From Tenacibaculum adriaticum (GTDB taxonomy: Bacteria > Bacteroidota > Bacteroidia > Flavobacteriales > Flavobacteriaceae): a stretch of 64,000 bases of DNA. Position 1 is the first letter of the stretch; each line of letters starts with the position of its first letter. Location of the stretch: contig NZ_VNIA01000001.1 in NCBI RefSeq assembly GCF_008124875.1, positions 698,721 through 762,720 of the forward strand, read 5' to 3'. Below the pieces are notes generated by a model that saw only the letters and a program-made list of their open reading frames with translations, ran no database searches and was not told where the DNA came from. A program made the translations under genes and the position numbers. Of the stretch, positions 1-64,000 are shown in pieces.

Positions 1-1
1 A

Positions 2-1114
2 AAAAGTAAATTTCAAAAAATAGTATCCTGGATACATCTTTGGCCAAGTTTAATAGCTGGAATTATTGTTTTATTTGTCTGCCTAACAGGTACAATAATT
101 GTTTATACTGATGAAATAATGGATTTAACTGCTGGAGATGCTCTATATGTTGAAGCTAAAAGTGAAAAAATATCACATGAAAAAATTTTTGAAGTAATTA
201 ACAACCTAAATCCTAATTATAAACTTTCTGAAATTGTTTTTTACAAAGATCCAAATCGTAGTTTTAGACTTCGGGTTTTTGATTTAAAAGAAAAAGATTT
301 AATGATGATTTACATGGATCCTTATACTGGAAACATTCTTAAAACAGATCATACCATTTACTTTTTTTATATCACAGCCCATTTACATGCACAATTGTTG
401 GCGGGTTCTTTTGGCGGGTGGTTAGTTATTATTTCTACGATTATATTTTTAATTGGTTGTATAACAGGGCTTATACTTTGGTGGCCAAAAAAATGGAACA
501 AAAACACTCGCAATGCAAGTTTTACAATTAAATGGAAAGCTAAATTTAAACGCTTAAATTACGATTTACACAACGTACTTGGGTTTTACACGCTGCCAAC
601 AAGTATTATTTTAAGTATTACAGGTCTATTAATATTCTTTCATCCATTAATGGATTTTACTGTAAAAATTTCTGGTGGAGATGATTTAGGGATACAAGAT
701 ATTTTACCTAAAGCAGACAGCACAAAAGTGTCTAAAGATCTTGTTGCCTATGCATATAAAACATTAGAAGAAGAATATCCAAAGAAAAAAGCTGTGAATT
801 CTTGGGTATTTCGTTTAGATAAATTGGGTGCTTTTACTATAAACTCAGGAAAGCCTGGGTTAAAAAGTATGGAAAATGTAGATTATACTATTTATGATAG
901 ATATACAGGAGAAAAAATTATCCCTTCAACCGGACAAATAACACATGAAAAAGTTGAAAACATGGTTTGGCAACTTCACATGGGACAATGGTGGGGGCAA
1001 ATAGGAAAATTTATCACATTTCTTACCGGAATTATTGCCACATCATTATCAGTAACTGGTTTTTTAATTTGGTGGGGAAAACGTAAAAAGAAAAACAAAG
1101 TAAAAACCGCATAA
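2..1114 (+). CDS. PepSY-associated TM protein, 5' truncated
   Basis: The frame is open from base 2 and runs through the first ATG at 119, so the true start lies before the window; about 370 residues are visible. Four membrane segments can be read: one just after WIHLW near the visible start, one around residues 130-155, one after LHNVLGFY, and one before the basic C-terminus. Histidines recur at the membrane edges (WIHLW, AHLHAQ, YDLHN, WQLHMGQWW), as in the PepSY-associated TM family. Members of that family include inner-membrane ferri-siderophore reductases of the FoxB/PiuB type and usually sit beside TonB receptors. The next gene is an esterase of a kind often linked to siderophores, which fits iron uptake. 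The specific substrate is inference. Confidence 0.85.
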   Translation, partial: KSKFQKIVSWIHLWPSLIAGIIVLFVCLTGTIIVYTDEIMDLTAGDALYVEAKSEKISHEKIFEVINNLNPNYKLSEIVFYKDPNRSFRLRVFDLKEKDLMMIYMDPYTGNILKTDHTIYFFYITAHLHAQLLAGSFGGWLVIISTIIFLIGCITGLILWWPKKWNKNTRNASFTIKWKAKFKRLNYDLHNVLGFYTLPTSIILSITGLLIFFHPLMDFTVKISGGDDLGIQDILPKADSTKVSKDLVAYAYKTLEEEYPKKKAVNSWVFRLDKLGAFTINSGKPGLKSMENVDYTIYDRYTGEKIIPSTGQITHEKVENMVWQLHMGQWWGQIGKFITFLTGIIATSLSVTGFLIWWGKRKKKNKVKTA

Positions 1115-1126
1115 TAAATAAGTAAA

Positions 1127-2302
1127 ATGAAAAAAATACTTTTCTTAATAATTCTACACATTTTTATTTTTAAATCACATAGTCAATCAAAAATAGTAAT
1201 AGGAGAAAAATTTAAAATATTTTCTAAAACTTTAAATGAAGAAAGAGAATATTGGATATCTCTACCAGACAATTATAACGACACAATATATGAACCAGAA
1301 AAATATCCTGTTACCTTTTTTTTAGACGGAGATAGACATTTTCAATCCTTAACTGGTATACATGATTTTTTAAGTAAAGGGCCATATGCATCTTTACCAG
1401 AAATGATTTTAGTTGGTATATTAACAACTAAAAATAGAACGAGAGATCTAACTCCTACAAGTGTAAAGCAAGCACAAACAGGAAAAAATTTTGTATTTAA
1501 AGATAGTGGTGGAAATGAAAACTTCATGATATTTCTTAAAAATGAATTACTTCCTAAGATTGAAAAAGATTACAGAACAAACGGTTACAAAACTATTATT
1601 GGTCATTCATTTGGAGGCTTAACGGTATTAAATACTTTATTTACAGAACCAAAATTATTCAATTCATATATAGCAATAGATCCGAGTATTTGGTGGGATG
1701 ATGAGTATGTGTTAAAAAAAGCAATAAATAAATTACAAAACTCAAATTTAGAAGAAAACTCATTATATTTTTCATTGGCCTATGAAGAAACTATCCCAGA
1801 AAATATTGCCATTGAACATGAAAATGCCATTAACAAATTTAAAAATAGTTTAGAAAATTTAAAATCTGAATTAAATTGGAAATTTCAATTTTTAAAAGAG
1901 GAAGATCATGGAACTATTTCATTACCTTCAGAATATTATGGATTAAAGTTTATTTACGATGGTTATCAATTACCAGTGAAAGAACTAGCGAGTAATACAA
2001 ATTTAGTTACAAATTTATTTGATAAGTTATCAAAAAAGATGGACTTTGAAATAAAACCTGCTGAATCTCGTATTGACTGGATTGCTTCATATTGCTTTAA
2101 AATTGGTAAACCTCAAGAAGCAATACAACTATTAAAGATAAATCTTAAAAATTACCCCAATAGTGAAAACGTGTACACTAGTTTGTCGAATGCTTATAAA
2201 AAAACAGGAAATAATTTTGATGCAAAATCAATTTTAGAAAAAGGGTTAAAATTGCTTCCAAAATCAGAAAGGATACGTTATAAAATAAAAGAACTAAAAT
2301 AA
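1127..2302 (+). CDS. secreted alpha/beta-hydrolase (esterase family) with C-terminal TPR-like repeats
   Basis: 391 residues. An N-terminal signal peptide (about 1-20, ending SHSQ) predicts export. The body matches the esterase D / enterochelin-esterase-like hydrolase family: nucleophile elbow GHSFGG with Ser161, a DPSIWWDD block near residue 187, and a histidine in EEDHGT near 263 as the likely catalytic base. Residues from about 310 to the end look like two TPR helix pairs, an extension common in Bacteroidota members. It starts 12 bp after the PepSY gene, so the two are probably co-transcribed. Hydrolysis of a ferric siderophore such as a catecholate ester is plausible from context but not shown. 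Family call is firm; substrate is not. Confidence 0.8.
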   Translation: MKKILFLIILHIFIFKSHSQSKIVIGEKFKIFSKTLNEEREYWISLPDNYNDTIYEPEKYPVTFFLDGDRHFQSLTGIHDFLSKGPYASLPEMILVGILTTKNRTRDLTPTSVKQAQTGKNFVFKDSGGNENFMIFLKNELLPKIEKDYRTNGYKTIIGHSFGGLTVLNTLFTEPKLFNSYIAIDPSIWWDDEYVLKKAINKLQNSNLEENSLYFSLAYEETIPENIAIEHENAINKFKNSLENLKSELNWKFQFLKEEDHGTISLPSEYYGLKFIYDGYQLPVKELASNTNLVTNLFDKLSKKMDFEIKPAESRIDWIASYCFKIGKPQEAIQLLKINLKNYPNSENVYTSLSNAYKKTGNNFDAKSILEKGLKLLPKSERIRYKIKELK

Positions 2303-2450
2303 GTAAATTTTAGTTAGGAGGTTTTAATATATCATGTTCGTACTTCAATTTATAACAAAGCTATAAGCATTACTTTTTTCAATACAAAAAAATAAAAAGA
2401 ATAGATAATTTAGGTTACGGAGAGCATTAGTAAAGATTAAGATTTTTTTA

Positions 2451-2494
2451 ACAAAACCCTAAGTAGTTGCATATGCAACTACTTAGGGTTTTGT
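2451..2494. promoter_or_regulatory. perfect 44-bp palindrome, putative MarR operator
   Basis: Bases 2451-2472 are the exact reverse complement of 2473-2494, with no spacer. The core AGTTGCATATGCAACT resembles known MarR-family operators. It ends one base before the -7 element of the marR gene, so a bound repressor would cover the -33 region. Autorepression of the whole efflux operon is inferred. Confidence 0.8.
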
Positions 2495-2495
2495 G

Positions 2496-2503
2496 TACTT
2501 TTG
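2496..2503 (+). promoter_or_regulatory. -7 element of the marR-RND operon
   Basis: TACTTTTG matches the Bacteroidota consensus TAnnTTTG and ends 4 nt before the ATG at 2508. Transcription would begin at or next to the start codon, giving a leaderless mRNA. Confidence 0.7.
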
Positions 2504-2507
2504 CAAA

Positions 2508-2972
2508 ATGAAATCTGATGAAAATAATATTGATTTTGAAAACTCGATTGGACCTTGGTTAGGTAAGACCGTTAAGTTGGTTGATTATTTTTTACAAGAA
2601 TCATTTAGCTCAAAAGACCTTGATTTAACAAAAGAGCAGATGGTTGTTCTTAAAAAGCTGCACGATAAAGATGGTTTAAATCAAAATAAACTTGCTTTTC
2701 TAACACTTCGAAATAAATCTTCATTAACACGCTTACTTATAAAAATGGAAGCCAAAAATTATATTTTTAGGGAGCATAGTAATGAAGATAAGCGGATTAA
2801 AAATGTATACATAACTGAATTAGGTAAAGAAGTGTATGCAAAAGCGAAACCTGTTATTAAAAATTTAATGACAACGATGGAGCAAAATATTTCTTCGGAA
2901 GAAAAACAACAAATAATTCAAATTCTAAAAAAAATTCAAACTAATTTTTGTTCTAAAGCAGAGCACATTTAA
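2508..2972 (+). CDS. MarR-family transcriptional regulator
   Basis: 154 residues from the ATG at 2508; a GTG at 2493 would extend it, but that lies inside the promoter and palindrome. The winged-helix core is clear: LTKEQMVVLKKL, then NQNKLAFLTLRNKSSLTRLL as recognition helix region, then the wing with EHSNEDKRIKNVYITELG. MarR proteins are dimeric repressors that release DNA on binding drugs or phenolics. It begins an operon with a membrane fusion protein, RND pump and TolC channel, with 10 bp to the next gene. The 44-bp palindrome directly upstream is the obvious operator. Inducer unknown. Confidence 0.92.
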   Translation: MKSDENNIDFENSIGPWLGKTVKLVDYFLQESFSSKDLDLTKEQMVVLKKLHDKDGLNQNKLAFLTLRNKSSLTRLLIKMEAKNYIFREHSNEDKRIKNVYITELGKEVYAKAKPVIKNLMTTMEQNISSEEKQQIIQILKKIQTNFCSKAEHI

Positions 2973-2982
2973 CTAACAAAAC

Positions 2983-4098
2983 ATGAGAAAAATAATTCTT
3001 TCACTTTTTGGAGTATTAATTATCGTCGGGACTTTATTACTTGGAAAGTACATTATTGCCAACAAACAAAAACCAAAACCAGTATTCAATAAAATTGTGA
3101 AAACGGTTTTTGTAGAAAATGTTAAGAACAAAGAAATTCCAATTGTATTAACCACAAGTGGAAACTTAACAGCTAAAAATAAAATAGAATTATTTTCGGA
3201 GGTTCAAGGAGTTTTAAAACCATCAGCAAAACCATTTAAAGCCGGAACAAGCTTCTATAAAGGACAATCTTTATTAAGTATTAATAGTGATGAGTTTTAT
3301 GCTAGTTTACAATCGCAAAAAAGTAACTTATTTAACCTCGTTACTTCCATAATGCCCGACCTACGTTTAGATTACCCAGAGAATTTTAAAAAATGGGAAG
3401 CATATTTACAGCGTTTTGATCTCAATAAATCAACACCAAAACTACCCGAAGCTTCATCAGAAAAAGAAAAATATTTTATCTCAGGAAGAGGTATTACTAC
3501 CGCTTATTATAACGTTAAGAATTTAGAGGTAAAACTAGGTAAATATAGAATTAGAGCTCCTTTTAATGGAATTTTAACCGAAGCTTTAGTAACACCAGGA
3601 ACTTTAGTTCGAGTTGGTCAGAAATTAGGAGAATTCATAAGTCCATCAGTATTTGAAATGGAAGTTTCTATTAATGCAGAATATGCAGATTTATTAAAAG
3701 TAGGCAACACAGTTTCTTTATCAAATTTAGAACACACTAAAAAATATACAGGAAAAGTAGTTCGCGTAAACGGGAAGATAGACCAAACCTCTCAAACCAT
3801 AAAAGCATTTATAGAAGTAAAACATCAAGATTTAAAAGAAGGAATGTATTTAGAAGCCGATTTGGTTGCAAAATCTGAAAAAGAGGCTTTTAAAATTTCA
3901 AGAAAATTGTTGGTAGATAATAACAGTGTGTATATCGTTAAAAACGACAGCATTTTAAGCTTGGTTAAAATAGACCCTGTTTATTTTGGAGCAGAAAATG
4001 TTATTATAAAAGGCTTAGAAAACGATACTAAAGTTTTAACACAAACACTTCCTGGAGCATATAGCGGAATGACTGTTAAAATTAATAAAACTCAGTAA
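2983..4098 (+). CDS. RND efflux periplasmic adaptor (membrane fusion protein)
   Basis: 371 residues. One N-terminal membrane anchor (about 4-24) is followed by the HlyD/AcrA-type layout: a lipoyl half-motif around LFSEVQGVLKPSAKPFKAGTSF, a hairpin segment, the second lipoyl half at YRIRAPFNGILTEALV, then beta-barrel and membrane-proximal domains. The sequence between the lipoyl halves is short and lacks the long coiled coil of AcrA. It bridges the inner-membrane pump of the next gene (4 bp away) to the TolC protein at 7289. There is no lipobox, unlike the three other adaptors in this window, so it is anchored by the membrane helix. Confidence 0.9.
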   Translation: MRKIILSLFGVLIIVGTLLLGKYIIANKQKPKPVFNKIVKTVFVENVKNKEIPIVLTTSGNLTAKNKIELFSEVQGVLKPSAKPFKAGTSFYKGQSLLSINSDEFYASLQSQKSNLFNLVTSIMPDLRLDYPENFKKWEAYLQRFDLNKSTPKLPEASSEKEKYFISGRGITTAYYNVKNLEVKLGKYRIRAPFNGILTEALVTPGTLVRVGQKLGEFISPSVFEMEVSINAEYADLLKVGNTVSLSNLEHTKKYTGKVVRVNGKIDQTSQTIKAFIEVKHQDLKEGMYLEADLVAKSEKEAFKISRKLLVDNNSVYIVKNDSILSLVKIDPVYFGAENVIIKGLENDTKVLTQTLPGAYSGMTVKINKTQ

Positions 4099-4101
4099 CC
4101 A

Positions 4102-7100
4102 ATGAAAAAAATAATAACCTATTTTATTAAATATCCGGTTGCTGTTAATGTTTTTATAATTGCGTTTATCGTTTTCGGATTATTAGGTGCTTTAAGTATG
4201 AAGTCGTCTTTCTTTCCGTTGGTAGATTCGCAATTAATCAGCATTAATTTGGTATATCCAGGGGCTTCTCCACAAGAAATGGAAGAAGGAGTTGTGTTAA
4301 AAATTGAAGACAATTTAAAAGGAATTGTCGGTGTAGAAAGAATAACATCAGTTTCTCTTGAAAACTCTGCAAGAGTATATGTAGAAGTAGAAAAAGGAAA
4401 AAATATTGATGTTGTTTTATCGGATGTAAAAAATGCAGTAGATAGAGTTCCGTCTTTTCCTAGCGGAATGGAACCACCAGTTATTGCAAAAGTAGAAAAT
4501 ATTAGATCCACCATTAGTTTTACCGTTAGTGGGGAAAATTTACCACTAACCACATTAAAGCAATATGCTAGAAATATTGAAAATGATTTACGAGGTATTG
4601 ACGGAATTTCCCAAGTAGATTTATCTGGTTTTCCCGAAGAAGAAATAGAAATTGCTGTTAGAGAAAATGATCTACGTGCATTTAATATGTCTTTTACAGA
4701 AGTTGCTAATGCTATAAGAAATTCAAATATCTTAATTACAGGTGGTAACATAAAAACAGATGAAGAAGATTATTTAATCCGAGCAAGCAATCGTTCTTAT
4801 TATGGAATTGAGCTTCAAAATTTAATTGTTAGAACAGAATCTTCAGGAAATATTATAAGGTTAAAAGATGTTGCAGAAGTAAAAGATATTTGGTCAGAGA
4901 ATCCAGATAGATTGTACTATAATGGAAATCTAGCTATTGATATTACGGTAAGTAATACAAACAATGAAGATTTAATTTCATCGGCAGATAAAATTAAAGA
5001 ATACATTCATAAATTTAATCAACAACACGAAAATGTTCAGTTAAATGTTTCTAGTGATTCTTCAGTTACATTAAATGGAAGAACGCAACTATTAATAGAA
5101 AACGGAATTTTTGGGATCTTATTAGTATTGTTGTTTTTGGCCTTGTTTTTAAATGTAAGATTAGCTATTTGGGTAGCTTTTGGTTTGCCGATAGCCTTTT
5201 TCGGAATGTTTATTTTTGCAGCACAATTAGGCGTTACTATTAATGTATTATCACTCTTCGGGATGATTATTGTTATTGGTATTTTGGTTGATGACGGAAT
5301 TGTAATTGGAGAAAACATTTATCATCATTATTACGATTTAGGAAAATCTAAGATTAAAGCCGCTATTGATGGAACCATGGAAGTAATTCCGCCAATTGTT
5401 TCAGCAATTTTAACAACTATAATTGCCTTTTCTACCTTCTTTTTTGTGGATGGAAGAATAGGTAGTTTTTTTAGTGAAGTTTCTACTATTGTATTGCTCA
5501 CACTATCTGTTTCTTTGGTAGAAGCTTTAATTATTTTGCCAGCACATATTGCTCATTCGAAAGCGCTTCAAAGAAAAAAAGATGAAAATGGAATAGCTAT
5601 AAAAGAGAATAAATTAGATGCTTTTTTTACAAAAGTGAATGAGAAAGCAGATGGCTTTTTAGTAAATATTAGAGATAAATATTACATGCCATTTCTAAGA
5701 TTTTCTCTTCAAAATAAGCTTTTTGCTTTCGCAATTCCTATTGCATTGTTAATTTTCAGTTTTGCAGGAATTGGTGGAGGAATTGTAAAAACATCATTTT
5801 TCCCTTCTATAGCAAGTGATAGAGTTCAGATATCGCTAAATATGCCACAAGGAACCAATGAAAAAATTACAGATTCCATTATATCTTCAATCGAAGAAAA
5901 AGTTTGGATTATCAATAAAGAATACACCCAAAAACAAACTGGAAATATTGATGTTGTTCAAAATGTAATTAAAAGAGTAGGTCCAGGTACCGCAAATGCA
6001 ACATTAACAGTAAACTTATTGCCTGGAGAATCTAGAGATTTTTCATCACCAGAAATCACCAATTCAATTAGAGATAAGGTAGGAAAAGTATATGGTGTAG
6101 AAAGCTTAATGTTCGGTTCTGGAGGGAATTTTGGGGGTAGCCCGGTAGCTGTTTCTTTATTAGGAAGTAATATTGAAGAATTGAAAGCAGCCAAAAAAGA
6201 GTTGAAAGATGAATTGGAAAACAATCCTCTTTTAAAAGATGTTGCAGATAATGATCCGGCAGGAATTAAGGAAGTGAAAATTAAACTGAAAGATAATGCG
6301 TATTTACTCGGATTAAATTTACAATCGGTAATGTCGCAAGTACGTTATGGTTTTTTTGGGTTCCAAGCACAACGTTTTCAACGTGGACAAGACGAAATAA
6401 AAGTTTGGGTACGTTACGACAAAAAAGATAGATCTTCTATAAAAAATTTAGATGAAATGAGAATTGTAGCTCCTAACGGAACGAGAATTCCATTTTCTGA
6501 AATTGCTACTTATGAAATTGAAAGGGGAGATATCGCTATTAATCATTTAAGTGGAAAAAGAGAAATTCAAATTTCTGCAGATTTAAAAACACCAGGTGAA
6601 GGAGCAACGGAAATTATAGAGGATATTAAAACGAGATTAATGCCAGAGATTACCTCTAAGTATCCAACAGTTTCTCCTTTATATGAAGGACAAAATAGAG
6701 AGGCTAAAAAGACAACAGATTCTGTAAATGTAGTAGGCCCTATTATTTTGTTGTTAATCTATATAACAATTGCATTCACATTTAGATCTTACAGTCAGCC
6801 AATTTTATTGATTTTAATGATTCCTTTTAGTATGATAGGAGTAGTATGGGGGCATTATTTTCACGGATTTGCAATTGGTATTTTATCTTGGTTAGGAATT
6901 ATTGCTTTAATAGGAATTATGGTAAATGACGGATTAGTTTTAATAGGGAAATTCAACAGTTATTTAAAAGAAGGGGTAAAATATGATGAAGCTTTAATTA
7001 GAGCAGGTCAATCTCGTTTTAGAGCTATTTTATTAACATCATTAACAACCATTGCAGGTCTAGCACCTTTATTATTAGAAAAAAGTAGACAAGCTCAATT

Positions 7101-7302
7101 TTTAAAGCCTATGGCAATTTCAATTTCTTATGGTATTGGAATCGCAACTATTTTAACCCTGGTAATGTTACCGTTATTATTATCGGTTTCTAATTCAATA
7201 AAAGTGTTTATAAAATGGTTAAAAACAGGAAATAAAGTAAGTAAAGAAGAAGTTGAAAGAGCAATTATAGAATCTAAATTTGATAGCGATGAAATTCATT
7301 AA
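4102..7302 (+). CDS. RND efflux pump permease, HAE/AcrB-like
   Basis: 1066 residues, normal for a 12-helix RND transporter. The N-terminus carries the first membrane helix and the porter motif VYPGASPQEMEEGV. TM4 has the proton-relay pair in GILVDDGIVIGEN. The second half repeats the fold, with SWLGIIALIGIMVNDGLVLIGK in TM10 and an R-rich loop before TM11. It exports hydrophobic or amphiphilic compounds by proton antiport from the inner membrane and periplasm. It sits between adaptor and TolC genes and overlaps the TolC start by 14 nt, so the three are translated together. Substrate cannot be read from the sequence; a MarR regulator suggests small aromatic or toxic compounds. Confidence 0.93.
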   Translation: MKKIITYFIKYPVAVNVFIIAFIVFGLLGALSMKSSFFPLVDSQLISINLVYPGASPQEMEEGVVLKIEDNLKGIVGVERITSVSLENSARVYVEVEKGKNIDVVLSDVKNAVDRVPSFPSGMEPPVIAKVENIRSTISFTVSGENLPLTTLKQYARNIENDLRGIDGISQVDLSGFPEEEIEIAVRENDLRAFNMSFTEVANAIRNSNILITGGNIKTDEEDYLIRASNRSYYGIELQNLIVRTESSGNIIRLKDVAEVKDIWSENPDRLYYNGNLAIDITVSNTNNEDLISSADKIKEYIHKFNQQHENVQLNVSSDSSVTLNGRTQLLIENGIFGILLVLLFLALFLNVRLAIWVAFGLPIAFFGMFIFAAQLGVTINVLSLFGMIIVIGILVDDGIVIGENIYHHYYDLGKSKIKAAIDGTMEVIPPIVSAILTTIIAFSTFFFVDGRIGSFFSEVSTIVLLTLSVSLVEALIILPAHIAHSKALQRKKDENGIAIKENKLDAFFTKVNEKADGFLVNIRDKYYMPFLRFSLQNKLFAFAIPIALLIFSFAGIGGGIVKTSFFPSIASDRVQISLNMPQGTNEKITDSIISSIEEKVWIINKEYTQKQTGNIDVVQNVIKRVGPGTANATLTVNLLPGESRDFSSPEITNSIRDKVGKVYGVESLMFGSGGNFGGSPVAVSLLGSNIEELKAAKKELKDELENNPLLKDVADNDPAGIKEVKIKLKDNAYLLGLNLQSVMSQVRYGFFGFQAQRFQRGQDEIKVWVRYDKKDRSSIKNLDEMRIVAPNGTRIPFSEIATYEIERGDIAINHLSGKREIQISADLKTPGEGATEIIEDIKTRLMPEITSKYPTVSPLYEGQNREAKKTTDSVNVVGPIILLLIYITIAFTFRSYSQPILLILMIPFSMIGVVWGHYFHGFAIGILSWLGIIALIGIMVNDGLVLIGKFNSYLKEGVKYDEALIRAGQSRFRAILLTSLTTIAGLAPLLLEKSRQAQFLKPMAISISYGIGIATILTLVMLPLLLSVSNSIKVFIKWLKTGNKVSKEEVERAIIESKFDSDEIH

Positions 7303-8605
7303 TAAATATATATGTATAGGAGCTGTTTTATTTTCTTTTCAGCTAGTAGCTCAAAATACACTAACCAAAAAAGAAGCGTTAAAAATTACATTAGAAAATA
7401 ACTATGGTATTAAGATAGCGAATAATAATATTAAAGTGGCTAAGAATAATTCTAGTATTTACAACTCGGGATATTTACCAACAATTTCGGCTACTTCAGG
7501 AGCCAATTATAGTAATACAAACCAAACAGTTGTTCGTCAAGACACCACTATAAGTATTAATGGAGCAGTTACAAAATCGTACAATGCATCTGTTGGTTTA
7601 AATTATACCATTTTTGATGGTTTGGGTAGAAAATATAATTACGATCAGTTAAAAGAGCGATATGATTTATCTGAATTACAGGCTAGAGAAACGATTGAGA
7701 ATACCTATTTACAACTATTTACCGTTTATTTTCAAATAGCACGTTTATCTGAGAACACCTCAAGTTTACAAGAAGCATTAAAAATATCTAAACAACGATT
7801 GAAACGTGCAGAATATCAATATGAATATGGACAGTCAACCAAATTAGAATTGTTAAATGCTGAGGTAGATGTTAATAATGATAGTATAGCTTTTATAAAT
7901 TCGAAACAGCAATTTGCGAATGCAAAACGTAGTTTAAATATTATTCTAGGAGTCTCAAAAGAGGTTGGTTATGATGTTGAGACAGAGGTTAGCTTTAGTA
8001 CACTGTTAAACTTGGATGATCTTTTATCTGAGGCTAAATCTAATAATGTATTGTTAAAGCAAAACGAAAAAAATATAGCTATAAATGAGTTTAATATTAA
8101 AGTTAACAAAGCAAATTATCTACCAAGTTTAGGATTAACAACTTCTTATGGGTGGAATAAAAGTGAAAATCCGGCAACTTCATTTGCTACGGGTTCAACA
8201 TCAGACGGGTTAAGTGCAGGTTTAAATTTATCATGGAATTTATTTGACGGAGGAAGTACAAAAACACGTGTGGCAAATGCGAAAATTGCGTTAGAAAATC
8301 AAGAGATTTTATTAGAACAACAAGAAGAAACTTTAGAAAATAATTTAAAAAACACTTGGGAAGATTATCAAAATAAACTGTTTGTTTCAAGAGCTCAAGA
8401 ACAAAATGTGATTACAAGTCAGAATAACTTTGATAGAACGGAAGAGCGTTACAAATTAGGACAAGTTTCATCCATAGAATTCAGGCAAGCACAAATCAAT
8501 TTAATAAATACAAAAACAGCGTTAAACAACGCAAAATTTGATGCGAAACTAATAGAATTACAATTATTACAATTAAGCGGACAAATTTTAAATACTGAGT
8601 TTTAA
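7289..8605 (+). CDS. TolC-family outer membrane efflux channel
   Basis: 438 residues from the ATG at 7289, inside the end of the RND gene; a TTG at 7280 is less likely because the signal peptide begins at MKFINKY. The signal peptide runs to about LVAQN. The two TolC repeats are seen as paired long helices starting with LTKKEALKITLENNYGI and NIAINEFNIKVNKANYLPS, with the motif LSWNLFDGG in the second beta strand pair and YKLGQVSSIEFRQAQ near the end. It forms the trimeric outer-membrane exit duct for the upstream pump. A strong terminator follows at 8626-8656, closing the operon. Confidence 0.92.
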   Translation: MKFINKYICIGAVLFSFQLVAQNTLTKKEALKITLENNYGIKIANNNIKVAKNNSSIYNSGYLPTISATSGANYSNTNQTVVRQDTTISINGAVTKSYNASVGLNYTIFDGLGRKYNYDQLKERYDLSELQARETIENTYLQLFTVYFQIARLSENTSSLQEALKISKQRLKRAEYQYEYGQSTKLELLNAEVDVNNDSIAFINSKQQFANAKRSLNIILGVSKEVGYDVETEVSFSTLLNLDDLLSEAKSNNVLLKQNEKNIAINEFNIKVNKANYLPSLGLTTSYGWNKSENPATSFATGSTSDGLSAGLNLSWNLFDGGSTKTRVANAKIALENQEILLEQQEETLENNLKNTWEDYQNKLFVSRAQEQNVITSQNNFDRTEERYKLGQVSSIEFRQAQINLINTKTALNNAKFDAKLIELQLLQLSGQILNTEF

Positions 8606-8625
8606 AAATAGATTTTAATCTAATT

Positions 8626-8656
8626 AAAAAAACAGCCTATAGGCTGTTTTTTTTTT
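8626..8656 (+). terminator. rho-independent terminator after the MarR-RND operon
   Basis: Stem AACAGCC-TATA-GGCTGTT flanked by A-run and a ten-base T-run. Confidence 0.9.
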
Positions 8657-8658
8657 GT

Positions 8659-8672
8659 GTAACAAAAGTTGC
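8659..8672. promoter_or_regulatory. degenerate GTAAC-N4-GTTAC dyad
   Basis: GTAAC-AAAA-GTTGC, one base off the perfect dyads at 9948, 14348 and 20890. Its centre is 62.5 bp from the ATG at 8728, like the other dyads, but the -7 match at the fixed distance (8695, GAAATTAG) is poor. Confidence 0.45.
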
Positions 8673-8727
8673 TGTTTGTTAGAGTGTTATGTCGGAAATT
8701 AGTGAAGCAATTTTAAATGATATTGAC

Positions 8728-9342
8728 ATGAAAAGAACAAGGTTACTTATTGTAGTATTTGGACTTATATTAGTTACTTCTTTTATTTCTTGTAGTAAGG
8801 ATGATGATAACACTGGAAATAATAATACAGAAATAACACAAACAGATAAAGAAGCTTTGTTGTTTATGTTAGAAGAGGAGAAATTAGCTCGAGATACTTA
8901 TTCGTACTTATACGGTTTATGGAGAATTGTGCAATTCTCAAACATTAAAAGCAGTGAGCAATCTCATATGAATGCTGTTGCTAATTTATTAGATCTTTAC
9001 AATATTGATTACACAATCTTAGAAGAAGGATTATTTGTGAATCAAGATTTACAAAATCTTTATAATCAGTTTGTAATTGATGGAGCAATAGATCAAACAA
9101 AAGCACTACAAATTGGAGCGACTATTGAAGATTTAGATATTGTGGATTTAGAAAACAATATTAAAGTTACTTCAAATACAGCTATTATTTCGGTATTTGA
9201 AAGTTTACAATGCGGTTCAAGAAATCACTTAAGAAGTTTTGTTTCTGCTATAGAAATTTTTGGAGAAAAATATACACCTCAATATTTAACACAAGAAGAG
9301 TATAACTCAATAATAAACAGTAGTAATGAACAATGTAATTAA
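8728..9342 (+). CDS. DUF2202 ferritin-like lipoprotein
   Basis: 204 residues from the ATG at 8728, chosen because it begins a lipoprotein signal (MKRTRLLIVVFG..., lipobox ISC); an upstream ATG at 8689 would bury the signal. The mature part has the DUF2202 helical bundle with probable metal ligands in EEEKLARDTYSYL, SEQSHMNAV and CGSRNHLRSF, the arrangement of ferritin-like di-iron proteins. Function of the family is not established; iron or redox stress is a reasonable guess. A paralogue lies 67 bp downstream with its own regulatory site. A degenerate GTAAC-type dyad precedes this gene. Confidence 0.82.
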   Translation: MKRTRLLIVVFGLILVTSFISCSKDDDNTGNNNTEITQTDKEALLFMLEEEKLARDTYSYLYGLWRIVQFSNIKSSEQSHMNAVANLLDLYNIDYTILEEGLFVNQDLQNLYNQFVIDGAIDQTKALQIGATIEDLDIVDLENNIKVTSNTAIISVFESLQCGSRNHLRSFVSAIEIFGEKYTPQYLTQEEYNSIINSSNEQCN

Positions 9343-9385
9343 TGATAAATGTCATTGTATGAAGGTTCTTTATTTCTGAATTTTA
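9342..9385 (+). promoter_or_regulatory. class II promoter: ATGAY-N4-GTCAT dyad with -7 element
   Basis: Dyad ATGAT-AAAT-GTCAT at 9342-9355 (centre 9348.5). Exactly 29.5 bp downstream lies GAATTTTA (9378-9385), one base off TAnnTTTA. Drives the DUF2202 gene at 9410. Confidence 0.65.
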
Positions 9386-9409
9386 TAGCCAAATTAATAA
9401 ATTAAGATC

Positions 9410-9916
9410 ATGAAAAGCATAATTAAAAACAGTCTGTTAATTTTTCTTTTAGCGGTTTCATATATAAGTTTCTCTCAAGATAAAAGTATGAGTGAAATTG
9501 AGGATATGAAATATATGGTTGAAGAAGAAAAAATGGCAAGAGATGTATATGAATATTTAGGTGATAAATGGAATTTAAGAGTATTCAATAATATTAAACA
9601 AAGTGAACAACGTCATATGGAGATGATGCAAAACTTACTAGAGGTAAATAAGATTGATTATACGATAAGTAAAGAAAAAGGTGTGTTTTTCAATAAAGAA
9701 TTACAGAAGATTTATGATGCACTAATTACTCGCGGATCAACATCAGTACTTGAAGCAATAGAAGTTGGTAAATTAATTGAAAAAAAAGATATTGAAGATT
9801 TGGAAGGAGCGATACGCAACTCACAAGACGATTTTGCAAAACAAGTATATTCATATTTATTAAAAGGTTCACAAAATCATTTAAGAGCTTTTAACAGACA
9901 ATTATCAAGATATTAA
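9410..9916 (+). CDS. secreted DUF2202 ferritin-like protein
   Basis: 168 residues. A cleavable signal peptide (1 to about 22, ending YISFSQ) replaces the lipobox of its neighbour. The ligand pattern is kept: EEEKMARDVYEYL, SEQRHMEMM, a central helix, and GSQNHLRAFNR at the C-terminus. It is clearly a paralogue of the protein at 8728 with a shorter linker. Both are periplasmic by signal type, one membrane-tethered and one soluble. It is preceded by an ATGAY-type dyad rather than the GTAAC type, so the pair may answer to different signals. A strong hairpin terminator follows immediately at 9915. Confidence 0.85.
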   Translation: MKSIIKNSLLIFLLAVSYISFSQDKSMSEIEDMKYMVEEEKMARDVYEYLGDKWNLRVFNNIKQSEQRHMEMMQNLLEVNKIDYTISKEKGVFFNKELQKIYDALITRGSTSVLEAIEVGKLIEKKDIEDLEGAIRNSQDDFAKQVYSYLLKGSQNHLRAFNRQLSRY

Positions 9917-9944
9917 AAAGGGTAGCATTAATGCTACCCTTTTT
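9915..9944 (+). terminator. rho-independent terminator after the second DUF2202 gene
   Basis: AAAAAGGGTAGCAT-TA-ATGCTACCCTTTTT, a near perfect hairpin starting at the stop codon. Confidence 0.92.
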
Positions 9945-9947
9945 AAT

Positions 9948-9991
9948 GTAACAAAAGTTACTTCTAAAAGTATTTAAAAGGATAATCTTTA
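9948..9991 (+). promoter_or_regulatory. GTAAC-N4-GTTAC dyad with possible -7 element
   Basis: Perfect dyad GTAAC-AAAA-GTTAC at 9948-9961 (centre 9954.5). At +29.5 bp is AATCTTTA, one base off TAnnTTTA. This would be a distal promoter for the SQR gene, 80 bp upstream of a second dyad. Confidence 0.5.
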
Positions 9992-10027
9992 CAAAATCTT
10001 TAAACATGTATTGTTCACACAACCAAC

Positions 10028-10071
10028 ATGATGAATGTCATTTTATGTAATAAAATCTTAAACTAAATTTA
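10028..10071 (+). promoter_or_regulatory. class II promoter of the SQR gene: ATGAY dyad plus TAAATTTA
   Basis: ATGAT-GAAT-GTCAT at 10028-10041 (centre 10034.5) and TAAATTTA at 10064-10071, exactly 29.5 bp on. The predicted start lies about 16 nt before the ATG at 10092. Confidence 0.7.
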
Positions 10072-10091
10072 TCCTAACTAAATAATAGAAA

Positions 10092-11552
10092 ATGTCAAAA
10101 ATAGTTGTTTTAGGAGCTGGAATATCAGGCCATGTTGCCGCAGCTCATTTACGAAGAAAACTACCTAAAGAACATGAGGTTATTGTAGTTTCTCCGAATA
10201 GTAATTACCAATGGGTTCCTTCCAACATTTGGGTTGGTATTGGAAGAATGAAATCTAAAGAAATTTACTTTCCACTAGCACCTTTGTATAAAAAGAAAGG
10301 AATAGGTTTTAAACAAGCAAAGGTAGTTACTTTTCATCCTGAAGGTGATAAAGATATAGCTAAACCTTATGTGATGGTTGAGTATGTTACAGAAGAAAGA
10401 AAAGGAGAAAAAGAGAAAGTTACCTACGATTATTTAATTAATGCTACAGGGCCAAAATTAAATTTTGAAGCTACAGAAGGGTTAATACCAGGTACTAATA
10501 AAACATATTCCGTTTGTACATATCATCATGCAGATGAAGCATGGAAAGCTTTAAGTGAACTGATTCAACAGATGAAACAAGGAAAAAAAGCTAAAATTAT
10601 GATTGGTACAGGACATGCGAAATCAACTTGTCAAGGAGCAGCTTTTGAATACATTTTAAATGTAGAGCAAGAATTAAGGGAGCACAAAGTAAGAGAGAAT
10701 GCAGAAATAACTTGGATTGCAAATGAACATGAACTTGGAGATTTTGGTATTGACGGCATGTTGATGAGCTATGGAAATATGACTATGAAATCTAAAGAAA
10801 TGGTAGAAATGATTTTTGAGGATAGAGGGATTAAATGGATCATTGAAGCAGGTGTGAATAAAATAGAAGACGGAAAGTTACATTACGAAACCTTGGATGG
10901 CGAATTTAAAACCGAAACCTACGATTTTGCAATGTTAATTCCTGCTTTTTCGGGTCATGGTTTTAAAGCGTATAATAAAGAAGGTGTAGATATTACAGAT
11001 AAACTTTTTAAAGGTTTTATGATTGTTGATGCAGATTATACTCCGAAACCATATGAAGAATGGTCGGTTCAAGATTGGCCTGAAACTTATCAAAACCCAT
11101 CATACCCAAACATTTTTGCTCCGGGAATTGCCTTTGCTCCACCACATCCAATTTCTAAGCCGCGTACAAGTAAAAACGGAACCCCAATTTCTCCATCTCC
11201 TCCAAGAACAGGAATGCCTTCTGGTATTACAGCAAAAATAGTTGCCGATAATATTATAGATACCATAAAAAAAGGAGGTGATATTTCTTTACATCATAAA
11301 GGGTCTATGGGAAATATGGGTGCTGCGTGTATTGCTTCTGCAGGTTATGGATTAACAACAGGAAGCGGAATGAGTATCACTACTTTTCCAATAGTTCCAG
11401 ATTATCATAAATACCCAGATACTCAAGGTAGAAAACTAGGAAAAACCTTTGGGTCTATTGGTTTAGCAGGGCATTGGTTAAAGCTAGCATTGCATTATGC
11501 TTTTTTATACAAAGCAAAAATGAAACCATTTTGGTGGTTAATTCCTGAATAA
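10092..11552 (+). CDS. sulfide:quinone oxidoreductase-like FAD enzyme
   Basis: 486 residues. It opens with the Rossmann FAD motif VVLGAGISG and has the second nucleotide segment INATGPKLNFEA near 117-126. Three cysteines, Cys142, Cys180 and Cys413, sit where the disulfide-forming cysteines of sulfide:quinone oxidoreductases are expected. The C-terminus is hydrophobic and aromatic (HWLKLALHYAFLYKAKMKPFWW), as in the membrane-docking end of SQR. The enzyme would oxidise sulfide at the inner membrane and pass electrons to quinone. It is followed by a 44-residue peptide and a peroxiredoxin, and is preceded by two tandem dyads. A related flavocytochrome or NDH-2 activity is less likely. Confidence 0.8.
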   Translation: MSKIVVLGAGISGHVAAAHLRRKLPKEHEVIVVSPNSNYQWVPSNIWVGIGRMKSKEIYFPLAPLYKKKGIGFKQAKVVTFHPEGDKDIAKPYVMVEYVTEERKGEKEKVTYDYLINATGPKLNFEATEGLIPGTNKTYSVCTYHHADEAWKALSELIQQMKQGKKAKIMIGTGHAKSTCQGAAFEYILNVEQELREHKVRENAEITWIANEHELGDFGIDGMLMSYGNMTMKSKEMVEMIFEDRGIKWIIEAGVNKIEDGKLHYETLDGEFKTETYDFAMLIPAFSGHGFKAYNKEGVDITDKLFKGFMIVDADYTPKPYEEWSVQDWPETYQNPSYPNIFAPGIAFAPPHPISKPRTSKNGTPISPSPPRTGMPSGITAKIVADNIIDTIKKGGDISLHHKGSMGNMGAACIASAGYGLTTGSGMSITTFPIVPDYHKYPDTQGRKLGKTFGSIGLAGHWLKLALHYAFLYKAKMKPFWWLIPE

Positions 11553-11590
11553 TCCTAAAAAGTTAATCCTTGAATAAAAATAGCAGTATC

Positions 11591-11725
11591 ATGACACAAA
11601 GAATATCAAAATATCAACGATTCATAATGATGAATCCAATCATTCAGTTTTTTAAATTCATTTTTTTAAGTATTAAAATAATGGTAATTGTAGCTGGTGG
11701 ACATGGAGGAACAAAATCTGAATAA
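11591..11725 (+). CDS. conserved-looking 44-residue membrane peptide
   Basis: ATG at 11591, 44 codons, stop at 11723-11725. A basic N-terminus is followed by a hydrophobic stretch (NPIIQFFKFIFLSIKIMVIVA) and a Gly-rich tail AGGHGGTKSE. It fits in the 215-bp space between SQR and peroxiredoxin, in the same direction. One membrane helix with the tail on the far side is likely. I do not recognise a named family. I believe similar short proteins occur beside SQR-like genes in other flavobacteria, but that is from memory and untested. Confidence 0.6.
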   Translation: MTQRISKYQRFIMMNPIIQFFKFIFLSIKIMVIVAGGHGGTKSE

Positions 11726-11767
11726 CAACCAAAATTAGTAGAAATAAAAATTAACGAATAAAACAAA

Positions 11768-12487
11768 ATGGAAACAACACTAGAACAACAAGAAGTACTA
11801 TCAATGCCAAGAATAGGAGATAAAGCACCGTCATTTACCGCAGTAACAACTCAGGGAGAAATTAATTTTCCTGAAGATTATACAGGAGAATGGTCAATTT
11901 TATTTAGTCATCCAGCAGATTTTACACCAGTGTGTACATCCGAGTTTATGACATTTGCTCATCTTGAAGAAAAATTTGAAAAGGCAAATTGTAAACTTAT
12001 CGGGTTGTCTATTGATGGGCTATATAGTCATATCGCTTGGTTAAGAACTATTAAAGATAAGATAGAATTTAATGGAATGAAAAACATCGAAGTAAAGTTT
12101 CCATTAATTGAAGACATTACGATGAATGTTGCAAAAAAATATGGAATGATTCAACCAGGTGAAAGTAAAACACAAGCAGTAAGAGCCGTGTTTTTTATTG
12201 ATCCAAAATCTATTGTTAGAGCTATTATATATTATCCGTTGAGTTTAGGACGTAATTTTGATGAAATTTATAGAGCGCTTATTGCGATGCAGACTTCGGA
12301 TGCTTTTAATGTAGCAACCCCAGCAGATTGGAATCCTGGAGATGATGTTATTATTTCACCAGCAGGGTCTTGTGGTGTTGCTGAAGAAAGAATGACAAAT
12401 ACTGATGATTTAGAATGCGAAGATTGGTTTTTCTGTACTAAAAAATTAGATAAACAAACCGTTTTAGATACAATTATCAAAAAATAA
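11768..12487 (+). CDS. peroxiredoxin, Prx6 family with C-terminal CxxxxxC
   Basis: 239 residues. The catalytic motif PADFTPVCTSEF places the peroxidatic cysteine at Cys56. The length and the C-terminal extension fit the Prx6 subfamily. Cys217 and Cys223 lie in CEDWFFC, which resembles the C-terminal pair of archaeal peroxiredoxins such as the Aeropyrum enzyme; Cys202 lies just before. The protein has no signal peptide, so it reduces peroxides in the cytoplasm. It stands 42 bp after the 44-residue peptide gene and is probably transcribed from the SQR promoter, since no dyad or clear -7 element lies in between. A hairpin terminator follows at 12529. Confidence 0.9.
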   Translation: METTLEQQEVLSMPRIGDKAPSFTAVTTQGEINFPEDYTGEWSILFSHPADFTPVCTSEFMTFAHLEEKFEKANCKLIGLSIDGLYSHIAWLRTIKDKIEFNGMKNIEVKFPLIEDITMNVAKKYGMIQPGESKTQAVRAVFFIDPKSIVRAIIYYPLSLGRNFDEIYRALIAMQTSDAFNVATPADWNPGDDVIISPAGSCGVAEERMTNTDDLECEDWFFCTKKLDKQTVLDTIIKK

Positions 12488-12528
12488 TAAATTTTAAAGA
12501 AGTTGAATTTTCACACTTCTTAAATTTT

Positions 12529-12567
12529 AAATGAAAACACCTGCTTATAAGCAGGTGTTTTCATTTA
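12529..12567 (+). terminator. terminator after peroxiredoxin gene
   Basis: Stem AAATGAAAACACCTGC / GCAGGTGTTTTCATTT with a six-base loop; A- and T-rich ends let it act both ways. Confidence 0.85.
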
Positions 12568-12592
12568 AAAAACTGATTTTAAAATAATTAGT

Positions 12593-12636
12593 ATGATATA
12601 AGTCATTTTTATTTATTAATGATGTATATACATTTA
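12593..12636 (+). promoter_or_regulatory. class II promoter: ATGAY dyad plus TACATTTA
   Basis: ATGAT-ATAA-GTCAT at 12593-12606 (centre 12599.5) and TACATTTA at 12629-12636, exactly 29.5 bp on. Drives the DUF6799 gene at 12665. Confidence 0.7.
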
Positions 12637-12664
12637 CATAATTATAACCCAAAAATGTATCAAA

Positions 12665-13342
12665 ATGAAAAAAATACTTTTAGTAATAGCCTTTGTTGTT
12701 TTAGGAACAGCAACTATGAGTGCACAAGACCCAGACCAAGTTAGAGATAGAGATCAAGTACGATTAATGTTAGTTGATGGTGATGTTTTACAAATCAGGG
12801 ATCGAGATCAAATTCGATTAAAAGATAAAGTAACCTTAAACGACGGAACAGTTCTTAGTTTAAATGGAAGATATCAGACAAAAGACCAACAAAAACTTCG
12901 TTTAAAAGATGGAGAATGTATGGATGTAGATGGTGTAAAATATCGTAACGAATATCAATACAGATACAAAGTACAACAAGAAAATAAAGGATTATCACAA
13001 GCTCAGATTCAAGAACGAAATCAAAATAGAGTTCATTACATGCTAGTTGATGGTGAAGTTTTACAAATTAGAAATCAAGAACAAAATAGATTACAAAAAC
13101 AATTAAAACTTAGTGATGGCTCTATGGTAAATCCCGATGGTTCTTATCAGACAAAAGATAGAAAGCAATTACGTTTAAAAGATGGAGAGTGTGTTAATTT
13201 AGAAGGTAAAATGTACCGAAATACCTATACACAAAGAAAAATGCTGCTTCAAAAAAATAAAAAAGCGAGTAAGAATTTAATGAAGAAAAAAGTTCAGAAA
13301 AAGCCTGTTGTTCAGAAAAAGGTTATGAAAAAAGGAAAGTAA
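12665..13342 (+). CDS. secreted DUF6799-type protein with internal duplication
   Basis: 225 residues with a signal peptide ending near MSAQD. The mature protein contains two copies of a unit of about 60 residues, marked by LVDGDVLQIRDRDQIRL / LVDGEVLQIRNQEQNRL and QKLRLKDGECMDVDG / KQLRLKDGECVNLEG. The copies lie at about 34-96 and 126-188. The tail from about 190 is very lysine-rich. DUF6799 proteins have no known function; the surface is highly charged and the repeats are likely all-beta. An ATGAY-type dyad with exact -7 spacing precedes it, so it probably belongs to the same stress regulon as its neighbours. A terminator follows. Confidence 0.75.
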   Translation: MKKILLVIAFVVLGTATMSAQDPDQVRDRDQVRLMLVDGDVLQIRDRDQIRLKDKVTLNDGTVLSLNGRYQTKDQQKLRLKDGECMDVDGVKYRNEYQYRYKVQQENKGLSQAQIQERNQNRVHYMLVDGEVLQIRNQEQNRLQKQLKLSDGSMVNPDGSYQTKDRKQLRLKDGECVNLEGKMYRNTYTQRKMLLQKNKKASKNLMKKKVQKKPVVQKKVMKKGK

Positions 13343-13351
13343 TAAATCAAT

Positions 13352-13385
13352 AAAAAGGATTTATAATTATTATAAATCCTTTTTT
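13352..13385 (+). terminator. terminator between the DUF6799 gene and the beta-barrel gene
   Basis: AAAAAGGATTTATAAT / ATTATAAATCCTTTTT hairpin followed by Ts. It ends only 20 bp before the next ATG, with no clear promoter between, so some read-through is likely. Confidence 0.75.
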
Positions 13386-13404
13386 ATTCTTAAAGCCTAA
13401 TATT

Positions 13405-14313
13405 ATGAAAACTACAAAGTTTAAATTTACTACACTATTAGTCCTTTTTTATTTATTCAGTGGTACTATAATTAGCCAAAACAAAGATATTGATCAAAAT
13501 ATTGTAGTAAATGATTCGTCTTACGTAAAAGAAAAAGATTCATCGTATGTGCTAGCAGATGTGAGTTTTATAAATGATGCGGTTTTTATGGGTAGAAAAG
13601 ATTCGATAGCAGCACCCTATTTATATCCTTCAATAATGTATCATAATAAATCTGGGTTATATGCAAAAGGTTCTTTTTCGTATTTAACAGGGTCGGAAGA
13701 AAACAGAATAGATTTGTTTTTACTTACAGCGGGATTTGATTTTACATCAAAAAAATTAGAAGGAGATATTTCTGTTACTAAATATTTTTTTAATGATGAT
13801 AGTTATAATGTTATTTCAGAAGTTGAGATAGATTTAACAGCAAGTTTTAAATATGATTTTAGTATTATTAATTTAGGAATAATAGCGAGTACATACCTTA
13901 ATAAAGGTGATGATTCGGATTTCTTTTTGTCATCAGAAATAAGTCATGATTTTATGAGTTCGGACAATAAATTTCAATTTTCTCCCACAGCAGGAATTCA
14001 TTTAGGGTCTCAAAATTTTTATGAGCAATACTATATAAATAATCGCTTTGGTAATAGAAAAGGAGGTTCTGGACAAGGAAGTGGCTCACAACAAACAGCC
14101 CAAATAAATATACAAGAAAGCGAAAACTTCGATATTATGGCAATTGAATTTAGTTTACCAATCTGGTTTACAGATAATTCATTTATAATTTCATTTATAC
14201 CTTCTTTTGTATTACCGCAAAACGAACCAACACTTCTTATTGAAGACTCTGTCATAAAAGAAAATTTAGAGAACACCTTTTATTGGATACTTGGTGTAGG
14301 CTATAAATTCTAG
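13405..14313 (+). CDS. predicted outer-membrane beta-barrel protein
   Basis: 302 residues. Signal peptide about 1-24 (ends TIISQN). The rest shows alternating hydrophobic strands, aromatic girdle residues and a C-terminal ending in GVGYKF, a typical terminal strand for the BAM machinery. A low-complexity Gly/Ser/Gln segment (about 213-226) looks like a surface loop. No catalytic motif is visible and I do not recognise the family. It follows the DUF6799 gene closely and may depend on read-through from that promoter. Confidence 0.6.
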   Translation: MKTTKFKFTTLLVLFYLFSGTIISQNKDIDQNIVVNDSSYVKEKDSSYVLADVSFINDAVFMGRKDSIAAPYLYPSIMYHNKSGLYAKGSFSYLTGSEENRIDLFLLTAGFDFTSKKLEGDISVTKYFFNDDSYNVISEVEIDLTASFKYDFSIINLGIIASTYLNKGDDSDFFLSSEISHDFMSSDNKFQFSPTAGIHLGSQNFYEQYYINNRFGNRKGGSGQGSGSQQTAQINIQESENFDIMAIEFSLPIWFTDNSFIISFIPSFVLPQNEPTLLIEDSVIKENLENTFYWILGVGYKF

Positions 14314-14347
14314 AAAGAACAATCCCCTTTTTATCATTCTCCCCTAG

Positions 14348-14391
14348 GTAACAAATGTTACTTACTAGCGCGTTTATGCGTGGTAATTTTG
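14348..14391 (+). promoter_or_regulatory. class II promoter of second RND operon: GTAAC dyad plus TAATTTTG
   Basis: Perfect dyad GTAAC-AAAT-GTTAC at 14348-14361 (centre 14354.5). TAATTTTG, a full match to the -7 consensus, lies at 14384-14391, exactly 29.5 bp on. Confidence 0.75.
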
Positions 14392-14414
14392 CGTCAAATT
14401 AATTGAATTATATA

Positions 14415-15719
14415 ATGAAAAACAAATTGTTAATAATACCATTAATATTACTTTCTTCCTTTGTAAAGGCGCAAGAAGTAGTAACGGTAACTAAAAGTGA
14501 AGTTATTTCTAAAGTAAAAGAAAATAACAATACTATTAAGATATCACAGCAAGATATTTTAGCAGCAAAAGGAGATTTTAATCAAACCAACGCTGTGTTT
14601 TTACCAAATATTACAGCATCTCATACAGGAATAGCAACTACAAATCCGTTAATGGCTTTTGGTTCCAAATTAAATCAGGAAATTCTTACACAAAACGATT
14701 TCAATCCTGCTTTATTAAATGATCCGGCAGAAACCAAAAATTTCGCAACTAAAATTGAAGTACAACAACCTTTAATAAATGTAGACGGAATTTTTCAACG
14801 TAAAGCGGCAAAAGCAAAGTTGAATGCAACTAAGTTACAATCTGAAAGAACTAAAGATTATATAGAGTTAGAGGTTGAAAAGGCTTATATGCAATTACAA
14901 TTAGCGTATAAAACGGTAGATGTTTTAGAAAAAGTAAAAGAAACAGCTTTAGAAAATAAACGATTAGCAGATAACAGTTTTAAACAAGGTTATTTACAAA
15001 GAGCAGATGTTTTGGCTGTAGAGGTTCGTGTAACCGAAATCAACAATCAGTTACAATATGCTAAAAGTAATATTGAAAATGCATCAAACTACTTATCGGT
15101 ACTAATGAACGATAAAACGTATAGCATTTTTAAACCATCAGATTCTTTAACGGTAACTACGGAAGCAATTTCTGTTGATGGATTGTCTGAAAACAGAGCA
15201 GATATCCAAGCAATGACATACGCTAAAGACGCTTACCAACAAATGCATAAAGCAGATAAAATGACGTTTTTACCTCGTTTAAATGCTTTTGGAAGTTATG
15301 AATTATACGACGATAAAATTTTTCAAGCAGATGCTAACGGATATTTAGTTGGGGTACAATTAAGCTGGGATATTTTTCAAGGTTCTAAGCGTTTTGGAAA
15401 AGCTCAAAAAAGTAAAGCTGAGTTTGAAAAAGCTGAAATAGAGTTGCAAGATTATATGGCTAAAAGTCAGGTTGAACTAAATAAGGCAAAACGTATGTTA
15501 CAAGATGCTAAAAATAATTTAGCTCTTACCGAATTAGCATTACAACAATCAGAAGAATCATTAAGAATCAGAAAAAACAGATTCGAACAAGGATTAGAAA
15601 AAACAACTGATTTATTAATGTCTGAAGCGAAGTATGCACAAAAGCAATTAGAATATTATGCAACAATTTTCCAACACAATTATGCATATGCATACGTACA
15701 ATTTTTAACTAAAGAATAA
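14415..15719 (+). CDS. TolC-family outer membrane efflux channel
   Basis: 434 residues from the ATG at 14415; the upstream TTG at 14403 would only add four residues before the signal peptide (MKNKLLIIPLILLSSFVKAQ). TolC repeats are seen with VTKSEVISKVKENNNTIK at the start, the strand motif VQLSWDIFQGSK near residue 316, and a second helical pair after it. It is the first gene of an operon with a lipoprotein adaptor and an RND pump. Unlike the MarR operon, the channel gene comes first. Transcription from the GTAAC-dyad promoter would start about 20 nt before the ATG. Confidence 0.9.
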   Translation: MKNKLLIIPLILLSSFVKAQEVVTVTKSEVISKVKENNNTIKISQQDILAAKGDFNQTNAVFLPNITASHTGIATTNPLMAFGSKLNQEILTQNDFNPALLNDPAETKNFATKIEVQQPLINVDGIFQRKAAKAKLNATKLQSERTKDYIELEVEKAYMQLQLAYKTVDVLEKVKETALENKRLADNSFKQGYLQRADVLAVEVRVTEINNQLQYAKSNIENASNYLSVLMNDKTYSIFKPSDSLTVTTEAISVDGLSENRADIQAMTYAKDAYQQMHKADKMTFLPRLNAFGSYELYDDKIFQADANGYLVGVQLSWDIFQGSKRFGKAQKSKAEFEKAEIELQDYMAKSQVELNKAKRMLQDAKNNLALTELALQQSEESLRIRKNRFEQGLEKTTDLLMSEAKYAQKQLEYYATIFQHNYAYAYVQFLTKE

Positions 15720-15727
15720 TTTTTAAG

Positions 15728-16810
15728 ATGAAGAAATATATATACACAATCGCTCTAGTATCATTATCCCTTTTAGTAACAAGTTGTGGAAGTGATGATA
15801 AAAAAGTAACAACAGATAATTCAACACCAATTGCTGTAAAAGTAAAAGCAGTACAAGCAGACGGTAACAATCCTTTTGTAACAGCAAGTGGAAAAATTCA
15901 AGCAGAAAACAGTGCCGATTTAAGCACTCGTATGATGGGGTTTGTAAACAAGGTTTACGTAAATGTTGGAGATAAAGTTAGCAAAGGACAATTATTAATG
16001 TCTATAAACAATGCTGATTTACAAGCAAAACGTGCTCAAGTAAACGCAGGTATTACAGAAGCAACTGCAGCGTATAACAATGCAGAAAAAGATTACAATC
16101 GTTTTAAGAGTTTGTTTGCTGAAAAAAGTGCTTCACAAAAAGAAATGGATGATATGACAGCACATTTCGAAATGGCTAAAGCACGTTTAGAAGCTGCAAA
16201 TCAAATGAAGAATGAGGTAAATGCTCAATTTAAATATGCTAATATAACAGCTCCATTTAATGGTGTTGTAACGAGTAAGAACATTGAAGCAGGTGATATG
16301 GCAAATCCAGGAATGCCTTTAATTTCTGTGGAAGCTCCAGGAAAATTTGAAGTAATGGCAATGGTTCCAGAAAGTGAAATATCTCAAATTAAAAAAGGAA
16401 CTGAAGTTAGTGTGGTTGTAAAATCTATCAATGAAACATTAAAAGGAAAAGTAACAGAAGTGAGTACATCGGCAAAAAATACAGGCGGACAATTCTTAGT
16501 AAAAGTAGCTTTAGATAAAACAGATGCTAAAATTTTATCAGGAATGTTTACAACCGTTCAGTTTCCAGTAGCTAAAAAAGCAACGGCTTCAACAATGATT
16601 TTAATTCCAACAAGTGCTATTGTTGAAAAAGGTCAACTTACAGGAGTATATACAGTTAGCCAAAGTAATACAGCTGTGTTACGTTGGTTACGATTAGGAA
16701 GAACTTTTGGAGACAATGTTGAGGTTTTATCTGGTTTATCAGCTAAAGAATCATATATCGTTTCTGCGGAAGGAAAATTATACAACGGAGCAAAGATCTC
16801 AATTAAATAA
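15728..16810 (+). CDS. RND efflux adaptor lipoprotein
   Basis: 360 residues with a lipoprotein signal (lipobox VTSC, Cys near 20). The layout is that of an HlyD/AcrA adaptor: SADLSTRMMGFVNKVYVNVGDKV as first lipoyl half, a coiled coil around 90-160, FKYANITAPFNGVVTSKNI as second half, then beta-barrel and membrane-proximal domains. It is tethered to a membrane by lipid and links the RND pump at 17009 to the TolC protein encoded 8 bp upstream. The pump gene is not immediately next: 198 bp including a palindromic repeat intervene. Confidence 0.9.
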   Translation: MKKYIYTIALVSLSLLVTSCGSDDKKVTTDNSTPIAVKVKAVQADGNNPFVTASGKIQAENSADLSTRMMGFVNKVYVNVGDKVSKGQLLMSINNADLQAKRAQVNAGITEATAAYNNAEKDYNRFKSLFAEKSASQKEMDDMTAHFEMAKARLEAANQMKNEVNAQFKYANITAPFNGVVTSKNIEAGDMANPGMPLISVEAPGKFEVMAMVPESEISQIKKGTEVSVVVKSINETLKGKVTEVSTSAKNTGGQFLVKVALDKTDAKILSGMFTTVQFPVAKKATASTMILIPTSAIVEKGQLTGVYTVSQSNTAVLRWLRLGRTFGDNVEVLSGLSAKESYIVSAEGKLYNGAKISIK

Positions 16811-16866
16811 CAAATAAGCCGCGTTGAGGGTAGTAGTGAAAATTCTTTTTAACTTAATAAATAAGT

Positions 16867-16955
16867 TGTCATTACGAGGAGTATAGCGACGTTGTAATCT
16901 CCTAATCGATTAAGAGATTGCCACAGTAAATTAAGAAATTTACTTCGCAATGACA
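16867..16955. repeat. interspersed palindromic repeat (REP/MITE-like)
   Basis: The ends TGTCATTACGA and TCGCAATGACA are inverted copies of each other with one mismatch. Inside are two further hairpins, AATCTC...GAGATT and AAATT...AATTT. The outer motif belongs to the widely seen GTCATTGCGAGGAGCGAAGCGACG type of dispersed repeat. It sits between adaptor and pump genes of one operon, so it will form structured RNA within the message. It codes for nothing. Confidence 0.8.
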
Positions 16956-17008
16956 TATAAAAAGATTGAAACGAATAGCCAGTTAAAACGCTAAAAAAAA
17001 TATAAATT

Positions 17009-20000
17009 ATGAAAGAAGGTTTAGCAGGAAAAATTGCCAAAAGCTTTATAGGCTCTAAGCTTACTGTGCTTCTAATGATCGTGTTTATGGTTATTGGAGT
17101 GTATAGTTCGTTTTTAATTCCACGTGAAGAAGAACCACAAATTGATGTGCCAATGGCGGACATCTTTGTTGGATATCCGGGAGCGAGTCCTACGGAAGTG
17201 GAATCGAGAGTTATAAAACCATTAGAAAAATTAATTTCCAACATTAAAGGTGTTGAGTATGTGTATTCAACATCAATGAAAGAGCAAGGAATGGTCATTG
17301 TTCAGTTTTATGTTGGTGAAGATATTGAACGTTCGTTTGTAAAGTTATATAACGAAATCAATAAACATATGGATCAAATGCCGAAAGGTGTAACGTTTCC
17401 ATTAGTAAAAACACGTGCTATTGATGATGTGCCTATGTTAGGGTTAACATTGTGGAGTGAAAACTACGATGATTATCAATTAAGCCAAATGGCTCAGGAG
17501 CTAGAAAGTGAAATTAAAAAAGTAAATGATGTTGCTATCACACATAAAATTGGAGGTAGAAACCGACAATTGCGTGTAGTTTTAGATAAAGATAAATTAG
17601 CTTCTAGCGGATTAGATTTCTTATCGGTTTCTGAAATGATCAAAGCGAATAACTCACAATTAAATTCAGGAAGTTTTGATAAAAATGACACCGAGTTTTT
17701 AGTAAATACAGGTAAGTTTTTAGAGTCTGTTACCGATGTTGAAAATTTAGTAGTTGGTGTACAACAAAATCAACCTATTTACTTAAAACAAGTTGCAAAG
17801 ATTATTGATGGTCCTGAAGTTCCACAAAATTATGTGTCATTAGGATTTGGACAAGGAAGTGAAAAAGCTTCAGAATATAAATCAGAATATCCTGCAGTTA
17901 CTATTTCAGTAGCGAAAAGAAAAGGAGCGGATGCAATGAAAATTGCAGATGTTATTATTGATAAAGTTGAACACTTACGCTCAACGTTAATTCCAGATGA
18001 TGTGCATGTTGAAATCACTAGAAATTATGGTGAAACAGCATCTCATAAAGTGTCAGAATTATTATTACACCTTATTGGTTCTATCATTGCTGTTACACTT
18101 GTGGTAATGTTAGCAATGGGTTGGCGTGGAGGATTGGTAGTGTTCTTATCAGTACCAATTACGTTTGCCTTAACGCTGTTAAGTTATTATATGTTAGATT
18201 ATACTTTAAACAGAATTACCTTATTCGCGTTAGTATTTGTAACAGGTATTGTGGTAGATGATTCTATTATTATTGCTGAAAATATGCACAGGCATTTTAA
18301 AATGAAACGCTTGCCATTCAAACAAGCTGCTTTATATGCCATCAACGAAGTTGGTAACCCAACAATCTTGGCAACATTTACGGTAATTGCTTCGGTATTA
18401 CCAATGGCGTTTGTATCAGGGTTAATGGGGCCATATATGGCGCCAATGCCTATTGGAGCATCTATTGCAATGATTTTATCATTATTTGTAGCATTAACCA
18501 TTACTCCATATTTAGGATACATTTTCTTGAGAGAGAAAGATAAAAAAGGAGTAGAGGAGAAACCTGAAAAACCAGTTGAAGACACTTTAATTTATAAGAT
18601 TTACAACAAGTTTGAAAGACCTTTATTAGAAAACAAAACTAAACGTTGGTTGTTTTTAGCAGGAACTTTCCTGTTGTTAATGGGAACAATGGTGTTGTTT
18701 GTTACCAAATCGGTTGCTGTGAAAATGTTACCTTTTGATAATAAAAATGAATTCCAAGTAGTAATAGATATGCCTGAAGGTACAACACTGGAAAGAACAG
18801 GTGTTGTTGCTCAAGAAATCTCGCAATACTTATCTACACGTCCAGAAGTGGTGAATTATCAGAATTATATTGGAACTTCGGCTCCAATCACTTTTAATGG
18901 TTTGGTACGTCATTACGATTTACGTGGAGGAAGTAATATGGCAGATATTCAGGTGAATTTATTGGATAAAAAAGATCGTAGTGCTCAAAGTCATGATATA
19001 GCAAAATTGTTACGTCCAGATATTCAAAAAATAGCTTCAAAATACAATGCGAATGTAAAATTAGTTGAAGTTCCACCAGGACCTCCAGTATTATCTACCA
19101 TTGTTGCTGAAGTTTATGGACCAGATTATGATGAGCAAATGAAAATTGCTAACAGCGTTCAGGATATCTTAAAGAATTCTGAAGATGTTGTAGATATTGA
19201 TTGGATGGTTGAAGACGATCAAACAGAATATCAGTTCAATATTGATAAAGAAAAAGCAATGTTGTACGGTGTTGCACCACAACAAATTGCCTATACCATG
19301 AATATGGCGTTGTCTAACAGAGCAATCACCAATTTGTATGATGAAGATGCTTCAAATCAAGTAGGTTTAGTATTAGCTTTAGATGAAAAAGAGAAATCGA
19401 CTATTAGTGATATTTCTCAATTGAAAGTGAAGTCTAAGCAAGGAAATATGGTTCCTATTGCAGATTTAGTAGATGTCAAACAAACTACTGCTGCTAAGAG
19501 TATTTATCGTAAAAATCAAAAGCGAGTGGTATATGTAATGGCAGATATGGCTGGAGAGCTAGAAAGTCCAGCATATGCAATATTAGGAATGGAAAAGAAA
19601 TTAAAAGAAATTCCATTGCCTGCAGGTTACGAGATTAACGAAATGTATTTGGGTCAACCAGATTTTGAAGATGATTATACAGTAAAATGGGATGGTGAAT
19701 GGCAAATTACCTTAGAAGTATTTAGAGATTTAGGAATTGCCTTTTTAGGAGCCATCATTTTGATTTATATTTTAATAGTTGGATGGTTCCAAAACTTTAA
19801 AGCACCAGTTGTGATGATGGTTGCAATTCCGTTATCATTAATCGGAATCATATTAGGACACTGGATGATGGGTGCATTTTTTACAGCAACTTCATTTATT
19901 GGAATGATTGCGCTAGCAGGAATTATGGTGAGGAACTCGGTATTACTGATTGATTTTATCAATCTGCGAACAGCAGAAGGTGTGCCATTAAAACAAGCAG

Positions 20001-20203
20001 CTATTGAAGCTGGAGCAGTTAGAACAACACCAATTTTATTAACAGCTGGAACCGTTGTAATTGGAGCATTTGTAATCCTTTTTGACCCAATTTTCCAAGG
20101 ATTAGCAATTTCGTTAATGGGAGGAACAATTGTATCAACTGTGTTAACATTGTTGGTTGTACCATTAGTTTATTATATGATTGAACGTAAAAATTATAAA
20201 TAA
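17009..20203 (+). CDS. RND efflux pump permease, HAE-like
   Basis: 1064 residues. N-terminal helix, then the porter segment VGYPGASPTEVESRVIKPLEK. TM4 carries GIVVDDSIIIAEN with the Asp pair of the proton relay. The second half shows LAGIMVRNSVLLIDF in TM10 and a short TM11-12 end. The family differs from the pump at 4102 and is nearer to the HAE-type permeases found beside DUF2892 and PII-like small proteins. It completes a TolC-adaptor-pump set. The GTAAC-dyad promoter at 14348 probably drives all three genes and the two small ones after it. Substrate unknown. Confidence 0.92.
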   Translation: MKEGLAGKIAKSFIGSKLTVLLMIVFMVIGVYSSFLIPREEEPQIDVPMADIFVGYPGASPTEVESRVIKPLEKLISNIKGVEYVYSTSMKEQGMVIVQFYVGEDIERSFVKLYNEINKHMDQMPKGVTFPLVKTRAIDDVPMLGLTLWSENYDDYQLSQMAQELESEIKKVNDVAITHKIGGRNRQLRVVLDKDKLASSGLDFLSVSEMIKANNSQLNSGSFDKNDTEFLVNTGKFLESVTDVENLVVGVQQNQPIYLKQVAKIIDGPEVPQNYVSLGFGQGSEKASEYKSEYPAVTISVAKRKGADAMKIADVIIDKVEHLRSTLIPDDVHVEITRNYGETASHKVSELLLHLIGSIIAVTLVVMLAMGWRGGLVVFLSVPITFALTLLSYYMLDYTLNRITLFALVFVTGIVVDDSIIIAENMHRHFKMKRLPFKQAALYAINEVGNPTILATFTVIASVLPMAFVSGLMGPYMAPMPIGASIAMILSLFVALTITPYLGYIFLREKDKKGVEEKPEKPVEDTLIYKIYNKFERPLLENKTKRWLFLAGTFLLLMGTMVLFVTKSVAVKMLPFDNKNEFQVVIDMPEGTTLERTGVVAQEISQYLSTRPEVVNYQNYIGTSAPITFNGLVRHYDLRGGSNMADIQVNLLDKKDRSAQSHDIAKLLRPDIQKIASKYNANVKLVEVPPGPPVLSTIVAEVYGPDYDEQMKIANSVQDILKNSEDVVDIDWMVEDDQTEYQFNIDKEKAMLYGVAPQQIAYTMNMALSNRAITNLYDEDASNQVGLVLALDEKEKSTISDISQLKVKSKQGNMVPIADLVDVKQTTAAKSIYRKNQKRVVYVMADMAGELESPAYAILGMEKKLKEIPLPAGYEINEMYLGQPDFEDDYTVKWDGEWQITLEVFRDLGIAFLGAIILIYILIVGWFQNFKAPVVMMVAIPLSLIGIILGHWMMGAFFTATSFIGMIALAGIMVRNSVLLIDFINLRTAEGVPLKQAAIEAGAVRTTPILLTAGTVVIGAFVILFDPIFQGLAISLMGGTIVSTVLTLLVVPLVYYMIERKNYK

Positions 20204-20292
20204 GATGAAATGAGACAACTGGGTTTGATATTGTATAAGGATACTTTTAAGTCGAATTCCATTTGTCAAAAATTCAAAATAAAACAATTCAA

Positions 20293-20598
20293 ATGAAATT
20301 ATTAATAGTTACCGTTGTAGAACAATTTCAAAAGGAAATACTACAACTTTTCAAGAAGGCAAAAATTGAAAGCTTTAGTGGTTCAGAAATTGACGGATAT
20401 AAAAATGTTGAGTCTTTGTTAATGACTACGAGTTGGTTTCCAAGTGAAAAAGGAGGAGCAGAATCAAGTTTGTTTTTTTCTTTTACAGAAGAAGAAAAGA
20501 TCGATGAGTTATTCGACCTTATAAAAGAATTTAATCAAAATTTAGATACGAATAACCCAATAAAAGCGGTTGTAGTTCCTATTGAAAAATATATTTAA
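20293..20598 (+). CDS. small cytoplasmic protein, possibly PII-like fold
   Basis: 101 residues from the ATG at 20293 (MKLLIVTVVEQ); a TTG at 20263 is less convincing. The pattern beta (KLLIVTVV), helix (QKEILQLFKKA), beta (ESFSGSEIDGY), long loop, beta (ESSLFFSFT), helix (EEKIDELFDLIKEFN), beta (KAVVVPIEKY) suggests a ferredoxin-like alpha/beta sandwich as in PII-like proteins. Such small proteins (for example DUF3240) are found next to RND metal pumps, where they may sense metal. The assignment is by predicted fold and position only. Confidence 0.55.
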   Translation: MKLLIVTVVEQFQKEILQLFKKAKIESFSGSEIDGYKNVESLLMTTSWFPSEKGGAESSLFFSFTEEEKIDELFDLIKEFNQNLDTNNPIKAVVVPIEKYI

Positions 20599-20616
20599 AC
20601 TTAAAAATTAATTAAA

Positions 20617-20802
20617 ATGTTAAATAAGTATTTTAGAATTATCGTTGGTACAATGGTATTATTAAGTGTTGTGCTTACTATTTATGTTCATCCAAATTGG
20701 ATGTGGTTTACTGTATTTATTGGTGTAAATTTAATTCAATCTGCATTTACAAAATGGTGCCTCTTAGAAACCATTTTAAAGAAATTAGGAGTTAGAGAGT
20801 AA
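20617..20802 (+). CDS. DUF2892 membrane protein
   Basis: 61 residues, two membrane helices: FRIIVGTMVLLSVVLTIYV and WMWFTVFIGVNLIQSAFT, joined by a short turn with HPNW, then KWCLLETILKKLGV. This is the DUF2892 / YgaP-like transmembrane signature, in which the cysteine after the second helix is common. In YgaP this domain anchors a rhodanese, linking it to sulfur handling; here it stands alone at the end of an RND operon. A terminator follows at 20811. Confidence 0.8.
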   Translation: MLNKYFRIIVGTMVLLSVVLTIYVHPNWMWFTVFIGVNLIQSAFTKWCLLETILKKLGVRE

Positions 20803-20810
20803 TTATAAAT

Positions 20811-20845
20811 AAAAACCGTTCTTATTAAAAACAGGAGCGGTTTTT
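20811..20845 (+). terminator. terminator after second RND operon
   Basis: AAAAACCGTTC / GAGCGGTTTTT with one G-T pair and a 13-base loop. Confidence 0.75.
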
Positions 20846-20889
20846 AATTTTTATTTATCATATTAAAAAATAGGTATCTTTCAAATAAT

Positions 20890-20933
20890 GTAACTTTTGT
20901 TACGTAAAAACTTTTAAGTTTTTTGTACCTTCG
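20890..20933 (+). promoter_or_regulatory. class II promoter of metal-efflux operon: GTAAC dyad plus TACCTTCG
   Basis: Perfect dyad GTAAC-TTTT-GTTAC at 20890-20903 (centre 20896.5). TACCTTCG at 20926-20933 lies exactly 29.5 bp on. Only 8 nt separate it from the ATG at 20942, giving a very short leader. Confidence 0.72.
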
Positions 20934-20941
20934 GCATTCAC

Positions 20942-21331
20942 ATGAGTAAATTGTTTGCCATATCGTATTCATTATTAATTCTCGTGCAGAGTTTTAATAT
21001 TAACCTTGAGGATGTTTCTAAATTCAAGGTGTTATTAGAACATGCAGAATTTCATCAAAAAACCTATGGAGATAGTTTTTTTGAGTTTATAGCAGAGCAT
21101 TATGGTAGTGAAAAGTATACCCATGGCAGTGATCATAAAGAACATGAAAATTTACCTTTTAAGGGAGACCATCAAATGTGCTCTCATATTCACATTCCTT
21201 TTACTATAAATTCAACAAATTACAATATTGAGCATCCTTCATTTGTTGAAATTCCTTTCAATTTTTTTTATAAAGAATCCCATTCTATTTTCGAGAAACA
21301 TGCTGTTTTTCAACCACCTAAGTGCGCATAA
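20942..21331 (+). CDS. small His-rich exported protein before metal-efflux pump
   Basis: 129 residues. The N-terminus (MSKLFAISYSLLILVQSFNI) looks like a signal peptide or anchor. The middle has many possible metal ligands: HAEFH, EHYGSEKYTHGSDHKEHEN and GDHQMCSHIH. It opens the metal-efflux operon, 70 bp before the pump gene. A periplasmic metal-binding or sensing role is inferred from composition and position. I do not recognise a named family. Confidence 0.65.
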   Translation: MSKLFAISYSLLILVQSFNINLEDVSKFKVLLEHAEFHQKTYGDSFFEFIAEHYGSEKYTHGSDHKEHENLPFKGDHQMCSHIHIPFTINSTNYNIEHPSFVEIPFNFFYKESHSIFEKHAVFQPPKCA

Positions 21332-21401
21332 TTCATACTGATTAAAATCATTTCATTATAAGCTGTTTATCAATAGCTTACAACGTTTTTATACATGAAT
21401 T

Positions 21402-24400
21402 ATGTTAGAAAATATTATAAAATTCAGTTTAAAGAATAAACTTATTATTCTTTTATTAATAGCCTTTATTATTGGCTTCGGGGTTTTCTCGGTAACTCAA
21501 ATACCTATTGGAGCCGTTCCTGATATTACCAATAACCAAGTACAGGTTATTACTACATCCCGAAATTTGTCGACTCAGGATGTTGAACAATTTATTACCT
21601 ATCCTGTGGAATTAGAAATGGCTAATTTACCAGGCGTTGAAGAAATTCGTTCGGTTTCAAAATTTGGTCTTTCGGTTGTCACTATTGTTTTTAGTGATGA
21701 TTTAGGCACCTTTTTACCAAGACAACTCATTGCCGAAAAAATAAAATCGGCTTCAGAGAAAATTCCTCAAGGTTTTGGATCTCCAGAAATGGGACCAATA
21801 ACGACTGGTTTGGGTGAAATTTACCAATACATTTTAGATGTAAAACCAGGATACGAAAATCGTTATTCTGCTACAGAACTAAGAACCATTCAAGATTGGA
21901 TTGTAAAACGGCAACTCTCCGGAATACCTGGAGTAGTTGAAGTCAATACTTGGGGTGGATTTTTAAAACAATACGAAGTTGCTATCAATCCGCAGAAATT
22001 AAAAGCAATGAACATCGCTATTTCAGATATTTACATGGCACTAGAAAAAAATAATAGTGTTGCTGGTGGTGGTTATATTGAAAAGACAAATAAATCCTTT
22101 TTTATTCGAGGTGAAGGATTGGTATCCTCGCTTGAAGATATTGAGAATATCGTTGTTAAAAATGAAGGTTTGCCAATTTACATAAAGGATATTGCAAAGG
22201 TTGGTTTTGGTAGTGCCACTCGTTTTGGAGCCATTACAGGAAATGGAGAAGGAGAAAAAGTCTTAGGACAAGTTATGATGCTAAAAGATGGTAACTCCAA
22301 AGAAGTAATAGATGCTGTTAAAGAACGTGTAGCTTCCATCCAAAACTCATTACCAGAAGGCGTTTATATTAATGGTTTTTTAGAGCGAAGTGAACTGATT
22401 GGCAAAACCACTTTTACAGTAGCCGAAAATTTAATATTAGGATCTCTCATCGTAATTTTTGTAGTGGTTTTATTGTTAGGAAACTTACGTTCTGGTTTGG
22501 TAGTTGCTTCAGTAATCCCTTTAAGTTTACTATTTGCAATTTCATTAATGAATATTTTCGGAATTGACGCCAACTTGATGAGTTTGGGAGCGATCGATTT
22601 TGGAATTATCATTGACGGAGCTGTTATTATTGTGGAATTTATTGCTTTTCGAATTACAGCTCAAGCGGTTAAAATACAATCCTTATCAAAAGAAGAACAG
22701 CAAGCAGATGTAGATACTATTACATTAAAAAGCGCATCTAAAATGATGAATTCTGCCATTTTTGGCCAACTGATCATCCTTATCGTCTTCATTCCAATTT
22801 TATCATTAAGTGGTGTGGAAGGAAAAATGTTTAAACCAATGGCATTAACCTTCAGTTTTGCATTAATTGGGGCAATGTTATTTTGTTTAACCTATGTTCC
22901 CGTAATTTCTTCCATGTTTCTAAAACCAAGCATACAGAGCGACAAAAACATTTCAGTACGCTTAATGAAATTCTTAAATAAAGGGTATAAGCCAATTATA
23001 AATTGGGCGCTAGGACATAAAAAAACAGTGATTTCACTTTCAGTACTCTTATTGGTTTCAAGCTTCTGGATTTTCAGCAAAATGGGTGGCGAATTCGTAC
23101 CGACTTTAGATGAAGGGGATTTTGTAATTCAACCGGTTTTAAAAACAGGAACCTCATTAAGTAAGACCATAGAAATAACAACAAAAATTGAACAAATACT
23201 ACTAGATAATTTTCCTGAAGTAGACCAAGTGGTGAGTAGAATTGGAGCTGCCGAAGTTCCAACAGACCCAATGTCTATGGAAGAAAGTGATGTGATTATT
23301 AAATTAAAACCAAAAAAGGAATGGACATCGGCAAAAAGTAAAGATGAATTGGCCGATAAATTTAAAGAAACTTTGACCATAATTCCTGGTATGGAAGTAG
23401 AGTTTACACAACCTATCGAAATGCGATTTAACGAGTTAATTACTGGAGTTAGAGCTGATGTTGCGGTAAAGATTTTTGGTGAAGATTTATCCGTTTTAGC
23501 AAATAAAGCAAATGAAATAAAATCACTGATTCAAAATGTTGAAGGAGCATCAGATATTACGATTGAAAAAGTAGAAGGTTTACCTCAAATGAGTGTGAGT
23601 TACAACCGAAGTAAAATTGCACGTTATGGTTTAAATATAGCTGATTTAAACCAGGTGATTTCTATGGGATTTGCTGGCGGAACAGTAGGAAATGTTTTTG
23701 AAGGTGAAAAGCGTTTTGATTTGGTGATTCGTTTAGATGAAGCGCATCGAAAAAACTTAGAAAGTCTTCAAAATTTATATGTAGATACAACTAATGGAAC
23801 GAAAATTCCGTTGAGAGAATTAGCCGAAATTAAATATACAACGGGTCCTGCAAAAATTTCGAGAGACGACACCAAGCGTCGTATTGTAGTTGGTATTAAT
23901 GTTAGAAACAGAGATTTACAATCGGTTGTAGATGATGTTAGAAACATTATTGAAAGCAACCTTAAATTACCTACAGGGTACACGATTACGTATGGCGGGC
24001 AATTTGAAAATTTACAAAGCGCAAAAGCACGTTTAATGGTGGCAGTTCCAATTGCATTGGTGCTTATTTTTATCTTGCTCTACTTTGCATTTAATTCGGT
24101 TAAAGAAGCGCTTATGGTATATTCTGCGATTCCGTTGTCTGCGGTTGGAGGCATTTTATTATTATGGATTAGAGATTTGCCTTTTAGTATTTCTGCAGGT
24201 GTTGGTTTTATTGCACTTTTTGGAATCGCCGTATTAAATGGCATTGTTTTAATCGAACATTTTAAAGAGCTTAAAGAGCAGGGTATTACTGAGGTTGATG
24301 AGCGAATTAAAAAAGGAACATCGGAACGTTTACGTCCGGTTTTATTAACAGCTGCAGCTGCAGCCTTAGGGTTTTTACCGATGGCAATTTCAACAAATGC

Positions 24401-25715
24401 AGGAGCTGAAGTACAACGCCCTTTAGCAACAGTAGTTATTGGTGGATTGGTAACAGCAACAATTTTAACTTTAGTTGTATTACCTGTTTTATACGCTTGG
24501 TTTGAAGAAAAAACAGCATTAAAAATGAATAAAAAAGGAATAGCTTCAGTGGTAATTATACTGCTCTCATTCACAATAAGTGCACAGCAGAAACCATTAA
24601 CGATTGATGAAGCAGTTGCATTGGCTATTGAAAACAATGCAGGTTTAAAAGCATCGTCTTTAAAAGTTGATGAATCTGAAGCATTAATAGGAAGTGCTTT
24701 CGATTTTGACAAAACATCAATTTATTACAATTATGATGAGAATAATTTAGCAATAAACGGAGATCCTTTAAAGGTGTTTGGAATCGCACAAGACTTTAAA
24801 TTTCCAACGGTTTATTTTGCTAATAAAAAGGTAAATAAAGCCAAAAACAGCATAGAAAAGTCTAATTACAATATCAAATTAGAAGAAGTTAAAAGAGAGG
24901 TGTATTTGTCTTTCTACAATTTGAGTTATGCTAAGAATAAAGTCAAAACTTATCGGTTTTTAGATAGTTTGTATCAAAATTTCGCTAAAGTAGCAGCGCG
25001 TCGTTTTGAATTGGGAGAGACGAATTATTTAGAAATGATTACCGCAAAATCGAAGCAAAAGCAATTACAAACGCTTTTTAGTCAGGCACAGCAAGAAGCA
25101 ATTTTGAATTATGAGCAACTTAAAGAAGTGGTGCAAGTAGACGGTATTGTAATTGAAGAGAACGCGTTGATAAAACTTCCTTTGAAAACTATTTCTAAAG
25201 AAAATAATATTGGTTTACAATATTTTGAAGCCTCAAAAACCTATTACAATGCATTGCATCAGCAGGAAAAACAACATTTACTTCCCGATTTAAGTGTAGA
25301 ATATTTTCAAGGGAGCAACGATGCTCTAAATAGTAATGTTAAAGGATATCAACTCGGAATTAAAATTCCGTTGTTGTTTGGTGGGAAATTATCCAAAATA
25401 AAAGCTTCAAAGATTGCAAGAGAGATTATTGAAGAGCAACAAAATGATTATAAAGCAAAACTTTTTTCAGAATACAATAAGCTATTGGCAAAACTTCAAC
25501 AATATGAAGACGCAGTAAGTTATTATGAAGCTCAAGGAAAATCTTTATCTCAGGAAATTATAAAAACAGCTGGAAGTAGTTTTAAAAACGGTGAGATAGA
25601 CTTTTTTCAATACATACAAAGTGTAGAAAATGCGACAGATATTGAACTGAATTATCTTGAGAATTTACAGATATACAACCAAACAGTTATTACCATAAAT
25701 TATTTAACCTTATAG
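21402..25715 (+). CDS. heavy-metal RND pump fused to TolC-type channel
   Basis: 1437 residues. Residues 1 to about 1035 are a CzcA/CusA-type RND pump. TM4 has Asp399, Asp405 and Glu412 in GAIDFGIIIDGAVIIVE, the proton-relay triad of CzcA. From Met1042 the frame continues with what looks like a complete signal peptide (MNKKGIASVVII, cleavage near SAQQ) and then a TolC-family channel of about 375 residues. Such fusions occur in other Bacteroidota. The RND C-terminus lies in the cytoplasm, so the internal signal would export the channel half; cleavage would separate the two. Independent translation from the ATG at 24525 is the alternative. Cobalt/zinc/cadmium or copper cannot be decided. Confidence 0.92.
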   Translation: MLENIIKFSLKNKLIILLLIAFIIGFGVFSVTQIPIGAVPDITNNQVQVITTSRNLSTQDVEQFITYPVELEMANLPGVEEIRSVSKFGLSVVTIVFSDDLGTFLPRQLIAEKIKSASEKIPQGFGSPEMGPITTGLGEIYQYILDVKPGYENRYSATELRTIQDWIVKRQLSGIPGVVEVNTWGGFLKQYEVAINPQKLKAMNIAISDIYMALEKNNSVAGGGYIEKTNKSFFIRGEGLVSSLEDIENIVVKNEGLPIYIKDIAKVGFGSATRFGAITGNGEGEKVLGQVMMLKDGNSKEVIDAVKERVASIQNSLPEGVYINGFLERSELIGKTTFTVAENLILGSLIVIFVVVLLLGNLRSGLVVASVIPLSLLFAISLMNIFGIDANLMSLGAIDFGIIIDGAVIIVEFIAFRITAQAVKIQSLSKEEQQADVDTITLKSASKMMNSAIFGQLIILIVFIPILSLSGVEGKMFKPMALTFSFALIGAMLFCLTYVPVISSMFLKPSIQSDKNISVRLMKFLNKGYKPIINWALGHKKTVISLSVLLLVSSFWIFSKMGGEFVPTLDEGDFVIQPVLKTGTSLSKTIEITTKIEQILLDNFPEVDQVVSRIGAAEVPTDPMSMEESDVIIKLKPKKEWTSAKSKDELADKFKETLTIIPGMEVEFTQPIEMRFNELITGVRADVAVKIFGEDLSVLANKANEIKSLIQNVEGASDITIEKVEGLPQMSVSYNRSKIARYGLNIADLNQVISMGFAGGTVGNVFEGEKRFDLVIRLDEAHRKNLESLQNLYVDTTNGTKIPLRELAEIKYTTGPAKISRDDTKRRIVVGINVRNRDLQSVVDDVRNIIESNLKLPTGYTITYGGQFENLQSAKARLMVAVPIALVLIFILLYFAFNSVKEALMVYSAIPLSAVGGILLLWIRDLPFSISAGVGFIALFGIAVLNGIVLIEHFKELKEQGITEVDERIKKGTSERLRPVLLTAAAAALGFLPMAISTNAGAEVQRPLATVVIGGLVTATILTLVVLPVLYAWFEEKTALKMNKKGIASVVIILLSFTISAQQKPLTIDEAVALAIENNAGLKASSLKVDESEALIGSAFDFDKTSIYYNYDENNLAINGDPLKVFGIAQDFKFPTVYFANKKVNKAKNSIEKSNYNIKLEEVKREVYLSFYNLSYAKNKVKTYRFLDSLYQNFAKVAARRFELGETNYLEMITAKSKQKQLQTLFSQAQQEAILNYEQLKEVVQVDGIVIEENALIKLPLKTISKENNIGLQYFEASKTYYNALHQQEKQHLLPDLSVEYFQGSNDALNSNVKGYQLGIKIPLLFGGKLSKIKASKIAREIIEEQQNDYKAKLFSEYNKLLAKLQQYEDAVSYYEAQGKSLSQEIIKTAGSSFKNGEIDFFQYIQSVENATDIELNYLENLQIYNQTVITINYLTL

Positions 25716-25728
25716 AAATACAAACGTT

Positions 25729-26853
25729 ATGAAACGCATATATATATTACTTTTTTCACTTGCATTAGCGTCTTGTGGAAAGTCTGAAAAAAACACTGAA
25801 ACAGCAATAGAACAAGTTACTAGTAATAACACTATAACTATTACTCAGTCTCAATTTGAATCTGAAAAAATGGAGTTAGGAACATTATCAGAGCAATCAT
25901 TTAATGAAACAATAAAAACAAATGGCTTTATTGATGTTCCTCCACAAAATAGAGCAAGTGTGAGCACTTTTTTAGGAGGTTATGTTAAAAGAACACCTTT
26001 ATTAATTGGGGATAAAGTTAAAAAAGGTCAATTGGTTGTTATACTTGAGAATACTGAGTTTGTAGAAGTTCAACAAGAGTATTTAGAAGTTACTGAACAA
26101 CTTAATTATCTAAAAACGGAGTTTGAAAGACAACAGACTTTGTATAATGAAAAGATCACTTCACAAAAGAATTTTTTGAAAGCTGAAAGCACTTATAAAA
26201 GCTCGTTGGCGCAATATAACGGTCTACGAAAAAAATTAAAAATGATGAATATTAATCCAACTTCTGTAGAACAAGGGAATATTTCATCAACAATAAATAT
26301 TTATACACCCATTCAAGGGTATGTAACTAAAGTGAATGTGAGCAACGGAACTTATGTTTCTCCTTCGGAGACCATAATTGAAATTGTTAATACAGATCAC
26401 ATTCATTTAGAATTGACTGTGTTTGAAAAGGATATTTTGAAAATAAAAAAAGGTCAGGTTATTCACTTTAAAATTCCTGAGGCGTCAAATAAAGTTTACA
26501 AAGCAGAAGTGCATTTGGTGGGTACCTCTGTAAATGAAAAAGACAGAACGGTTAAAGTTCACGGACACCTCGAAGATGATGAAAAAACCAATTTTGTAAC
26601 AGGAATGTTCGCAGAAGCAGAAATAATAAGTAGCACAAAAAAGACATTAGCCTTACCAAAAGAAGCTATAACTGAAGTTGATGGAGATTATTTTGTATTG
26701 GTTTTAAAGAATAAAAATGAAGGAGTTTACACTTTTGATACGCTAAAATTGGAAGTAGGAAAACAATCAGAAGAATTTGTTGAAGTGACAAATATTTCAG
26801 ATTTAAAAGGGAAAGAGATCTTAACCAAAGGTGGATTTATGTTGTTGAACTAA
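25729..26853 (+). CDS. heavy-metal efflux adaptor lipoprotein (CusB/CzcB-like)
   Basis: 374 residues with a lipobox LASC (Cys16). Adaptor domains follow: first lipoyl half around VSTFLGGYVKRTPLLIGDKVKK, coiled coil 115-165, second half INIYTPIQGYVTKVNVSNG, then a beta-barrel with the conserved V-G-T-SVNEKDRTVKV motif of the CzcB/CusB group. It lies 13 bp after the pump-channel gene and completes the tripartite complex. No His-rich or Met-rich N-terminal metal-binding segment is seen. Regulation follows the GTAAC-dyad promoter at 20890. Confidence 0.9.
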   Translation: MKRIYILLFSLALASCGKSEKNTETAIEQVTSNNTITITQSQFESEKMELGTLSEQSFNETIKTNGFIDVPPQNRASVSTFLGGYVKRTPLLIGDKVKKGQLVVILENTEFVEVQQEYLEVTEQLNYLKTEFERQQTLYNEKITSQKNFLKAESTYKSSLAQYNGLRKKLKMMNINPTSVEQGNISSTINIYTPIQGYVTKVNVSNGTYVSPSETIIEIVNTDHIHLELTVFEKDILKIKKGQVIHFKIPEASNKVYKAEVHLVGTSVNEKDRTVKVHGHLEDDEKTNFVTGMFAEAEIISSTKKTLALPKEAITEVDGDYFVLVLKNKNEGVYTFDTLKLEVGKQSEEFVEVTNISDLKGKEILTKGGFMLLN

Positions 26854-26867
26854 CTAAAATTAGATGT

Positions 26868-26918
26868 TAATATCATTTGAAAATGATATTAGATTCAGGT
26901 AGCTTTGAATTATCTTTG
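26868..26918 (+). promoter_or_regulatory. 24-bp palindrome and -7 element upstream of the phosphatase
   Basis: TAATATCATTT-GA-AAATGATATTA is a perfect inverted repeat at 26868-26891. TATCTTTG, a -7 consensus match, lies at 26911-26918. The distance (31.5 bp) and half-sites differ from the ATGAY and GTAAC dyads, so a different regulator is likely. Confidence 0.6.
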
Positions 26919-26941
26919 TTAAAAATATAGATAGTAAATTT

Positions 26942-27766
26942 ATGAAAAACAGAATAGCTCTTCTATTATTAATACTCACTATTGGTTGTAAATCGACAAG
27001 TATTCAATCTAATGATTCGATTTCTAAATCACAAAAAGGCGATGTACTAAATAAAGAATATTCAATATTGGCTGTTTTATGGCAACAAAATTCAGCTGAA
27101 TACAAAGCACTCACATATCAGGCTTTTAATACGGCTCAACTTCAATTAGATAATATGCTCCGTAACAAAAAAGGTTCTGAAAAACCTATGGCAATTGTTA
27201 CAGACATAGATGAAACACTCCTGGATAACAGCCCTTATAACGCAAAAATGATTGAGTTAAATGAAGATTATTCAGAAGCTAGGTGGATAGAATGGGGAAA
27301 AGAACGAAAAGCAAAAGCAATTCCAGGAGCATTAGAGTTTTTTAAATATGCTAAAAGTAGAGGTGTGGAAATTTTTTACATATCTAATCGTTTATCAAAG
27401 CAAAAAAGAGAGACTATTGAGAATATGCAAAAATTGGGCTTTCCTTTTTCAGATGATCAACATGTTTTATTGAAGACAGATACGAGTAAAAAAGAATCAA
27501 GGAGATTTCAAGTTGAGAAAACACATGAAATAATAATGTTACTGGGAGATAATTTATCTGATTTTCATTTTGTTTTTGATGATCAGCCATCAGAAACAAG
27601 AAGCCGTAAAGTTGATAGCTTAAAAACGTTTTTTGGAAATAAATTTATTGTATTACCCAATCCAATGTATGGAGATTGGGAAACCGATGGAATATTAGAA
27701 GGAAACTATAAATGGACTCCATATCAAAAAGATTCTATCCGACGTAGCAAAATACGATCGTATTAG
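26942..27766 (+). CDS. HAD class B-type acid phosphatase lipoprotein, e(P4)-like
   Basis: 274 residues, lipobox TIGC (Cys16). The HAD nucleophile motif is TDIDETLLDNSP (Asp88, acid Asp90), followed by motif II in YISNRLSKQKR and motif IV in LGDNLSDF. This is the outer-membrane lipoprotein e(P4) / 5'-nucleotidase family, which removes phosphate from nucleotides such as NMN in the periplasm. It stands as a single gene between the metal-efflux operon and the universal stress gene. Its upstream palindrome is distinct from the surrounding regulon sites. Confidence 0.88.
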   Translation: MKNRIALLLLILTIGCKSTSIQSNDSISKSQKGDVLNKEYSILAVLWQQNSAEYKALTYQAFNTAQLQLDNMLRNKKGSEKPMAIVTDIDETLLDNSPYNAKMIELNEDYSEARWIEWGKERKAKAIPGALEFFKYAKSRGVEIFYISNRLSKQKRETIENMQKLGFPFSDDQHVLLKTDTSKKESRRFQVEKTHEIIMLLGDNLSDFHFVFDDQPSETRSRKVDSLKTFFGNKFIVLPNPMYGDWETDGILEGNYKWTPYQKDSIRRSKIRSY

Positions 27767-27819
27767 GATTTTACTTATCTCAATTTATTTTCTAACAAGT
27801 AGTATATAAAGCCTCTAAC

Positions 27820-27863
27820 ATGACTATTGTCATTTTAGGGGTCTTTTTAGTTTGATACTTTTG
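27820..27863 (+). promoter_or_regulatory. class II promoter of usp gene: ATGAY dyad plus TACTTTTG
   Basis: ATGAC-TATT-GTCAT, the only fully symmetrical copy, at 27820-27833 (centre 27826.5). TACTTTTG, a full -7 match, at 27856-27863, exactly 29.5 bp on. Confidence 0.78.
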
Positions 27864-27890
27864 AATAATCATTGTACTAAATTAATCAAG

Positions 27891-28739
27891 ATGAAAAGAG
27901 TAATACTACACGCAACCGATTATTCAGAAAATGCGATACCAGCATTAAAGTATGCTTTTAGTTTAAGTGAAAAATTAAATGCGAGTTTATTTATAGTTCA
28001 TATTTTCGATTATCCTACAATTTTTGATGAAGGCCTTAAAGAGCCTTATAATTCTTTAGAAAAAGAGTCTTATAAATTACATCATGACAAACTAGTTGAT
28101 TTTTGTAAAAAACATTACAAAGGTGATCTAGATAAAATAGATGTAACATTTGAAGCTATTGAAGATAAATCAATAGAAAATGGAATTATAACCAAAATAA
28201 ATGAATTAAATGCCGATTTAATAGTTACTGGCACTAAAAGTGAAAAATTATTAAAAGAGTTGCTTTTAGGTAGAACGATAAAACATCTTATCGATAGGGC
28301 TCCATGTCCTGTTTTAATGGTTCCTAAAAAAGCTAAAGTAAGAGAAATTAGAACCATTGTTTATGCGTCTGATTTTGAAGAGAGAGATATTAATGCTATT
28401 CAAGATTTACTTAAAATAGCAAAACCGTACAATGCAACCTTAAAAATTGTTCATTTTTCTACCAAAGAAGAATATCATGGAGATGAACAAATGGAATGGT
28501 TTAAAGAATTACTTCGAGAAAAAATTTCATACAATAATATTGAAACAGAGATCTTATTTTCTGATAATATCTTTAACTCATTAAGAGAATATCTAGGGAA
28601 AAATAAAGCTGATATAGTAGCGATGTTAGAAAGAACCCCGAAAGGCTTAGTAAAAAAAATATTTCATGCTGATTTGGTAAAAAAAATGGGAACTTTAGGA
28701 AACTTTCCTTTAATGAGTTTTAACGAAAACCGTTTATAA
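27891..28739 (+). CDS. tandem-domain universal stress protein
   Basis: 282 residues from the ATG at 27891 (MKRVILHATDYSENA); a TTG-type upstream extension is unlikely. Two UspA domains: residues 1-142 have the ATP-binding run VTGTKSEKLLKELLLGRT ending in CPVLMVP, and 145-282 form a second, degenerate copy starting IRTIVYASDFEERD. Cytoplasmic. Usp proteins of this kind are often induced in low oxygen or growth arrest. An ATGAY-type dyad at the class II position supports activation by a Crp/Fnr-type protein. A small membrane protein gene follows after 22 bp. Confidence 0.9.
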   Translation: MKRVILHATDYSENAIPALKYAFSLSEKLNASLFIVHIFDYPTIFDEGLKEPYNSLEKESYKLHHDKLVDFCKKHYKGDLDKIDVTFEAIEDKSIENGIITKINELNADLIVTGTKSEKLLKELLLGRTIKHLIDRAPCPVLMVPKKAKVREIRTIVYASDFEERDINAIQDLLKIAKPYNATLKIVHFSTKEEYHGDEQMEWFKELLREKISYNNIETEILFSDNIFNSLREYLGKNKADIVAMLERTPKGLVKKIFHADLVKKMGTLGNFPLMSFNENRL

Positions 28740-28761
28740 AAAATATTTAAAATTAGGACAA

Positions 28762-29055
28762 ATGGAAAGAAGAATATATAGAATATTAATTGTTATCTCA
28801 TTAGTGTTAGGTGTTTATCTTTTTAACATAAGAGAATCTCATTCGGTCCTTTTTGTGTCGCTAACTTTAGGATTAATTTTTTTTCTTTTTAGTGCTGGTG
28901 TCCATGGGTTATTAGCACATTCGATTAATCCAAAACTTAAAAACTATACTATTGTGTATCCAATACTTATGGGACTATTTTGGGTTTTTTTATTAATGAT
29001 ATTAATATTTTTTATCATTCCAATTTACTGTCCTAATTTCATATATAAAGGATAA
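28762..29055 (+). CDS. small membrane protein of unknown function
   Basis: 97 residues with three hydrophobic segments: 8-22, 28-50 and 66-90. The only polar region is the loop HSINPKLKNY. No motif or family is recognised. It follows the universal stress gene by 22 bp and precedes a terminator, so it is the second gene of that unit and under the same dyad. Confidence 0.6.
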   Translation: MERRIYRILIVISLVLGVYLFNIRESHSVLFVSLTLGLIFFLFSAGVHGLLAHSINPKLKNYTIVYPILMGLFWVFLLMILIFFIIPIYCPNFIYKG

Positions 29056-29067
29056 TTTATAATTTTC

Positions 29068-29098
29068 GAAACTCACTTGCTAAGTGAGTTTCCTTTTT
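29068..29098 (+). terminator. terminator after the usp operon
   Basis: GAAACTCACTT-GCT-AAGTGAGTTTC followed by CTTTTT. Confidence 0.88.
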
Positions 29099-29135
29099 AA
29101 TTATACAGCGTAATTTTTTAATCAATTGATTATTA

Positions 29136-29179
29136 ATGATAAATGTCATTTCTAAAACTGCTTTAGAGATGTAATTTTA
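29136..29179 (+). promoter_or_regulatory. class II promoter of hydrolase-PRTase-ppsA operon
   Basis: ATGAT-AAAT-GTCAT at 29136-29149 (centre 29142.5) and TAATTTTA at 29172-29179, exactly 29.5 bp on. The dyad is identical to the one at 9342. Confidence 0.72.
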
Positions 29180-29202
29180 GCATTAAAATATTGGTATTGA
29201 AA

Positions 29203-29850
29203 ATGATAGGAACAACTCGAAACGTAGAAATTAATTTAGGTAATGTTACGCTTAAAGGAATTTTAAGCGTTCCAGAAAACTCAAAAGGGATTATTATTTT
29301 CTCACATGGTAGTGGAAGTAGTCGATTGAGTCCGAGAAATAACTTTGTAGCCAAATTATTAAATGAACAACAGTTTGCAACACTTCTTTTTGATCTGTTA
29401 ACAGAAAAAGAAGACAGGGTTTATGAAAACAGGTTTGATATTGAGTTGCTAACTCAAAGGTTAATCAATGTTACCAAATGGGTTAAAAACAATTTCGAAT
29501 CATCATCAATTAATAATATAGGATATTTTGGTGCAAGTACAGGGAGTGCATCAGCATTAAAAGCAGCCGCGTTTTTTGGAGATTCAATTAAAGGTGTAGT
29601 TTCTAGAGGAGGAAGAACGGATTTAGCTGGTAATGAGGATTTAAATAAAATAAATTCTCCTACACTTTTTATAGTTGGAGGATTTGATGATGTGGTGATA
29701 GCTTTAAATCGTATTGCATACAGTAAATTGAAGTGTGAAAAAGATTTTAAAATTGTTTCCAATGCTTCTCATCTTTTTGAAGAACCAGGAAAGCTAGAAG
29801 AAGTAACAGCATTAACGATTAGTTGGTTTAATGAATTTTTTAATGATTAA
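29203..29850 (+). CDS. alpha/beta-hydrolase (dienelactone hydrolase-like)
   Basis: 215 residues from the ATG at 29203; the TTG at 29191 is discarded because it lies only a few bases after the predicted transcript start. The fold shows IIIFSHGSGSSRLSPRN (oxyanion loop), the nucleophile elbow GYFGASTGSA with Ser in G-A-S-T-G, an Asp strand VGGFDDVV, and a C-terminal histidine in NASHLFEEP. It is cytoplasmic. The same gene is commonly coupled with a phosphoribosyltransferase in stress operons, sometimes as one fused protein, and here the next gene follows directly. Substrate unknown. Confidence 0.82.
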   Translation: MIGTTRNVEINLGNVTLKGILSVPENSKGIIIFSHGSGSSRLSPRNNFVAKLLNEQQFATLLFDLLTEKEDRVYENRFDIELLTQRLINVTKWVKNNFESSSINNIGYFGASTGSASALKAAAFFGDSIKGVVSRGGRTDLAGNEDLNKINSPTLFIVGGFDDVVIALNRIAYSKLKCEKDFKIVSNASHLFEEPGKLEEVTALTISWFNEFFND

Positions 29851-29854
29851 AACG

Positions 29855-30499
29855 ATGTTTGAAGATAGAACTGAAGCGGCCATATTACTAGCAAAAGAAT
29901 TGCACCATTTAAAAGGTGAAAATACCGTTGTATTAGCGATTCCTAGAGGAGGTCTTCCGTTAGGAGCAATAATAGCAAAAGAACTTGAAGTGCCTTTAGA
30001 TATAGTATTAACTAAAAAAATAGGACATCCTTCAAATAAAGAATATGCAATTGGTGCTGTAAGCTTAAAAAACTCTGTTTTAGGATTTGGTTCCGATAGT
30101 GTTTCAGAAGAATATTTAATAGATGAAATAGACAGCGTTAGAGAAACTTTAAAAAAGAGACTTCAAAAATTTTATCTAAACGTTTCTCCTCAAAACCTTA
30201 AAAATAAAACGGTGATTATTGTAGATGATGGAATTGCCACAGGAAATACTATTTTAGTTACAATCGAATTGGTGTATAATGAAAATCCAGCAAAAATTAT
30301 TATTGCAGTTCCTGTTGCTCCCCCATCAGCCATACAAAAGCTAAAACGCTCTCCATATGTAGACGAAGTTATTTGTCTAGAAGAACCTTATGATTTTAAT
30401 GCAGTTGGAAATCACTACAGAAATTTTGATCAGGTTAGTGATAAAGAAGCAATTTATTTATTAGAAGAAGCTAATAGTGCCTTAAAAAAGAAAAAATAA
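29855..30499 (+). CDS. phosphoribosyltransferase
   Basis: 214 residues if started at 29855 (MFEDRTEAA); ATGs at 29831 and 29843 overlap the hydrolase stop and are possible. The PRPP loop VIIVDDGIATGNT is complete, and the N-terminal AIPRGGLPLGAIIAKEL supplies the pyrophosphate loop. The hood region is short, so the base or acceptor is unknown. In other bacteria this type is found with dienelactone-hydrolase-like genes and stress proteins. The stop at 30499 is one base before the ppsA ATG, so translation is coupled. Confidence 0.85.
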   Translation: MFEDRTEAAILLAKELHHLKGENTVVLAIPRGGLPLGAIIAKELEVPLDIVLTKKIGHPSNKEYAIGAVSLKNSVLGFGSDSVSEEYLIDEIDSVRETLKKRLQKFYLNVSPQNLKNKTVIIVDDGIATGNTILVTIELVYNENPAKIIIAVPVAPPSAIQKLKRSPYVDEVICLEEPYDFNAVGNHYRNFDQVSDKEAIYLLEEANSALKKKK

Positions 30500-30500
30500 G

Positions 30501-32894
30501 ATGAATAATGCTACTCTTAAAATGTTTAGTGAAATTGGTATTAATGATATTGCTGTTGTTGGTGGTAAAAATGCCTCATTAGGAGAAATGTATAATGAGT
30601 TATCTTCAGATGGGGTTCCTATACCTAACGGTTTTGCTACCACATCTTTTGCTTTTAGAGAGTTTTTAATCAAAAATAATATAGAAGAAACTATAAAGCA
30701 AGTTTTAAAAAAGTTAGATAGAAATACTTATAATAACCTTAATGAAATTGGTGAAAAGGTTAGAAAATTAATTTTAGAAGGCGAGTTACAAGAAAAATTT
30801 TCTGAAAGAATACTACAGGCGTACTTAGAATTAGGAAAAGGGAAAGAAATTGATGTAGCTGTAAGAAGTAGTGCAACTGCCGAAGATTTACCAGGGGCTA
30901 GTTTTGCGGGACAACACGAGTCTTATTTGAATATTAAAGGAGAAGCTAATTTGTTAAAGGCGGTAAAAGATTGCTTTGCTTCATTATATACCAATAGAGC
31001 CATAAAGTATAGAGAAGAAAAAGGATTTAAACACGAAGAAGTTGCGTTGTCGGTAGGAGTTCAAAAAATGGTAAGAGCAGATAAAGGATGCTCAGGTGTT
31101 GGTTTTACTATTGATCCAGAATCAGGATTTAAAGATGTGGTTTTAATTTCAGGGGTTTGGGGCCTAGGAGAGAACATTGTTCAGGGAGTTGTAAATCCGG
31201 ACGAATTTTATGTTTTTAAACCTTCGCTTAAAAAAGGGTTCGATGCAATTATCAAAAAGAACATGGGATCTAAGGAAAAAACAATGGTGTATACCACATC
31301 AAATAATCATGCATCAACTATGAATGTAGATACCCCTTTGGCTAAACAAGAATCGTATGTGCTTTCAGAAGCTGAAATTAATAAACTAGCTAAATGGTCT
31401 TTAATTATCGAAGAGCATTATAAAACAGCGATTGATATAGAATGGGCAAAAGATGGTTTTACAAATGAATTATTCATTATTCAAGCAAGACCAGAGACAG
31501 TACATCAAGAAGATGATAAGAAATTCACTGTTGAATATAAATTGTTAAAAAAACAATCTTCGATATTAAATGGAAATGCAATTGGGCATAAGATTGTTCA
31601 CGGTAAGGTTAAAAAAATAAACTCTCCAAAAGAAGCAGTTGAACTAACCAAAACAGATATTATAGTCACAGATTCTATTACGCCAGATTGGGATCCTTTA
31701 TTAAAAAAAGTGAGTGCTATTATTACCAATAAAGGGGGAAGAACAAGTCATGCAGCGATTGTTTCTCGTGAACTCGGTATTCCTGCATTGGTAGGTTGTA
31801 TTAATGCAACAGCAATTCTTTCAAATGATCAAGCTATTACTGTTTCATGTGCCGAAGGAAATACAGGATATGTTTATGAAGGAGAAGTACCTTTTGAAGA
31901 AAACAAGATCAACTTTTCAAACATAAAAATGCCGAAAACAGAAGCTAAAATTATTCTTGCAGATCCTGATAAGGCTTTCAGATTGTCATTTTATCCTAAT
32001 GATGGAGTTGGTTTAATGCGAATGGAGTTTATTATAACACATTTAATAAAAATCCACCCAATGGCATTGGTGCGTTTTGATAAACTCAAAAACCCAGCAA
32101 CAGCGGCTTATATTGAAAAACTTACGAAGAACTATACAGACAAACGGGAGTACTTTATTGATAAGTTGTCGCAAGGAATTGCTACTATTTGTGCAGCATT
32201 TTATCCGAAAGAAGTGATTGTTAGACTAAGTGATTTTAAAACGAATGAGTATGCAAATCTTATTGGAGGTCAACAATTCGAGCCAGCAGAGGATAACCCC
32301 ATGTTAGGTTTTAGAGGAGCTGCACGTTATTATAATAAAGCGTATAAAGACGGGTTTAAACTTGAATGTGAAGCTATTAAAAGAGTTCACGCAGATATGG
32401 GATTAACCAATTTAAAAGTGATGGTTCCTTTTTGTAGAACGGTTGAAGAAGGAAAAAAAGTAATAATGTTGATGGGAGACTATGGATTAATAAGAGGCGA
32501 AAATGGCTTAGAAATTTACACTATGGTTGAAATACCAAGTAATGTAATTTTAGCAGAAGAATTTGCAGAAATATTTGATGGATTTTCAATAGGTTCAAAC
32601 GACCTTACGCAACTTACATTAGGTATAGACAGAGACTCAGGGTTAATGTCAAATTTGTTTGATGAAAAGAACGAAGCGGTTAAAAAGATGATATCTATGG
32701 TTATTGAAAAAGCAAATAAAACGAAAACGAAAATTGGTTTATGTGGTCAAGCTCCGAGTGATTATCCTGAATTTGCTTCGTTTTTGGTGGCATCGGGTAT
32801 AGATAGTATTTCATATAACCCAGACGCTTTGTTAAAAGGAATTGAGAATATGAATAAAGCTGAAGAGGAATTATTTTCTAAAGCACGTAGTTAA
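30501..32894 (+). CDS. ppsA: phosphoenolpyruvate synthase
   Basis: 797 residues, the normal length. An N-terminal ATP-grasp domain (about 15-340) contains VAVRSSATAEDLPGASFAGQ. The swivel domain has the phosphohistidine in GGRTSHAAIVSRELG (His417). The C-terminal TIM barrel has GFRGAARYY, the metal-binding Glu of TMVEIPSN, GSNDLTQLTLGIDRDSG and the active-site cysteine in GLCGQAPSDYPE. It makes PEP from pyruvate and ATP for gluconeogenesis, or runs backward when energy is short. Being third in a dyad-controlled stress operon suggests use under energy or oxygen limitation. A bidirectional terminator follows at 32942. Confidence 0.95.
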   Translation: MNNATLKMFSEIGINDIAVVGGKNASLGEMYNELSSDGVPIPNGFATTSFAFREFLIKNNIEETIKQVLKKLDRNTYNNLNEIGEKVRKLILEGELQEKFSERILQAYLELGKGKEIDVAVRSSATAEDLPGASFAGQHESYLNIKGEANLLKAVKDCFASLYTNRAIKYREEKGFKHEEVALSVGVQKMVRADKGCSGVGFTIDPESGFKDVVLISGVWGLGENIVQGVVNPDEFYVFKPSLKKGFDAIIKKNMGSKEKTMVYTTSNNHASTMNVDTPLAKQESYVLSEAEINKLAKWSLIIEEHYKTAIDIEWAKDGFTNELFIIQARPETVHQEDDKKFTVEYKLLKKQSSILNGNAIGHKIVHGKVKKINSPKEAVELTKTDIIVTDSITPDWDPLLKKVSAIITNKGGRTSHAAIVSRELGIPALVGCINATAILSNDQAITVSCAEGNTGYVYEGEVPFEENKINFSNIKMPKTEAKIILADPDKAFRLSFYPNDGVGLMRMEFIITHLIKIHPMALVRFDKLKNPATAAYIEKLTKNYTDKREYFIDKLSQGIATICAAFYPKEVIVRLSDFKTNEYANLIGGQQFEPAEDNPMLGFRGAARYYNKAYKDGFKLECEAIKRVHADMGLTNLKVMVPFCRTVEEGKKVIMLMGDYGLIRGENGLEIYTMVEIPSNVILAEEFAEIFDGFSIGSNDLTQLTLGIDRDSGLMSNLFDEKNEAVKKMISMVIEKANKTKTKIGLCGQAPSDYPEFASFLVASGIDSISYNPDALLKGIENMNKAEEELFSKARS

Positions 32895-32941
32895 TAATTT
32901 TTTTTAATATTTAGTGTTATATGCTTCATTTTCAGAATTAA

Positions 32942-32976
32942 AAAAGCCCAATTAAACAATGTTTAATTGGGCTTTT
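32942..32976. terminator. bidirectional terminator between ppsA and tRNA-Met
   Basis: AAAAGCCCAATTAAAC-AAT-GTTTAATTGGGCTTTT, a 16-bp stem with A and T flanks serving ppsA on plus and the tRNA on minus. Confidence 0.9.
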
Positions 32977-32982
32977 AAGTTG

Positions 32983-33056
32983 TGGTCCCACATGGACTCG
33001 AACCATGGACCACCTGATTATGAGTCAGGTGCTCTAACCAACTGAGCTATAGGACC
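32983..33056 (-). tRNA. tRNA-Met (anticodon CAT), elongator type
   Basis: The minus strand folds as a complete 74-nt tRNA: acceptor GGTCCTA/TGGGACC, D stem GCTC/GAGC, anticodon stem CCTGA/TCAGG with loop CTCATAA, T stem CATGG/CCATG with loop TTCGAGT. The 3' CCA is not encoded. The paired first base argues against the initiator. A lysidine-modified tRNA-Ile2 has the same anticodon and cannot be fully excluded. Confidence 0.93.
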
Positions 33057-33108
33057 TCCTAAAAAGGATTGCAAAAATAAAAACTTTTTTGAAACTAGAA
33101 CAATAAAA

Positions 33109-34080
33109 TTACACTTTTCTGTTCATTAAATTGTTTCCGAAATCTCGTAGGCCTTTTTTTGCTTCTTCAGAAATTTTTAAAGACGCTAAACTTTCAAAAG
33201 ATTTATTGGTATAATCTTCAATTAGGTCTTGTGTAAATTTAGGAATATCGTTCTGCTCAAAAATACGAGAAACTTCTACTATTTTTATAGAGTTGTCTTC
33301 TAATTTTTGGTTGTAAAAAAACTTAAGTTTTTCAATATCATTATTATCAGCAATTTCTAATGATTTTAAATACAAATACGTTTTCTTGTTTTCAATAATA
33401 TCCCCACCTACTTGTTTTCCAAATGTTTCAGGATCTCCAAAAGTATCTAAATAATCATCTTGTAGCTGGAATGCTATACCAAGGTTTAATCCGAAATCGT
33501 ATAAATGATTTGCCTGTTCTTCATCAGCTTCTGCAACAATGGCTCCCATTTTTAAAGCAGCAGCCACTAAAACAGATGTTTTTAAAGTAATCATTTTTAT
33601 ATATTCATCAATAGTAACATCGTTTCGAGTTTCAAAATCGACATCTAGTTGCTGACCATCACAAACCTCCAAAGCTGTTTTGCTAAATAATTTTGCTAAT
33701 TGCTGAAAAACTTTTGGTTTATAATTTTCAAAATACTGATATGCTAAAATCAACATCGCGTCACCAGATAAGATACCTGTATTTATATTCCACTTTTTAT
33801 GTACAGTTTCTTTACCTCTTCTAAGCGGAGCTTCATCCATAATGTCATCATGAACCAAAGTGAAGTTATGAAAGGTTTCTACCGCCATAGCTGCAGGTAT
33901 GGCTTTTTGATAATTACCAGAAAAAATATCCGCAGCAATTAAAGTCAAAATTGGTCTGATTCTTTTTCCTCCTAATTGGAGTATATATTCAATAGGAGCA
34001 TATAAGTTTTTAGGTTCATTCTCAAACTTTTGGGTTTGTAAATAGTCTAAAAAGTCTGTTTGATATTTTAATAAATCCAA
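33109..34080 (-). CDS. polyprenyl (farnesyl/geranylgeranyl) diphosphate synthase
   Basis: 323 residues. Both aspartate-rich motifs are intact: DDIMD at 78-82 with RRGK following, and DDYLD at 208-212. GGKRIRP near 38-43 binds isopentenyl diphosphate. The residues before the first motif (ETFHNFTLVH) suggest a short- to medium-chain product. It condenses IPP with allylic diphosphates for quinones, carotenoids or undecaprenyl phosphate. The gene faces a divergent tetR gene whose start is 126 bp away. Confidence 0.92.
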   Translation of the reverse strand: MDLLKYQTDFLDYLQTQKFENEPKNLYAPIEYILQLGGKRIRPILTLIAADIFSGNYQKAIPAAMAVETFHNFTLVHDDIMDEAPLRRGKETVHKKWNINTGILSGDAMLILAYQYFENYKPKVFQQLAKLFSKTALEVCDGQQLDVDFETRNDVTIDEYIKMITLKTSVLVAAALKMGAIVAEADEEQANHLYDFGLNLGIAFQLQDDYLDTFGDPETFGKQVGGDIIENKKTYLYLKSLEIADNNDIEKLKFFYNQKLEDNSIKIVEVSRIFEQNDIPKFTQDLIEDYTNKSFESLASLKISEEAKKGLRDFGNNLMNRKV

Positions 34081-34154
34081 ATCTCAAATTTTTTGTAAAA
34101 ATAATGTAATCTGAAGAATGTTTAATACTGAATGTTAAAAAATCATTAAAACTT

Positions 34155-34196
34155 AGGAAACTTTTTTTGTTTCTAAAGTTTCCTGTTGTACATTTG
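34155..34196 (+). promoter_or_regulatory. tetR operon operator and -7 element
   Basis: AGGAAACTTT (34155-34164) and AAAGTTTCCT (34175-34184) are exact inverted copies. A nested smaller repeat, GAAAC-N7-GTTTC, overlaps. TACATTTG, a -7 match, lies at 34189-34196, 9 nt before the ATG. Autoregulation by the TetR protein is inferred. Confidence 0.7.
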
Positions 34197-34205
34197 CCGT
34201 CAATT

Positions 34206-34802
34206 ATGAAAGAAAAAATTTTAGAAAAAGCGGGAGAAATGTTCCTAAACCTAGGGTTTAAGAGTGTTACGATGGATGATATTGCCAACGGAATAGGTGT
34301 TTCTAAAAAAACCATTTACACTCATTTTAAGAATAAAATAGAGTTAGTTAAAGAAGTGACCAGTTTTATGTTTAATTCTGTTTGTTGCGGAATAGATCAT
34401 ATTCATGAGCAACAAAAGAACCCTATTATAGAATTATTTGAGATTAAAAAGTTTGTAATGGGGCATCTTAAAAATGAAAAATCATCTCCACAATATCAAT
34501 TACAAAAATATTATCCAAAAATTTATTCTGAAATTAAAAAGAAGCAATTTGATTTTATGCAAAACTCTATAAAAGAAAATTTAGAGAGAGGCCTAGAACA
34601 AAAATTGTTTAGAGATGATATTAATATTGATTTCATTTCAAGAATTTATTTTCAAGGAATGACAGCAATAAAAGACAACGAGCTATTTCCAGCTAGTCAA
34701 TTTTCACAATCAGAATTAATGGATAATTATATAGAATATCACTTACGTGGCATTTGTACGCCAAAAGGAATAAAAGTTATTGAAAAACAGTTAATGAAAT
34801 AA
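34206..34802 (+). CDS. TetR/AcrR-family transcriptional regulator
   Basis: 198 residues from the ATG at 34206; a longer frame from 34167 would start inside the operator. The N-terminal helix-turn-helix is standard: ILEKAGEMFLNLGFKSVTMDDIANGIGVSKKTIYTHFKNKIELV is the region, with KKTIYTHF as recognition helix. The C-terminal ligand domain has a central Cys pair (VCCGIDHIH). It is first in an operon with TolC, adaptor and RND pump (6 bp to the next gene), so it likely represses its own pump. Ligand unknown. Confidence 0.92.
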   Translation: MKEKILEKAGEMFLNLGFKSVTMDDIANGIGVSKKTIYTHFKNKIELVKEVTSFMFNSVCCGIDHIHEQQKNPIIELFEIKKFVMGHLKNEKSSPQYQLQKYYPKIYSEIKKKQFDFMQNSIKENLERGLEQKLFRDDINIDFISRIYFQGMTAIKDNELFPASQFSQSELMDNYIEYHLRGICTPKGIKVIEKQLMK

Positions 34803-34808
34803 AAGTAA

Positions 34809-36152
34809 ATGAAGAAAACAGTATTTATAATTTGTCTTTTTTTAGGATTAAATTCTATCAAGGCACAAGAGACCCCTTTTAAATTATCACTAGAAGAAGC
34901 TATTGACTATGCAATAAAAAATAACTACAATAACAAAGTAGCAGCTAAAAATATTGACGCAGCTATAAAAAGAAAATGGGAGACCACGACAATAGGTTTG
35001 CCACAGATAAATGGTACTGTTGATTATCAGAATTGGTTAAAACAGCAGGTTTCATTACTTCCGGGAAAAATAGCTGGTGGAGATCCAGGTACATTTGTGC
35101 CAGTGGCTTTCGGGACAAAACAAAATATCAATGCATCAGTAAGGTTAAGTCAATTAATATTTGATGGGTCTTATTTAGTAGGTTTACAATCTGCAAAAAC
35201 CTATTTAAAAATTTCTGAACAAGCGAAAGAAAAAACAGAACTGACTACTCGTGAAGCAGTAATCAATGCTTATGGAAATGTATTGGTAACAGAAAAATCT
35301 ATAGATATTTTAGAAAGTAATCAACGTATTCTTCAAAAGAATTTAAATGAAACTCAAAAAATTTATGATAACGGTTTAACGGAACTAGAAAATGTTGAGC
35401 AATTGCAAATCACCTTAGGGACTTTAGAAAACAATTTAAGAAATGCTAAACGCTTAAAAGAAATCTCTTATCAAATGTTAAATATTTCTTTAGGGAATTC
35501 AATTAACAAAAAATTAGAATTAACAGATTCACTTGAAAGTTTAACGATGTTGAATACTGATCTAAATTTATTAGCTCAAACTTTTGATATAAATAAACAT
35601 ATTGATTATCAAATAGCGCAAAACGATAGAGAAAGTAAACGTTTGCTGATGAAATTAGAGAAAAGCAAAGCTTTACCTAGTTTGTCTGCTTTTATTAACT
35701 ACGGTGCCAGTGCTAATTCAGACTCTTTTGCTTTTTTTGATAGTGACCAAGAATGGTTCGATTATTCATTATTTGGTGTAACATTGAATGTCCCAATCTT
35801 CAGTAGTTTAGGTAGAAGTGCTAAAACTGCTCAAGCCAGAATTGAATTAGAAAACGCCGATATACGTTTAGAAGAAATTGAGCAAAATTTAAACTTACAA
35901 GCACAAACAGCAAAGAGTGAATATCAATTAAGTATCGAAAATTACGAAACGGCTAAGAAAAACATGGCCTTAGCAGAACGTATAGAGAAGAAGCAACAAG
36001 TCAAATTTTTTGAAGGAATTTCTTCAAGTTTCGATTTATCTCAAGCACAAAATCAATTATACACACAACAAAACAATTACGTGCAGTCAATGTTAAATGT
36101 CATTGCTAAAAAAGCACAGTTAGAAAACGCATTAAATATACCAGTAAAATAA
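34809..36152 (+). CDS. TolC-family outer membrane efflux channel
   Basis: 447 residues; signal peptide to about IKAQE. Paired helical hairpins with LSLEEAIDYAIKNNYNNK at the start and strand motifs RLSQLIFDGSYLVGLQ and LNVPIFSSLGRSAK. It is the second gene of the TetR operon, 6 bp after the regulator and 7 bp before the adaptor. It forms the outer-membrane duct for the pump at 37365. Confidence 0.92.
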   Translation: MKKTVFIICLFLGLNSIKAQETPFKLSLEEAIDYAIKNNYNNKVAAKNIDAAIKRKWETTTIGLPQINGTVDYQNWLKQQVSLLPGKIAGGDPGTFVPVAFGTKQNINASVRLSQLIFDGSYLVGLQSAKTYLKISEQAKEKTELTTREAVINAYGNVLVTEKSIDILESNQRILQKNLNETQKIYDNGLTELENVEQLQITLGTLENNLRNAKRLKEISYQMLNISLGNSINKKLELTDSLESLTMLNTDLNLLAQTFDINKHIDYQIAQNDRESKRLLMKLEKSKALPSLSAFINYGASANSDSFAFFDSDQEWFDYSLFGVTLNVPIFSSLGRSAKTAQARIELENADIRLEEIEQNLNLQAQTAKSEYQLSIENYETAKKNMALAERIEKKQQVKFFEGISSSFDLSQAQNQLYTQQNNYVQSMLNVIAKKAQLENALNIPVK

Positions 36153-36159
36153 TCAACTA

Positions 36160-37341
36160 ATGAGAAAGATATTTATAATAGCAGTAACCACCGTTCTTTT
36201 AATTTCATGTGGAGGCAAAAAAGAACAATCAGTAGAGCAAGTTTTAGCTACGAACGATTTAGCACAGATCAGAGCAAAAAAAGATAATTTAGATAAGCAG
36301 CAACAAGTTTTAGCAGATGAATTAAAACTATTAAACGCAAAAATTTCTGAATTAGACACGAATAAAAAAGTGTCGTTAATTACTACGATTGCAGCTAAAG
36401 AAAACCAGTTTGTACATTATTTAGAATTACAAGGAAATGTACAAACAAAGAAAAATGTATTGGTATATCCAGAAATGGCGGGTCAATTAGTAAGTATTTT
36501 TGTAAAGGAAGGTCAACAAGTTACTAAAGGGCAAGCATTGGCAAGAATAGATGATGGAGGAATGTCTAACCAATTAGCACAATTAGAAGCTAATTCAGCA
36601 CTGGCAAAAACTACATACGAGCGTCAAAAACGTTTATGGGAACAAAAAATCGGATCAGAAATTCAGTTTTTACAAGCAAAAACAAGTTACGAGGCACAAA
36701 CCAATGCAGTAAGTAATTTACGTAAAACAATAGCAAAATATACTATTAGAGCTCCGTTTACAGGAATTATAGATGATGTTATTAAAGAGCAAGGTACTGT
36801 GGTTGCACCTGGTCCTGGATCAGAAATTTTCCGAATAGTAAACTTAGGAGATATGTATATTGAAACTGATGTGCCAGAAAATTATATTACTTCTGTAAAA
36901 AAAGGAAAAACAGTAGAAGTTGATTTCCCAATTTTGGGAAAAAAAATAAATTCTGAAGTTCGTCAAGCAGGAAACTTTATCAATCCAGCTAATCGTACAT
37001 TTAAAGTTGAAATTAGCGTGCCAAATAAAGACAGAAGCATAAAGCCAAATTTAACAGCAAAGCTTAAAATTAATGATTATACAAATCCTAATGCGATTTT
37101 AATACCACAAAGTATTATATCAGAAAATGCTAATGGAGAGCAGTATGTGTATATGGTAGATAGTATAAAGGGTAACAAAGGAGTTGCAAAACAAGTAATT
37201 ATTGAAACAGGAAAAACTCAGGGAGATATTATAGAAGTAATAAGTGGAATTACTAGCGGAATGCATATTATAAACGAAGGAGCACGTAGTGTAAAAAATG
37301 ACCAAGAGGTTAAAATCTTGAATGTTAATAGCGCTAAATAA
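36160..37341 (+). CDS. RND efflux adaptor lipoprotein
   Basis: 393 residues, lipobox LISC (Cys17). An extra N-terminal helix (about 35-65, LAQIRAKKDNLDKQQQVLADEL) forms a short coiled coil before the first lipoyl half (VYPEMAGQLVSIFVKEGQQV). The second half is YTIRAPFTGIIDDVIKEQG. The barrel and membrane-proximal domains follow. It links the TolC protein just upstream to the pump 23 bp downstream. Confidence 0.9.
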   Translation: MRKIFIIAVTTVLLISCGGKKEQSVEQVLATNDLAQIRAKKDNLDKQQQVLADELKLLNAKISELDTNKKVSLITTIAAKENQFVHYLELQGNVQTKKNVLVYPEMAGQLVSIFVKEGQQVTKGQALARIDDGGMSNQLAQLEANSALAKTTYERQKRLWEQKIGSEIQFLQAKTSYEAQTNAVSNLRKTIAKYTIRAPFTGIIDDVIKEQGTVVAPGPGSEIFRIVNLGDMYIETDVPENYITSVKKGKTVEVDFPILGKKINSEVRQAGNFINPANRTFKVEISVPNKDRSIKPNLTAKLKINDYTNPNAILIPQSIISENANGEQYVYMVDSIKGNKGVAKQVIIETGKTQGDIIEVISGITSGMHIINEGARSVKNDQEVKILNVNSAK

Positions 37342-37364
37342 ACCAAATTAAAGACCTACGAATA

Positions 37365-40300
37365 ATGACTAAAAAAAATAAAAAAGTAGATAAAGAATTC
37401 GGTTTGTCTTCTTGGGCAATTAACAACAAAACCACTGTTTATGTAATGATGGTGCTGATTTTCTTCTTTGGTATTTCTGCATTCTTAAGCATGCCTCGTG
37501 AAGATTTTCCAGAGATTAAAGACACCAAGATTTATGTAAACTCTATTTACCCAGGAAATACTGCGGAAGATATTGAAAAGTTAATTACTGATCCGTTAGA
37601 AGAAAAATTAAAAACAGTAAGTAATGTAACGAAGATTACATCGACATCGCAAGAAGATGTTTCGATGGTTATTTTAGAATTTGATGAGCATTTAACTATT
37701 GAAGAAGCTAAGCAAAAAGTTAAAGATGAGGTAGATCAAAAAGTATCGGGTGAAGACTGGCCTACATTTAACGGAGCTAAAGTGGAACCTAATGTTTTTG
37801 AGTTAAATATTTCTGAAGAAACACCCATTTTAAACATCAATATTTCGGGTGATTATCCTGTAGAACAACTTAAAAAATATGCTGAGTATCTTCAAGATGA
37901 AATTGAAGATTTAGATGAAATTAAGAAAGCAGATATCCGAGGTGCAGAAGACAAAGAAGTCGAAGTAGCGGTAGATATTTATAAAATGATGGCTGCTCAG
38001 GTGAGTTTTCAAGATGTTATACAAGCCATTGGAGAAGGAAATGCAACAGTTTCTGCGGGTAATATTGTAGCGAGTGGGCAACGTCGTACAATTCGTGTTT
38101 TAGGAGAAGTTCAAAATCCACAAGAGTTACAAAATTTTGTAGTAAAATCAGAAAAAGGAAACTCAATTTACCTTAAAGATATAGCGGTTGTTACTTTTAA
38201 AGACAAAGATAAAACAACCTATGCACGAGAGTTTGGGGAGCCTGTTGTAATGCTTGACGTTAAAAAACGTGCAGGAAAAAATATGGTTGCTGCGGCAGAA
38301 AAGATTACACAAATTGTAAAAGATACGAAGGAAAATATTTTTCCTAGTAATTTAAAAGTAACCATAGCGAACGATCAGTCGTCAAAAACAATTGGTCAAG
38401 TTGACGATTTGGTAAATAATATCATTTTTGGAGTAATCTTAGTAGTAACTGTACTAATGTTTTTCCTAGGGTTCAAAAATGCACTATTTGTTGGTTTTGC
38501 GATTCCTATGTCGATGTTCATGTCGTTAATGATCTTAAATTTGATGGGTTATACCTTAAATACCATGATTCTCTTCGGATTAATCATGGGGCTAGGGATG
38601 CTTGTTGATAACGGTATTGTTGTCGTAGAAAACGTATATCGTTTAATGGAAGACGAAGGGATGAACAGAGTTGAAGCCGCGAAAAAAGGAATTGGAGAAA
38701 TTGCATTTCCTATTATCATTTCCACAGCAACAACAGTAGCTGCCTTTATTCCGTTAGGAATGTGGCCTGGGGTTATGGGACAATTTATGATTTATTTCCC
38801 AATAACTTTATCGGTAGTTTTAGGATCATCCTTATTTGTTGCTATCTTTTTTAACTCTGTTATGGTATCTCAGTTTATGACTACTGAAGATAAAGATATG
38901 CCATTGAAAAGAATCATAATGATGACGGCAATTATGGCTGTTTTTGGTCTATTAATTGTAATTTTTGGAGGTGCTTACCGCGCATTAGGAACTATAATGA
39001 TTTTCACGGCAATCATGTTGTGGGTATATCGTTTATTTCTTCGTCCTATGGCAAACAGGTTTCAGAATAGATCTTTACCCCGTTGGGAGCGTTTTTATGA
39101 GCGAATGATTAGAGCTTCTTTAAAAGGATGGAGACCATACATTATTACAGTAGCAACATTCATTTTATTATTTATGGCCTTTGGAGGTTTTGGAGCATCT
39201 GTTGGTAGTCAACGTACGAAAGTTGAGTTTTTCCCAGATAACACCCCAAATCAGGTTATTGTGTATGTAGAGTACCCACAAGGGACAGATATAGATAAAA
39301 CAAATCTTATTATGAAAGATTTGGAAGAGCGAGTAGATAAAATTTTAAACTCTTCTGAATATATGGACGGAGATTATAATTTTTTAGTAGAAAGTTCTAT
39401 AGCACAAGTAGGGGCTGGTTCTGGAAATCCACAAACAGACGGAGGGTCTACTGCAGAAATGCCACATCGTGGTAAAATTGTAGCTAGTATGCGCGAGTAT
39501 AAATACCGTAGAGGAGTGGATAGTAAAGAGCTTAAAAAGAAAGTTACCGATGCTTTACAAGGTATTTATCCAGGGTTATTAATTTCTGTAGAAAAAGATC
39601 AAAATGGACCGCCAGCTGGATACCCTATTAATATTGAAATGGAAGGGAAAGACTATGGAGAATTGATTAATACTGCAGAAAAAATTCGTGACTTTATCAA
39701 TTCTAAATCAATACCCGGTATTGCAGAGCTAAAAATAGATGTAAACAAAGCAAAACCAACAATGTTGGTAAATGTAGATAGAAAGAAAGCAGGAGAATTA
39801 GGTGTTAGTGCTTCACAAGTAGGGCAACAATTACGTAATTCAATTTTTGGAAGTAAAGCAGGAGTTTATAAAGAGTCAGGAGATGATTACGATATTTACG
39901 TGCGTTTTAATAAAGAGAATCGTTACAACACCAGTGCTATTTTTAACCAAGCTATAACCTTTAGAGATATGGCATCAGGTCAGATTAAATCAATTCCTGT
40001 GTCTGCGGTAGCAAGTCAAAAAAACACCTCAGGGTTTAGCGCAATTAAACATAAAGAAGCAAAAAGAGTGGTAACAGTGTATTCTGCTTTAGCTCCAGGT
40101 TTTACAGATGCAGGCGCAATAGTTTCTAAGATTCAAAATGAAATGAAAGTTTTTACTGAATTACCCTCTGATATTAAAGTGGATTATACAGGTCAGATTG
40201 AAGAACAAAATAAACAAATGACATTTTTAATGGGGGCATTCTTCTCTGGTTTAGGATTAATTTTCTTTATTTTAATTTTCCAATTCAATTCAGTCTCTAA

Positions 40301-40829
40301 ACCAGCAATTATTATGTTGGCAATATTTTTAAGTTTTATTGGTGTTTTTGGAGGGATTGTAGCATCGGGAGCATCATTTGTAATAATGATGACGATGATG
40401 GGAATTATTTCATTAGCAGGTATTGTGGTAAATAACGGAGTTGTGCTTTTAGATTATACTCAGTTATTAATAGATAGGAAAAAGATAGAGCTGGATATAG
40501 ATAAAGAAGATTTTGTTGATGTAAATACGCTAAATGAAGCGATTATTACTGGTGGTAAAGCACGTTTGCGTCCTGTTTTACTAACTGCCATTACCACTAT
40601 TTTAGGATTAATACCGTTAGCAACCGGATTAAATATTAACTTTTTTACGTTAGCAAGTGAGTTAAACCCACATATTTATATGGGAGGAGATAACGTAATC
40701 TTTTGGGGGCCATTAGCATGGACTGTTATTTACGGATTATTTGTAGCTACATTTTTAACTCTAATAGTAGTTCCAATATTATTCTACTTAGTTACACGTT
40801 TTAAAATGTGGCTTCGTACTATTCTATAA
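37365..40829 (+). CDS. RND efflux pump permease, long form with extra mid-membrane segments
   Basis: 1154 residues, about 90 longer than the other pumps here. Porter motif YPGNTAEDIEKLITDPLEEKL. In TM4 the usual Asp-Asp pair reads Asp-Asn (GMLVDNGIVVVENVYR), a variant common in this subfamily. Between the two halves (about 515-570) two extra hydrophobic stretches, IIMMTAIMAVFGLLIVIFGG and LGTIMIFTAIMLWVYRLF, suggest 14 rather than 12 membrane helices. TM10 has SLAGIVVNNGVVLLDY. It exports unknown compounds from the periplasm or membrane. It ends the TetR operon; a terminator follows. Confidence 0.92.
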   Translation: MTKKNKKVDKEFGLSSWAINNKTTVYVMMVLIFFFGISAFLSMPREDFPEIKDTKIYVNSIYPGNTAEDIEKLITDPLEEKLKTVSNVTKITSTSQEDVSMVILEFDEHLTIEEAKQKVKDEVDQKVSGEDWPTFNGAKVEPNVFELNISEETPILNINISGDYPVEQLKKYAEYLQDEIEDLDEIKKADIRGAEDKEVEVAVDIYKMMAAQVSFQDVIQAIGEGNATVSAGNIVASGQRRTIRVLGEVQNPQELQNFVVKSEKGNSIYLKDIAVVTFKDKDKTTYAREFGEPVVMLDVKKRAGKNMVAAAEKITQIVKDTKENIFPSNLKVTIANDQSSKTIGQVDDLVNNIIFGVILVVTVLMFFLGFKNALFVGFAIPMSMFMSLMILNLMGYTLNTMILFGLIMGLGMLVDNGIVVVENVYRLMEDEGMNRVEAAKKGIGEIAFPIIISTATTVAAFIPLGMWPGVMGQFMIYFPITLSVVLGSSLFVAIFFNSVMVSQFMTTEDKDMPLKRIIMMTAIMAVFGLLIVIFGGAYRALGTIMIFTAIMLWVYRLFLRPMANRFQNRSLPRWERFYERMIRASLKGWRPYIITVATFILLFMAFGGFGASVGSQRTKVEFFPDNTPNQVIVYVEYPQGTDIDKTNLIMKDLEERVDKILNSSEYMDGDYNFLVESSIAQVGAGSGNPQTDGGSTAEMPHRGKIVASMREYKYRRGVDSKELKKKVTDALQGIYPGLLISVEKDQNGPPAGYPINIEMEGKDYGELINTAEKIRDFINSKSIPGIAELKIDVNKAKPTMLVNVDRKKAGELGVSASQVGQQLRNSIFGSKAGVYKESGDDYDIYVRFNKENRYNTSAIFNQAITFRDMASGQIKSIPVSAVASQKNTSGFSAIKHKEAKRVVTVYSALAPGFTDAGAIVSKIQNEMKVFTELPSDIKVDYTGQIEEQNKQMTFLMGAFFSGLGLIFFILIFQFNSVSKPAIIMLAIFLSFIGVFGGIVASGASFVIMMTMMGIISLAGIVVNNGVVLLDYTQLLIDRKKIELDIDKEDFVDVNTLNEAIITGGKARLRPVLLTAITTILGLIPLATGLNINFFTLASELNPHIYMGGDNVIFWGPLAWTVIYGLFVATFLTLIVVPILFYLVTRFKMWLRTIL

Positions 40830-40848
40830 TTAATTTTTTATTAACTAT

Positions 40849-40887
40849 AAAAAAGGGTTGAAAGTGTAAAAATTTTCAATCCTTTTT
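40849..40887 (+). terminator. terminator after TetR-RND operon
   Basis: AAAAAGGGTTGAAA / TTTCAATCCTTTTT with one G-T pair and a ten-base loop. Confidence 0.85.
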
Positions 40888-40903
40888 ATTTGCCATAATT
40901 AGC

Positions 40904-40911
40904 TACTTTCG
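40904..40911 (+). promoter_or_regulatory. -7 element of recX, leaderless arrangement
   Basis: TACTTTCG, one base off TAnnTTTG, ends 4 nt before the recX ATG. Confidence 0.6.
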
Positions 40912-40915
40912 TAAA

Positions 40916-41386
40916 ATGAAAAAGCAGGTTTTTTCGGTTGAAGAAATAAAACGAAAGTTAGAACAATATTGTGTTTATCAAGACAGATGTCATAAAGAGG
41001 TTGAAAAAAAACTATCAGAATACAATTTAATTCCAGAAGCTAAAGAGTATATTTTATTACATCTTTTACAACATAATTTTTTAAATGAAGAACGGTTTGC
41101 AAAGAGTTTTGCTAGAGGTAAATTTAGAATTAAAAAATGGGGAAAACAGCGAATTATTCGAGAGTTGAAGTTTAGAGATATTTCTCAATACAACATTAAA
41201 ACTGCACTTAAAGAAATTGATGACCAAGAGTATATAACTACTTTATATGAATTGGTTGAAAAGAAAAACGAGTCAATTTCTGAAACCAATATTTACAAAC
41301 GAAAAAAGAAAATCATTGATTTTCTCAACTACAGAGGTTGGGAATCTAACTTGATTTTCGAAGCAGTGAATGAAATAGTTAAGTAA
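40916..41386 (+). CDS. recX: regulatory protein RecX
   Basis: 156 residues with the three-helix repeats of RecX. Marks include LEQYCVYQDRCHKEVEKKL, LLQHNFLNEERFAKSFARGKFRIKKWGKQRI and FLNYRGWESNLIFEAV. It inhibits RecA filament growth and is cytoplasmic. It is a single gene: a terminator precedes it, its -7 element ends 4 nt before the ATG, and it meets a convergent lipoprotein gene 2 bp after its stop. recA is not in the window. Confidence 0.93.
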   Translation: MKKQVFSVEEIKRKLEQYCVYQDRCHKEVEKKLSEYNLIPEAKEYILLHLLQHNFLNEERFAKSFARGKFRIKKWGKQRIIRELKFRDISQYNIKTALKEIDDQEYITTLYELVEKKNESISETNIYKRKKKIIDFLNYRGWESNLIFEAVNEIVK

Positions 41387-41388
41387 AC

Positions 41389-41907
41389 TTACTTAAACTT
41401 AGATAAGAACAAAGAATCTCTTTTTTTCTTAATTTTAACAATAGGGTTTACATCTTCATTTGATACAGCAATAGAAAGCACATAGTGTTTTATTTTCCAC
41501 TCATTTTGCTTTTTGGTAATAACTCCAGAACCACGACAAACTCCCATCCAAGTATTCAGTAATTCGTCAAACCAAACTAAAGCACCTGATTCATGGATAT
41601 AAATATTTCTATCTACTGTTTTAAAAGACCATGCTTTTCCTTTATCAAAATAAGGTTTACTAAAATTTTCAAATTGTTTTTTGTCCCAAACTTCACTAGC
41701 ATCTGTACCTACAAAAACAGAAATACTATCCATAGCACCAAAGTAATTTTCAAAATTAGCATCAGAAGCAGCTTTATGCCAGTTATCTAACAAATTACTG
41801 ACTTCTGTTTTTACAGCTGATGTATTAATTTTTTCTTCTTGAGGTTGGTTACAAGAAAGAAAAGAAATACTTAAAAGAGTGATTAAAAAGGGAATTGAAT
41901 TTTTCAT
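41389..41907 (-). CDS. SnoaL/NTF2-like lipoprotein
   Basis: 172 residues, lipobox SFLSC (Cys19). The mature protein has the cone-shaped NTF2 pattern: helix EVSNLLDNWHKAASDANFENYFGAM, strand DSISVFVGTDASEVWD, helix FENFSKPYFDKGK, then strands WSFKTVDRNIYIHESGALVWFDE and GSGVITKKQNEWKIKHYVLS. Such proteins bind small ligands or act as isomerases; no catalytic residue can be named. Its ATG overlaps the stop of the upstream minus gene by one base (TAATG), so the two are co-translated. Confidence 0.8.
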   Translation of the reverse strand: MKNSIPFLITLLSISFLSCNQPQEEKINTSAVKTEVSNLLDNWHKAASDANFENYFGAMDSISVFVGTDASEVWDKKQFENFSKPYFDKGKAWSFKTVDRNIYIHESGALVWFDELLNTWMGVCRGSGVITKKQNEWKIKHYVLSIAVSNEDVNPIVKIKKKRDSLFLSKFK

Positions 41908-42554
41908 TATTTAATTTTAAAAAATTGTTTTCGTTTCTTAACCTCAAGAGGCTGGTCTTTAAATACCTTTTCTTTTTTAGGGATACTTTTTATTTTCTCT
42001 TTTTCTTCTCTTTTTATTGATTCACCAATAGTATCTAGTTTAAAAAAGTTATTCAAATCAATCTCCTTGTCAAAGTTTTTTTGATCGTAAATGGTATTTA
42101 TTTTGTCATTTAAACTGCCAAAAACAAGAAATATTTTATCGATTTGATTGTTGACTTCATCACCCTTTATAGCTGGGATTATAGACATGTCAGATAATCT
42201 TAAAATTTCGTTTTCTAATACATTTAATCTTGCATTGAAAGCAGGTGTTTTAAAATCTTCAATTATAATGCTGTCCTTTAAAGCTTTGGTTAATTCTTTT
42301 AATTCCGTAACATTACTAAAGGCTTCGTTTGGCGATGTAGTTTCAAACCTTTTTAAAAACTCGTTAAAATTTTTATACGCTACCCAGTTTTGAGTTTTTT
42401 TAATTGAAGCGTCTTTTAAAATAGCATATGTTTTGTGTTTAACAATAATACTTTTGTCGCTTTTTACAGTTTCTTTTTTAGCAGTTTGTATGCTTTTCTT
42501 ACAGCTAAAAAGCAAAATAAAAATCATAAAAAAAAACAAAATTGACTTGTTCAT
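41907..42554 (-). CDS. lipoprotein of unknown function
   Basis: 215 residues, lipobox LLFSC (Cys17). The protein is lysine-rich and mainly helical, with a possible coiled region around 65-155 (FNEFLKRFETTSPNE..., VTELKELTKALKDSI, LNVLENEILRLSD). The tail is strongly basic (KKEKVFKDQPLEVKKRKQFF). No family recognised. It is the first gene of a two-gene minus unit with the NTF2-like lipoprotein, probably a periplasmic partner. Confidence 0.7.
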   Translation of the reverse strand: MNKSILFFFMIFILLFSCKKSIQTAKKETVKSDKSIIVKHKTYAILKDASIKKTQNWVAYKNFNEFLKRFETTSPNEAFSNVTELKELTKALKDSIIIEDFKTPAFNARLNVLENEILRLSDMSIIPAIKGDEVNNQIDKIFLVFGSLNDKINTIYDQKNFDKEIDLNNFFKLDTIGESIKREEKEKIKSIPKKEKVFKDQPLEVKKRKQFFKIK

Positions 42555-42700
42555 AAAGGATAATTTAAAGAAGTAAAATTACATATTTTTAATCGTTTTA
42601 GAGATAATGAAAAGTTAAACCTTAACAATCAGTTTGTTGACAATATTTTTTATGAATAGTTAAAAATTAATAAATTATTATTACGAATTCTTAAATTTGA

Positions 42701-42708
42701 TACCTTTG
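42701..42708 (+). promoter_or_regulatory. -7 element of the threonine dehydrogenase gene
   Basis: TACCTTTG, full consensus match, 27 nt before the ATG at 42736. Confidence 0.6.
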
Positions 42709-42735
42709 TTCTATACAATTTATGAGTTTTTAAAA

Positions 42736-43704
42736 ATGAGTGAAACCATTTTAATTATAGGTGCTTGCGGACAAATAGGCACTGAGCTTACACAAAAATT
42801 ACGATCTGTTTACGGTAATAATAGTATTATAGCTTCAGATATTCGAGAAGGAAATGAGGATATGATGCATTCTGGACCATTCGAAATTATTGATGCCACC
42901 GATAGAGAAACGATTATAAAAGTTATCGAAAAATATAAGATCACTCAGGTGTATTTAATGGCTGCTATGCTATCAGCTACTGCAGAAAAGTATCCACAGA
43001 AAGCTTGGGAATTAAATATGAACTCTTTGTTAATTGTTTTAGACTTGGCAAAAGAAAAGTTAATTAAACAAGTTTATTGGCCTAGTTCTATTGCTGCTTT
43101 TGGACCAACATCACCTAAAGTAAATACTCCACAACAAACGGTTATGGAACCAACAACTGTCTACGGAATTAGTAAAATAGCTGGAGAACATTGGTGTAAT
43201 TATTACCATCAAAAGTTTGGGGTAGATGTTCGAAGTATTCGTTATCCAGGAATCATTAGTTGGAAAACTAAACCAGGAGGGGGAACAACAGATTACGCTG
43301 TAGATATTTATTTTAAAGCAATTGAAGAAGGTAAATACGAATGCTTTTTAGAAGAAGATACCCGTTTGCCAATGATGTATATGGAAGATGCAGTAAATGC
43401 AACGATACAAATCATGCAAGCTGATGAAAAAGAGGTGAAAACACGTACTTCTTATAATTTAGCGGCGATGAGTTTTACGCCAAAAGAAATAGCATCAGAA
43501 ATTAAAAAACACATTCCTAATTTTGAAATTTCCTATAAATCAGATTTTCGTCAAGCAATAGCAAATAGTTGGCCACAGGTTATCGACGATAGTCAAGCAA
43601 GAAAAGATTGGAATTGGCAACATAAATTCGATTTAGAATCAATGACCAATGAGATGTTGATCAATATTAAAAAGCAACAAGAAGGAGTCTTACCGTCAAT
43701 GTAA
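42736..43704 (+). CDS. tdh: SDR-type L-threonine 3-dehydrogenase
   Basis: 322 residues from the ATG at 42736 (MSETILIIGACG); an upstream in-frame start at 42697 lies before the promoter. The Rossmann motif GACGQIG (9-15), the catalytic Tyr143 and Lys147 in YGISK, and Ser in WPSSIAAFG define an extended short-chain dehydrogenase. PGIISWKTKPGGGTTDYAV is typical of the flavobacterial threonine dehydrogenases first described from Flavobacterium frigidimaris. It oxidises L-threonine to 2-amino-3-oxobutyrate with NAD. It is a single gene, then 46 bp to a thioredoxin-like gene. Confidence 0.88.
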   Translation: MSETILIIGACGQIGTELTQKLRSVYGNNSIIASDIREGNEDMMHSGPFEIIDATDRETIIKVIEKYKITQVYLMAAMLSATAEKYPQKAWELNMNSLLIVLDLAKEKLIKQVYWPSSIAAFGPTSPKVNTPQQTVMEPTTVYGISKIAGEHWCNYYHQKFGVDVRSIRYPGIISWKTKPGGGTTDYAVDIYFKAIEEGKYECFLEEDTRLPMMYMEDAVNATIQIMQADEKEVKTRTSYNLAAMSFTPKEIASEIKKHIPNFEISYKSDFRQAIANSWPQVIDDSQARKDWNWQHKFDLESMTNEMLINIKKQQEGVLPSM

Positions 43705-43750
43705 GTTTAAATAAGTCTTTTCGTCCAACAAGAAGTACAAAACAGATGTA

Positions 43751-44338
43751 ATGAAAAAACTTTTAGAAAAAAGCTTACAAAAAGCAATTTCGTATTCTGA
43801 CTATAGGACGTTGATTTCAGATTTATTAGCGGAAAATAAATCAACAGGGCCAAATCAAACAGAAGATTTATATAATTATAGTTTGCTAAATGATAGACGT
43901 ATGAAGCGTCTTGATAAAACAATTAAAGTAACTGACATAACAAAACAATCAGTTCTAAAAATTAACGAAGCACAAACATGGTTGGTTTTAACTGAAGGTT
44001 GGTGTGGAGATGCTGCTCAAAACATACCTGTACTTAATAAAATTGCAGAAGAAAATTCGAATATTGATTTAAAATTGGTTTTGCGTGATGAAAACCTTGA
44101 GTTAATGGATGAATTTTTAACCAATGGAGGAAGGTCAATTCCGAAGTTAATCGTGTTAAATGCTAATAAAGAAATTTTATTTACTTGGGGGCCGAGACCA
44201 ACTGAGGCAACAAATTTAATTGCTGATTATAAAGTAAAAAATGGAGTTGTAGATGCTAAAATAAAAGAAGATCTTCAAGTTTGGTATAATAAAAACAAAG
44301 GAGAGAATGTACAAGAAGATTTAGTTTCCTTGTTTTAA
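43751..44338 (+). CDS. thioredoxin-fold protein with single-Cys motif
   Basis: 195 residues, no signal peptide. The thioredoxin fold is seen from about 75 on: TWLVLTEGWCGDAAQNIPVL, strand IDLKLVLRDE, cis-Pro loop RSIPKLIVLN and TWGPRP. The active site reads WCGDA, so the second cysteine of CxxC is missing. It therefore cannot form the usual disulfide on its own and may act through a single cysteine or a partner. A cytoplasmic family of such proteins occurs in Bacteroidota and Firmicutes, of unknown role. Confidence 0.8.
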   Translation: MKKLLEKSLQKAISYSDYRTLISDLLAENKSTGPNQTEDLYNYSLLNDRRMKRLDKTIKVTDITKQSVLKINEAQTWLVLTEGWCGDAAQNIPVLNKIAEENSNIDLKLVLRDENLELMDEFLTNGGRSIPKLIVLNANKEILFTWGPRPTEATNLIADYKVKNGVVDAKIKEDLQVWYNKNKGENVQEDLVSLF

Positions 44339-44361
44339 AAACAAAGGTTTTCATAAAACCT

Positions 44362-44396
44362 AAAATCCGTTTAATACTAGTATTAAACGGATTTTC
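44362..44396 (+). terminator. terminator after thioredoxin-fold gene
   Basis: AAAATCCGTTTAATA-CTAG-TATTAAACGGATTTT with a mixed T tail; the next promoter overlaps its end. Confidence 0.85.
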
Positions 44397-44403
44397 TTTT
44401 CTA

Positions 44404-44411
44404 TATATTTG
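44404..44411 (+). promoter_or_regulatory. -7 element, leaderless arrangement
   Basis: TATATTTG, full consensus match, ends 4 nt before the ATG at 44416. Confidence 0.65.
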
Positions 44412-44415
44412 CCAA

Positions 44416-44895
44416 ATGTTAGTTAATCATGAAACTTTACAGGATGATGCTCGAGTTTGGGTGTATCCTAGTAGCCGAAAATTTTATCCTCAAGAGGTTG
44501 AAGAGCTTAATCAAAAGTTATGCGATTTTGTTTCTAATTGGAAAGCAGATGACGTAAATTTTAAGGCTTCTTATCAGTTTTTATACAATCGATTTATTGT
44601 TTTTCTTGCTGATGAAGATTCGCAGTTAGCCAATACAGATATAGATGCTCAAGTCGCTTTTATTTTACAATTACAACAAGAGTACGAGGTTGATCTATTA
44701 GATAAGATGAATGTGTGTTTTAAACAGGGTGAATTCATACAGTATAAAGATCTTAAAGAGTTCAAAAAATTGCTTAAAAGTAAATCAGTAAACGATAAAA
44801 CCATTGTTTTTGATAACCTGATTCAAACTAAGCAAGAATTAGAAAATAATTGGGAAGTGCCCATTACCGAAAGTTGGTATAATCGATTTTTGTAA
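44416..44895 (+). CDS. conserved small protein, often mislabelled ABC transporter ATPase
   Basis: 159 residues, soluble, no signal peptide. Recognisable features are the start HETLQDDARVWVYPSSRKF, LYNRFIVFLADED and the C-terminal WEVPITESWYNRFL. Homologues in flavobacteria are often labelled ABC transporter ATPase, but there is no Walker A, Walker B or LSGGQ motif, so that name is unsupported. Function unknown. It stands alone between a terminator and the convergent truB gene, 3 bp away. Confidence 0.75.
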   Translation: MLVNHETLQDDARVWVYPSSRKFYPQEVEELNQKLCDFVSNWKADDVNFKASYQFLYNRFIVFLADEDSQLANTDIDAQVAFILQLQQEYEVDLLDKMNVCFKQGEFIQYKDLKEFKKLLKSKSVNDKTIVFDNLIQTKQELENNWEVPITESWYNRFL

Positions 44896-44898
44896 AGC

Positions 44899-45588
44899 TT
44901 ATTTTAAACCCTCAATAAAACCATCAATACTTTGCGCATTATCTACTGAAAAATCACCGATTTTAGTTCGTCTTAATACCGATAAATGAGCTCCAGAGTT
45001 TAATGCTATACCAAAATCATGAGCTAATGAACGAATGTAAGTTCCTTTGCTACAAACCACTCTAAATTCAAGATTAGGCATGTTAATTTTCGTAACTTCA
45101 AATTCTGTAATTTCAACTTCACGAGCTTTTATTTCAGTAGTTTCTCCTTTACGAGCGAGTTCATACAAACGCTTTCCTTCTTTTTTAATCGCTGAAAAAA
45201 TAGGCGGTTTTTGTTGTATTTTTCCAATAAACTGTTCAGTAGTTTTATGAATTAAATCTTCAGTTATATGAGCTATAGGAAAGGTTTCGTTAACCTCGGT
45301 TTCTAAATCGTAGCTAGGTGTGGTTGCTCCTACAACAAATGTACCAGTGTATTCTTTAATTTGACCTTGATATGTGTCAATGTTTTTGGTTTGTTTACCT
45401 GTACAAATAATCAGTAAACCAGTAGCAAGTGGATCTAAAGTCCCTGCATGCCCCACTTTAATTTTTTTAATATCAAAACGTTTACGAATATGCCAGCGTA
45501 GTTTGTTTACTACTTGAAACGACGTCCATTCTAACGGTTTGTCTATTAAAAGAACTTGCCCATTTTTATAATCTTCTGCAGTCAACAT
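44899..45588 (-). CDS. truB: tRNA pseudouridine(55) synthase TruB
   Basis: 229 residues from the ATG at 45588. The catalytic aspartate is Asp52 in GHAGTLDPLATGLL; KPPIFSAIKKEGKRLYELARKG and SKGTYIRSLAHDFG are TruB signatures. It lacks a long C-terminal PUA domain, as usual in Bacteroidota. It makes the T-loop pseudouridine in tRNAs. It is the last gene of ftsX-DUF3098-uppP-truB; the space to uppP is 4 bp. Confidence 0.95.
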   Translation of the reverse strand: MLTAEDYKNGQVLLIDKPLEWTSFQVVNKLRWHIRKRFDIKKIKVGHAGTLDPLATGLLIICTGKQTKNIDTYQGQIKEYTGTFVVGATTPSYDLETEVNETFPIAHITEDLIHKTTEQFIGKIQQKPPIFSAIKKEGKRLYELARKGETTEIKAREVEITEFEVTKINMPNLEFRVVCSKGTYIRSLAHDFGIALNSGAHLSVLRRTKIGDFSVDNAQSIDGFIEGLK

Positions 45589-45592
45589 CAAC

Positions 45593-46402
45593 TTAAATGG
45601 TTAATTTATAGATAAAAAAGTGGATTACTAGCAAAGCAATTCCTAATACAATTCGGTAGTACCCAAAGATTTTAAATCCTTTTTTACTTAAGTAATCAAT
45701 AAACGATCTAATAGCAATAAGAGCCACTATAAAAGCAATAACATTCCCAATAATTAAGTAATTTATTTGGTTGTCGCTTAATACAAATCCTGCTTTGTAG
45801 TAATCGTATAATTTTTTGGCAGTTGCACCTAACATAGTAGGTACCGCTAAGAAGAAAGAAAATTCTGCAGCTGTTTTTCTATTTACACCTTGCGTCATTC
45901 CTCCTACAATACTTGCTCCACTTCGAGAAGTTCCTGGTATCATAGCCAAACATTGAAAAAAACCAATCTTTAAAGCTGTTAGGTAGTTGATTTCTGTATG
46001 TTCTGTTGGGTTTTTTGGATTGACGTCTTCATTTTTCTTAAACCAATCATCAACCTTTAAAAGTATAATTCCACCCAAAATTAAAGTAATAGCAACGGTT
46101 GTTGGGCTTTCTAATAATTCATCTATAATATCATTTAATAATAGACCTAAAAACACTGCTGGTAAAAAAGCAACAAATAATTTTAAATAGAAATCGAAAC
46201 TTTGAAAAAAACGTTTCCAGTACAATACAACTACAGATAAAATAGCTCCTAATTGAATTACGATGGTAAACAGTTTTGTAAAATCATCCGAAGCAATTTT
46301 CATGAATGATGATGCAATAATCATATGTCCTGTAGAAGAAACGGGTAAGTATTCCGTAATGCCTTCAATAATAGCTAAAATAATAGCTTGTACGATATCC
46401 AT
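45593..46402 (-). CDS. uppP: undecaprenyl-diphosphatase
   Basis: 269 residues, about eight membrane helices. Both catalytic regions are present: [16 protein letters not shown] (12-27) and [15 protein letters not shown] (about 162-176). It recycles undecaprenyl diphosphate to the monophosphate for cell-wall synthesis and gives bacitracin resistance when raised. It lies between DUF3098 (2 bp) and truB (4 bp) in one minus-strand operon. Confidence 0.96.
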
Positions 46403-46404
46403 GC

Positions 46405-46644
46405 TTATTTTTTAGGATTTGCTAAAATGGCGTAAATCTCAATACCTAAACCAATAATTACTAAGGTTGGAGCTAAACGAATGCGTCTCCAGTTATAAAT
46501 TTCTGGATTAAAGACATTTGGGTCGTCGCTTCCGCCACCTGCCATTAAAATAAAACCTAATGAGATTACAGCTAAACCAATTAGCATAATCATATAATTT
46601 CTTTTGCCAAATAAGAATTCTGGCTTTTTGTTTTCTTTCTTCAT
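46405..46644 (-). CDS. DUF3098 membrane protein
   Basis: 79 residues with two membrane segments: [21 protein letters not shown] and [18 protein letters not shown], separated by a polar loop with [14 protein letters not shown]. This matches DUF3098, found in Bacteroidota between ftsX and uppP. Role unknown; the linkage suggests cell-envelope or division work. Gaps to both neighbours are 1-2 bp. Confidence 0.88.
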
Positions 46645-46645
46645 G

Positions 46646-47524
46646 TTAATAATACAAATCGTTTGTTTGTAAGTTTAAAAACCTTTGGGTAGCAAAAAAA
46701 GTGCTTAACCAAGTGATTAAAAAAGAGATTAAAATAACGCCTCCGACAACGTACCCTAAAGATAAATAGTCTTTAATTAAATCTAGAGTTGGTATGTATT
46801 TGTCTAAATAGTAAACAATAAAAGCTAAACCGATTAAAGCAATGATGGCAGCAATAAAACCTAGCTTTATACTTTGCCAAATAAACGGACGACGAATAAA
46901 ACTTTTAGTGGCACCTACCATTTGCATCGTTTTAATATTAAAACGTTTCGCATAAATAGATAAACGGATAGAACTGTTAATTAAAATAATAGCAACTAAG
47001 CTAAAAAAACCGCTTAAAACAAGTAGCCAAAAACTAATACGTTGTATGTTTTTAGTAAGTTGCTCTACCAAAGGTTTGTTATAAGAAACATCATCAATAA
47101 ATGCATTTTTATTGAATCTTTGCTTGAGTTCATCCATTTTTTCAGGTGTAACATACTCAGCTTTCAGATATAAATCAATACCATTTTTAAGTGGATTATC
47201 TCCTAAAAATTGTAAAAAATCTTCACCTAAATCTTTACTATATACTTTTGCCGCATCTTCTTTAGAAATAAAATAAATCTTTTTAGTAAACTCTTCTTTC
47301 AGTAAAGATTCTCTTAATCCTTTTGTTTTCTCTTTCGTAACATCATCTTTTAAAAATAAGGACATCACTACCTCTTCTTTAAAGTGATTAGCAACTTTGG
47401 TAGATTTTAATAAAACCAAACCTAATATACCAATCATAAATAAAACCAATGCGATACTAATTACTACAGAAGCATACGAAGAGCGTAAACGTCGTTTTTG
47501 AAAAGAATCAAAAGATGTAGCCAT
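46646..47524 (-). CDS. ftsX: cell division ABC permease FtsX
   Basis: 292 residues. One N-terminal membrane helix (about 20-42), an extracellular loop (45-160, containing VVMSLFLKDDVTKEKTKGL), then three helices with the signature MQMVGATKSFIRRPFIWQ between them. With FtsE it forms the complex that controls peptidoglycan hydrolases at division. ftsE is not adjacent, as is usual in Bacteroidota. A -7-like TATCTTGC lies upstream on the minus strand near 47545-47552. Confidence 0.93.
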   Translation of the reverse strand: MATSFDSFQKRRLRSSYASVVISIALVLFMIGILGLVLLKSTKVANHFKEEVVMSLFLKDDVTKEKTKGLRESLLKEEFTKKIYFISKEDAAKVYSKDLGEDFLQFLGDNPLKNGIDLYLKAEYVTPEKMDELKQRFNKNAFIDDVSYNKPLVEQLTKNIQRISFWLLVLSGFFSLVAIILINSSIRLSIYAKRFNIKTMQMVGATKSFIRRPFIWQSIKLGFIAAIIALIGLAFIVYYLDKYIPTLDLIKDYLSLGYVVGGVILISFLITWLSTFFATQRFLNLQTNDLYY

Positions 47525-47588
47525 AGATTTTTATTGTTTTCTGCCTTGCAAGATACAAATATTTGCTTGGTGAATTTTGTTAAAAAAG

Positions 47589-47990
47589 TTAGTCAATTTC
47601 TTGACACAATTCAATTAAAACACCATTTGTAGTTTTAGGATGTAAAAAAGCAACCAGCTTATTATCAGCACCTTTCTTAGGATTTTCATTTAAGATTGTA
47701 AAACCTTCTTTTTTTAATCGAGTAATTTCATTAACAATGTCGTTAACTGCAAAAGCAATATGATGGATGCCTTCCCCCTTTTTTTCTATAAACTTTGCAA
47801 TAGGGCTATCGGGTTTGGTGGCTTCTAACAATTCTATTTTATTAGGCCCCGATTTAAAAAATGAGGTTTTTACACCTTCACTAGCTACTTCTTCTATTTT
47901 ATAATGTTTTTTACCGAGAAGAGAGGCAAATAATTCGTTTGAAGCTTTTAAATCTTTAACGGCAATACCTATATGTTCTATTTTTTTCAT
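47589..47990 (-). CDS. mce: methylmalonyl-CoA epimerase
   Basis: 133 residues, one vicinal-oxygen-chelate fold with two beta-alpha-beta-beta-beta modules. Metal-ligand histidines are at KIEHIGIAV and GIHHIAFAV, with Glu in VLIELCQE. The length and motifs match the epimerase of the propionyl-CoA to succinyl-CoA path. No mutase gene is in the window. The ATG is only 19 nt after a strong hairpin terminator, so the gene may be read through from an upstream leader promoter or from a weak -7 (TATATTTT) that overlaps this gap. Confidence 0.88.
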   Translation of the reverse strand: MKKIEHIGIAVKDLKASNELFASLLGKKHYKIEEVASEGVKTSFFKSGPNKIELLEATKPDSPIAKFIEKKGEGIHHIAFAVNDIVNEITRLKKEGFTILNENPKKGADNKLVAFLHPKTTNGVLIELCQEID

Positions 47991-48002
47991 TTAGTAAAAA
48001 TA

Positions 48003-48033
48003 TAAAAAACGCCTCAATGTTACATTGAGGCGT
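48003..48033 (-). terminator. intrinsic terminator just upstream of mce (minus strand)
   Basis: ACGCCTCAATG-TAA-CATTGAGGCGT followed on the minus strand by TTTTTT. Confidence 0.85.
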
Positions 48034-48144
48034 AGAAGTATTGTTAATAAAATTTTATACAATTTTAAACTAACCTGTGATGATTAACAATACTTTAAAG
48101 AAGCGTATATAAAAGCTATGAAAATTTATTTTAAACATTCCGCT
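48003..48144 (-). ncRNA. candidate small RNA or mce leader/attenuator
   Basis: On the minus strand a full -7 match TAACTTTG (48156-48149) predicts a start near 48144. The transcript would hold a long-range perfect stem, AAGTATTGTTAAT (48094-48082) with ATTAACAATACTT (48048-48036), then a GC-rich terminator at 48033-48003. It also carries a 22-codon frame (48138-48070) with a hydrophobic C-terminal half. It is either a free small RNA of about 140 nt or a leader that ends or passes into mce. No known RNA family is recognised. Confidence 0.45.
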
Positions 48145-48148
48145 GTTG

Positions 48149-48156
48149 CAAAGTTA
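48149..48156 (-). promoter_or_regulatory. -7 element for the candidate RNA upstream of mce
   Basis: TAACTTTG on the minus strand, full match to TAnnTTTG. Confidence 0.5.
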
Positions 48157-48215
48157 GAATTCTTAAAAAGGAGTAGAATAGGTAAAAGACTATTGATTAT
48201 AGGGTTTTTTAACCT

Positions 48216-48294
48216 AAAAAAACACCTTAACTATTTTGTAGTTGAGGTGTTTGTGCAATTCCCCCTTGAAGTAAATCCTCTTGAATTCTTTTTC
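48216..48294 (-). ncRNA. second candidate small RNA, minus strand
   Basis: A terminator hairpin, AACACCTCAACTA / TAGTTAAGGTGTT (48251-48221) with a seven-base T-run on the minus strand, has no gene before it. About 45 nt upstream is CAAATTTG (48306-48299), a weak -7, preceded by TTG at a 20-bp distance. This would give an RNA of about 79 nt. No family is recognised; evidence is a promoter-terminator pair only. Confidence 0.3.
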
Positions 48295-48473
48295 GCTACA
48301 AATTTGCTGTTACTTATTTTTTTTTACAAGAGTACTATACTCTTAATATTGATAGTGTAATTACTTGGCTGATGAGGGTGTTTTTCCTGTTTTTTAAAAT
48401 AAAATAAAAACTAAAGTATTGATACACAATAATATTATTAGAAGACTTAATGTGTTTTTTAAAAGTTAGCATG

Positions 48474-48481
48474 TATATTTA
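48474..48481 (+). promoter_or_regulatory. -7-like element upstream of the lipoprotein at 48505
   Basis: TATATTTA, matching TAnnTTTA as used by other promoters here; 23 nt before the ATG. Confidence 0.4.
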
Positions 48482-48504
48482 GCTTAAATTTAAAATTATA
48501 TACC

Positions 48505-49182
48505 ATGAAAAAAACTAACCAACTAGTAGTAATGTTATCAATTGTTATGATTGGGTTTTTATCCTCTTGTAAGCAAGATTGTGAGAAATGCCCAAAAGTA
48601 TTTACACCGCCAGAAGGTACTTATTGTTATGAATATGTAGGAAGGCCTCCAACAACTTTAAAATATAAAAAAATAGTAAAAATGCTGAGACAATATGATA
48701 AAACAAGAAAGCGTATCTTAAAAAGAGGATTGGGTTTTGAAGACACCCGAGTTAATTTTTACACATTTCAAGAGTTAAAAGATTATTTTGCTTATATAGA
48801 AAAACTTTCGATTGAGAAAGAGATACCTATTACAGGAGTTAGTTTTATTTCAGCAGCATACCCGAAGAATTATAAGCCAGATACTATTCAAAGTAATTAT
48901 CAAACATTAATTTATATTCCTACTACTGATATAGACGGTAAAAACGTTGCTATTGACCTAGTACAATCTAAAAAAGATAGTATTGTTACTTTTAAAGAAA
49001 TGTTAGTTAAATATGGATATAATTGGAGGTACAACAGCAAGGAAGATTATGAAAGTAGTTTAAAGTATGATAGTGAAGAAGATAAAGAAGAGGAAAATAA
49101 ATTAATAATGAAAATACTTGAAATTAATGCTGATGTGGATAGTGGAGCAGGAAATAAAGGTTTGCCACAACCACCTTTCTAG
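48505..49182 (+). CDS. lipoprotein of unknown function in two-component locus
   Basis: 225 residues, lipobox LSSC (Cys22), then Cys26, Cys29 and Cys41 close by (CKQDCEKC). The body is a mix of helices and strands without a known motif; the tail is acidic then Gly/Pro-rich (SGAGNKGLPQPPF). It is 5 bp before a membrane protein gene and then a histidine kinase and response regulator. It may be a periplasmic ligand-binding part of that sensor, but this is only positional. Confidence 0.65.
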   Translation: MKKTNQLVVMLSIVMIGFLSSCKQDCEKCPKVFTPPEGTYCYEYVGRPPTTLKYKKIVKMLRQYDKTRKRILKRGLGFEDTRVNFYTFQELKDYFAYIEKLSIEKEIPITGVSFISAAYPKNYKPDTIQSNYQTLIYIPTTDIDGKNVAIDLVQSKKDSIVTFKEMLVKYGYNWRYNSKEDYESSLKYDSEEDKEEENKLIMKILEINADVDSGAGNKGLPQPPF

Positions 49183-49187
49183 AAAAT

Positions 49188-49796
49188 ATGATTTATTTTT
49201 ATTTAGGATATACTTTATCAATATTATCTTTTACAAATTATGTATTTAGGTTTTTTTTACTATTTCTATTTTTTTTATTTTTCATAGATACACTAGCTTT
49301 GACTTTGTCAAAATTAAAATATAATAATGCTTTTTATAATTTATTGAGTTTTTTAGAGTTTAATTTATTATTTGCATTTTATAAAGGTGTTTTTAAGAAT
49401 AAATTAACGAAAAAAATTCTTTGCTTCAGTTTTTATATATATAATATAATCTATTTTTTTAGTAGTATTTTTTATGGAGTTTTAATTTTCAAGACAAAAT
49501 TAAATACAATTGCACCTGTTTTTGGAGCCTTTTTAATAGCAATTGTTTTGATTTTATATTTAAGGGAAATGCTGCTTTCAGAAGAAATAGTTAATTATAA
49601 AAAAAACATTGTCTTCTGGATAACAGTGGGTTTGTTGTTGTATTATTTAGGAACATTGCCTCTAACTGCCATTTTTAATTTTATGAAAAGTGGAAGTAGT
49701 TTTATTAAGTTGTATAGGATACAGCATATTTTAACAATTATTATGCATAGTTGTTTTTTAATTGGATTATTATGGAGTTTGAAGAAGGACAAGTAA
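49188..49796 (+). CDS. multi-pass membrane protein of unknown function
   Basis: 202 residues, about seven hydrophobic segments and very AT-rich codons (long TTT runs). No charged catalytic motif. It overlaps the following kinase gene by 25 nt, which argues that both are real and co-translated. The topology recalls the 7TM sensor region of receptor-type kinases, here on a separate polypeptide. Family not recognised. Confidence 0.65.
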   Translation: MIYFYLGYTLSILSFTNYVFRFFLLFLFFLFFIDTLALTLSKLKYNNAFYNLLSFLEFNLLFAFYKGVFKNKLTKKILCFSFYIYNIIYFFSSIFYGVLIFKTKLNTIAPVFGAFLIAIVLILYLREMLLSEEIVNYKKNIVFWITVGLLLYYLGTLPLTAIFNFMKSGSSFIKLYRIQHILTIIMHSCFLIGLLWSLKKDK

Positions 49797-50524
49797 TCGT
49801 TTTAATTTCAACTATTTTAGTTGTCTTTGGTGTTTTGTTTATAGTAGTGTTATTTACTGTTTTTCAAAGACGTAAAAATAAATTGCTTATTGATAAGCAA
49901 GAAGCTAAAAAAAAGTATGAAAAAGAAATTATAGAAACCCAAATTGAAATTCGTGAAGAAACCTTGCGGAATATTAGCTGGGAGTTACACGATAATATAG
50001 GGCAGTTATTAACCTTAGCCAAAATACAAATACAGCAGGCTTCTCCAGAAAATATGGAGGAAATTTCAGAAACCATTTCTAAAAGTTTAACAGAAACAAG
50101 AGCGTTGTCTAAACTTATTAATCCAGAATTTATAAATAATATTAAGTTAAAAGAGGCTTTACGGTTAGAGTTAGAACGATTTAACAGGTTAAATTATATT
50201 GAAGCAAAACTAACTGTTTTAGGAGAAGAAACAGAAATTAATCAAAAGCACGGAATCATTATTTTTAGAATTCTGCAAGAGTTTTTTTCAAACACCATTA
50301 AACATTCAAAAGCAACAAATTTAGAAGTGATTTTAAAATTTAAAGAAAAGAAAATAAAAATAACAGCACAAGATAATGGTGTTGGCTTTGATGTAACAAA
50401 AAAATCTTTAAATGGAATTGGAATTCAAAACATTAAAACCAGAGCAAGTTTAATTAATGCTTTGGTTAAATTTGAGTCAAAACCCAATGAAGGTACAACT
50501 TTAAAAATAAATTATTACCTTTAA
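49772..50524 (+). CDS. sensor histidine kinase, HisKA_3 (NarX/DesK type)
   Basis: 250 residues from the ATG at 49772 (MEFEEGQV). One membrane helix (8-30), a short coiled coil (40-65), the phospho-acceptor His73 in ISWELHDNIGQLLTLAKIQI, then the ATPase domain with ILQEFFSNTIKHSKA (N box), DNGVGFD (G1) and GIGIQNIKTRASLI (G2). It lacks a large sensor domain, so sensing probably depends on partners such as the membrane protein and lipoprotein upstream. The partner regulator starts 49 bp later. Confidence 0.92.
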   Translation: MEFEEGQVIVLISTILVVFGVLFIVVLFTVFQRRKNKLLIDKQEAKKKYEKEIIETQIEIREETLRNISWELHDNIGQLLTLAKIQIQQASPENMEEISETISKSLTETRALSKLINPEFINNIKLKEALRLELERFNRLNYIEAKLTVLGEETEINQKHGIIIFRILQEFFSNTIKHSKATNLEVILKFKEKKIKITAQDNGVGFDVTKKSLNGIGIQNIKTRASLINALVKFESKPNEGTTLKINYYL

Positions 50525-50573
50525 AAGCACTAATCCCCATAGTTTTTTTAATAACCAACATAACTTAACCACT

Positions 50574-51218
50574 ATGAAATATTCAGTTGTTGTTGTAGAT
50601 GATCATACGTTATTGTCGCAAGCTATTGAGGGTATGGTAAACACTTTTGATAAATTTAAAGTGTTATATACTTGCAAAAACGGAAGAGAAGTTGAAGAAA
50701 AGTTCAAAGCTTCCCCAAAAAATATTCCAGATATTGTTCTGGTAGATGTTAATATGCCCATTATGAATGGTATAGAAACCACAGAGTGGATTGTGGAACA
50801 CTACCCTCATGTACACGTAATGGCGCTTTCTGTTGAAGATGCCGATGGTACAATTCTTAAAATGCTAAAAGCAGGTGCCGTCGGGTATCTGTTAAAAGAC
50901 ACTAAAAAAGAAATTTTAGAAAAAGCTTTGTTAGAGATGATGGACAGTGGATTTTATCACACCAGAAATGTAACCAATTTACTGTTAGAATCTGTTTCTG
51001 GAAGGAATGGTAAAAGCAATGTTAATTTTAAAGAAAACGAATTAAAGTTTATGAAATTCGCTTGTTCAGAACTTACATACAAAGAAATTGCAGAAAAAAT
51101 GTTTTTAAGTCCGAAAACCATAGATGGATATCGCGATAGTTTGTTTACTAAATTAGATGTGAGAAATCGTGTAGGATTGGTGATGTATGCTATTAAAAAC
51201 AAAATTTATACTCCTTAA
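50574..51218 (+). CDS. LuxR/NarL-family response regulator
   Basis: 214 residues. The receiver domain has the acidic pair Asp9-Asp10, phospho-acceptor Asp58 in VLVDVNMPIMNG, Ser in ALSVED and Lys in YLLKDTKK. The C-terminal LuxR helix-turn-helix reads LTYKEIAEKMFLSPKTIDGYRDSLFTKL at its core. It should be phosphorylated by the kinase 49 bp upstream. Target genes are not identifiable here. Confidence 0.94.
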   Translation: MKYSVVVVDDHTLLSQAIEGMVNTFDKFKVLYTCKNGREVEEKFKASPKNIPDIVLVDVNMPIMNGIETTEWIVEHYPHVHVMALSVEDADGTILKMLKAGAVGYLLKDTKKEILEKALLEMMDSGFYHTRNVTNLLLESVSGRNGKSNVNFKENELKFMKFACSELTYKEIAEKMFLSPKTIDGYRDSLFTKLDVRNRVGLVMYAIKNKIYTP

Positions 51219-51252
51219 AAAACATTAAATATCTCTTTGGACCAATTATTGA

Positions 51253-51282
51253 TTGTAAACGATAAAATAATCAGTAAATTTG
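51253..51282 (+). promoter_or_regulatory. rbfA promoter, leaderless arrangement
   Basis: TTG (51253-51255), 19 bp, then TAAATTTG (51275-51282), which ends 4 nt before the ATG: a textbook Bacteroidota promoter. Confidence 0.72.
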
Positions 51283-51286
51283 TACC

Positions 51287-51682
51287 ATGGAAGAAACAAA
51301 CAGACAAAGAAAGATAGCAGGCGTTTTACAACAAGATTTAGTTGATGTATTACAACGTGCAGCACAAGACGGAATGAAAGGTGTTATTATTTCTGTCTCT
51401 AAAGTTTCCGTTACTTCCGATTTGGGTGTTGCTAAGGTGTACCTGAGTATTTTTCCTTCAGAAAAAAGAAAAGAAATTATTGAAGGGGTAAAATCTAACA
51501 CTCCGTTAATTCGTCATGAAATGGCACAACGAACAAAAAATCAACTTCGTAGAATGCCAGAATTATTGTTTTTTGGTGACGATAGTTTGGATTATATAGA
51601 AGAGATTGACAAGTCGTTAAAAGGAGAAGACGAAAACCCAATTAAAAATCCAGATATTTTACCTAAACGTCAAAAGCGTTAA
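51287..51682 (+). CDS. rbfA: ribosome-binding factor A
   Basis: 131 residues with the KH-like fold of RbfA: RQRKIAGVLQQDLVDVL, strand GVIISVSKVSVTSDLGVAKVYLSI, and LRRMPELLFFGDDSLDYIEEIDKSL. It assists 16S 5'-end maturation and cold adaptation. The TTG-N19-TAAATTTG promoter ends 4 nt before the ATG. A LolC/E-type permease gene follows after 41 bp, an arrangement seen in other flavobacteria. Confidence 0.95.
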   Translation: MEETNRQRKIAGVLQQDLVDVLQRAAQDGMKGVIISVSKVSVTSDLGVAKVYLSIFPSEKRKEIIEGVKSNTPLIRHEMAQRTKNQLRRMPELLFFGDDSLDYIEEIDKSLKGEDENPIKNPDILPKRQKR

Positions 51683-51723
51683 TGAATTATTGCTACATTG
51701 CTGCTTCATAATTTTATTAACTT

Positions 51724-52926
51724 TTGAATTTTCCTCTATATATAGCCAAGCGATACCTGTTTTCAAAAAGCAGTACCAATGCAATTAATATTATTACACT
51801 AATAGCTACGTTTGGGGTAATTGTTGGCTCGCTTGCATTATTTATAATTTTATCTGGTTTTTCAGGATTACGAACCTTTAGTTACTCGTTATTAAATACT
51901 TCTGATCCAGATATTAAAATTACAGCGGTAAAAGGAAAAACTTTTTTATTTACTTCGGATGTTGAACAAATATTAATTCAAACCCCATCCGTAAAAGACT
52001 ATTCTAAAGTTGTTGAAGAACGTGTTTTTTTAAAACATAAAGACAAAAGCCATATAGCGAACATAAAAGGGGTAGATCAAAAGTATACTAAAGTAGTTGC
52101 GATAGATTCTTCCCTTTCGGTAGGGACATGGGTAGATTCAGAGTTTAAAAACACAGCGGTAATCGGTAACGGAATTTCTTACAAACTCTCGCTAGGAATT
52201 CTCAATTTTGGAGAATCTTTAGAAATTTATGTCCCAAAATCAGGAACTGGGTTCATAAACCCGAACAATGCTTTTCGTTCGGTAAATGCACAAGTTATTG
52301 GTGTTTACAATGGGTCGGAAGAGTTTCAAAACAAGTACGTTTTTACAGAATTAAAACTAGCGCAAGAGCTTCTTAACTATAATAAAAATCAGATTTCAGC
52401 ATTAGAGATAAAATTAATAAGTTCTGATTTGGTGAATAATATAAAAGAAGAGCTCCAAAATCAATTGGGTAGTGCTTATAAAGTAGAAACTAGAGAACAA
52501 TTAAATGCGTTGTTTTATAAGGTAATAAATACAGAGAATTTTGTATCGTACTTAATCTTCACTTTAATCGTTATCATTGCATTGTTTAATGTAATTGGGG
52601 CGATTATTATGATGATTATTGACAAGCGTAAAAATCTAAAAACCTTATTCAATCTTGGAACAAGTGTTCAAAACATTAAAAAAATATTTGTTTTGCAAGG
52701 GTTTTTATTAACGCTTGTAGGAATGGCAATAGGATTAACTATCGGAATATTGCTGGTGCTTGTTCAACAACGTTTTGGTTTGTTTATGATTACTCAAAAC
52801 ATTCCATATCCAGTAGAATTTCGTTGGGCGAATTTATTGGTAGTAATCGGTACAATTTCAGTATTAGGTTTTCTTGCCGCGCAAATTGCAAGTTCAAGAA
52901 TTTCAGAAAGTTTTGTTGAAAAATAA
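51724..52926 (+). CDS. ABC transporter permease, LolC/E-like (FtsX domain), TTG start
   Basis: 400 residues. The only workable start is TTG at 51724: the codon before is CTT and before that an in-frame TAA, and MNFPLYIAKRYLFSKSSTNAIN is the conserved N-terminus of this family. TM1 (22-45), a periplasmic domain (50-270), then three helices with MMIIDKRKNLKTLFNLGTSVQNIKKIF between them. It is a permease of the lipoprotein-releasing type, working with a LolD-like ATPase encoded elsewhere. Confidence 0.9.
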   Translation: MNFPLYIAKRYLFSKSSTNAINIITLIATFGVIVGSLALFIILSGFSGLRTFSYSLLNTSDPDIKITAVKGKTFLFTSDVEQILIQTPSVKDYSKVVEERVFLKHKDKSHIANIKGVDQKYTKVVAIDSSLSVGTWVDSEFKNTAVIGNGISYKLSLGILNFGESLEIYVPKSGTGFINPNNAFRSVNAQVIGVYNGSEEFQNKYVFTELKLAQELLNYNKNQISALEIKLISSDLVNNIKEELQNQLGSAYKVETREQLNALFYKVINTENFVSYLIFTLIVIIALFNVIGAIIMMIIDKRKNLKTLFNLGTSVQNIKKIFVLQGFLLTLVGMAIGLTIGILLVLVQQRFGLFMITQNIPYPVEFRWANLLVVIGTISVLGFLAAQIASSRISESFVEK

Positions 52927-53349
52927 ATGTTTTCTTTTTAGTTATTTTAGACAAACTGGAAACTCTGAAAAGAATTCTAAATAATGAGCTTTAGTTTAAA
53001 ATACATTTATCAATAATAAGTTTAAAATTATACTTTTTTTATTTTGTTGTTTTAACTTTTCTTCATTCTTTAAGTAAAGAAAGAGTAGAGGAATTACTTC
53101 ATTTTAATAGAGAATAAATAAAAAAATGATGAAAGATTAGAAAAGACTTAAAATAGTTTATGACAACTATTCTTCCTTAGAGATTTTAATATTAAGAATG
53201 TATTAACTTTAATATGAGTGATTTGTGAATTATTATTATTATTATGTTTGATGTGTTCTTAAGAATATTTTAAGAGAAAGAGTATCTAGAAAAAATTGCG
53301 CATTATTCTCTTTCTAAGTTTTATTTATAACATTTTAAAGTTTAGAAAA
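52927..53349. other. 423-bp AT-rich noncoding stretch
   Basis: No open frame, tRNA or strong hairpin. A short ATT triplet run lies near 53229-53246 and a weak inverted pair AGAAAGAG / CTCTTTCT flanks 53290-53320. It presumably holds the promoter for the gene at 53350, but no convincing -7 element stands out. Confidence 0.5.
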
Positions 53350-54519
53350 ATGAAAAAAACAAGAAAAATTTATTCTGTAAGTTTTATAGCACTTTTGCTA
53401 TTAGTCACATTAGTTATAATTCAGAGTTGTAAAGATAATAATGAGAACATACAAACTGATTTAATAGTTATCCAAAAGTTTAATTTGAGAAAATTTTCAA
53501 ACGATTACTCTAAAGGAACATACAATAATCAATTTATTGATCTTATAAGTTCAACATATTCAAGTCAAGATTTAATTTTAAAAAATATCTCAGAGAAAAC
53601 AATCGTCAATTCAAATAACTCAATTTATGCAGTAATTGAATATTTTAACGAAGACAGTTCTTTAATTGCGTATGAAGTTTTTTATTCCAATACAGGTTTT
53701 AGACATTTATTTTATATCACTTCAAATACGGGGAGTACCTTTGATAAGGTTTTTGATTTGAAGGATAATATGGTTAATTTCAATAATATTGAATTTTTAG
53801 TTCATTATTTTTTAGATAATCTTGATGGGTTATTTGTAAAAATGCATCTAAACGATTCTTTTGAAAAAAGTGTTGTCACTCAAATTTCAGAATTTGAAGT
53901 TTTTAAAACAGTTAAGTTGTTTAACCTAGAAGAAGATTCTTTACAAAATGATAGTTTACCTGTTGAATTTGCAACAAAAATGAAAATGGCATCAGGTTCA
54001 TGTAACCCAATTTGTTCTGGAGGTTTTGGCAGCTGCAATACATTCTCTATGTCATGTGGAGGGGCAGATCCCGGTGGTTGCCGTATGGCTTCTATAGCAG
54101 TAGATGATGCTTTTCAAAATAATTTTCCTTCTGTCGATTTGTTGTCAAAATTTGATAATTATTATGCCTTAAGAGATAATTTTCTCAATACAACTGTAAT
54201 AGGGAAAAAATTAATAAGTTATTATTATAGTTTAAGTAGCTCAATTGATATAAAAGATTTTAGTATTTCAGATTATGCCAAAATAGTCTCAATGCTTCCT
54301 GAAATTAACGAAGCTGTAGATAAAATCAACAATAATAGAAGAGATATTGTTATAAATGATAATTTAAAAAATAACTTTTTAGAATTTATTGAAATATTAA
54401 AAACAAAATCAACAAGTAATAGTTACCAGTTAATTTTAAATGATCTTAAATCAGAGATCATCAATTTATCAGGTAAAAATGAAATAGAATTAGTAGATGA
54501 AATGATTCTATATGAGTAA
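53350..54519 (+). CDS. unknown lipoprotein with Cys-rich Gly segment
   Basis: 389 residues from the ATG at 53350, which gives a proper lipoprotein signal (lipobox IIQSC, Cys27). The 18 codons before it in frame are rejected. The centre holds five cysteines within 27 residues (218, 222, 229, 236, 244) in a Gly/Ser context, CNPICSGGFGSC then CGGADPGGC. The flanking parts are Asn/Asp/Ser-rich helices and strands. It overlaps the next gene by 8 nt. The locus lies between housekeeping genes behind a 423-bp AT-rich gap and looks like an accessory insertion. No family recognised. Confidence 0.65.
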   Translation: MKKTRKIYSVSFIALLLLVTLVIIQSCKDNNENIQTDLIVIQKFNLRKFSNDYSKGTYNNQFIDLISSTYSSQDLILKNISEKTIVNSNNSIYAVIEYFNEDSSLIAYEVFYSNTGFRHLFYITSNTGSTFDKVFDLKDNMVNFNNIEFLVHYFLDNLDGLFVKMHLNDSFEKSVVTQISEFEVFKTVKLFNLEEDSLQNDSLPVEFATKMKMASGSCNPICSGGFGSCNTFSMSCGGADPGGCRMASIAVDDAFQNNFPSVDLLSKFDNYYALRDNFLNTTVIGKKLISYYYSLSSSIDIKDFSISDYAKIVSMLPEINEAVDKINNNRRDIVINDNLKNNFLEFIEILKTKSTSNSYQLILNDLKSEIINLSGKNEIELVDEMILYE

Positions 54520-55039
54520 AATAGTATATATAATTCTTTACATTATTTTTTATAGATGCTATATTTTTATATGGCATCTATTTGCTTTTTATATTAATGA
54601 AATTTTGTTTGTTAAATTAATGATAGATAAGATTTTATTAAAATTAATTTTGTTCTTATCAATAGATGTGCTTTTAATCAGTTTTCTTTATTTTATTTAT
54701 TTAAAACTAAAGCCAATTTATTTTGCCTTTAGATTATTCTTCTTGTTTTGTCTAATAGTGCCAATTTGGTTTGAATTAGATATATTTTTAAGGTATTTAA
54801 CTTTTAAGTTTGACGAAAGATTGATTTGTTATATACATTATGGTTTAATTGATACAATGAAAATATATGTTCCTTTATTTCTTTTTGTTGCAATTTCTTC
54901 CTGTTTAATTGCTGAAAAAATCAATGTAAAAAAGGAGGAACTCGTTTTATTATCATCAACTATTGTAGGTTACTCAATTATGCATAATATTTACTTATTG
55001 AGTATAGAAAATTTTGAGTTAAACCTAATGTTTTTTTAA
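54512..55039 (+). CDS. small multi-pass membrane protein, partner of Cys-rich lipoprotein
   Basis: 175 residues; the ATG lies inside the last codons of the lipoprotein gene (ATGAGTAA overlap), a sign of coupling. About five hydrophobic segments rich in Phe, Ile, Leu and Tyr: 5-30, 42-64, 70-88, 112-132 and 145-165. No motif is seen. The codons are extremely AT-rich, more so than in the housekeeping neighbours. It ends 32 bp before the convergent dusB gene. Confidence 0.6.
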   Translation: MSKIVYIILYIIFYRCYIFIWHLFAFYINEILFVKLMIDKILLKLILFLSIDVLLISFLYFIYLKLKPIYFAFRLFFLFCLIVPIWFELDIFLRYLTFKFDERLICYIHYGLIDTMKIYVPLFLFVAISSCLIAEKINVKKEELVLLSSTIVGYSIMHNIYLLSIENFELNLMFF

Positions 55040-55070
55040 TAAAAGGTTGTACTATAAAAATAGTATATAT

Positions 55071-56072
55071 CTATCCTATTTGAGGTATTCTTGTGTCTCC
55101 AAATTTAGCCTCCACTTCATCAAAAGCAGCAAAGACATCCTTCGCATCATCAGAGGTTACCATTTTCATCCTATGTTCTTTAAAATGAGGGATTCCTTTA
55201 AAATAATTGGTATAGTGTCTTCTGGTTTCAAAAACACCCAAAATTGGTCCTTTCCAATCAATAGCCATTTGTAGATGTCTACGGGCCATTTCAGTTCGTT
55301 GAGCAATCGTAGGAACCTCTAAATATTCACCAGTTTTAAAATAATGCTTTACTTCATTAAAAAACCAAGGATAACCAATAGCTGCACGACCAATCATACA
55401 GCCATCTAATCCGTATCTGTCACGCATTTCCATGGCTTTTTCAGGAGTGTCAACATCGCCATTACCAAACACAGGAATGTGCATTCTCTGGTTATTCTTC
55501 ACTTCGGATATTGGTGCCCAATCTGCGCTACCTTTATACATTTGTGCACGTGTACGACCATGAATAGAAATTGCTTTACACCCCACATCTTGTAAACGTT
55601 CTGCTACTTCCACAATACGAATAGAATCATGATCCCAACCTAAACGAGTTTTTACAGTAATGGGTAAATTGGTGTGTTTTACCATCGCCTCGGTAAGCGA
55701 AACCATTAAATCAACATCTTTTAAAATTCCTGCACCAGCTCCTTTTGAGACTACCTTTTTAACAGGACAGCCAAAGTTGATGTCAATAATATCTGGTTTG
55801 GTTTTTTCAACAATTTCAACCGAGCGTAACATAGAATCGAGATTTGCGCCGAAAATTTGAATTCCTACAGGACGTTCTTTTTCATAAATATCTAGTTTCA
55901 TTACGCTTTTCGCAGCATCGCGAATTAGTCCTTCCGAAGAAATAAATTCTGTATATACCACATCTGCACCATTTTCTTTGCATAAAGCTCTAAATGGAGG
56001 ATCACTTACATCTTCCATTGGCGCTAACAAAAGCGGGAAGTCAGGTAATTCTATGTTGCCTATTTTAACCAA
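55071..56072 (-). CDS. dusB: tRNA-dihydrouridine synthase
   Basis: 333 residues. FMN-binding TIM barrel with LLAPMEDVSDPPFRAL at the start, the catalytic Cys102 in INFGCPVKKVVSKGAGAG, KTRLGWDHDS, SIHGRTRAQMYKGSADW, FGNGDVDTPEKA and GCMIGRAAIGYPW. The C-terminal helical domain is present. It reduces uridines in the tRNA D-loop with NADPH. Of the Dus groups it resembles DusB most. A minus-strand -7 (TACTTTTG, 56186-56179) predicts a 100-nt leader with a hairpin (CACGAA/TTCGTG). Confidence 0.93.
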   Translation of the reverse strand: MVKIGNIELPDFPLLLAPMEDVSDPPFRALCKENGADVVYTEFISSEGLIRDAAKSVMKLDIYEKERPVGIQIFGANLDSMLRSVEIVEKTKPDIIDINFGCPVKKVVSKGAGAGILKDVDLMVSLTEAMVKHTNLPITVKTRLGWDHDSIRIVEVAERLQDVGCKAISIHGRTRAQMYKGSADWAPISEVKNNQRMHIPVFGNGDVDTPEKAMEMRDRYGLDGCMIGRAAIGYPWFFNEVKHYFKTGEYLEVPTIAQRTEMARRHLQMAIDWKGPILGVFETRRHYTNYFKGIPHFKEHRMKMVTSDDAKDVFAAFDEVEAKFGDTRIPQIG

Positions 56073-56178
56073 TTGTCATCAATTTTAAATAAAATTCACA
56101 ATCATTTGTATTTCATATTTAATCAAATGGTAATGAGTGTGTTTTGCACGAACTTGATTAGACTTCGTGTAATTTTTG

Positions 56179-56186
56179 CAAAAGTA
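56179..56186 (-). promoter_or_regulatory. -7 element of dusB
   Basis: TACTTTTG on the minus strand, full match; divergent from the lepA promoter 33 bp away. Confidence 0.6.
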
Positions 56187-56218
56187 CATTTTTTCAGTTT
56201 AAAAATTTATAAATAACG

Positions 56219-56226
56219 TATCTTTG
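56219..56226 (+). promoter_or_regulatory. -7 element of lepA
   Basis: TATCTTTG, full consensus match, 25 nt before the ATG. Confidence 0.6.
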
Positions 56227-56251
56227 TCGGTCATAAGTAGATAGATATTAC

Positions 56252-58048
56252 ATGAAGAACATCAGAAATTTTTGCATCATTGCACACATTGATCACGGAA
56301 AAAGTACCTTGGCAGATAGATTGTTGGATTATACAGGAACGGTTACTGAACGTGAAAAGCAAGATCAATTATTAGATAGTATGGATTTGGAGCGTGAGCG
56401 TGGTATTACCATTAAATCACATGCAATTCAAATGGATTATGTTCATAACGGAGAAAAATATATTTTGAATTTAATTGATACTCCGGGTCACGTGGATTTT
56501 TCGTATGAAGTTTCTCGTTCTATTGCTGCTTGTGAGGGAGCATTGCTAATTGTAGATGCTGCACAAAGTATACAAGCCCAAACCATTTCTAACTTATACT
56601 TAGCGCTAGAGAATGACCTGGAAATTATCCCGGTTTTAAATAAAGTGGATTTGCCTAGTGCAAATCCAGAAGAAGTTACTGATGATATTGTAGATTTATT
56701 AGGTTGTGATCCAGAAGATGTAATTCATGCAAGTGGAAAAACAGGTTTTGGGGTTGATAATATTTTAGCTGCTATTATAGATAAAGTTCCTGCTCCTAAA
56801 GGGGATCCTGATGCACCTTTAAAAGCTTTGATTTTTGATAGTGTTTATAATTCTTACCGGGGAATTGAGACTTATTTTAGAGTAATTGATGGCTCTATAA
56901 AAAAGAATCAACAAATAAAGTTTATGGCAACGGGTAAACAATATAATGCCGATGAGGTAGGAACACTAAAGCTACAGCAAGTTGTTAAAAAGGAAATCAC
57001 AACTGGTGATGTAGGATATTTAATTACAGGAATAAAAGCAGCAAAAGAAGTAAAAGTAGGAGATACAATTACGGATTTTGAAAATCCTACAAAAGATAGA
57101 ATTGAAGGTTTTGAAGATGTAAAGCCAATGGTTTTTGCAGGTATTTATCCTGTAGATACAGAAGATTACGAAGAACTTCGTAGCTCGATGGAAAAATTAC
57201 AATTAAATGATGCTTCTTTAGTATTTCAGCCAGAAAGTTCTGCAGCTTTAGGATTTGGTTTTCGTTGTGGGTTCTTAGGAATGTTACATATGGAGATCAT
57301 TCAAGAGCGTTTAGAGCGCGAGTTTAATATGACTGTAATTACGACAGTTCCTAACGTTTCTTACCATGCGTACACAAAGAAAAATCCTGATGAAATTGTT
57401 TTATTGAATAATCCAACAGATTTACCAGATCCTTCGAGGTTAGATAGAGTGGAAGAACCTTTTATAAAAGCGACAATTATTACAAAGTCAGATTTTGTTG
57501 GTCAGGTAATGAGTTTGTGTATTGAAAAACGTGGAGAAATTGTGAATCAAACATACTTAACTACTGAGAGAGTCGAGTTGACTTTTGATATGCCTTTAGC
57601 AGAAATTGTTTTCGATTTTTATGATCGTTTAAAAACGGTTTCTAAAGGATATGCTTCGTTTGATTATTCTCCAATAGGAATGAGACCATCTAAATTAGTT
57701 CGTGTAGATATCTTATTAAACGGACAACCTGTAGATGCACTTTCTGCTTTATTACATGCAGATAATGCTTATACTATTGGTAAGAAGATTGTAGAAAAAT
57801 TAAAGACATTGATTCCAAGACAGCAGTTTGATATTCCTATTCAAGCAGCCATTGGAGCTAAAATTATAGCAAGAGAAACTACAAAAGCATTACGTAAAGA
57901 TGTAACAGCAAAATGTTATGGAGGAGATATTTCTCGTAAACGTAAGCTTTTAGAAAAGCAAAAGAAGGGTAAGAAACGTATGCGTCAAGTGGGTAATGTA
58001 GAAATTCCACAAGAAGCATTTATGGCGGTTCTTAAGTTAAATGATTAA
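56252..58048 (+). CDS. lepA: elongation factor 4 (LepA)
   Basis: 598 residues, full length. G1 [11 protein letters not shown]2 region [12 protein letters not shown]3 DTPGHVDF, G4 NKVDLPSA; then domains II, III and V and the LepA-specific C-terminus with [32 protein letters not shown] in part. It acts on stalled ribosomes or in initiation. Single gene with its own promoter and terminator. Confidence 0.97.
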
Positions 58049-58068
58049 TATTTTTGGTTAGATAAAAC

Positions 58069-58098
58069 AAAAAACTCTCGATTTTCGAGAGTTTTTTT
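58069..58098 (+). terminator. terminator after lepA
   Basis: AAAAACTCTCGA-TTT-TCGAGAGTTTTTTT; also serves the convergent peptidase gene. Confidence 0.9.
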
Positions 58099-58116
58099 AT
58101 GATATAAGATTTATAA

Positions 58117-58809
58117 TTAATCTCTACTGGCCATTAATTTCATAGCCCAATATGCTAACATTGCTAACGAACCTAAAGCAGCAACTAGATAGGTTCTTGC
58201 GGCCCATTTTAAGGCGTCTTTAGAACCTGCTAATTCTTCTCTGGTAACCATGTTTTTATTTTCTAACCAAGCCAATGCTCTGTTGCTGGCGTCGTATTCA
58301 ACAGGTAAGGTTACAAAACTAAATAAAGTAGCTAATGCCATTAAAGCTACACCACCTGCAAGTACATAATATCCTACACTAGATGCAGCGCCTAAAACCA
58401 ATCCCCCCATAATTAAATATTGAGAAAATTTTGAAGATATATTTACCATTGGTACTAAATTAGATCGCATTTGTAGCCATTTATAAGCTCTTGCATGCTG
58501 TACTGCATGTCCGCATTCATGCGCAGCCACCGCAGCAGCAGATGCGTTTCGTTGATTGTACACACCTTCACTTAAATTCACCGTTTTATTTTGTGGATTG
58601 TAATGGTCAGTTAACATTCCAGGAGTTGAGATGACTTTTACATCTGTAATTCCATTATCAGCTAACATTTTTTCTGCAATTTCGGCCCCACTCATTCCAT
58701 TTCTTAAGCTTACTTTAGAATATTTTTTAAATTTTCGCTGTAGCATATTACTAACAAGCCAGCTAATAAGTGAAAAAATTCCTATAACTGCATAATATTC
58801 TATTCCCAT
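58117..58809 (-). CDS. membrane zinc metallopeptidase, YugP family
   Basis: 230 residues. The zinc motif HECGH (His97, Glu98, His101) lies in AAAVAAHECGHAVQHA, and PVEYDASNRA downstream supplies a third ligand glutamate. Membrane helices are at 5-22, 125-160 and 205-225. NPQNKTVNLSEGVYNQRNAS before the motif is typical of the family. The enzyme is bound to the inner membrane; substrate unknown. It is convergent with lepA and divergent from the asparaginase gene. Confidence 0.92.
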   Translation of the reverse strand: MGIEYYAVIGIFSLISWLVSNMLQRKFKKYSKVSLRNGMSGAEIAEKMLADNGITDVKVISTPGMLTDHYNPQNKTVNLSEGVYNQRNASAAAVAAHECGHAVQHARAYKWLQMRSNLVPMVNISSKFSQYLIMGGLVLGAASSVGYYVLAGGVALMALATLFSFVTLPVEYDASNRALAWLENKNMVTREELAGSKDALKWAARTYLVAALGSLAMLAYWAMKLMASRD

Positions 58810-58902
58810 AATTTTTATTTTTTTAATTGTAATCTTTTTAAGTTTGATAAATTTACAACATAAATTATTCCATTTTATAAATCAGAAAATAAAAGTGTCA
58901 AA

Positions 58903-59934
58903 ATGACAAATAAGCCTAGTATTTTATTAGTGTACACAGGAGGTACCATTGGTATGATAAAAGATTATAAGACAAATGCTTTAAAGGCTTTTGATTTTGA
59001 TCAGATTTTAGATAAAATACCAGAACTTCAGCAGTTAAATTGTAATATTTCTACTATCTCTTTTGAAGAACCAATAGATTCATCAAACATGAATACGAAG
59101 TATTATATTAAGATCGCTGAAATAATTGCTGAAAATTATATAAAGTTTGACGGTTTCGTGGTATTAACAGGATCTGATACGATGTCGTATGTATCTTCCG
59201 CGATTAGTTTTATGTTTGAAAATTTAAAGAAGCCAGTAATTTTTACAGGATCACAACTGCCTATTGGAGATTTAAGAACCGACGCAAAAGAAAACTTAAT
59301 TACATCTATAGAAATAGCATCTGCAAGAGAAAAAGGAGAACCTATTATTAAAGAGGTAGGTTTGTACTTCGAATACAAATTGTACCGTGCCAATAGAACT
59401 ACTAAAATTAATGCAGAACAATTTGAAGCTTTTGCCTCGATGAACTATCCTCCATTAGCAGAGAGTGGGGTGCATCTACATTTCAATAAACATTTATTGC
59501 TTCAGCCAAAAAATAGTGAGGAAGAACTAATCTTTAGAAAAAATTTAATTAATGATGTAGTTGTTTTAAAGCTTTTTCCAGGGATTACTCAAAAAGTAGT
59601 TCAAGCCATTGTAAACATTCCTAATCTAAAAGGAATTGTTTTAGAAACTTATGGGGCAGGTAATGCGCCAACAGAAGCTTGGTTTTTAGATTTGTTAGAT
59701 AAAACAATAAAAAAAGGAGTGCATATAGTAAATGTAACACAGTGCGCAGGAGGTAGTGTTCTTTTAGGTCTTTATGAAACAAGTACCAACTTAAAAAAAA
59801 TAGGGATCATTAATGGGAAAAATATTACTACCGAAACAGCCATTGCTAAAATGATGTATTTGTTAGGAGAAAATTTATCAAAAGAAGAATTTAAGCATTA
59901 TTTTGAATTGTCATTACGAGGAGAAATAAATTAA
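58903..59934 (+). CDS. ansA: type I (cytoplasmic) L-asparaginase
   Basis: 343 residues, no signal peptide. The nucleophile Thr15 is in YTGGTIGM, and the second site reads TGSDTM with Ser91-Asp92. FTGSQLPIGDLRTDAKENL, YRANRTTKINAE and AGNAP follow as in type I enzymes. It turns asparagine into aspartate and ammonia. It appears to be a single gene. After it comes a 261-bp gap before exbB. Confidence 0.94.
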   Translation: MTNKPSILLVYTGGTIGMIKDYKTNALKAFDFDQILDKIPELQQLNCNISTISFEEPIDSSNMNTKYYIKIAEIIAENYIKFDGFVVLTGSDTMSYVSSAISFMFENLKKPVIFTGSQLPIGDLRTDAKENLITSIEIASAREKGEPIIKEVGLYFEYKLYRANRTTKINAEQFEAFASMNYPPLAESGVHLHFNKHLLLQPKNSEEELIFRKNLINDVVVLKLFPGITQKVVQAIVNIPNLKGIVLETYGAGNAPTEAWFLDLLDKTIKKGVHIVNVTQCAGGSVLLGLYETSTNLKKIGIINGKNITTETAIAKMMYLLGENLSKEEFKHYFELSLRGEIN

Positions 59935-60195
59935 TTTTTTAATAATTACTACCTTATTAAGTATAAACGGAAGCCAAATCATAGACAAACCATAAAAGTT
60001 TGGGTGTTTAATGTAAATACCTGATGTTTTTTTTTATGGATCCAACATTTTTTTGTTATTTGGCACTCTGAAAACTGAGGGGATTTCTTAAGTGTTATTT
60101 AAATAACTAATCTTTTAAAGGGGTCTTCCTGTGTTTCGAAAGCAAAAAATTTGTATTTTTAACCCGTTAACTATTTAAAATTAATTATAACAAAG

Positions 60196-60915
60196 ATGAA
60201 AAAAGTAGTAAATATCCTAACTATTGCAGGATTCATGTTCTTTGGAGCGATTCAATCAACTTTTGCACAAGAGGTAGTAGCTGAAAAAACTTTCCACCAA
60301 GAGTTAAAACAACGTTTTATTGAAGGAGGACCAGGTTTTATGGGAATTGTATTAGTAGCCTTAATTTTAGGTTTGGCTATCGCAATCGAAAGAATTATTT
60401 ATTTAAACATGGCAACAACAAATACTAAGAAATTAGTAGCTAGCGTTGATGAAGCGTTAAGTTCAGGTGGTGTAGAAGCTGCTAAAGAAGTTTGTAGAAA
60501 TACAAAAGGTCCTGTTGCCTCTATCTTTTATCAAGGTTTAGAAAGAGCTGATGAAGGTTTAGAAGCTGCTGAAAAAGCTGTAGTAGGATACGGTGGAGTA
60601 CAAATGGGATTATTAGAAAAAAATATTTCTTGGATTTCATTATTTATTGCTTTAGCACCGATGTTAGGGTTTATGGGTACTGTAATTGGTATGATTGGAG
60701 CTTTTGATTCGATTGCAGTAGCAAACGATATTTCTCCAGCGGTAGTAGCAACAGGTATTAAAGTAGCCTTATTAACAACAGTATTTGGTTTAGTAGTAGC
60801 AATTATCTTACAGGTTTTTTACAACTATATCGTTTCTAAAGTAGATAGTATTGTAAACAATATGGAAGATGCATCTATCTCTTTAATTGATTTATTAGCT
60901 AAATACAAAAAATAA
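60196..60915 (+). CDS. exbB: MotA/TolQ/ExbB proton channel protein
   Basis: 239 residues. An N-terminal hydrophobic stretch with signal-like end (TFAQE, about 1-25), then TM segments at 47-68, 140-165 and 190-212. The signature LAPMLGFMGTVIGMIGAFDSIA and ALLTTVFGLVVAIILQVFYNY is complete. With ExbD it uses proton flow to energise TonB or related envelope machines. First of four genes in a row with gaps of 6-21 bp; two exbD genes follow. A possible -7 (TATTTTTA) lies near 60154-60161. Confidence 0.93.
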   Translation: MKKVVNILTIAGFMFFGAIQSTFAQEVVAEKTFHQELKQRFIEGGPGFMGIVLVALILGLAIAIERIIYLNMATTNTKKLVASVDEALSSGGVEAAKEVCRNTKGPVASIFYQGLERADEGLEAAEKAVVGYGGVQMGLLEKNISWISLFIALAPMLGFMGTVIGMIGAFDSIAVANDISPAVVATGIKVALLTTVFGLVVAIILQVFYNYIVSKVDSIVNNMEDASISLIDLLAKYKK

Positions 60916-60923
60916 TTTTTCTT

Positions 60924-61391
60924 ATGAAAGGAAATAAATTAGCAAAATTCTTACCTCTAATAGTTGCCTTAGTTAGTGTAATAGGAGCAGTCCTATTCGT
61001 TAGGGTTTTTATGGCAGGGGAAGATTCGATAAAAACAGATCCAGCTGTGCAAGCTAGTGTAGTTAACCCATTAATAACTTTTTCTATGTGGTTATTATAT
61101 GCAGCCATAGCTATCACTTTAGTACTAGCTATTTTGAGTTTAATTAAAAACCCAGCAGCCTTAAAGAAAACATTATTAGGATTAGCCGTATTAGGTGTTC
61201 TTTTACTTGTTTCTTATTTTTTATCTTCTGATGCAGCAGTGTATGATGTACAAGGAGTATTATTAAAAGATGGGCAAGCAGGAGCGACCTCTAAATGGGT
61301 TGGTACTGGTATTATATATAGTTTAATCTTAGGAGGTATTGGCTTATTCTTTTTTGTAATAGACTTAGTTAAAGGATTAATTAAATCATAA
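60924..61391 (+). CDS. membrane protein in ExbB-ExbD operon
   Basis: 155 residues, four membrane segments (8-28, 50-72, 78-98, 125-150) and a periplasmic loop with DAAVYDVQGVLLKDGQAGATSKWV. It is always placed between exbB and exbD in flavobacterial operons of this sort as far as I recall. Role unknown; probably a further subunit of the proton-driven complex. Confidence 0.72.
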   Translation: MKGNKLAKFLPLIVALVSVIGAVLFVRVFMAGEDSIKTDPAVQASVVNPLITFSMWLLYAAIAITLVLAILSLIKNPAALKKTLLGLAVLGVLLLVSYFLSSDAAVYDVQGVLLKDGQAGATSKWVGTGIIYSLILGGIGLFFFVIDLVKGLIKS

Positions 61392-61397
61392 TATATT

Positions 61398-62030
61398 ATG
61401 GCAAGAAGAGAAAACCCAGAAATTAATGCAGGTTCGATGGCAGATATTGCCTTCTTGCTACTTATCTTTTTCCTTGTAACAACAACTATGGATGTAGATT
61501 CAGGTATCTCTAAAAAGTTAGCTGAAAAACCACCTAAAGATTATGTTCCGCCAAAAATTAAGATGAAAAACATCTTCGAAATCAGTATTAACCGTAATAA
61601 CCAACTTTTTGTAGATGGTGAAGTTATGGAGTTAAAAGATTTAAAAGAAGCTGCAATTAAATTCATTGATAATGGAGGAGGAATAGGAAATCCAGTTGAA
61701 GGTGAGAAAGAGGGTAAGTCTTGTGATTATTGTGGTGGTGAAAGAGATGAGAATTCTTCAGATCACCCAAATAAAGCAATTATCTCTGTAGAAAGTGATA
61801 GAGCAACTGAATATGGAACTTATGTAACGGTACAAGATGAATTGTTAAGCGCTTATACTGAATTAAGAAACAGATTGTCTCAAAAGCGTTACGGTATGTC
61901 TTTTAATGAGTTAGAACAATTGTTTATTGATAGCGGACGTAAGGACGAAGAACTAAGAAAGAAAGTTGAAGATGTCAAAACAAGTTATCCTCAAATTATT
62001 ACTGACTTAGATCCTACAGGAGCGAATTAA
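61398..62030 (+). CDS. exbD: ExbD/TolR protein with CxxC insertion
   Basis: 210 residues, longer than usual ExbD (about 140). The TM helix NAGSMADIAFLLLIFFLVTTT holds the proton-carrying Asp16. After the first periplasmic strands (IFEISINRNNQLFVDGEV) comes an insertion, about 92-125, with GEKEGKSCDYCGGERDENS (Cys109, Cys112), then the C-terminal domain. The CxxC could form a disulfide in the periplasm or bind metal. Located 6 bp after the small membrane protein gene. Confidence 0.9.
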   Translation: MARRENPEINAGSMADIAFLLLIFFLVTTTMDVDSGISKKLAEKPPKDYVPPKIKMKNIFEISINRNNQLFVDGEVMELKDLKEAAIKFIDNGGGIGNPVEGEKEGKSCDYCGGERDENSSDHPNKAIISVESDRATEYGTYVTVQDELLSAYTELRNRLSQKRYGMSFNELEQLFIDSGRKDEELRKKVEDVKTSYPQIITDLDPTGAN

Positions 62031-62051
62031 TAAATATAAAAACGATAAAGT

Positions 62052-62522
62052 ATGTCTAAATTCAGAAAGAAGAAAAAAGAAACGCCAGCGTTATCGACTG
62101 CGTCTTTACCAGATATTGTTTTTATGTTATTATTCTTCTTCATGGTAACGACTACCATGAGAGAAACTGATTTGCAAATAGATGCACCTCGTTTACCAAG
62201 TGCATCTGAAGTTAAGAAGTTAGAACATAAAAGTTTAGTAAGTACTATTTACGTAGGTAAAGCTAAAGATCCTAAATACGGAACAGGTTATAACAAGATT
62301 CAGTTAAATGATAAAATTGGGACACCAGATGATGTACCTGCTTTCATTATTAATGAAAGAGAAAAAGTATCTGAAGCTGAAATTCCTTTTATGACCACTT
62401 CTATTAAAGCAGATAAAGAATCAAATGTTGGTACATTAACTGATATTCGTTTAAAATTAAGAGATGTAAATGCTCTTAAATTAAGTTTGTCTACTCAAAA
62501 AGGAAGTACGATAAAGAAATAA
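62052..62522 (+). CDS. exbD: second ExbD/TolR protein
   Basis: 156 residues. Basic N-terminus, then TM helix ASLPDIVFMLLFFFMVTTT with Asp21. The periplasmic part (VSTIYVGKAKDPKYG... to the end) is compact and lacks the CxxC insertion of its neighbour. Two different ExbD proteins beside one ExbB is the arrangement found for the flavobacterial envelope energiser. A terminator follows at 62545. Confidence 0.92.
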   Translation: MSKFRKKKKETPALSTASLPDIVFMLLFFFMVTTTMRETDLQIDAPRLPSASEVKKLEHKSLVSTIYVGKAKDPKYGTGYNKIQLNDKIGTPDDVPAFIINEREKVSEAEIPFMTTSIKADKESNVGTLTDIRLKLRDVNALKLSLSTQKGSTIKK

Positions 62523-62544
62523 TTTTAAAATTATTTAATAATAT

Positions 62545-62574
62545 AAAGGGCAATCATTTGATTGCTCTTTTTTT
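62545..62574 (+). terminator. terminator after exbB-exbD operon
   Basis: AAAGGGCAATCA-TT-TGATTGCTCTTTTTTT, one G-T pair. Confidence 0.88.
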
Positions 62575-62587
62575 GTATAAAATGATT

Positions 62588-62595
62588 TATATTTA
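62588..62595 (+). promoter_or_regulatory. -7-like element of the beta-barrel gene
   Basis: TATATTTA, 9 nt before the ATG at 62605 and after the exbD terminator. Confidence 0.45.
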
Positions 62596-62604
62596 TAGTT
62601 AGTT

Positions 62605-63267
62605 ATGAAACATTGTATAGTCAGTCTTTTTTTTATTTTTATTTCTATGATTTCTTTTTCCCAGAAAGATTCATTGCAATTAGGAGACTCCTACTGGGAG
62701 GATCAGTTATATTTGAATATTACTTATAATATATTAGATAAGCAACCAACAGGTTTTGGAAATGGAGGTTTTTCATATGGATTTTCCGCAGGGTATATTA
62801 AAGATATTCCTTTCAACAGAAGAGGCAATTTTTCAACAGGAATTGGTATAGGCTACAATTACGATTCATTTAGTCATAACTTAACTCCTAATAATGTTGA
62901 TTTTACTTCAAACCCTGATGCAATATCAAGTCAAATAGGATTACATAATTTAGAGTTTCCAATTCAAATTAGATGGAGAACGTCAGATGCTGTTACGTAT
63001 TCATTTTGGAGAATATATACAGGTGTAAAGTTAAGTTATAATCTATCTAATAACTTTACATACACTATCGATAATGAAAAGTTCAGTTTTACTAATATTG
63101 ATAAATATAATAATTTTCAAACAGGATTAGAACTGTCTGTAGGTTATGGTGCATTTAATTTATATGTGTATTACGGTTTAACACCTATGTATAAGGATGC
63201 TTATATTGATAATGAAAAAATAGACACAACTATTACTAAATTTGGATTGATTTTTTTTCTTTTATAA
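62605..63267 (+). CDS. outer-membrane beta-barrel protein, PorT-like
   Basis: 220 residues; signal peptide to about ISFSQ. Eight or so amphipathic strands: DQLYLNITYNIL, FSYGFSAGYIKDIPFN, GNFSTGIGIGYNYDSF, LHNLEFPIQIRWRT, WRIYTGVKLSYNLS, FQTGLELSVGYGAFNLYVYYGL and FGLIFFLL at the C-terminus. It resembles the PorT-type barrels of Bacteroidota, some of which assist type IX secretion, and its place after exbB-exbD genes supports an envelope role. PorT itself is not certain. Confidence 0.68.
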   Translation: MKHCIVSLFFIFISMISFSQKDSLQLGDSYWEDQLYLNITYNILDKQPTGFGNGGFSYGFSAGYIKDIPFNRRGNFSTGIGIGYNYDSFSHNLTPNNVDFTSNPDAISSQIGLHNLEFPIQIRWRTSDAVTYSFWRIYTGVKLSYNLSNNFTYTIDNEKFSFTNIDKYNNFQTGLELSVGYGAFNLYVYYGLTPMYKDAYIDNEKIDTTITKFGLIFFLL

Positions 63268-63861
63268 CACCCAAAAGACTAAAAACTGACTAATAACCCC
63301 AATAAAAAACCCCATATAGACTTCTCTAGGAGTATGTGCTTTTAAATATAGTCTTGAGCTGGCTAATAAGCCTGATAAGATTATAAGGACTAAGATAACA
63401 GGAAGTATAGATATATTATGACTTTGTTGAAAAAGTAAAAAATATCCAACAGCATTTCCCATAGAAAGTAAATGTAGACTGGTTTTCTCTTTAAAAAGAA
63501 AAATAAAATAAACTAGTGTTAAACTTAATGAGGTTCCGTAAAATAAGTAGCTAAACTCTCTAGTTACTGATGTACTCATTAAGCTTTTTCCAACGAAAAA
63601 AAACAACCCTGTCATAAAAAGAATTGGAATTTTCCTTTCAGGAATAGTTTTTACTTGATACGTTTCTATTACTCCAATTGCGCGTAAAAAAATTAAAAGG
63701 AGAATAGGAATAATGTAGGTAGAAATAAATACCATACTTAGTACAGCTAATTGCTGTTCTCTTGTAATTTTTACTTCTGATAAAATAAAAAACAAAAGTA
63801 CACCCACAGTAGGCATAACAATGGGGTGTAATATTGCAGATATAAACTTATACCAACGCAT
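63262..63861 (-). CDS. PAP2-like integral membrane protein
   Basis: 199 residues, six or so helices. The third PAP2 motif is partly kept: SRLYLKAHTPREV has SR-x5-H-x3 followed by Glu instead of Asp. The PSGH motif is replaced by SMGNAVGYF and the first motif is only hinted at (KTIPERKIP). It may be a divergent or inactive lipid phosphatase relative. Its ATG overlaps the rpoN stop by one base (TAATG), so it is translated with rpoN. It is convergent with the barrel gene; the two stop codons overlap. Confidence 0.72.
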   Translation of the reverse strand: MRWYKFISAILHPIVMPTVGVLLFFILSEVKITREQQLAVLSMVFISTYIIPILLLIFLRAIGVIETYQVKTIPERKIPILFMTGLFFFVGKSLMSTSVTREFSYLFYGTSLSLTLVYFIFLFKEKTSLHLLSMGNAVGYFLLFQQSHNISILPVILVLIILSGLLASSRLYLKAHTPREVYMGFFIGVISQFLVFWVL

Positions 63862-64000
63862 TAAATTTCTTTACGAAGGCGTGCTACAGATATATCTAAT
63901 TGTTCACGGTATTTAGCTACCGTTCTTCTAGCAATAGGATACCCTTTTTCTTTTAAAAGTAGTGCTAGTTTTTCATCTGTTAAAGGTTTTCTTTTGTCCT
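63861..64000 (-). CDS. rpoN: RNA polymerase sigma-54 factor, C-terminal fragment
   Basis: The minus strand reads in from the window edge for 45 codons before TAA at 63861. It contains ARRTVAKYRE, the RpoN box that recognises the -24 promoter element, followed by the family's short C-terminus (LDISVARLRKEI). The rest lies outside the window. It is coupled to the PAP2-like gene by the TAATG overlap. Confidence 0.93.
   Translation of the reverse strand, partial: DKRKPLTDEKLALLLKEKGYPIARRTVAKYREQLDISVARLRKEI

Follow-up and report, generated by a model that had tools for sequence, protein, structure and literature searches.

A predicted MarR operator extended into a perfect 44-bp palindrome at the promoter of a Tenacibaculum efflux operon

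Upstream of a marR-family gene in Tenacibaculum adriaticum lies what appears to be an ordinary, conserved MarR operator that has been extended in this lineage into a perfect palindrome. Hairpin-templated copying is the likeliest cause, and the product may have been kept as a terminator. The initial annotation had described this palindrome, and an inverted-repeat search recovered it in full within the window (the whole 64,000-nucleotide stretch of DNA that was analysed). It spans 44 bp (2451-2494), with arms of 22 nt each at 2451-2472 and 2473-2494 that are 100% complementary and have 0 nt between them. Its right end is separated by a single base (G2495) from a -7 box, TACTTTTG, at 2496-2503 on the + strand, also as annotated. 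The central 18-bp core, TAGTTGCATATGCAACTA (2464-2481, centred on 2472/2473), is flanked by a left outer arm, ACAAAACCCTAAG (2451-2463), and a right outer arm that mirrors it, CTTAGGGTTTTGT (2482-2494), and ends in a terminator-like GGGTTTT.

Symmetry of this length is far beyond chance, since the longest perfect inverted-repeat arms in three second-order Markov simulations (463 kb, spacer of at most 5) were 11, 16 and 12 bp. Yet the palindrome is not alone: the real 463 kb contain 29 perfect inverted repeats with arms of at least 14 bp and a spacer of at most 5, among which it is joint fourth in arm length. By eye, most of the 29 are A-tract/T-tract hairpins near gene ends. Complete symmetry is unusual for an operator, and PMC9892617 describes symmetric sites as seldom found among operators; this genome nonetheless has many long perfect ones, mostly terminator-like in look. 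RNA folding of 2430-2515 gave -33.9 kcal/mol (z -7.1).

The palindrome was said to overlap a leaderless marR promoter. The overlap is seen directly, and the leaderless part stands as a prediction from promoter spacing. PMC9723704 places a TAnnTTTG box at -12 to -5 in Flavobacterium psychrophilum; with that consensus and spacing, TACTTTTG is a TAnnTTTG match and the predicted start falls on 2508, where the marR ATG begins. The gene (2508-2972, + strand) encodes a 154-aa regulator that matches Pfam PF01047 with 47.3 bits against a cut-off of 24.6 (E 1.9e-12). Its PDB sequence matches include HosA, SlyA, MepR and MexR (a multidrug resistance operon repressor), and it reached no NCBIfam equivalog cut-off. 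Profile matches identify the following genes as an RND efflux periplasmic adaptor (HlyD/RND_mfp, 2983-4098, + strand) and an RND permease (AcrB/ACR_tran, 4102-7302, + strand), giving the order marR-hlyD-acrB. MarR-family autoregulated efflux operons are known elsewhere, that of E. coli MarR among them. The upstream genes, for a PepSY_TM protein and a putative esterase (1127-2302, + strand), share the direction of marR. Among relatives, all 98 distinct regions (out of 131) for which 1200 nt or more are available downstream have a HlyD-like match there, and we therefore treat these loci as one conserved operon. Six Rfam matches were weak, all far below the gathering score.

Related loci were gathered by whole-genome searches, a contig search and fetched stretches. 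One search gave 53 hits, from which loci were taken for 30 (five of the other hits are from genomes that the sample does not otherwise include, G636, G627, G631, G711 and G683). We searched 166 loci with the MarR protein, and 153 matched at E 1e-8 while 13 (L022-L034) did not. Two of the 153 had too little upstream sequence (L049, L051) and eight lacked the core (L062, L082, L123 and L017-L021), leaving 143, which were reduced to 131 distinct 64-bp regions by dropping 12 duplicates and to 78 by thinning. Judging by their scores of about 70 bits or below, L017-L021 may be paralogues.

Alignment of these upstream regions revealed that only the centre of the palindrome, about 18 bp, is strongly conserved and that the outer arms are variable. 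With a core called at 12 or more of 16 letters matching, the 18-bp consensus TAGTTGCANNTGCAACTA sits over the -33 region in 143 of the 151 marR-relative upstream regions that could be judged. In the 78 thinned regions, information is about 0.7-2.6 bits per base up to 9 bp from the centre and mostly below 0.5 (maximum 0.65) beyond. In the window the core is centred on the -33 region, about 35 bp upstream of the predicted start, and its inner 16 bp have one exact occurrence in the genome. The GTTG..CAAC core, the adjacent MarR-family gene and the overlapped promoter bear out the annotated MarR operator, and on this comparative evidence the core is very probably an operator of the ordinary kind.

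The -7 box was recognised 11-25 bp to the right of the operator centre in 121 of the 131 regions; it starts 21-25 bp from the centre in 109 and 11-18 bp in 12, and none was recognised in 10. In those 12 (e.g. L037, L093, L099, L010) the operator centre is about one helical turn nearer to the box. Three good MarR relatives, L062, L082 and L123 (194, 158 and 105 bits), have no core operator upstream.

The arrangement resembles that of MexR/mexAB-oprM in Pseudomonas aeruginosa, in which a MarR-family regulator of RND efflux has GTTG-type half-sites over the promoter (PMC9892617). It differs in having a flavobacterial TAnnTTTG promoter, predicted to be leaderless, with the regulator gene first, and in the extension of its operator to 44 bp of perfect palindrome; in the same source the MexR PII site is described as symmetric in its half-sites alone.

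The outer arms vary in sequence from relative to relative and are little conserved, apart from a close clade that shares much of the left arm. Their symmetry nonetheless exceeds expectation. At pairs 10-22 of the 131 regions, 761 of 1703 cells match, compared with 666.5 (sd 17.0) when right arms were shuffled and 689.2 (sd 17.2, maximum 743) when they were taken from near relatives. At least six further uninterrupted pairs occur in 19 of the 131 regions, compared with 1.3 under shuffling and 5.8 under the nearest-relative null (maximum 12 in 1000). Thinning to 78 regions leaves 475 matching cells of 1014, where shuffling gives 401.0 and near relatives give 434.7 (sd 13.5, maximum 480). Six or more further pairs without a break are then present in 12 rows, where the two nulls give 0.9 and 2.6 (maximum 9). 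When an earlier, smaller set was divided by relatedness, the closer half had a clear excess in pair count (365 vs 298.2, sd 11.2). The more distant half had no clear excess in pair count (249 vs 233.0, sd 9.6), and it contained 4 long rows with 0.6 expected.

Within the close clade the two arms also change together. Among 18 hand-picked rows from it, 26 cells of the outer 13 pairs are doubly changed, compared with 11.7 (sd 2.6) shuffled and none of 500 shuffles as high, and the covariation score is 0.297, where sliding the arms gives 0.104 at most. Counted by pair, double changes were not raised in these 18 relatives (6 pairs vs 5.2 shuffled, 201 of 500 as high). The extended state, defined as a score of at least 6, is found in 22 of the 131 regions and not in the other 109. 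A quickly built tree of 130 MarR proteins (L053, too short, was excluded) requires at least 15 changes of this state, or 11 at a score of at least 10, counts that do not distinguish gain from loss. Where arms match, they do so with different sequences: AACCCTAAG in the window, AACTTTAAT in L006, L087 and L094, AACCCAAAT in L014 from another family of the order, and AACATTTAA in L188 and L040. Of the explanations first offered for the identical arms, conversion between them is the best fit, as symmetry beyond the core is above chance while the sequence itself does not persist.

We interpret this as arms made symmetric by hairpin-templated (template-switch) copying seeded by the operator, an explanation to which we give an even chance on the comparative evidence. 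From family knowledge and from the position of the core, one MarR dimer would bind TAGTTGCATATGCAACTA over the -33 region and shut off its own, predicted leaderless marR-hlyD-acrB operon until released by ligand. The outer 13 bp of each arm would form no second binding site. During replication the core would fold back as a hairpin, and the polymerase would copy one arm from the other, as in quasipalindrome template switching. The hairpin produced here has the form of a terminator, AAAACCC..GGGTTTT, and transcription running in from the upstream gene may end at it. Template switching is an established process in E. coli that renders quasipalindromes more perfect (PMC7202029) and has been proposed to make and keep RNA hairpins (PMC8794818). 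The likeness is to mutation in lacZ and thyA of E. coli, where imperfect inverted repeats are perfected by copying from the other arm (PMC7202029, PMC8794818); unlike there, the process here would be read from a cross-species comparison, and at a repressor operator.

Several results are consistent with such copying, which should yield matching arms whatever the gene context, with Watson-Crick pairs and in clusters of changes. The long, matching yet different arms of the relatives suggest that it recurs. One pair of loci, L011 and L096, has identical left arms (28 bp compared) and differs at four positions between -33 and +78, namely three adjacent right-arm bases and one further base. The three adjacent bases decide whether pairs 14-16 match, in this single pair of loci and with the direction of change unpolarised. 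At pairs 10-16 Watson-Crick matches are in excess (442 vs 354.3 expected), and G-T was not favoured over A-C (49 with 64.7 expected vs 62 with 64.0 expected). An excess only of Watson-Crick pairs is what copying at the DNA level predicts. Selection at the RNA level should have shown as more G-U than A-C among the departures; we saw no such surplus and set that reading aside. Nor are extended arms confined to co-directional contexts, being present in 7 of 42 regions next to a divergent gene. On the other side, kinship of the sequences inflates the covariation, and the change counts on the tree cannot separate gain from loss. Among extended arms, pair 16 is often C-G (C 55%, G 59%) with A-T pairs after it, a pattern suggestive of selection for an end of terminator type, and this counts against template switching. 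So do the 109 of 131 regions that are not extended, the lack of a clear pair-count excess in the more distant half, and the commoner extension, detailed below, where a co-directional upstream gene has no other terminator.

The arms of the close clade are not equally conserved, with a mean pairwise identity of 0.70 for the left and 0.52 for the right in the 18 hand-picked relatives; over the 78 thinned regions the left arm had no such advantage (0.42 vs 0.41). A functional left box alone could explain the better-conserved left arm of this clade. A TTTAACA box lies at the left of the operator (2447-2453, + strand), and in many relatives a similar box begins to the left of the centre at a distance of 26/25 or 17/16 bp (39+6 and 36+13 matches, respectively, among 131 regions). 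The two distances are about one helical turn apart, and in 33 of the 131 regions a 40-bp range holds no match. Over 463 kb of the genome TTTAACA is no more frequent than expected (286 occurrences vs 262 and 268 simulated). The box is perhaps an upstream promoter element or an activator site.

A terminator function could itself be what maintains the pairing. The operator would then be nested in an intrinsic terminator, and pairing would be selected because the GGGTTTT-ended hairpin stops read-through into the marR operon; we regard this as possible but rather doubtful. The form of an intrinsic terminator is present, a G+C-containing hairpin followed by a T-run. The palindrome scored as terminator-like on the + strand, a label that is weak alone because the scan found 9 such hairpins in 16 kb with 5.2 expected. 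At -31.8 kcal/mol the hairpin ranks second among the 29 long perfect palindromes of the 463 kb. The scan found no other terminator-like hairpin between the esterase stop (2302) and the palindrome (2451), and ends made of C-G and then a T-run are frequent among extended arms. Several features speak against this function. The palindrome lies 148 bp past the stop codon of the upstream gene; of the 19 long palindromes between tandem genes, 16 are within 50 bp. Its T-run of only 4 is at the low end for this genome, yet 12 of the 29 long palindromes have none longer. There is no surplus of G-U pairs. The divergent contexts with extended arms include L006, L087 and L186, where the arms are 20-23 bp long, and a separate terminator and extended arms occur together in L188, L040, L066 and L174.

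A terminator would maintain pairing wherever a transcript from upstream has to end. We compared arm extension between gene contexts, with upstream genes and separate terminators called by simple scripts of our own and with two regions excluded that had no called upstream gene. Median hairpin energies rank as the extension counts do, at -12.5 for co-directional regions without another terminator, -8.2 for those with one, and -9.9 beside divergent genes. Extended arms are found in 11 of 32 co-directional regions without another terminator and in 4 of 55 with one (p 0.002 unthinned, 0.097 thinned). The thinned counts are 5 of 19 without a terminator, 2 of 29 with one and 6 of 28 divergent. Co-directional regions without a terminator compared with divergent ones gave p 0.10 unthinned and 0.74 thinned, and divergent regions compared with co-directional ones with a terminator gave 0.20 and 0.14. 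In a closer set (63 regions of at least 170 bits with a called upstream gene), extension occurs in 9 of 20 co-directional regions without another terminator, 3 of 19 with one and 5 of 24 divergent ones (p 0.08 for the first two). Tree-aware pairs lean towards the terminator but are too few to weigh (8 pairs; 2.0 in the terminator direction and 0.4 in the other, on average). A post hoc "terminator-like" class has 6/32, 3/55 and 1/42 members in these three contexts, and we do not lean on it because its rule omits the window's own palindrome. The dependence of extension on context is only suggestive in these alignments. A strict terminator hypothesis was rejected on this result and on the extended arms in divergent contexts.

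Two MarR dimers side by side had been proposed to bind the palindrome. We dropped this as the leading idea because the outer arms are variable and those in the window hold no further GTTG/CAAC half-site, and so bear little likeness to a second dimer site. The initial annotation had itself named a conserved centre with variable outer arms as counting against its reading, and as far as conservation goes that is the pattern seen. The broader version, that protein selection keeps the whole 44 bp symmetric for two dimers or one wide-contact dimer, fits the four-turn length and the position, and also the frequent C-G at pair 16 in the extended set. A second protein site would conserve outer sequence, which argues against one here. 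Most relatives (109 of 131 regions) lack extended arms altogether, and MexR, a relative, is described as binding as one dimer to a 34-bp site that is symmetric only in its GTTGA half-sites (PMC9892617). We hold this broader version to be improbable. Even less probable is a DNA cruciform, extruded under supercoiling, that would tune the promoter or the binding of MarR. The geometry of a perfect AT-rich palindrome with no spacer, next to a -7 box, should permit extrusion, but extended arms are lacking in the same 109 regions. Chance, or descent from one symmetric ancestor, would draw on AT-rich flanks, related sequences, a left arm largely common to the close clade and a thinned nearest-relative null that contains the pair count (475, maximum 480; one of two measures), and it is scarcely credible given the full-set excess over both nulls, the covariation and the state changes on the tree.

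Long perfect symmetry at a regulator site is easily mistaken for a large or double binding site, and we caution against deducing the size of a site from its symmetry, the strongly conserved part here being only about 18 bp. If hairpin-templated copying is indeed the cause, operators would be mutational hotspots whose flanks are rebuilt in one step, which would open a route from operator to terminator. More generally, and tentatively, operators may seed template switching such that their flanks repeatedly become long perfect palindromes, some of which are kept as terminators, giving operator and terminator in one. Both extended and unextended sister sequences exist within the family, and if this generalisation is true the marR operon of the Flavobacteriaceae would be a natural series of operator-to-palindrome stages. 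In the part of the literature covered on overlaps of operators with terminators, on MarR palindromes of flavobacteria and on operators as sites of template switching, the combination was not found; with such partial coverage this does not prove its absence.

Across 462,720 bases with script-called genes, 42 perfect inverted repeats have arms of at least 12 bp: 25 tandem, 10 convergent, 3 divergent and 4 coding. PMC6060812 describes inverted repeats in E. coli as linked with terminators and rare just before start codons. The window holds a longer perfect palindrome of 46 bp with 23-bp arms (12525-12570), and others at 9912-9947 (36 bp), 32942-32976 (35 bp), 13352-13384 (33 bp) and 8626-8653 (28 bp), with a spacer of 0 or 1. 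These five, most of them A-tract/T-tract-ended and near gene ends, are probably terminators, and the same copying between arms may be why they are more perfect than a terminator requires. The marR palindrome is like the terminator-like palindromes of this genome in having an A-tract, a stem and a T-tract and in being perfect and, as they often are, spacerless. It differs from them in its promoter location, its distance of 148 bp from the upstream stop and the conserved protein site at its centre. Three loci with other MarR-like regulators (L018, L020 and L025) have TTGATATATCAA-type upstream sites, and the one in L018 lies inside a 32-bp perfect palindrome, possibly another extended operator, though AT-rich.
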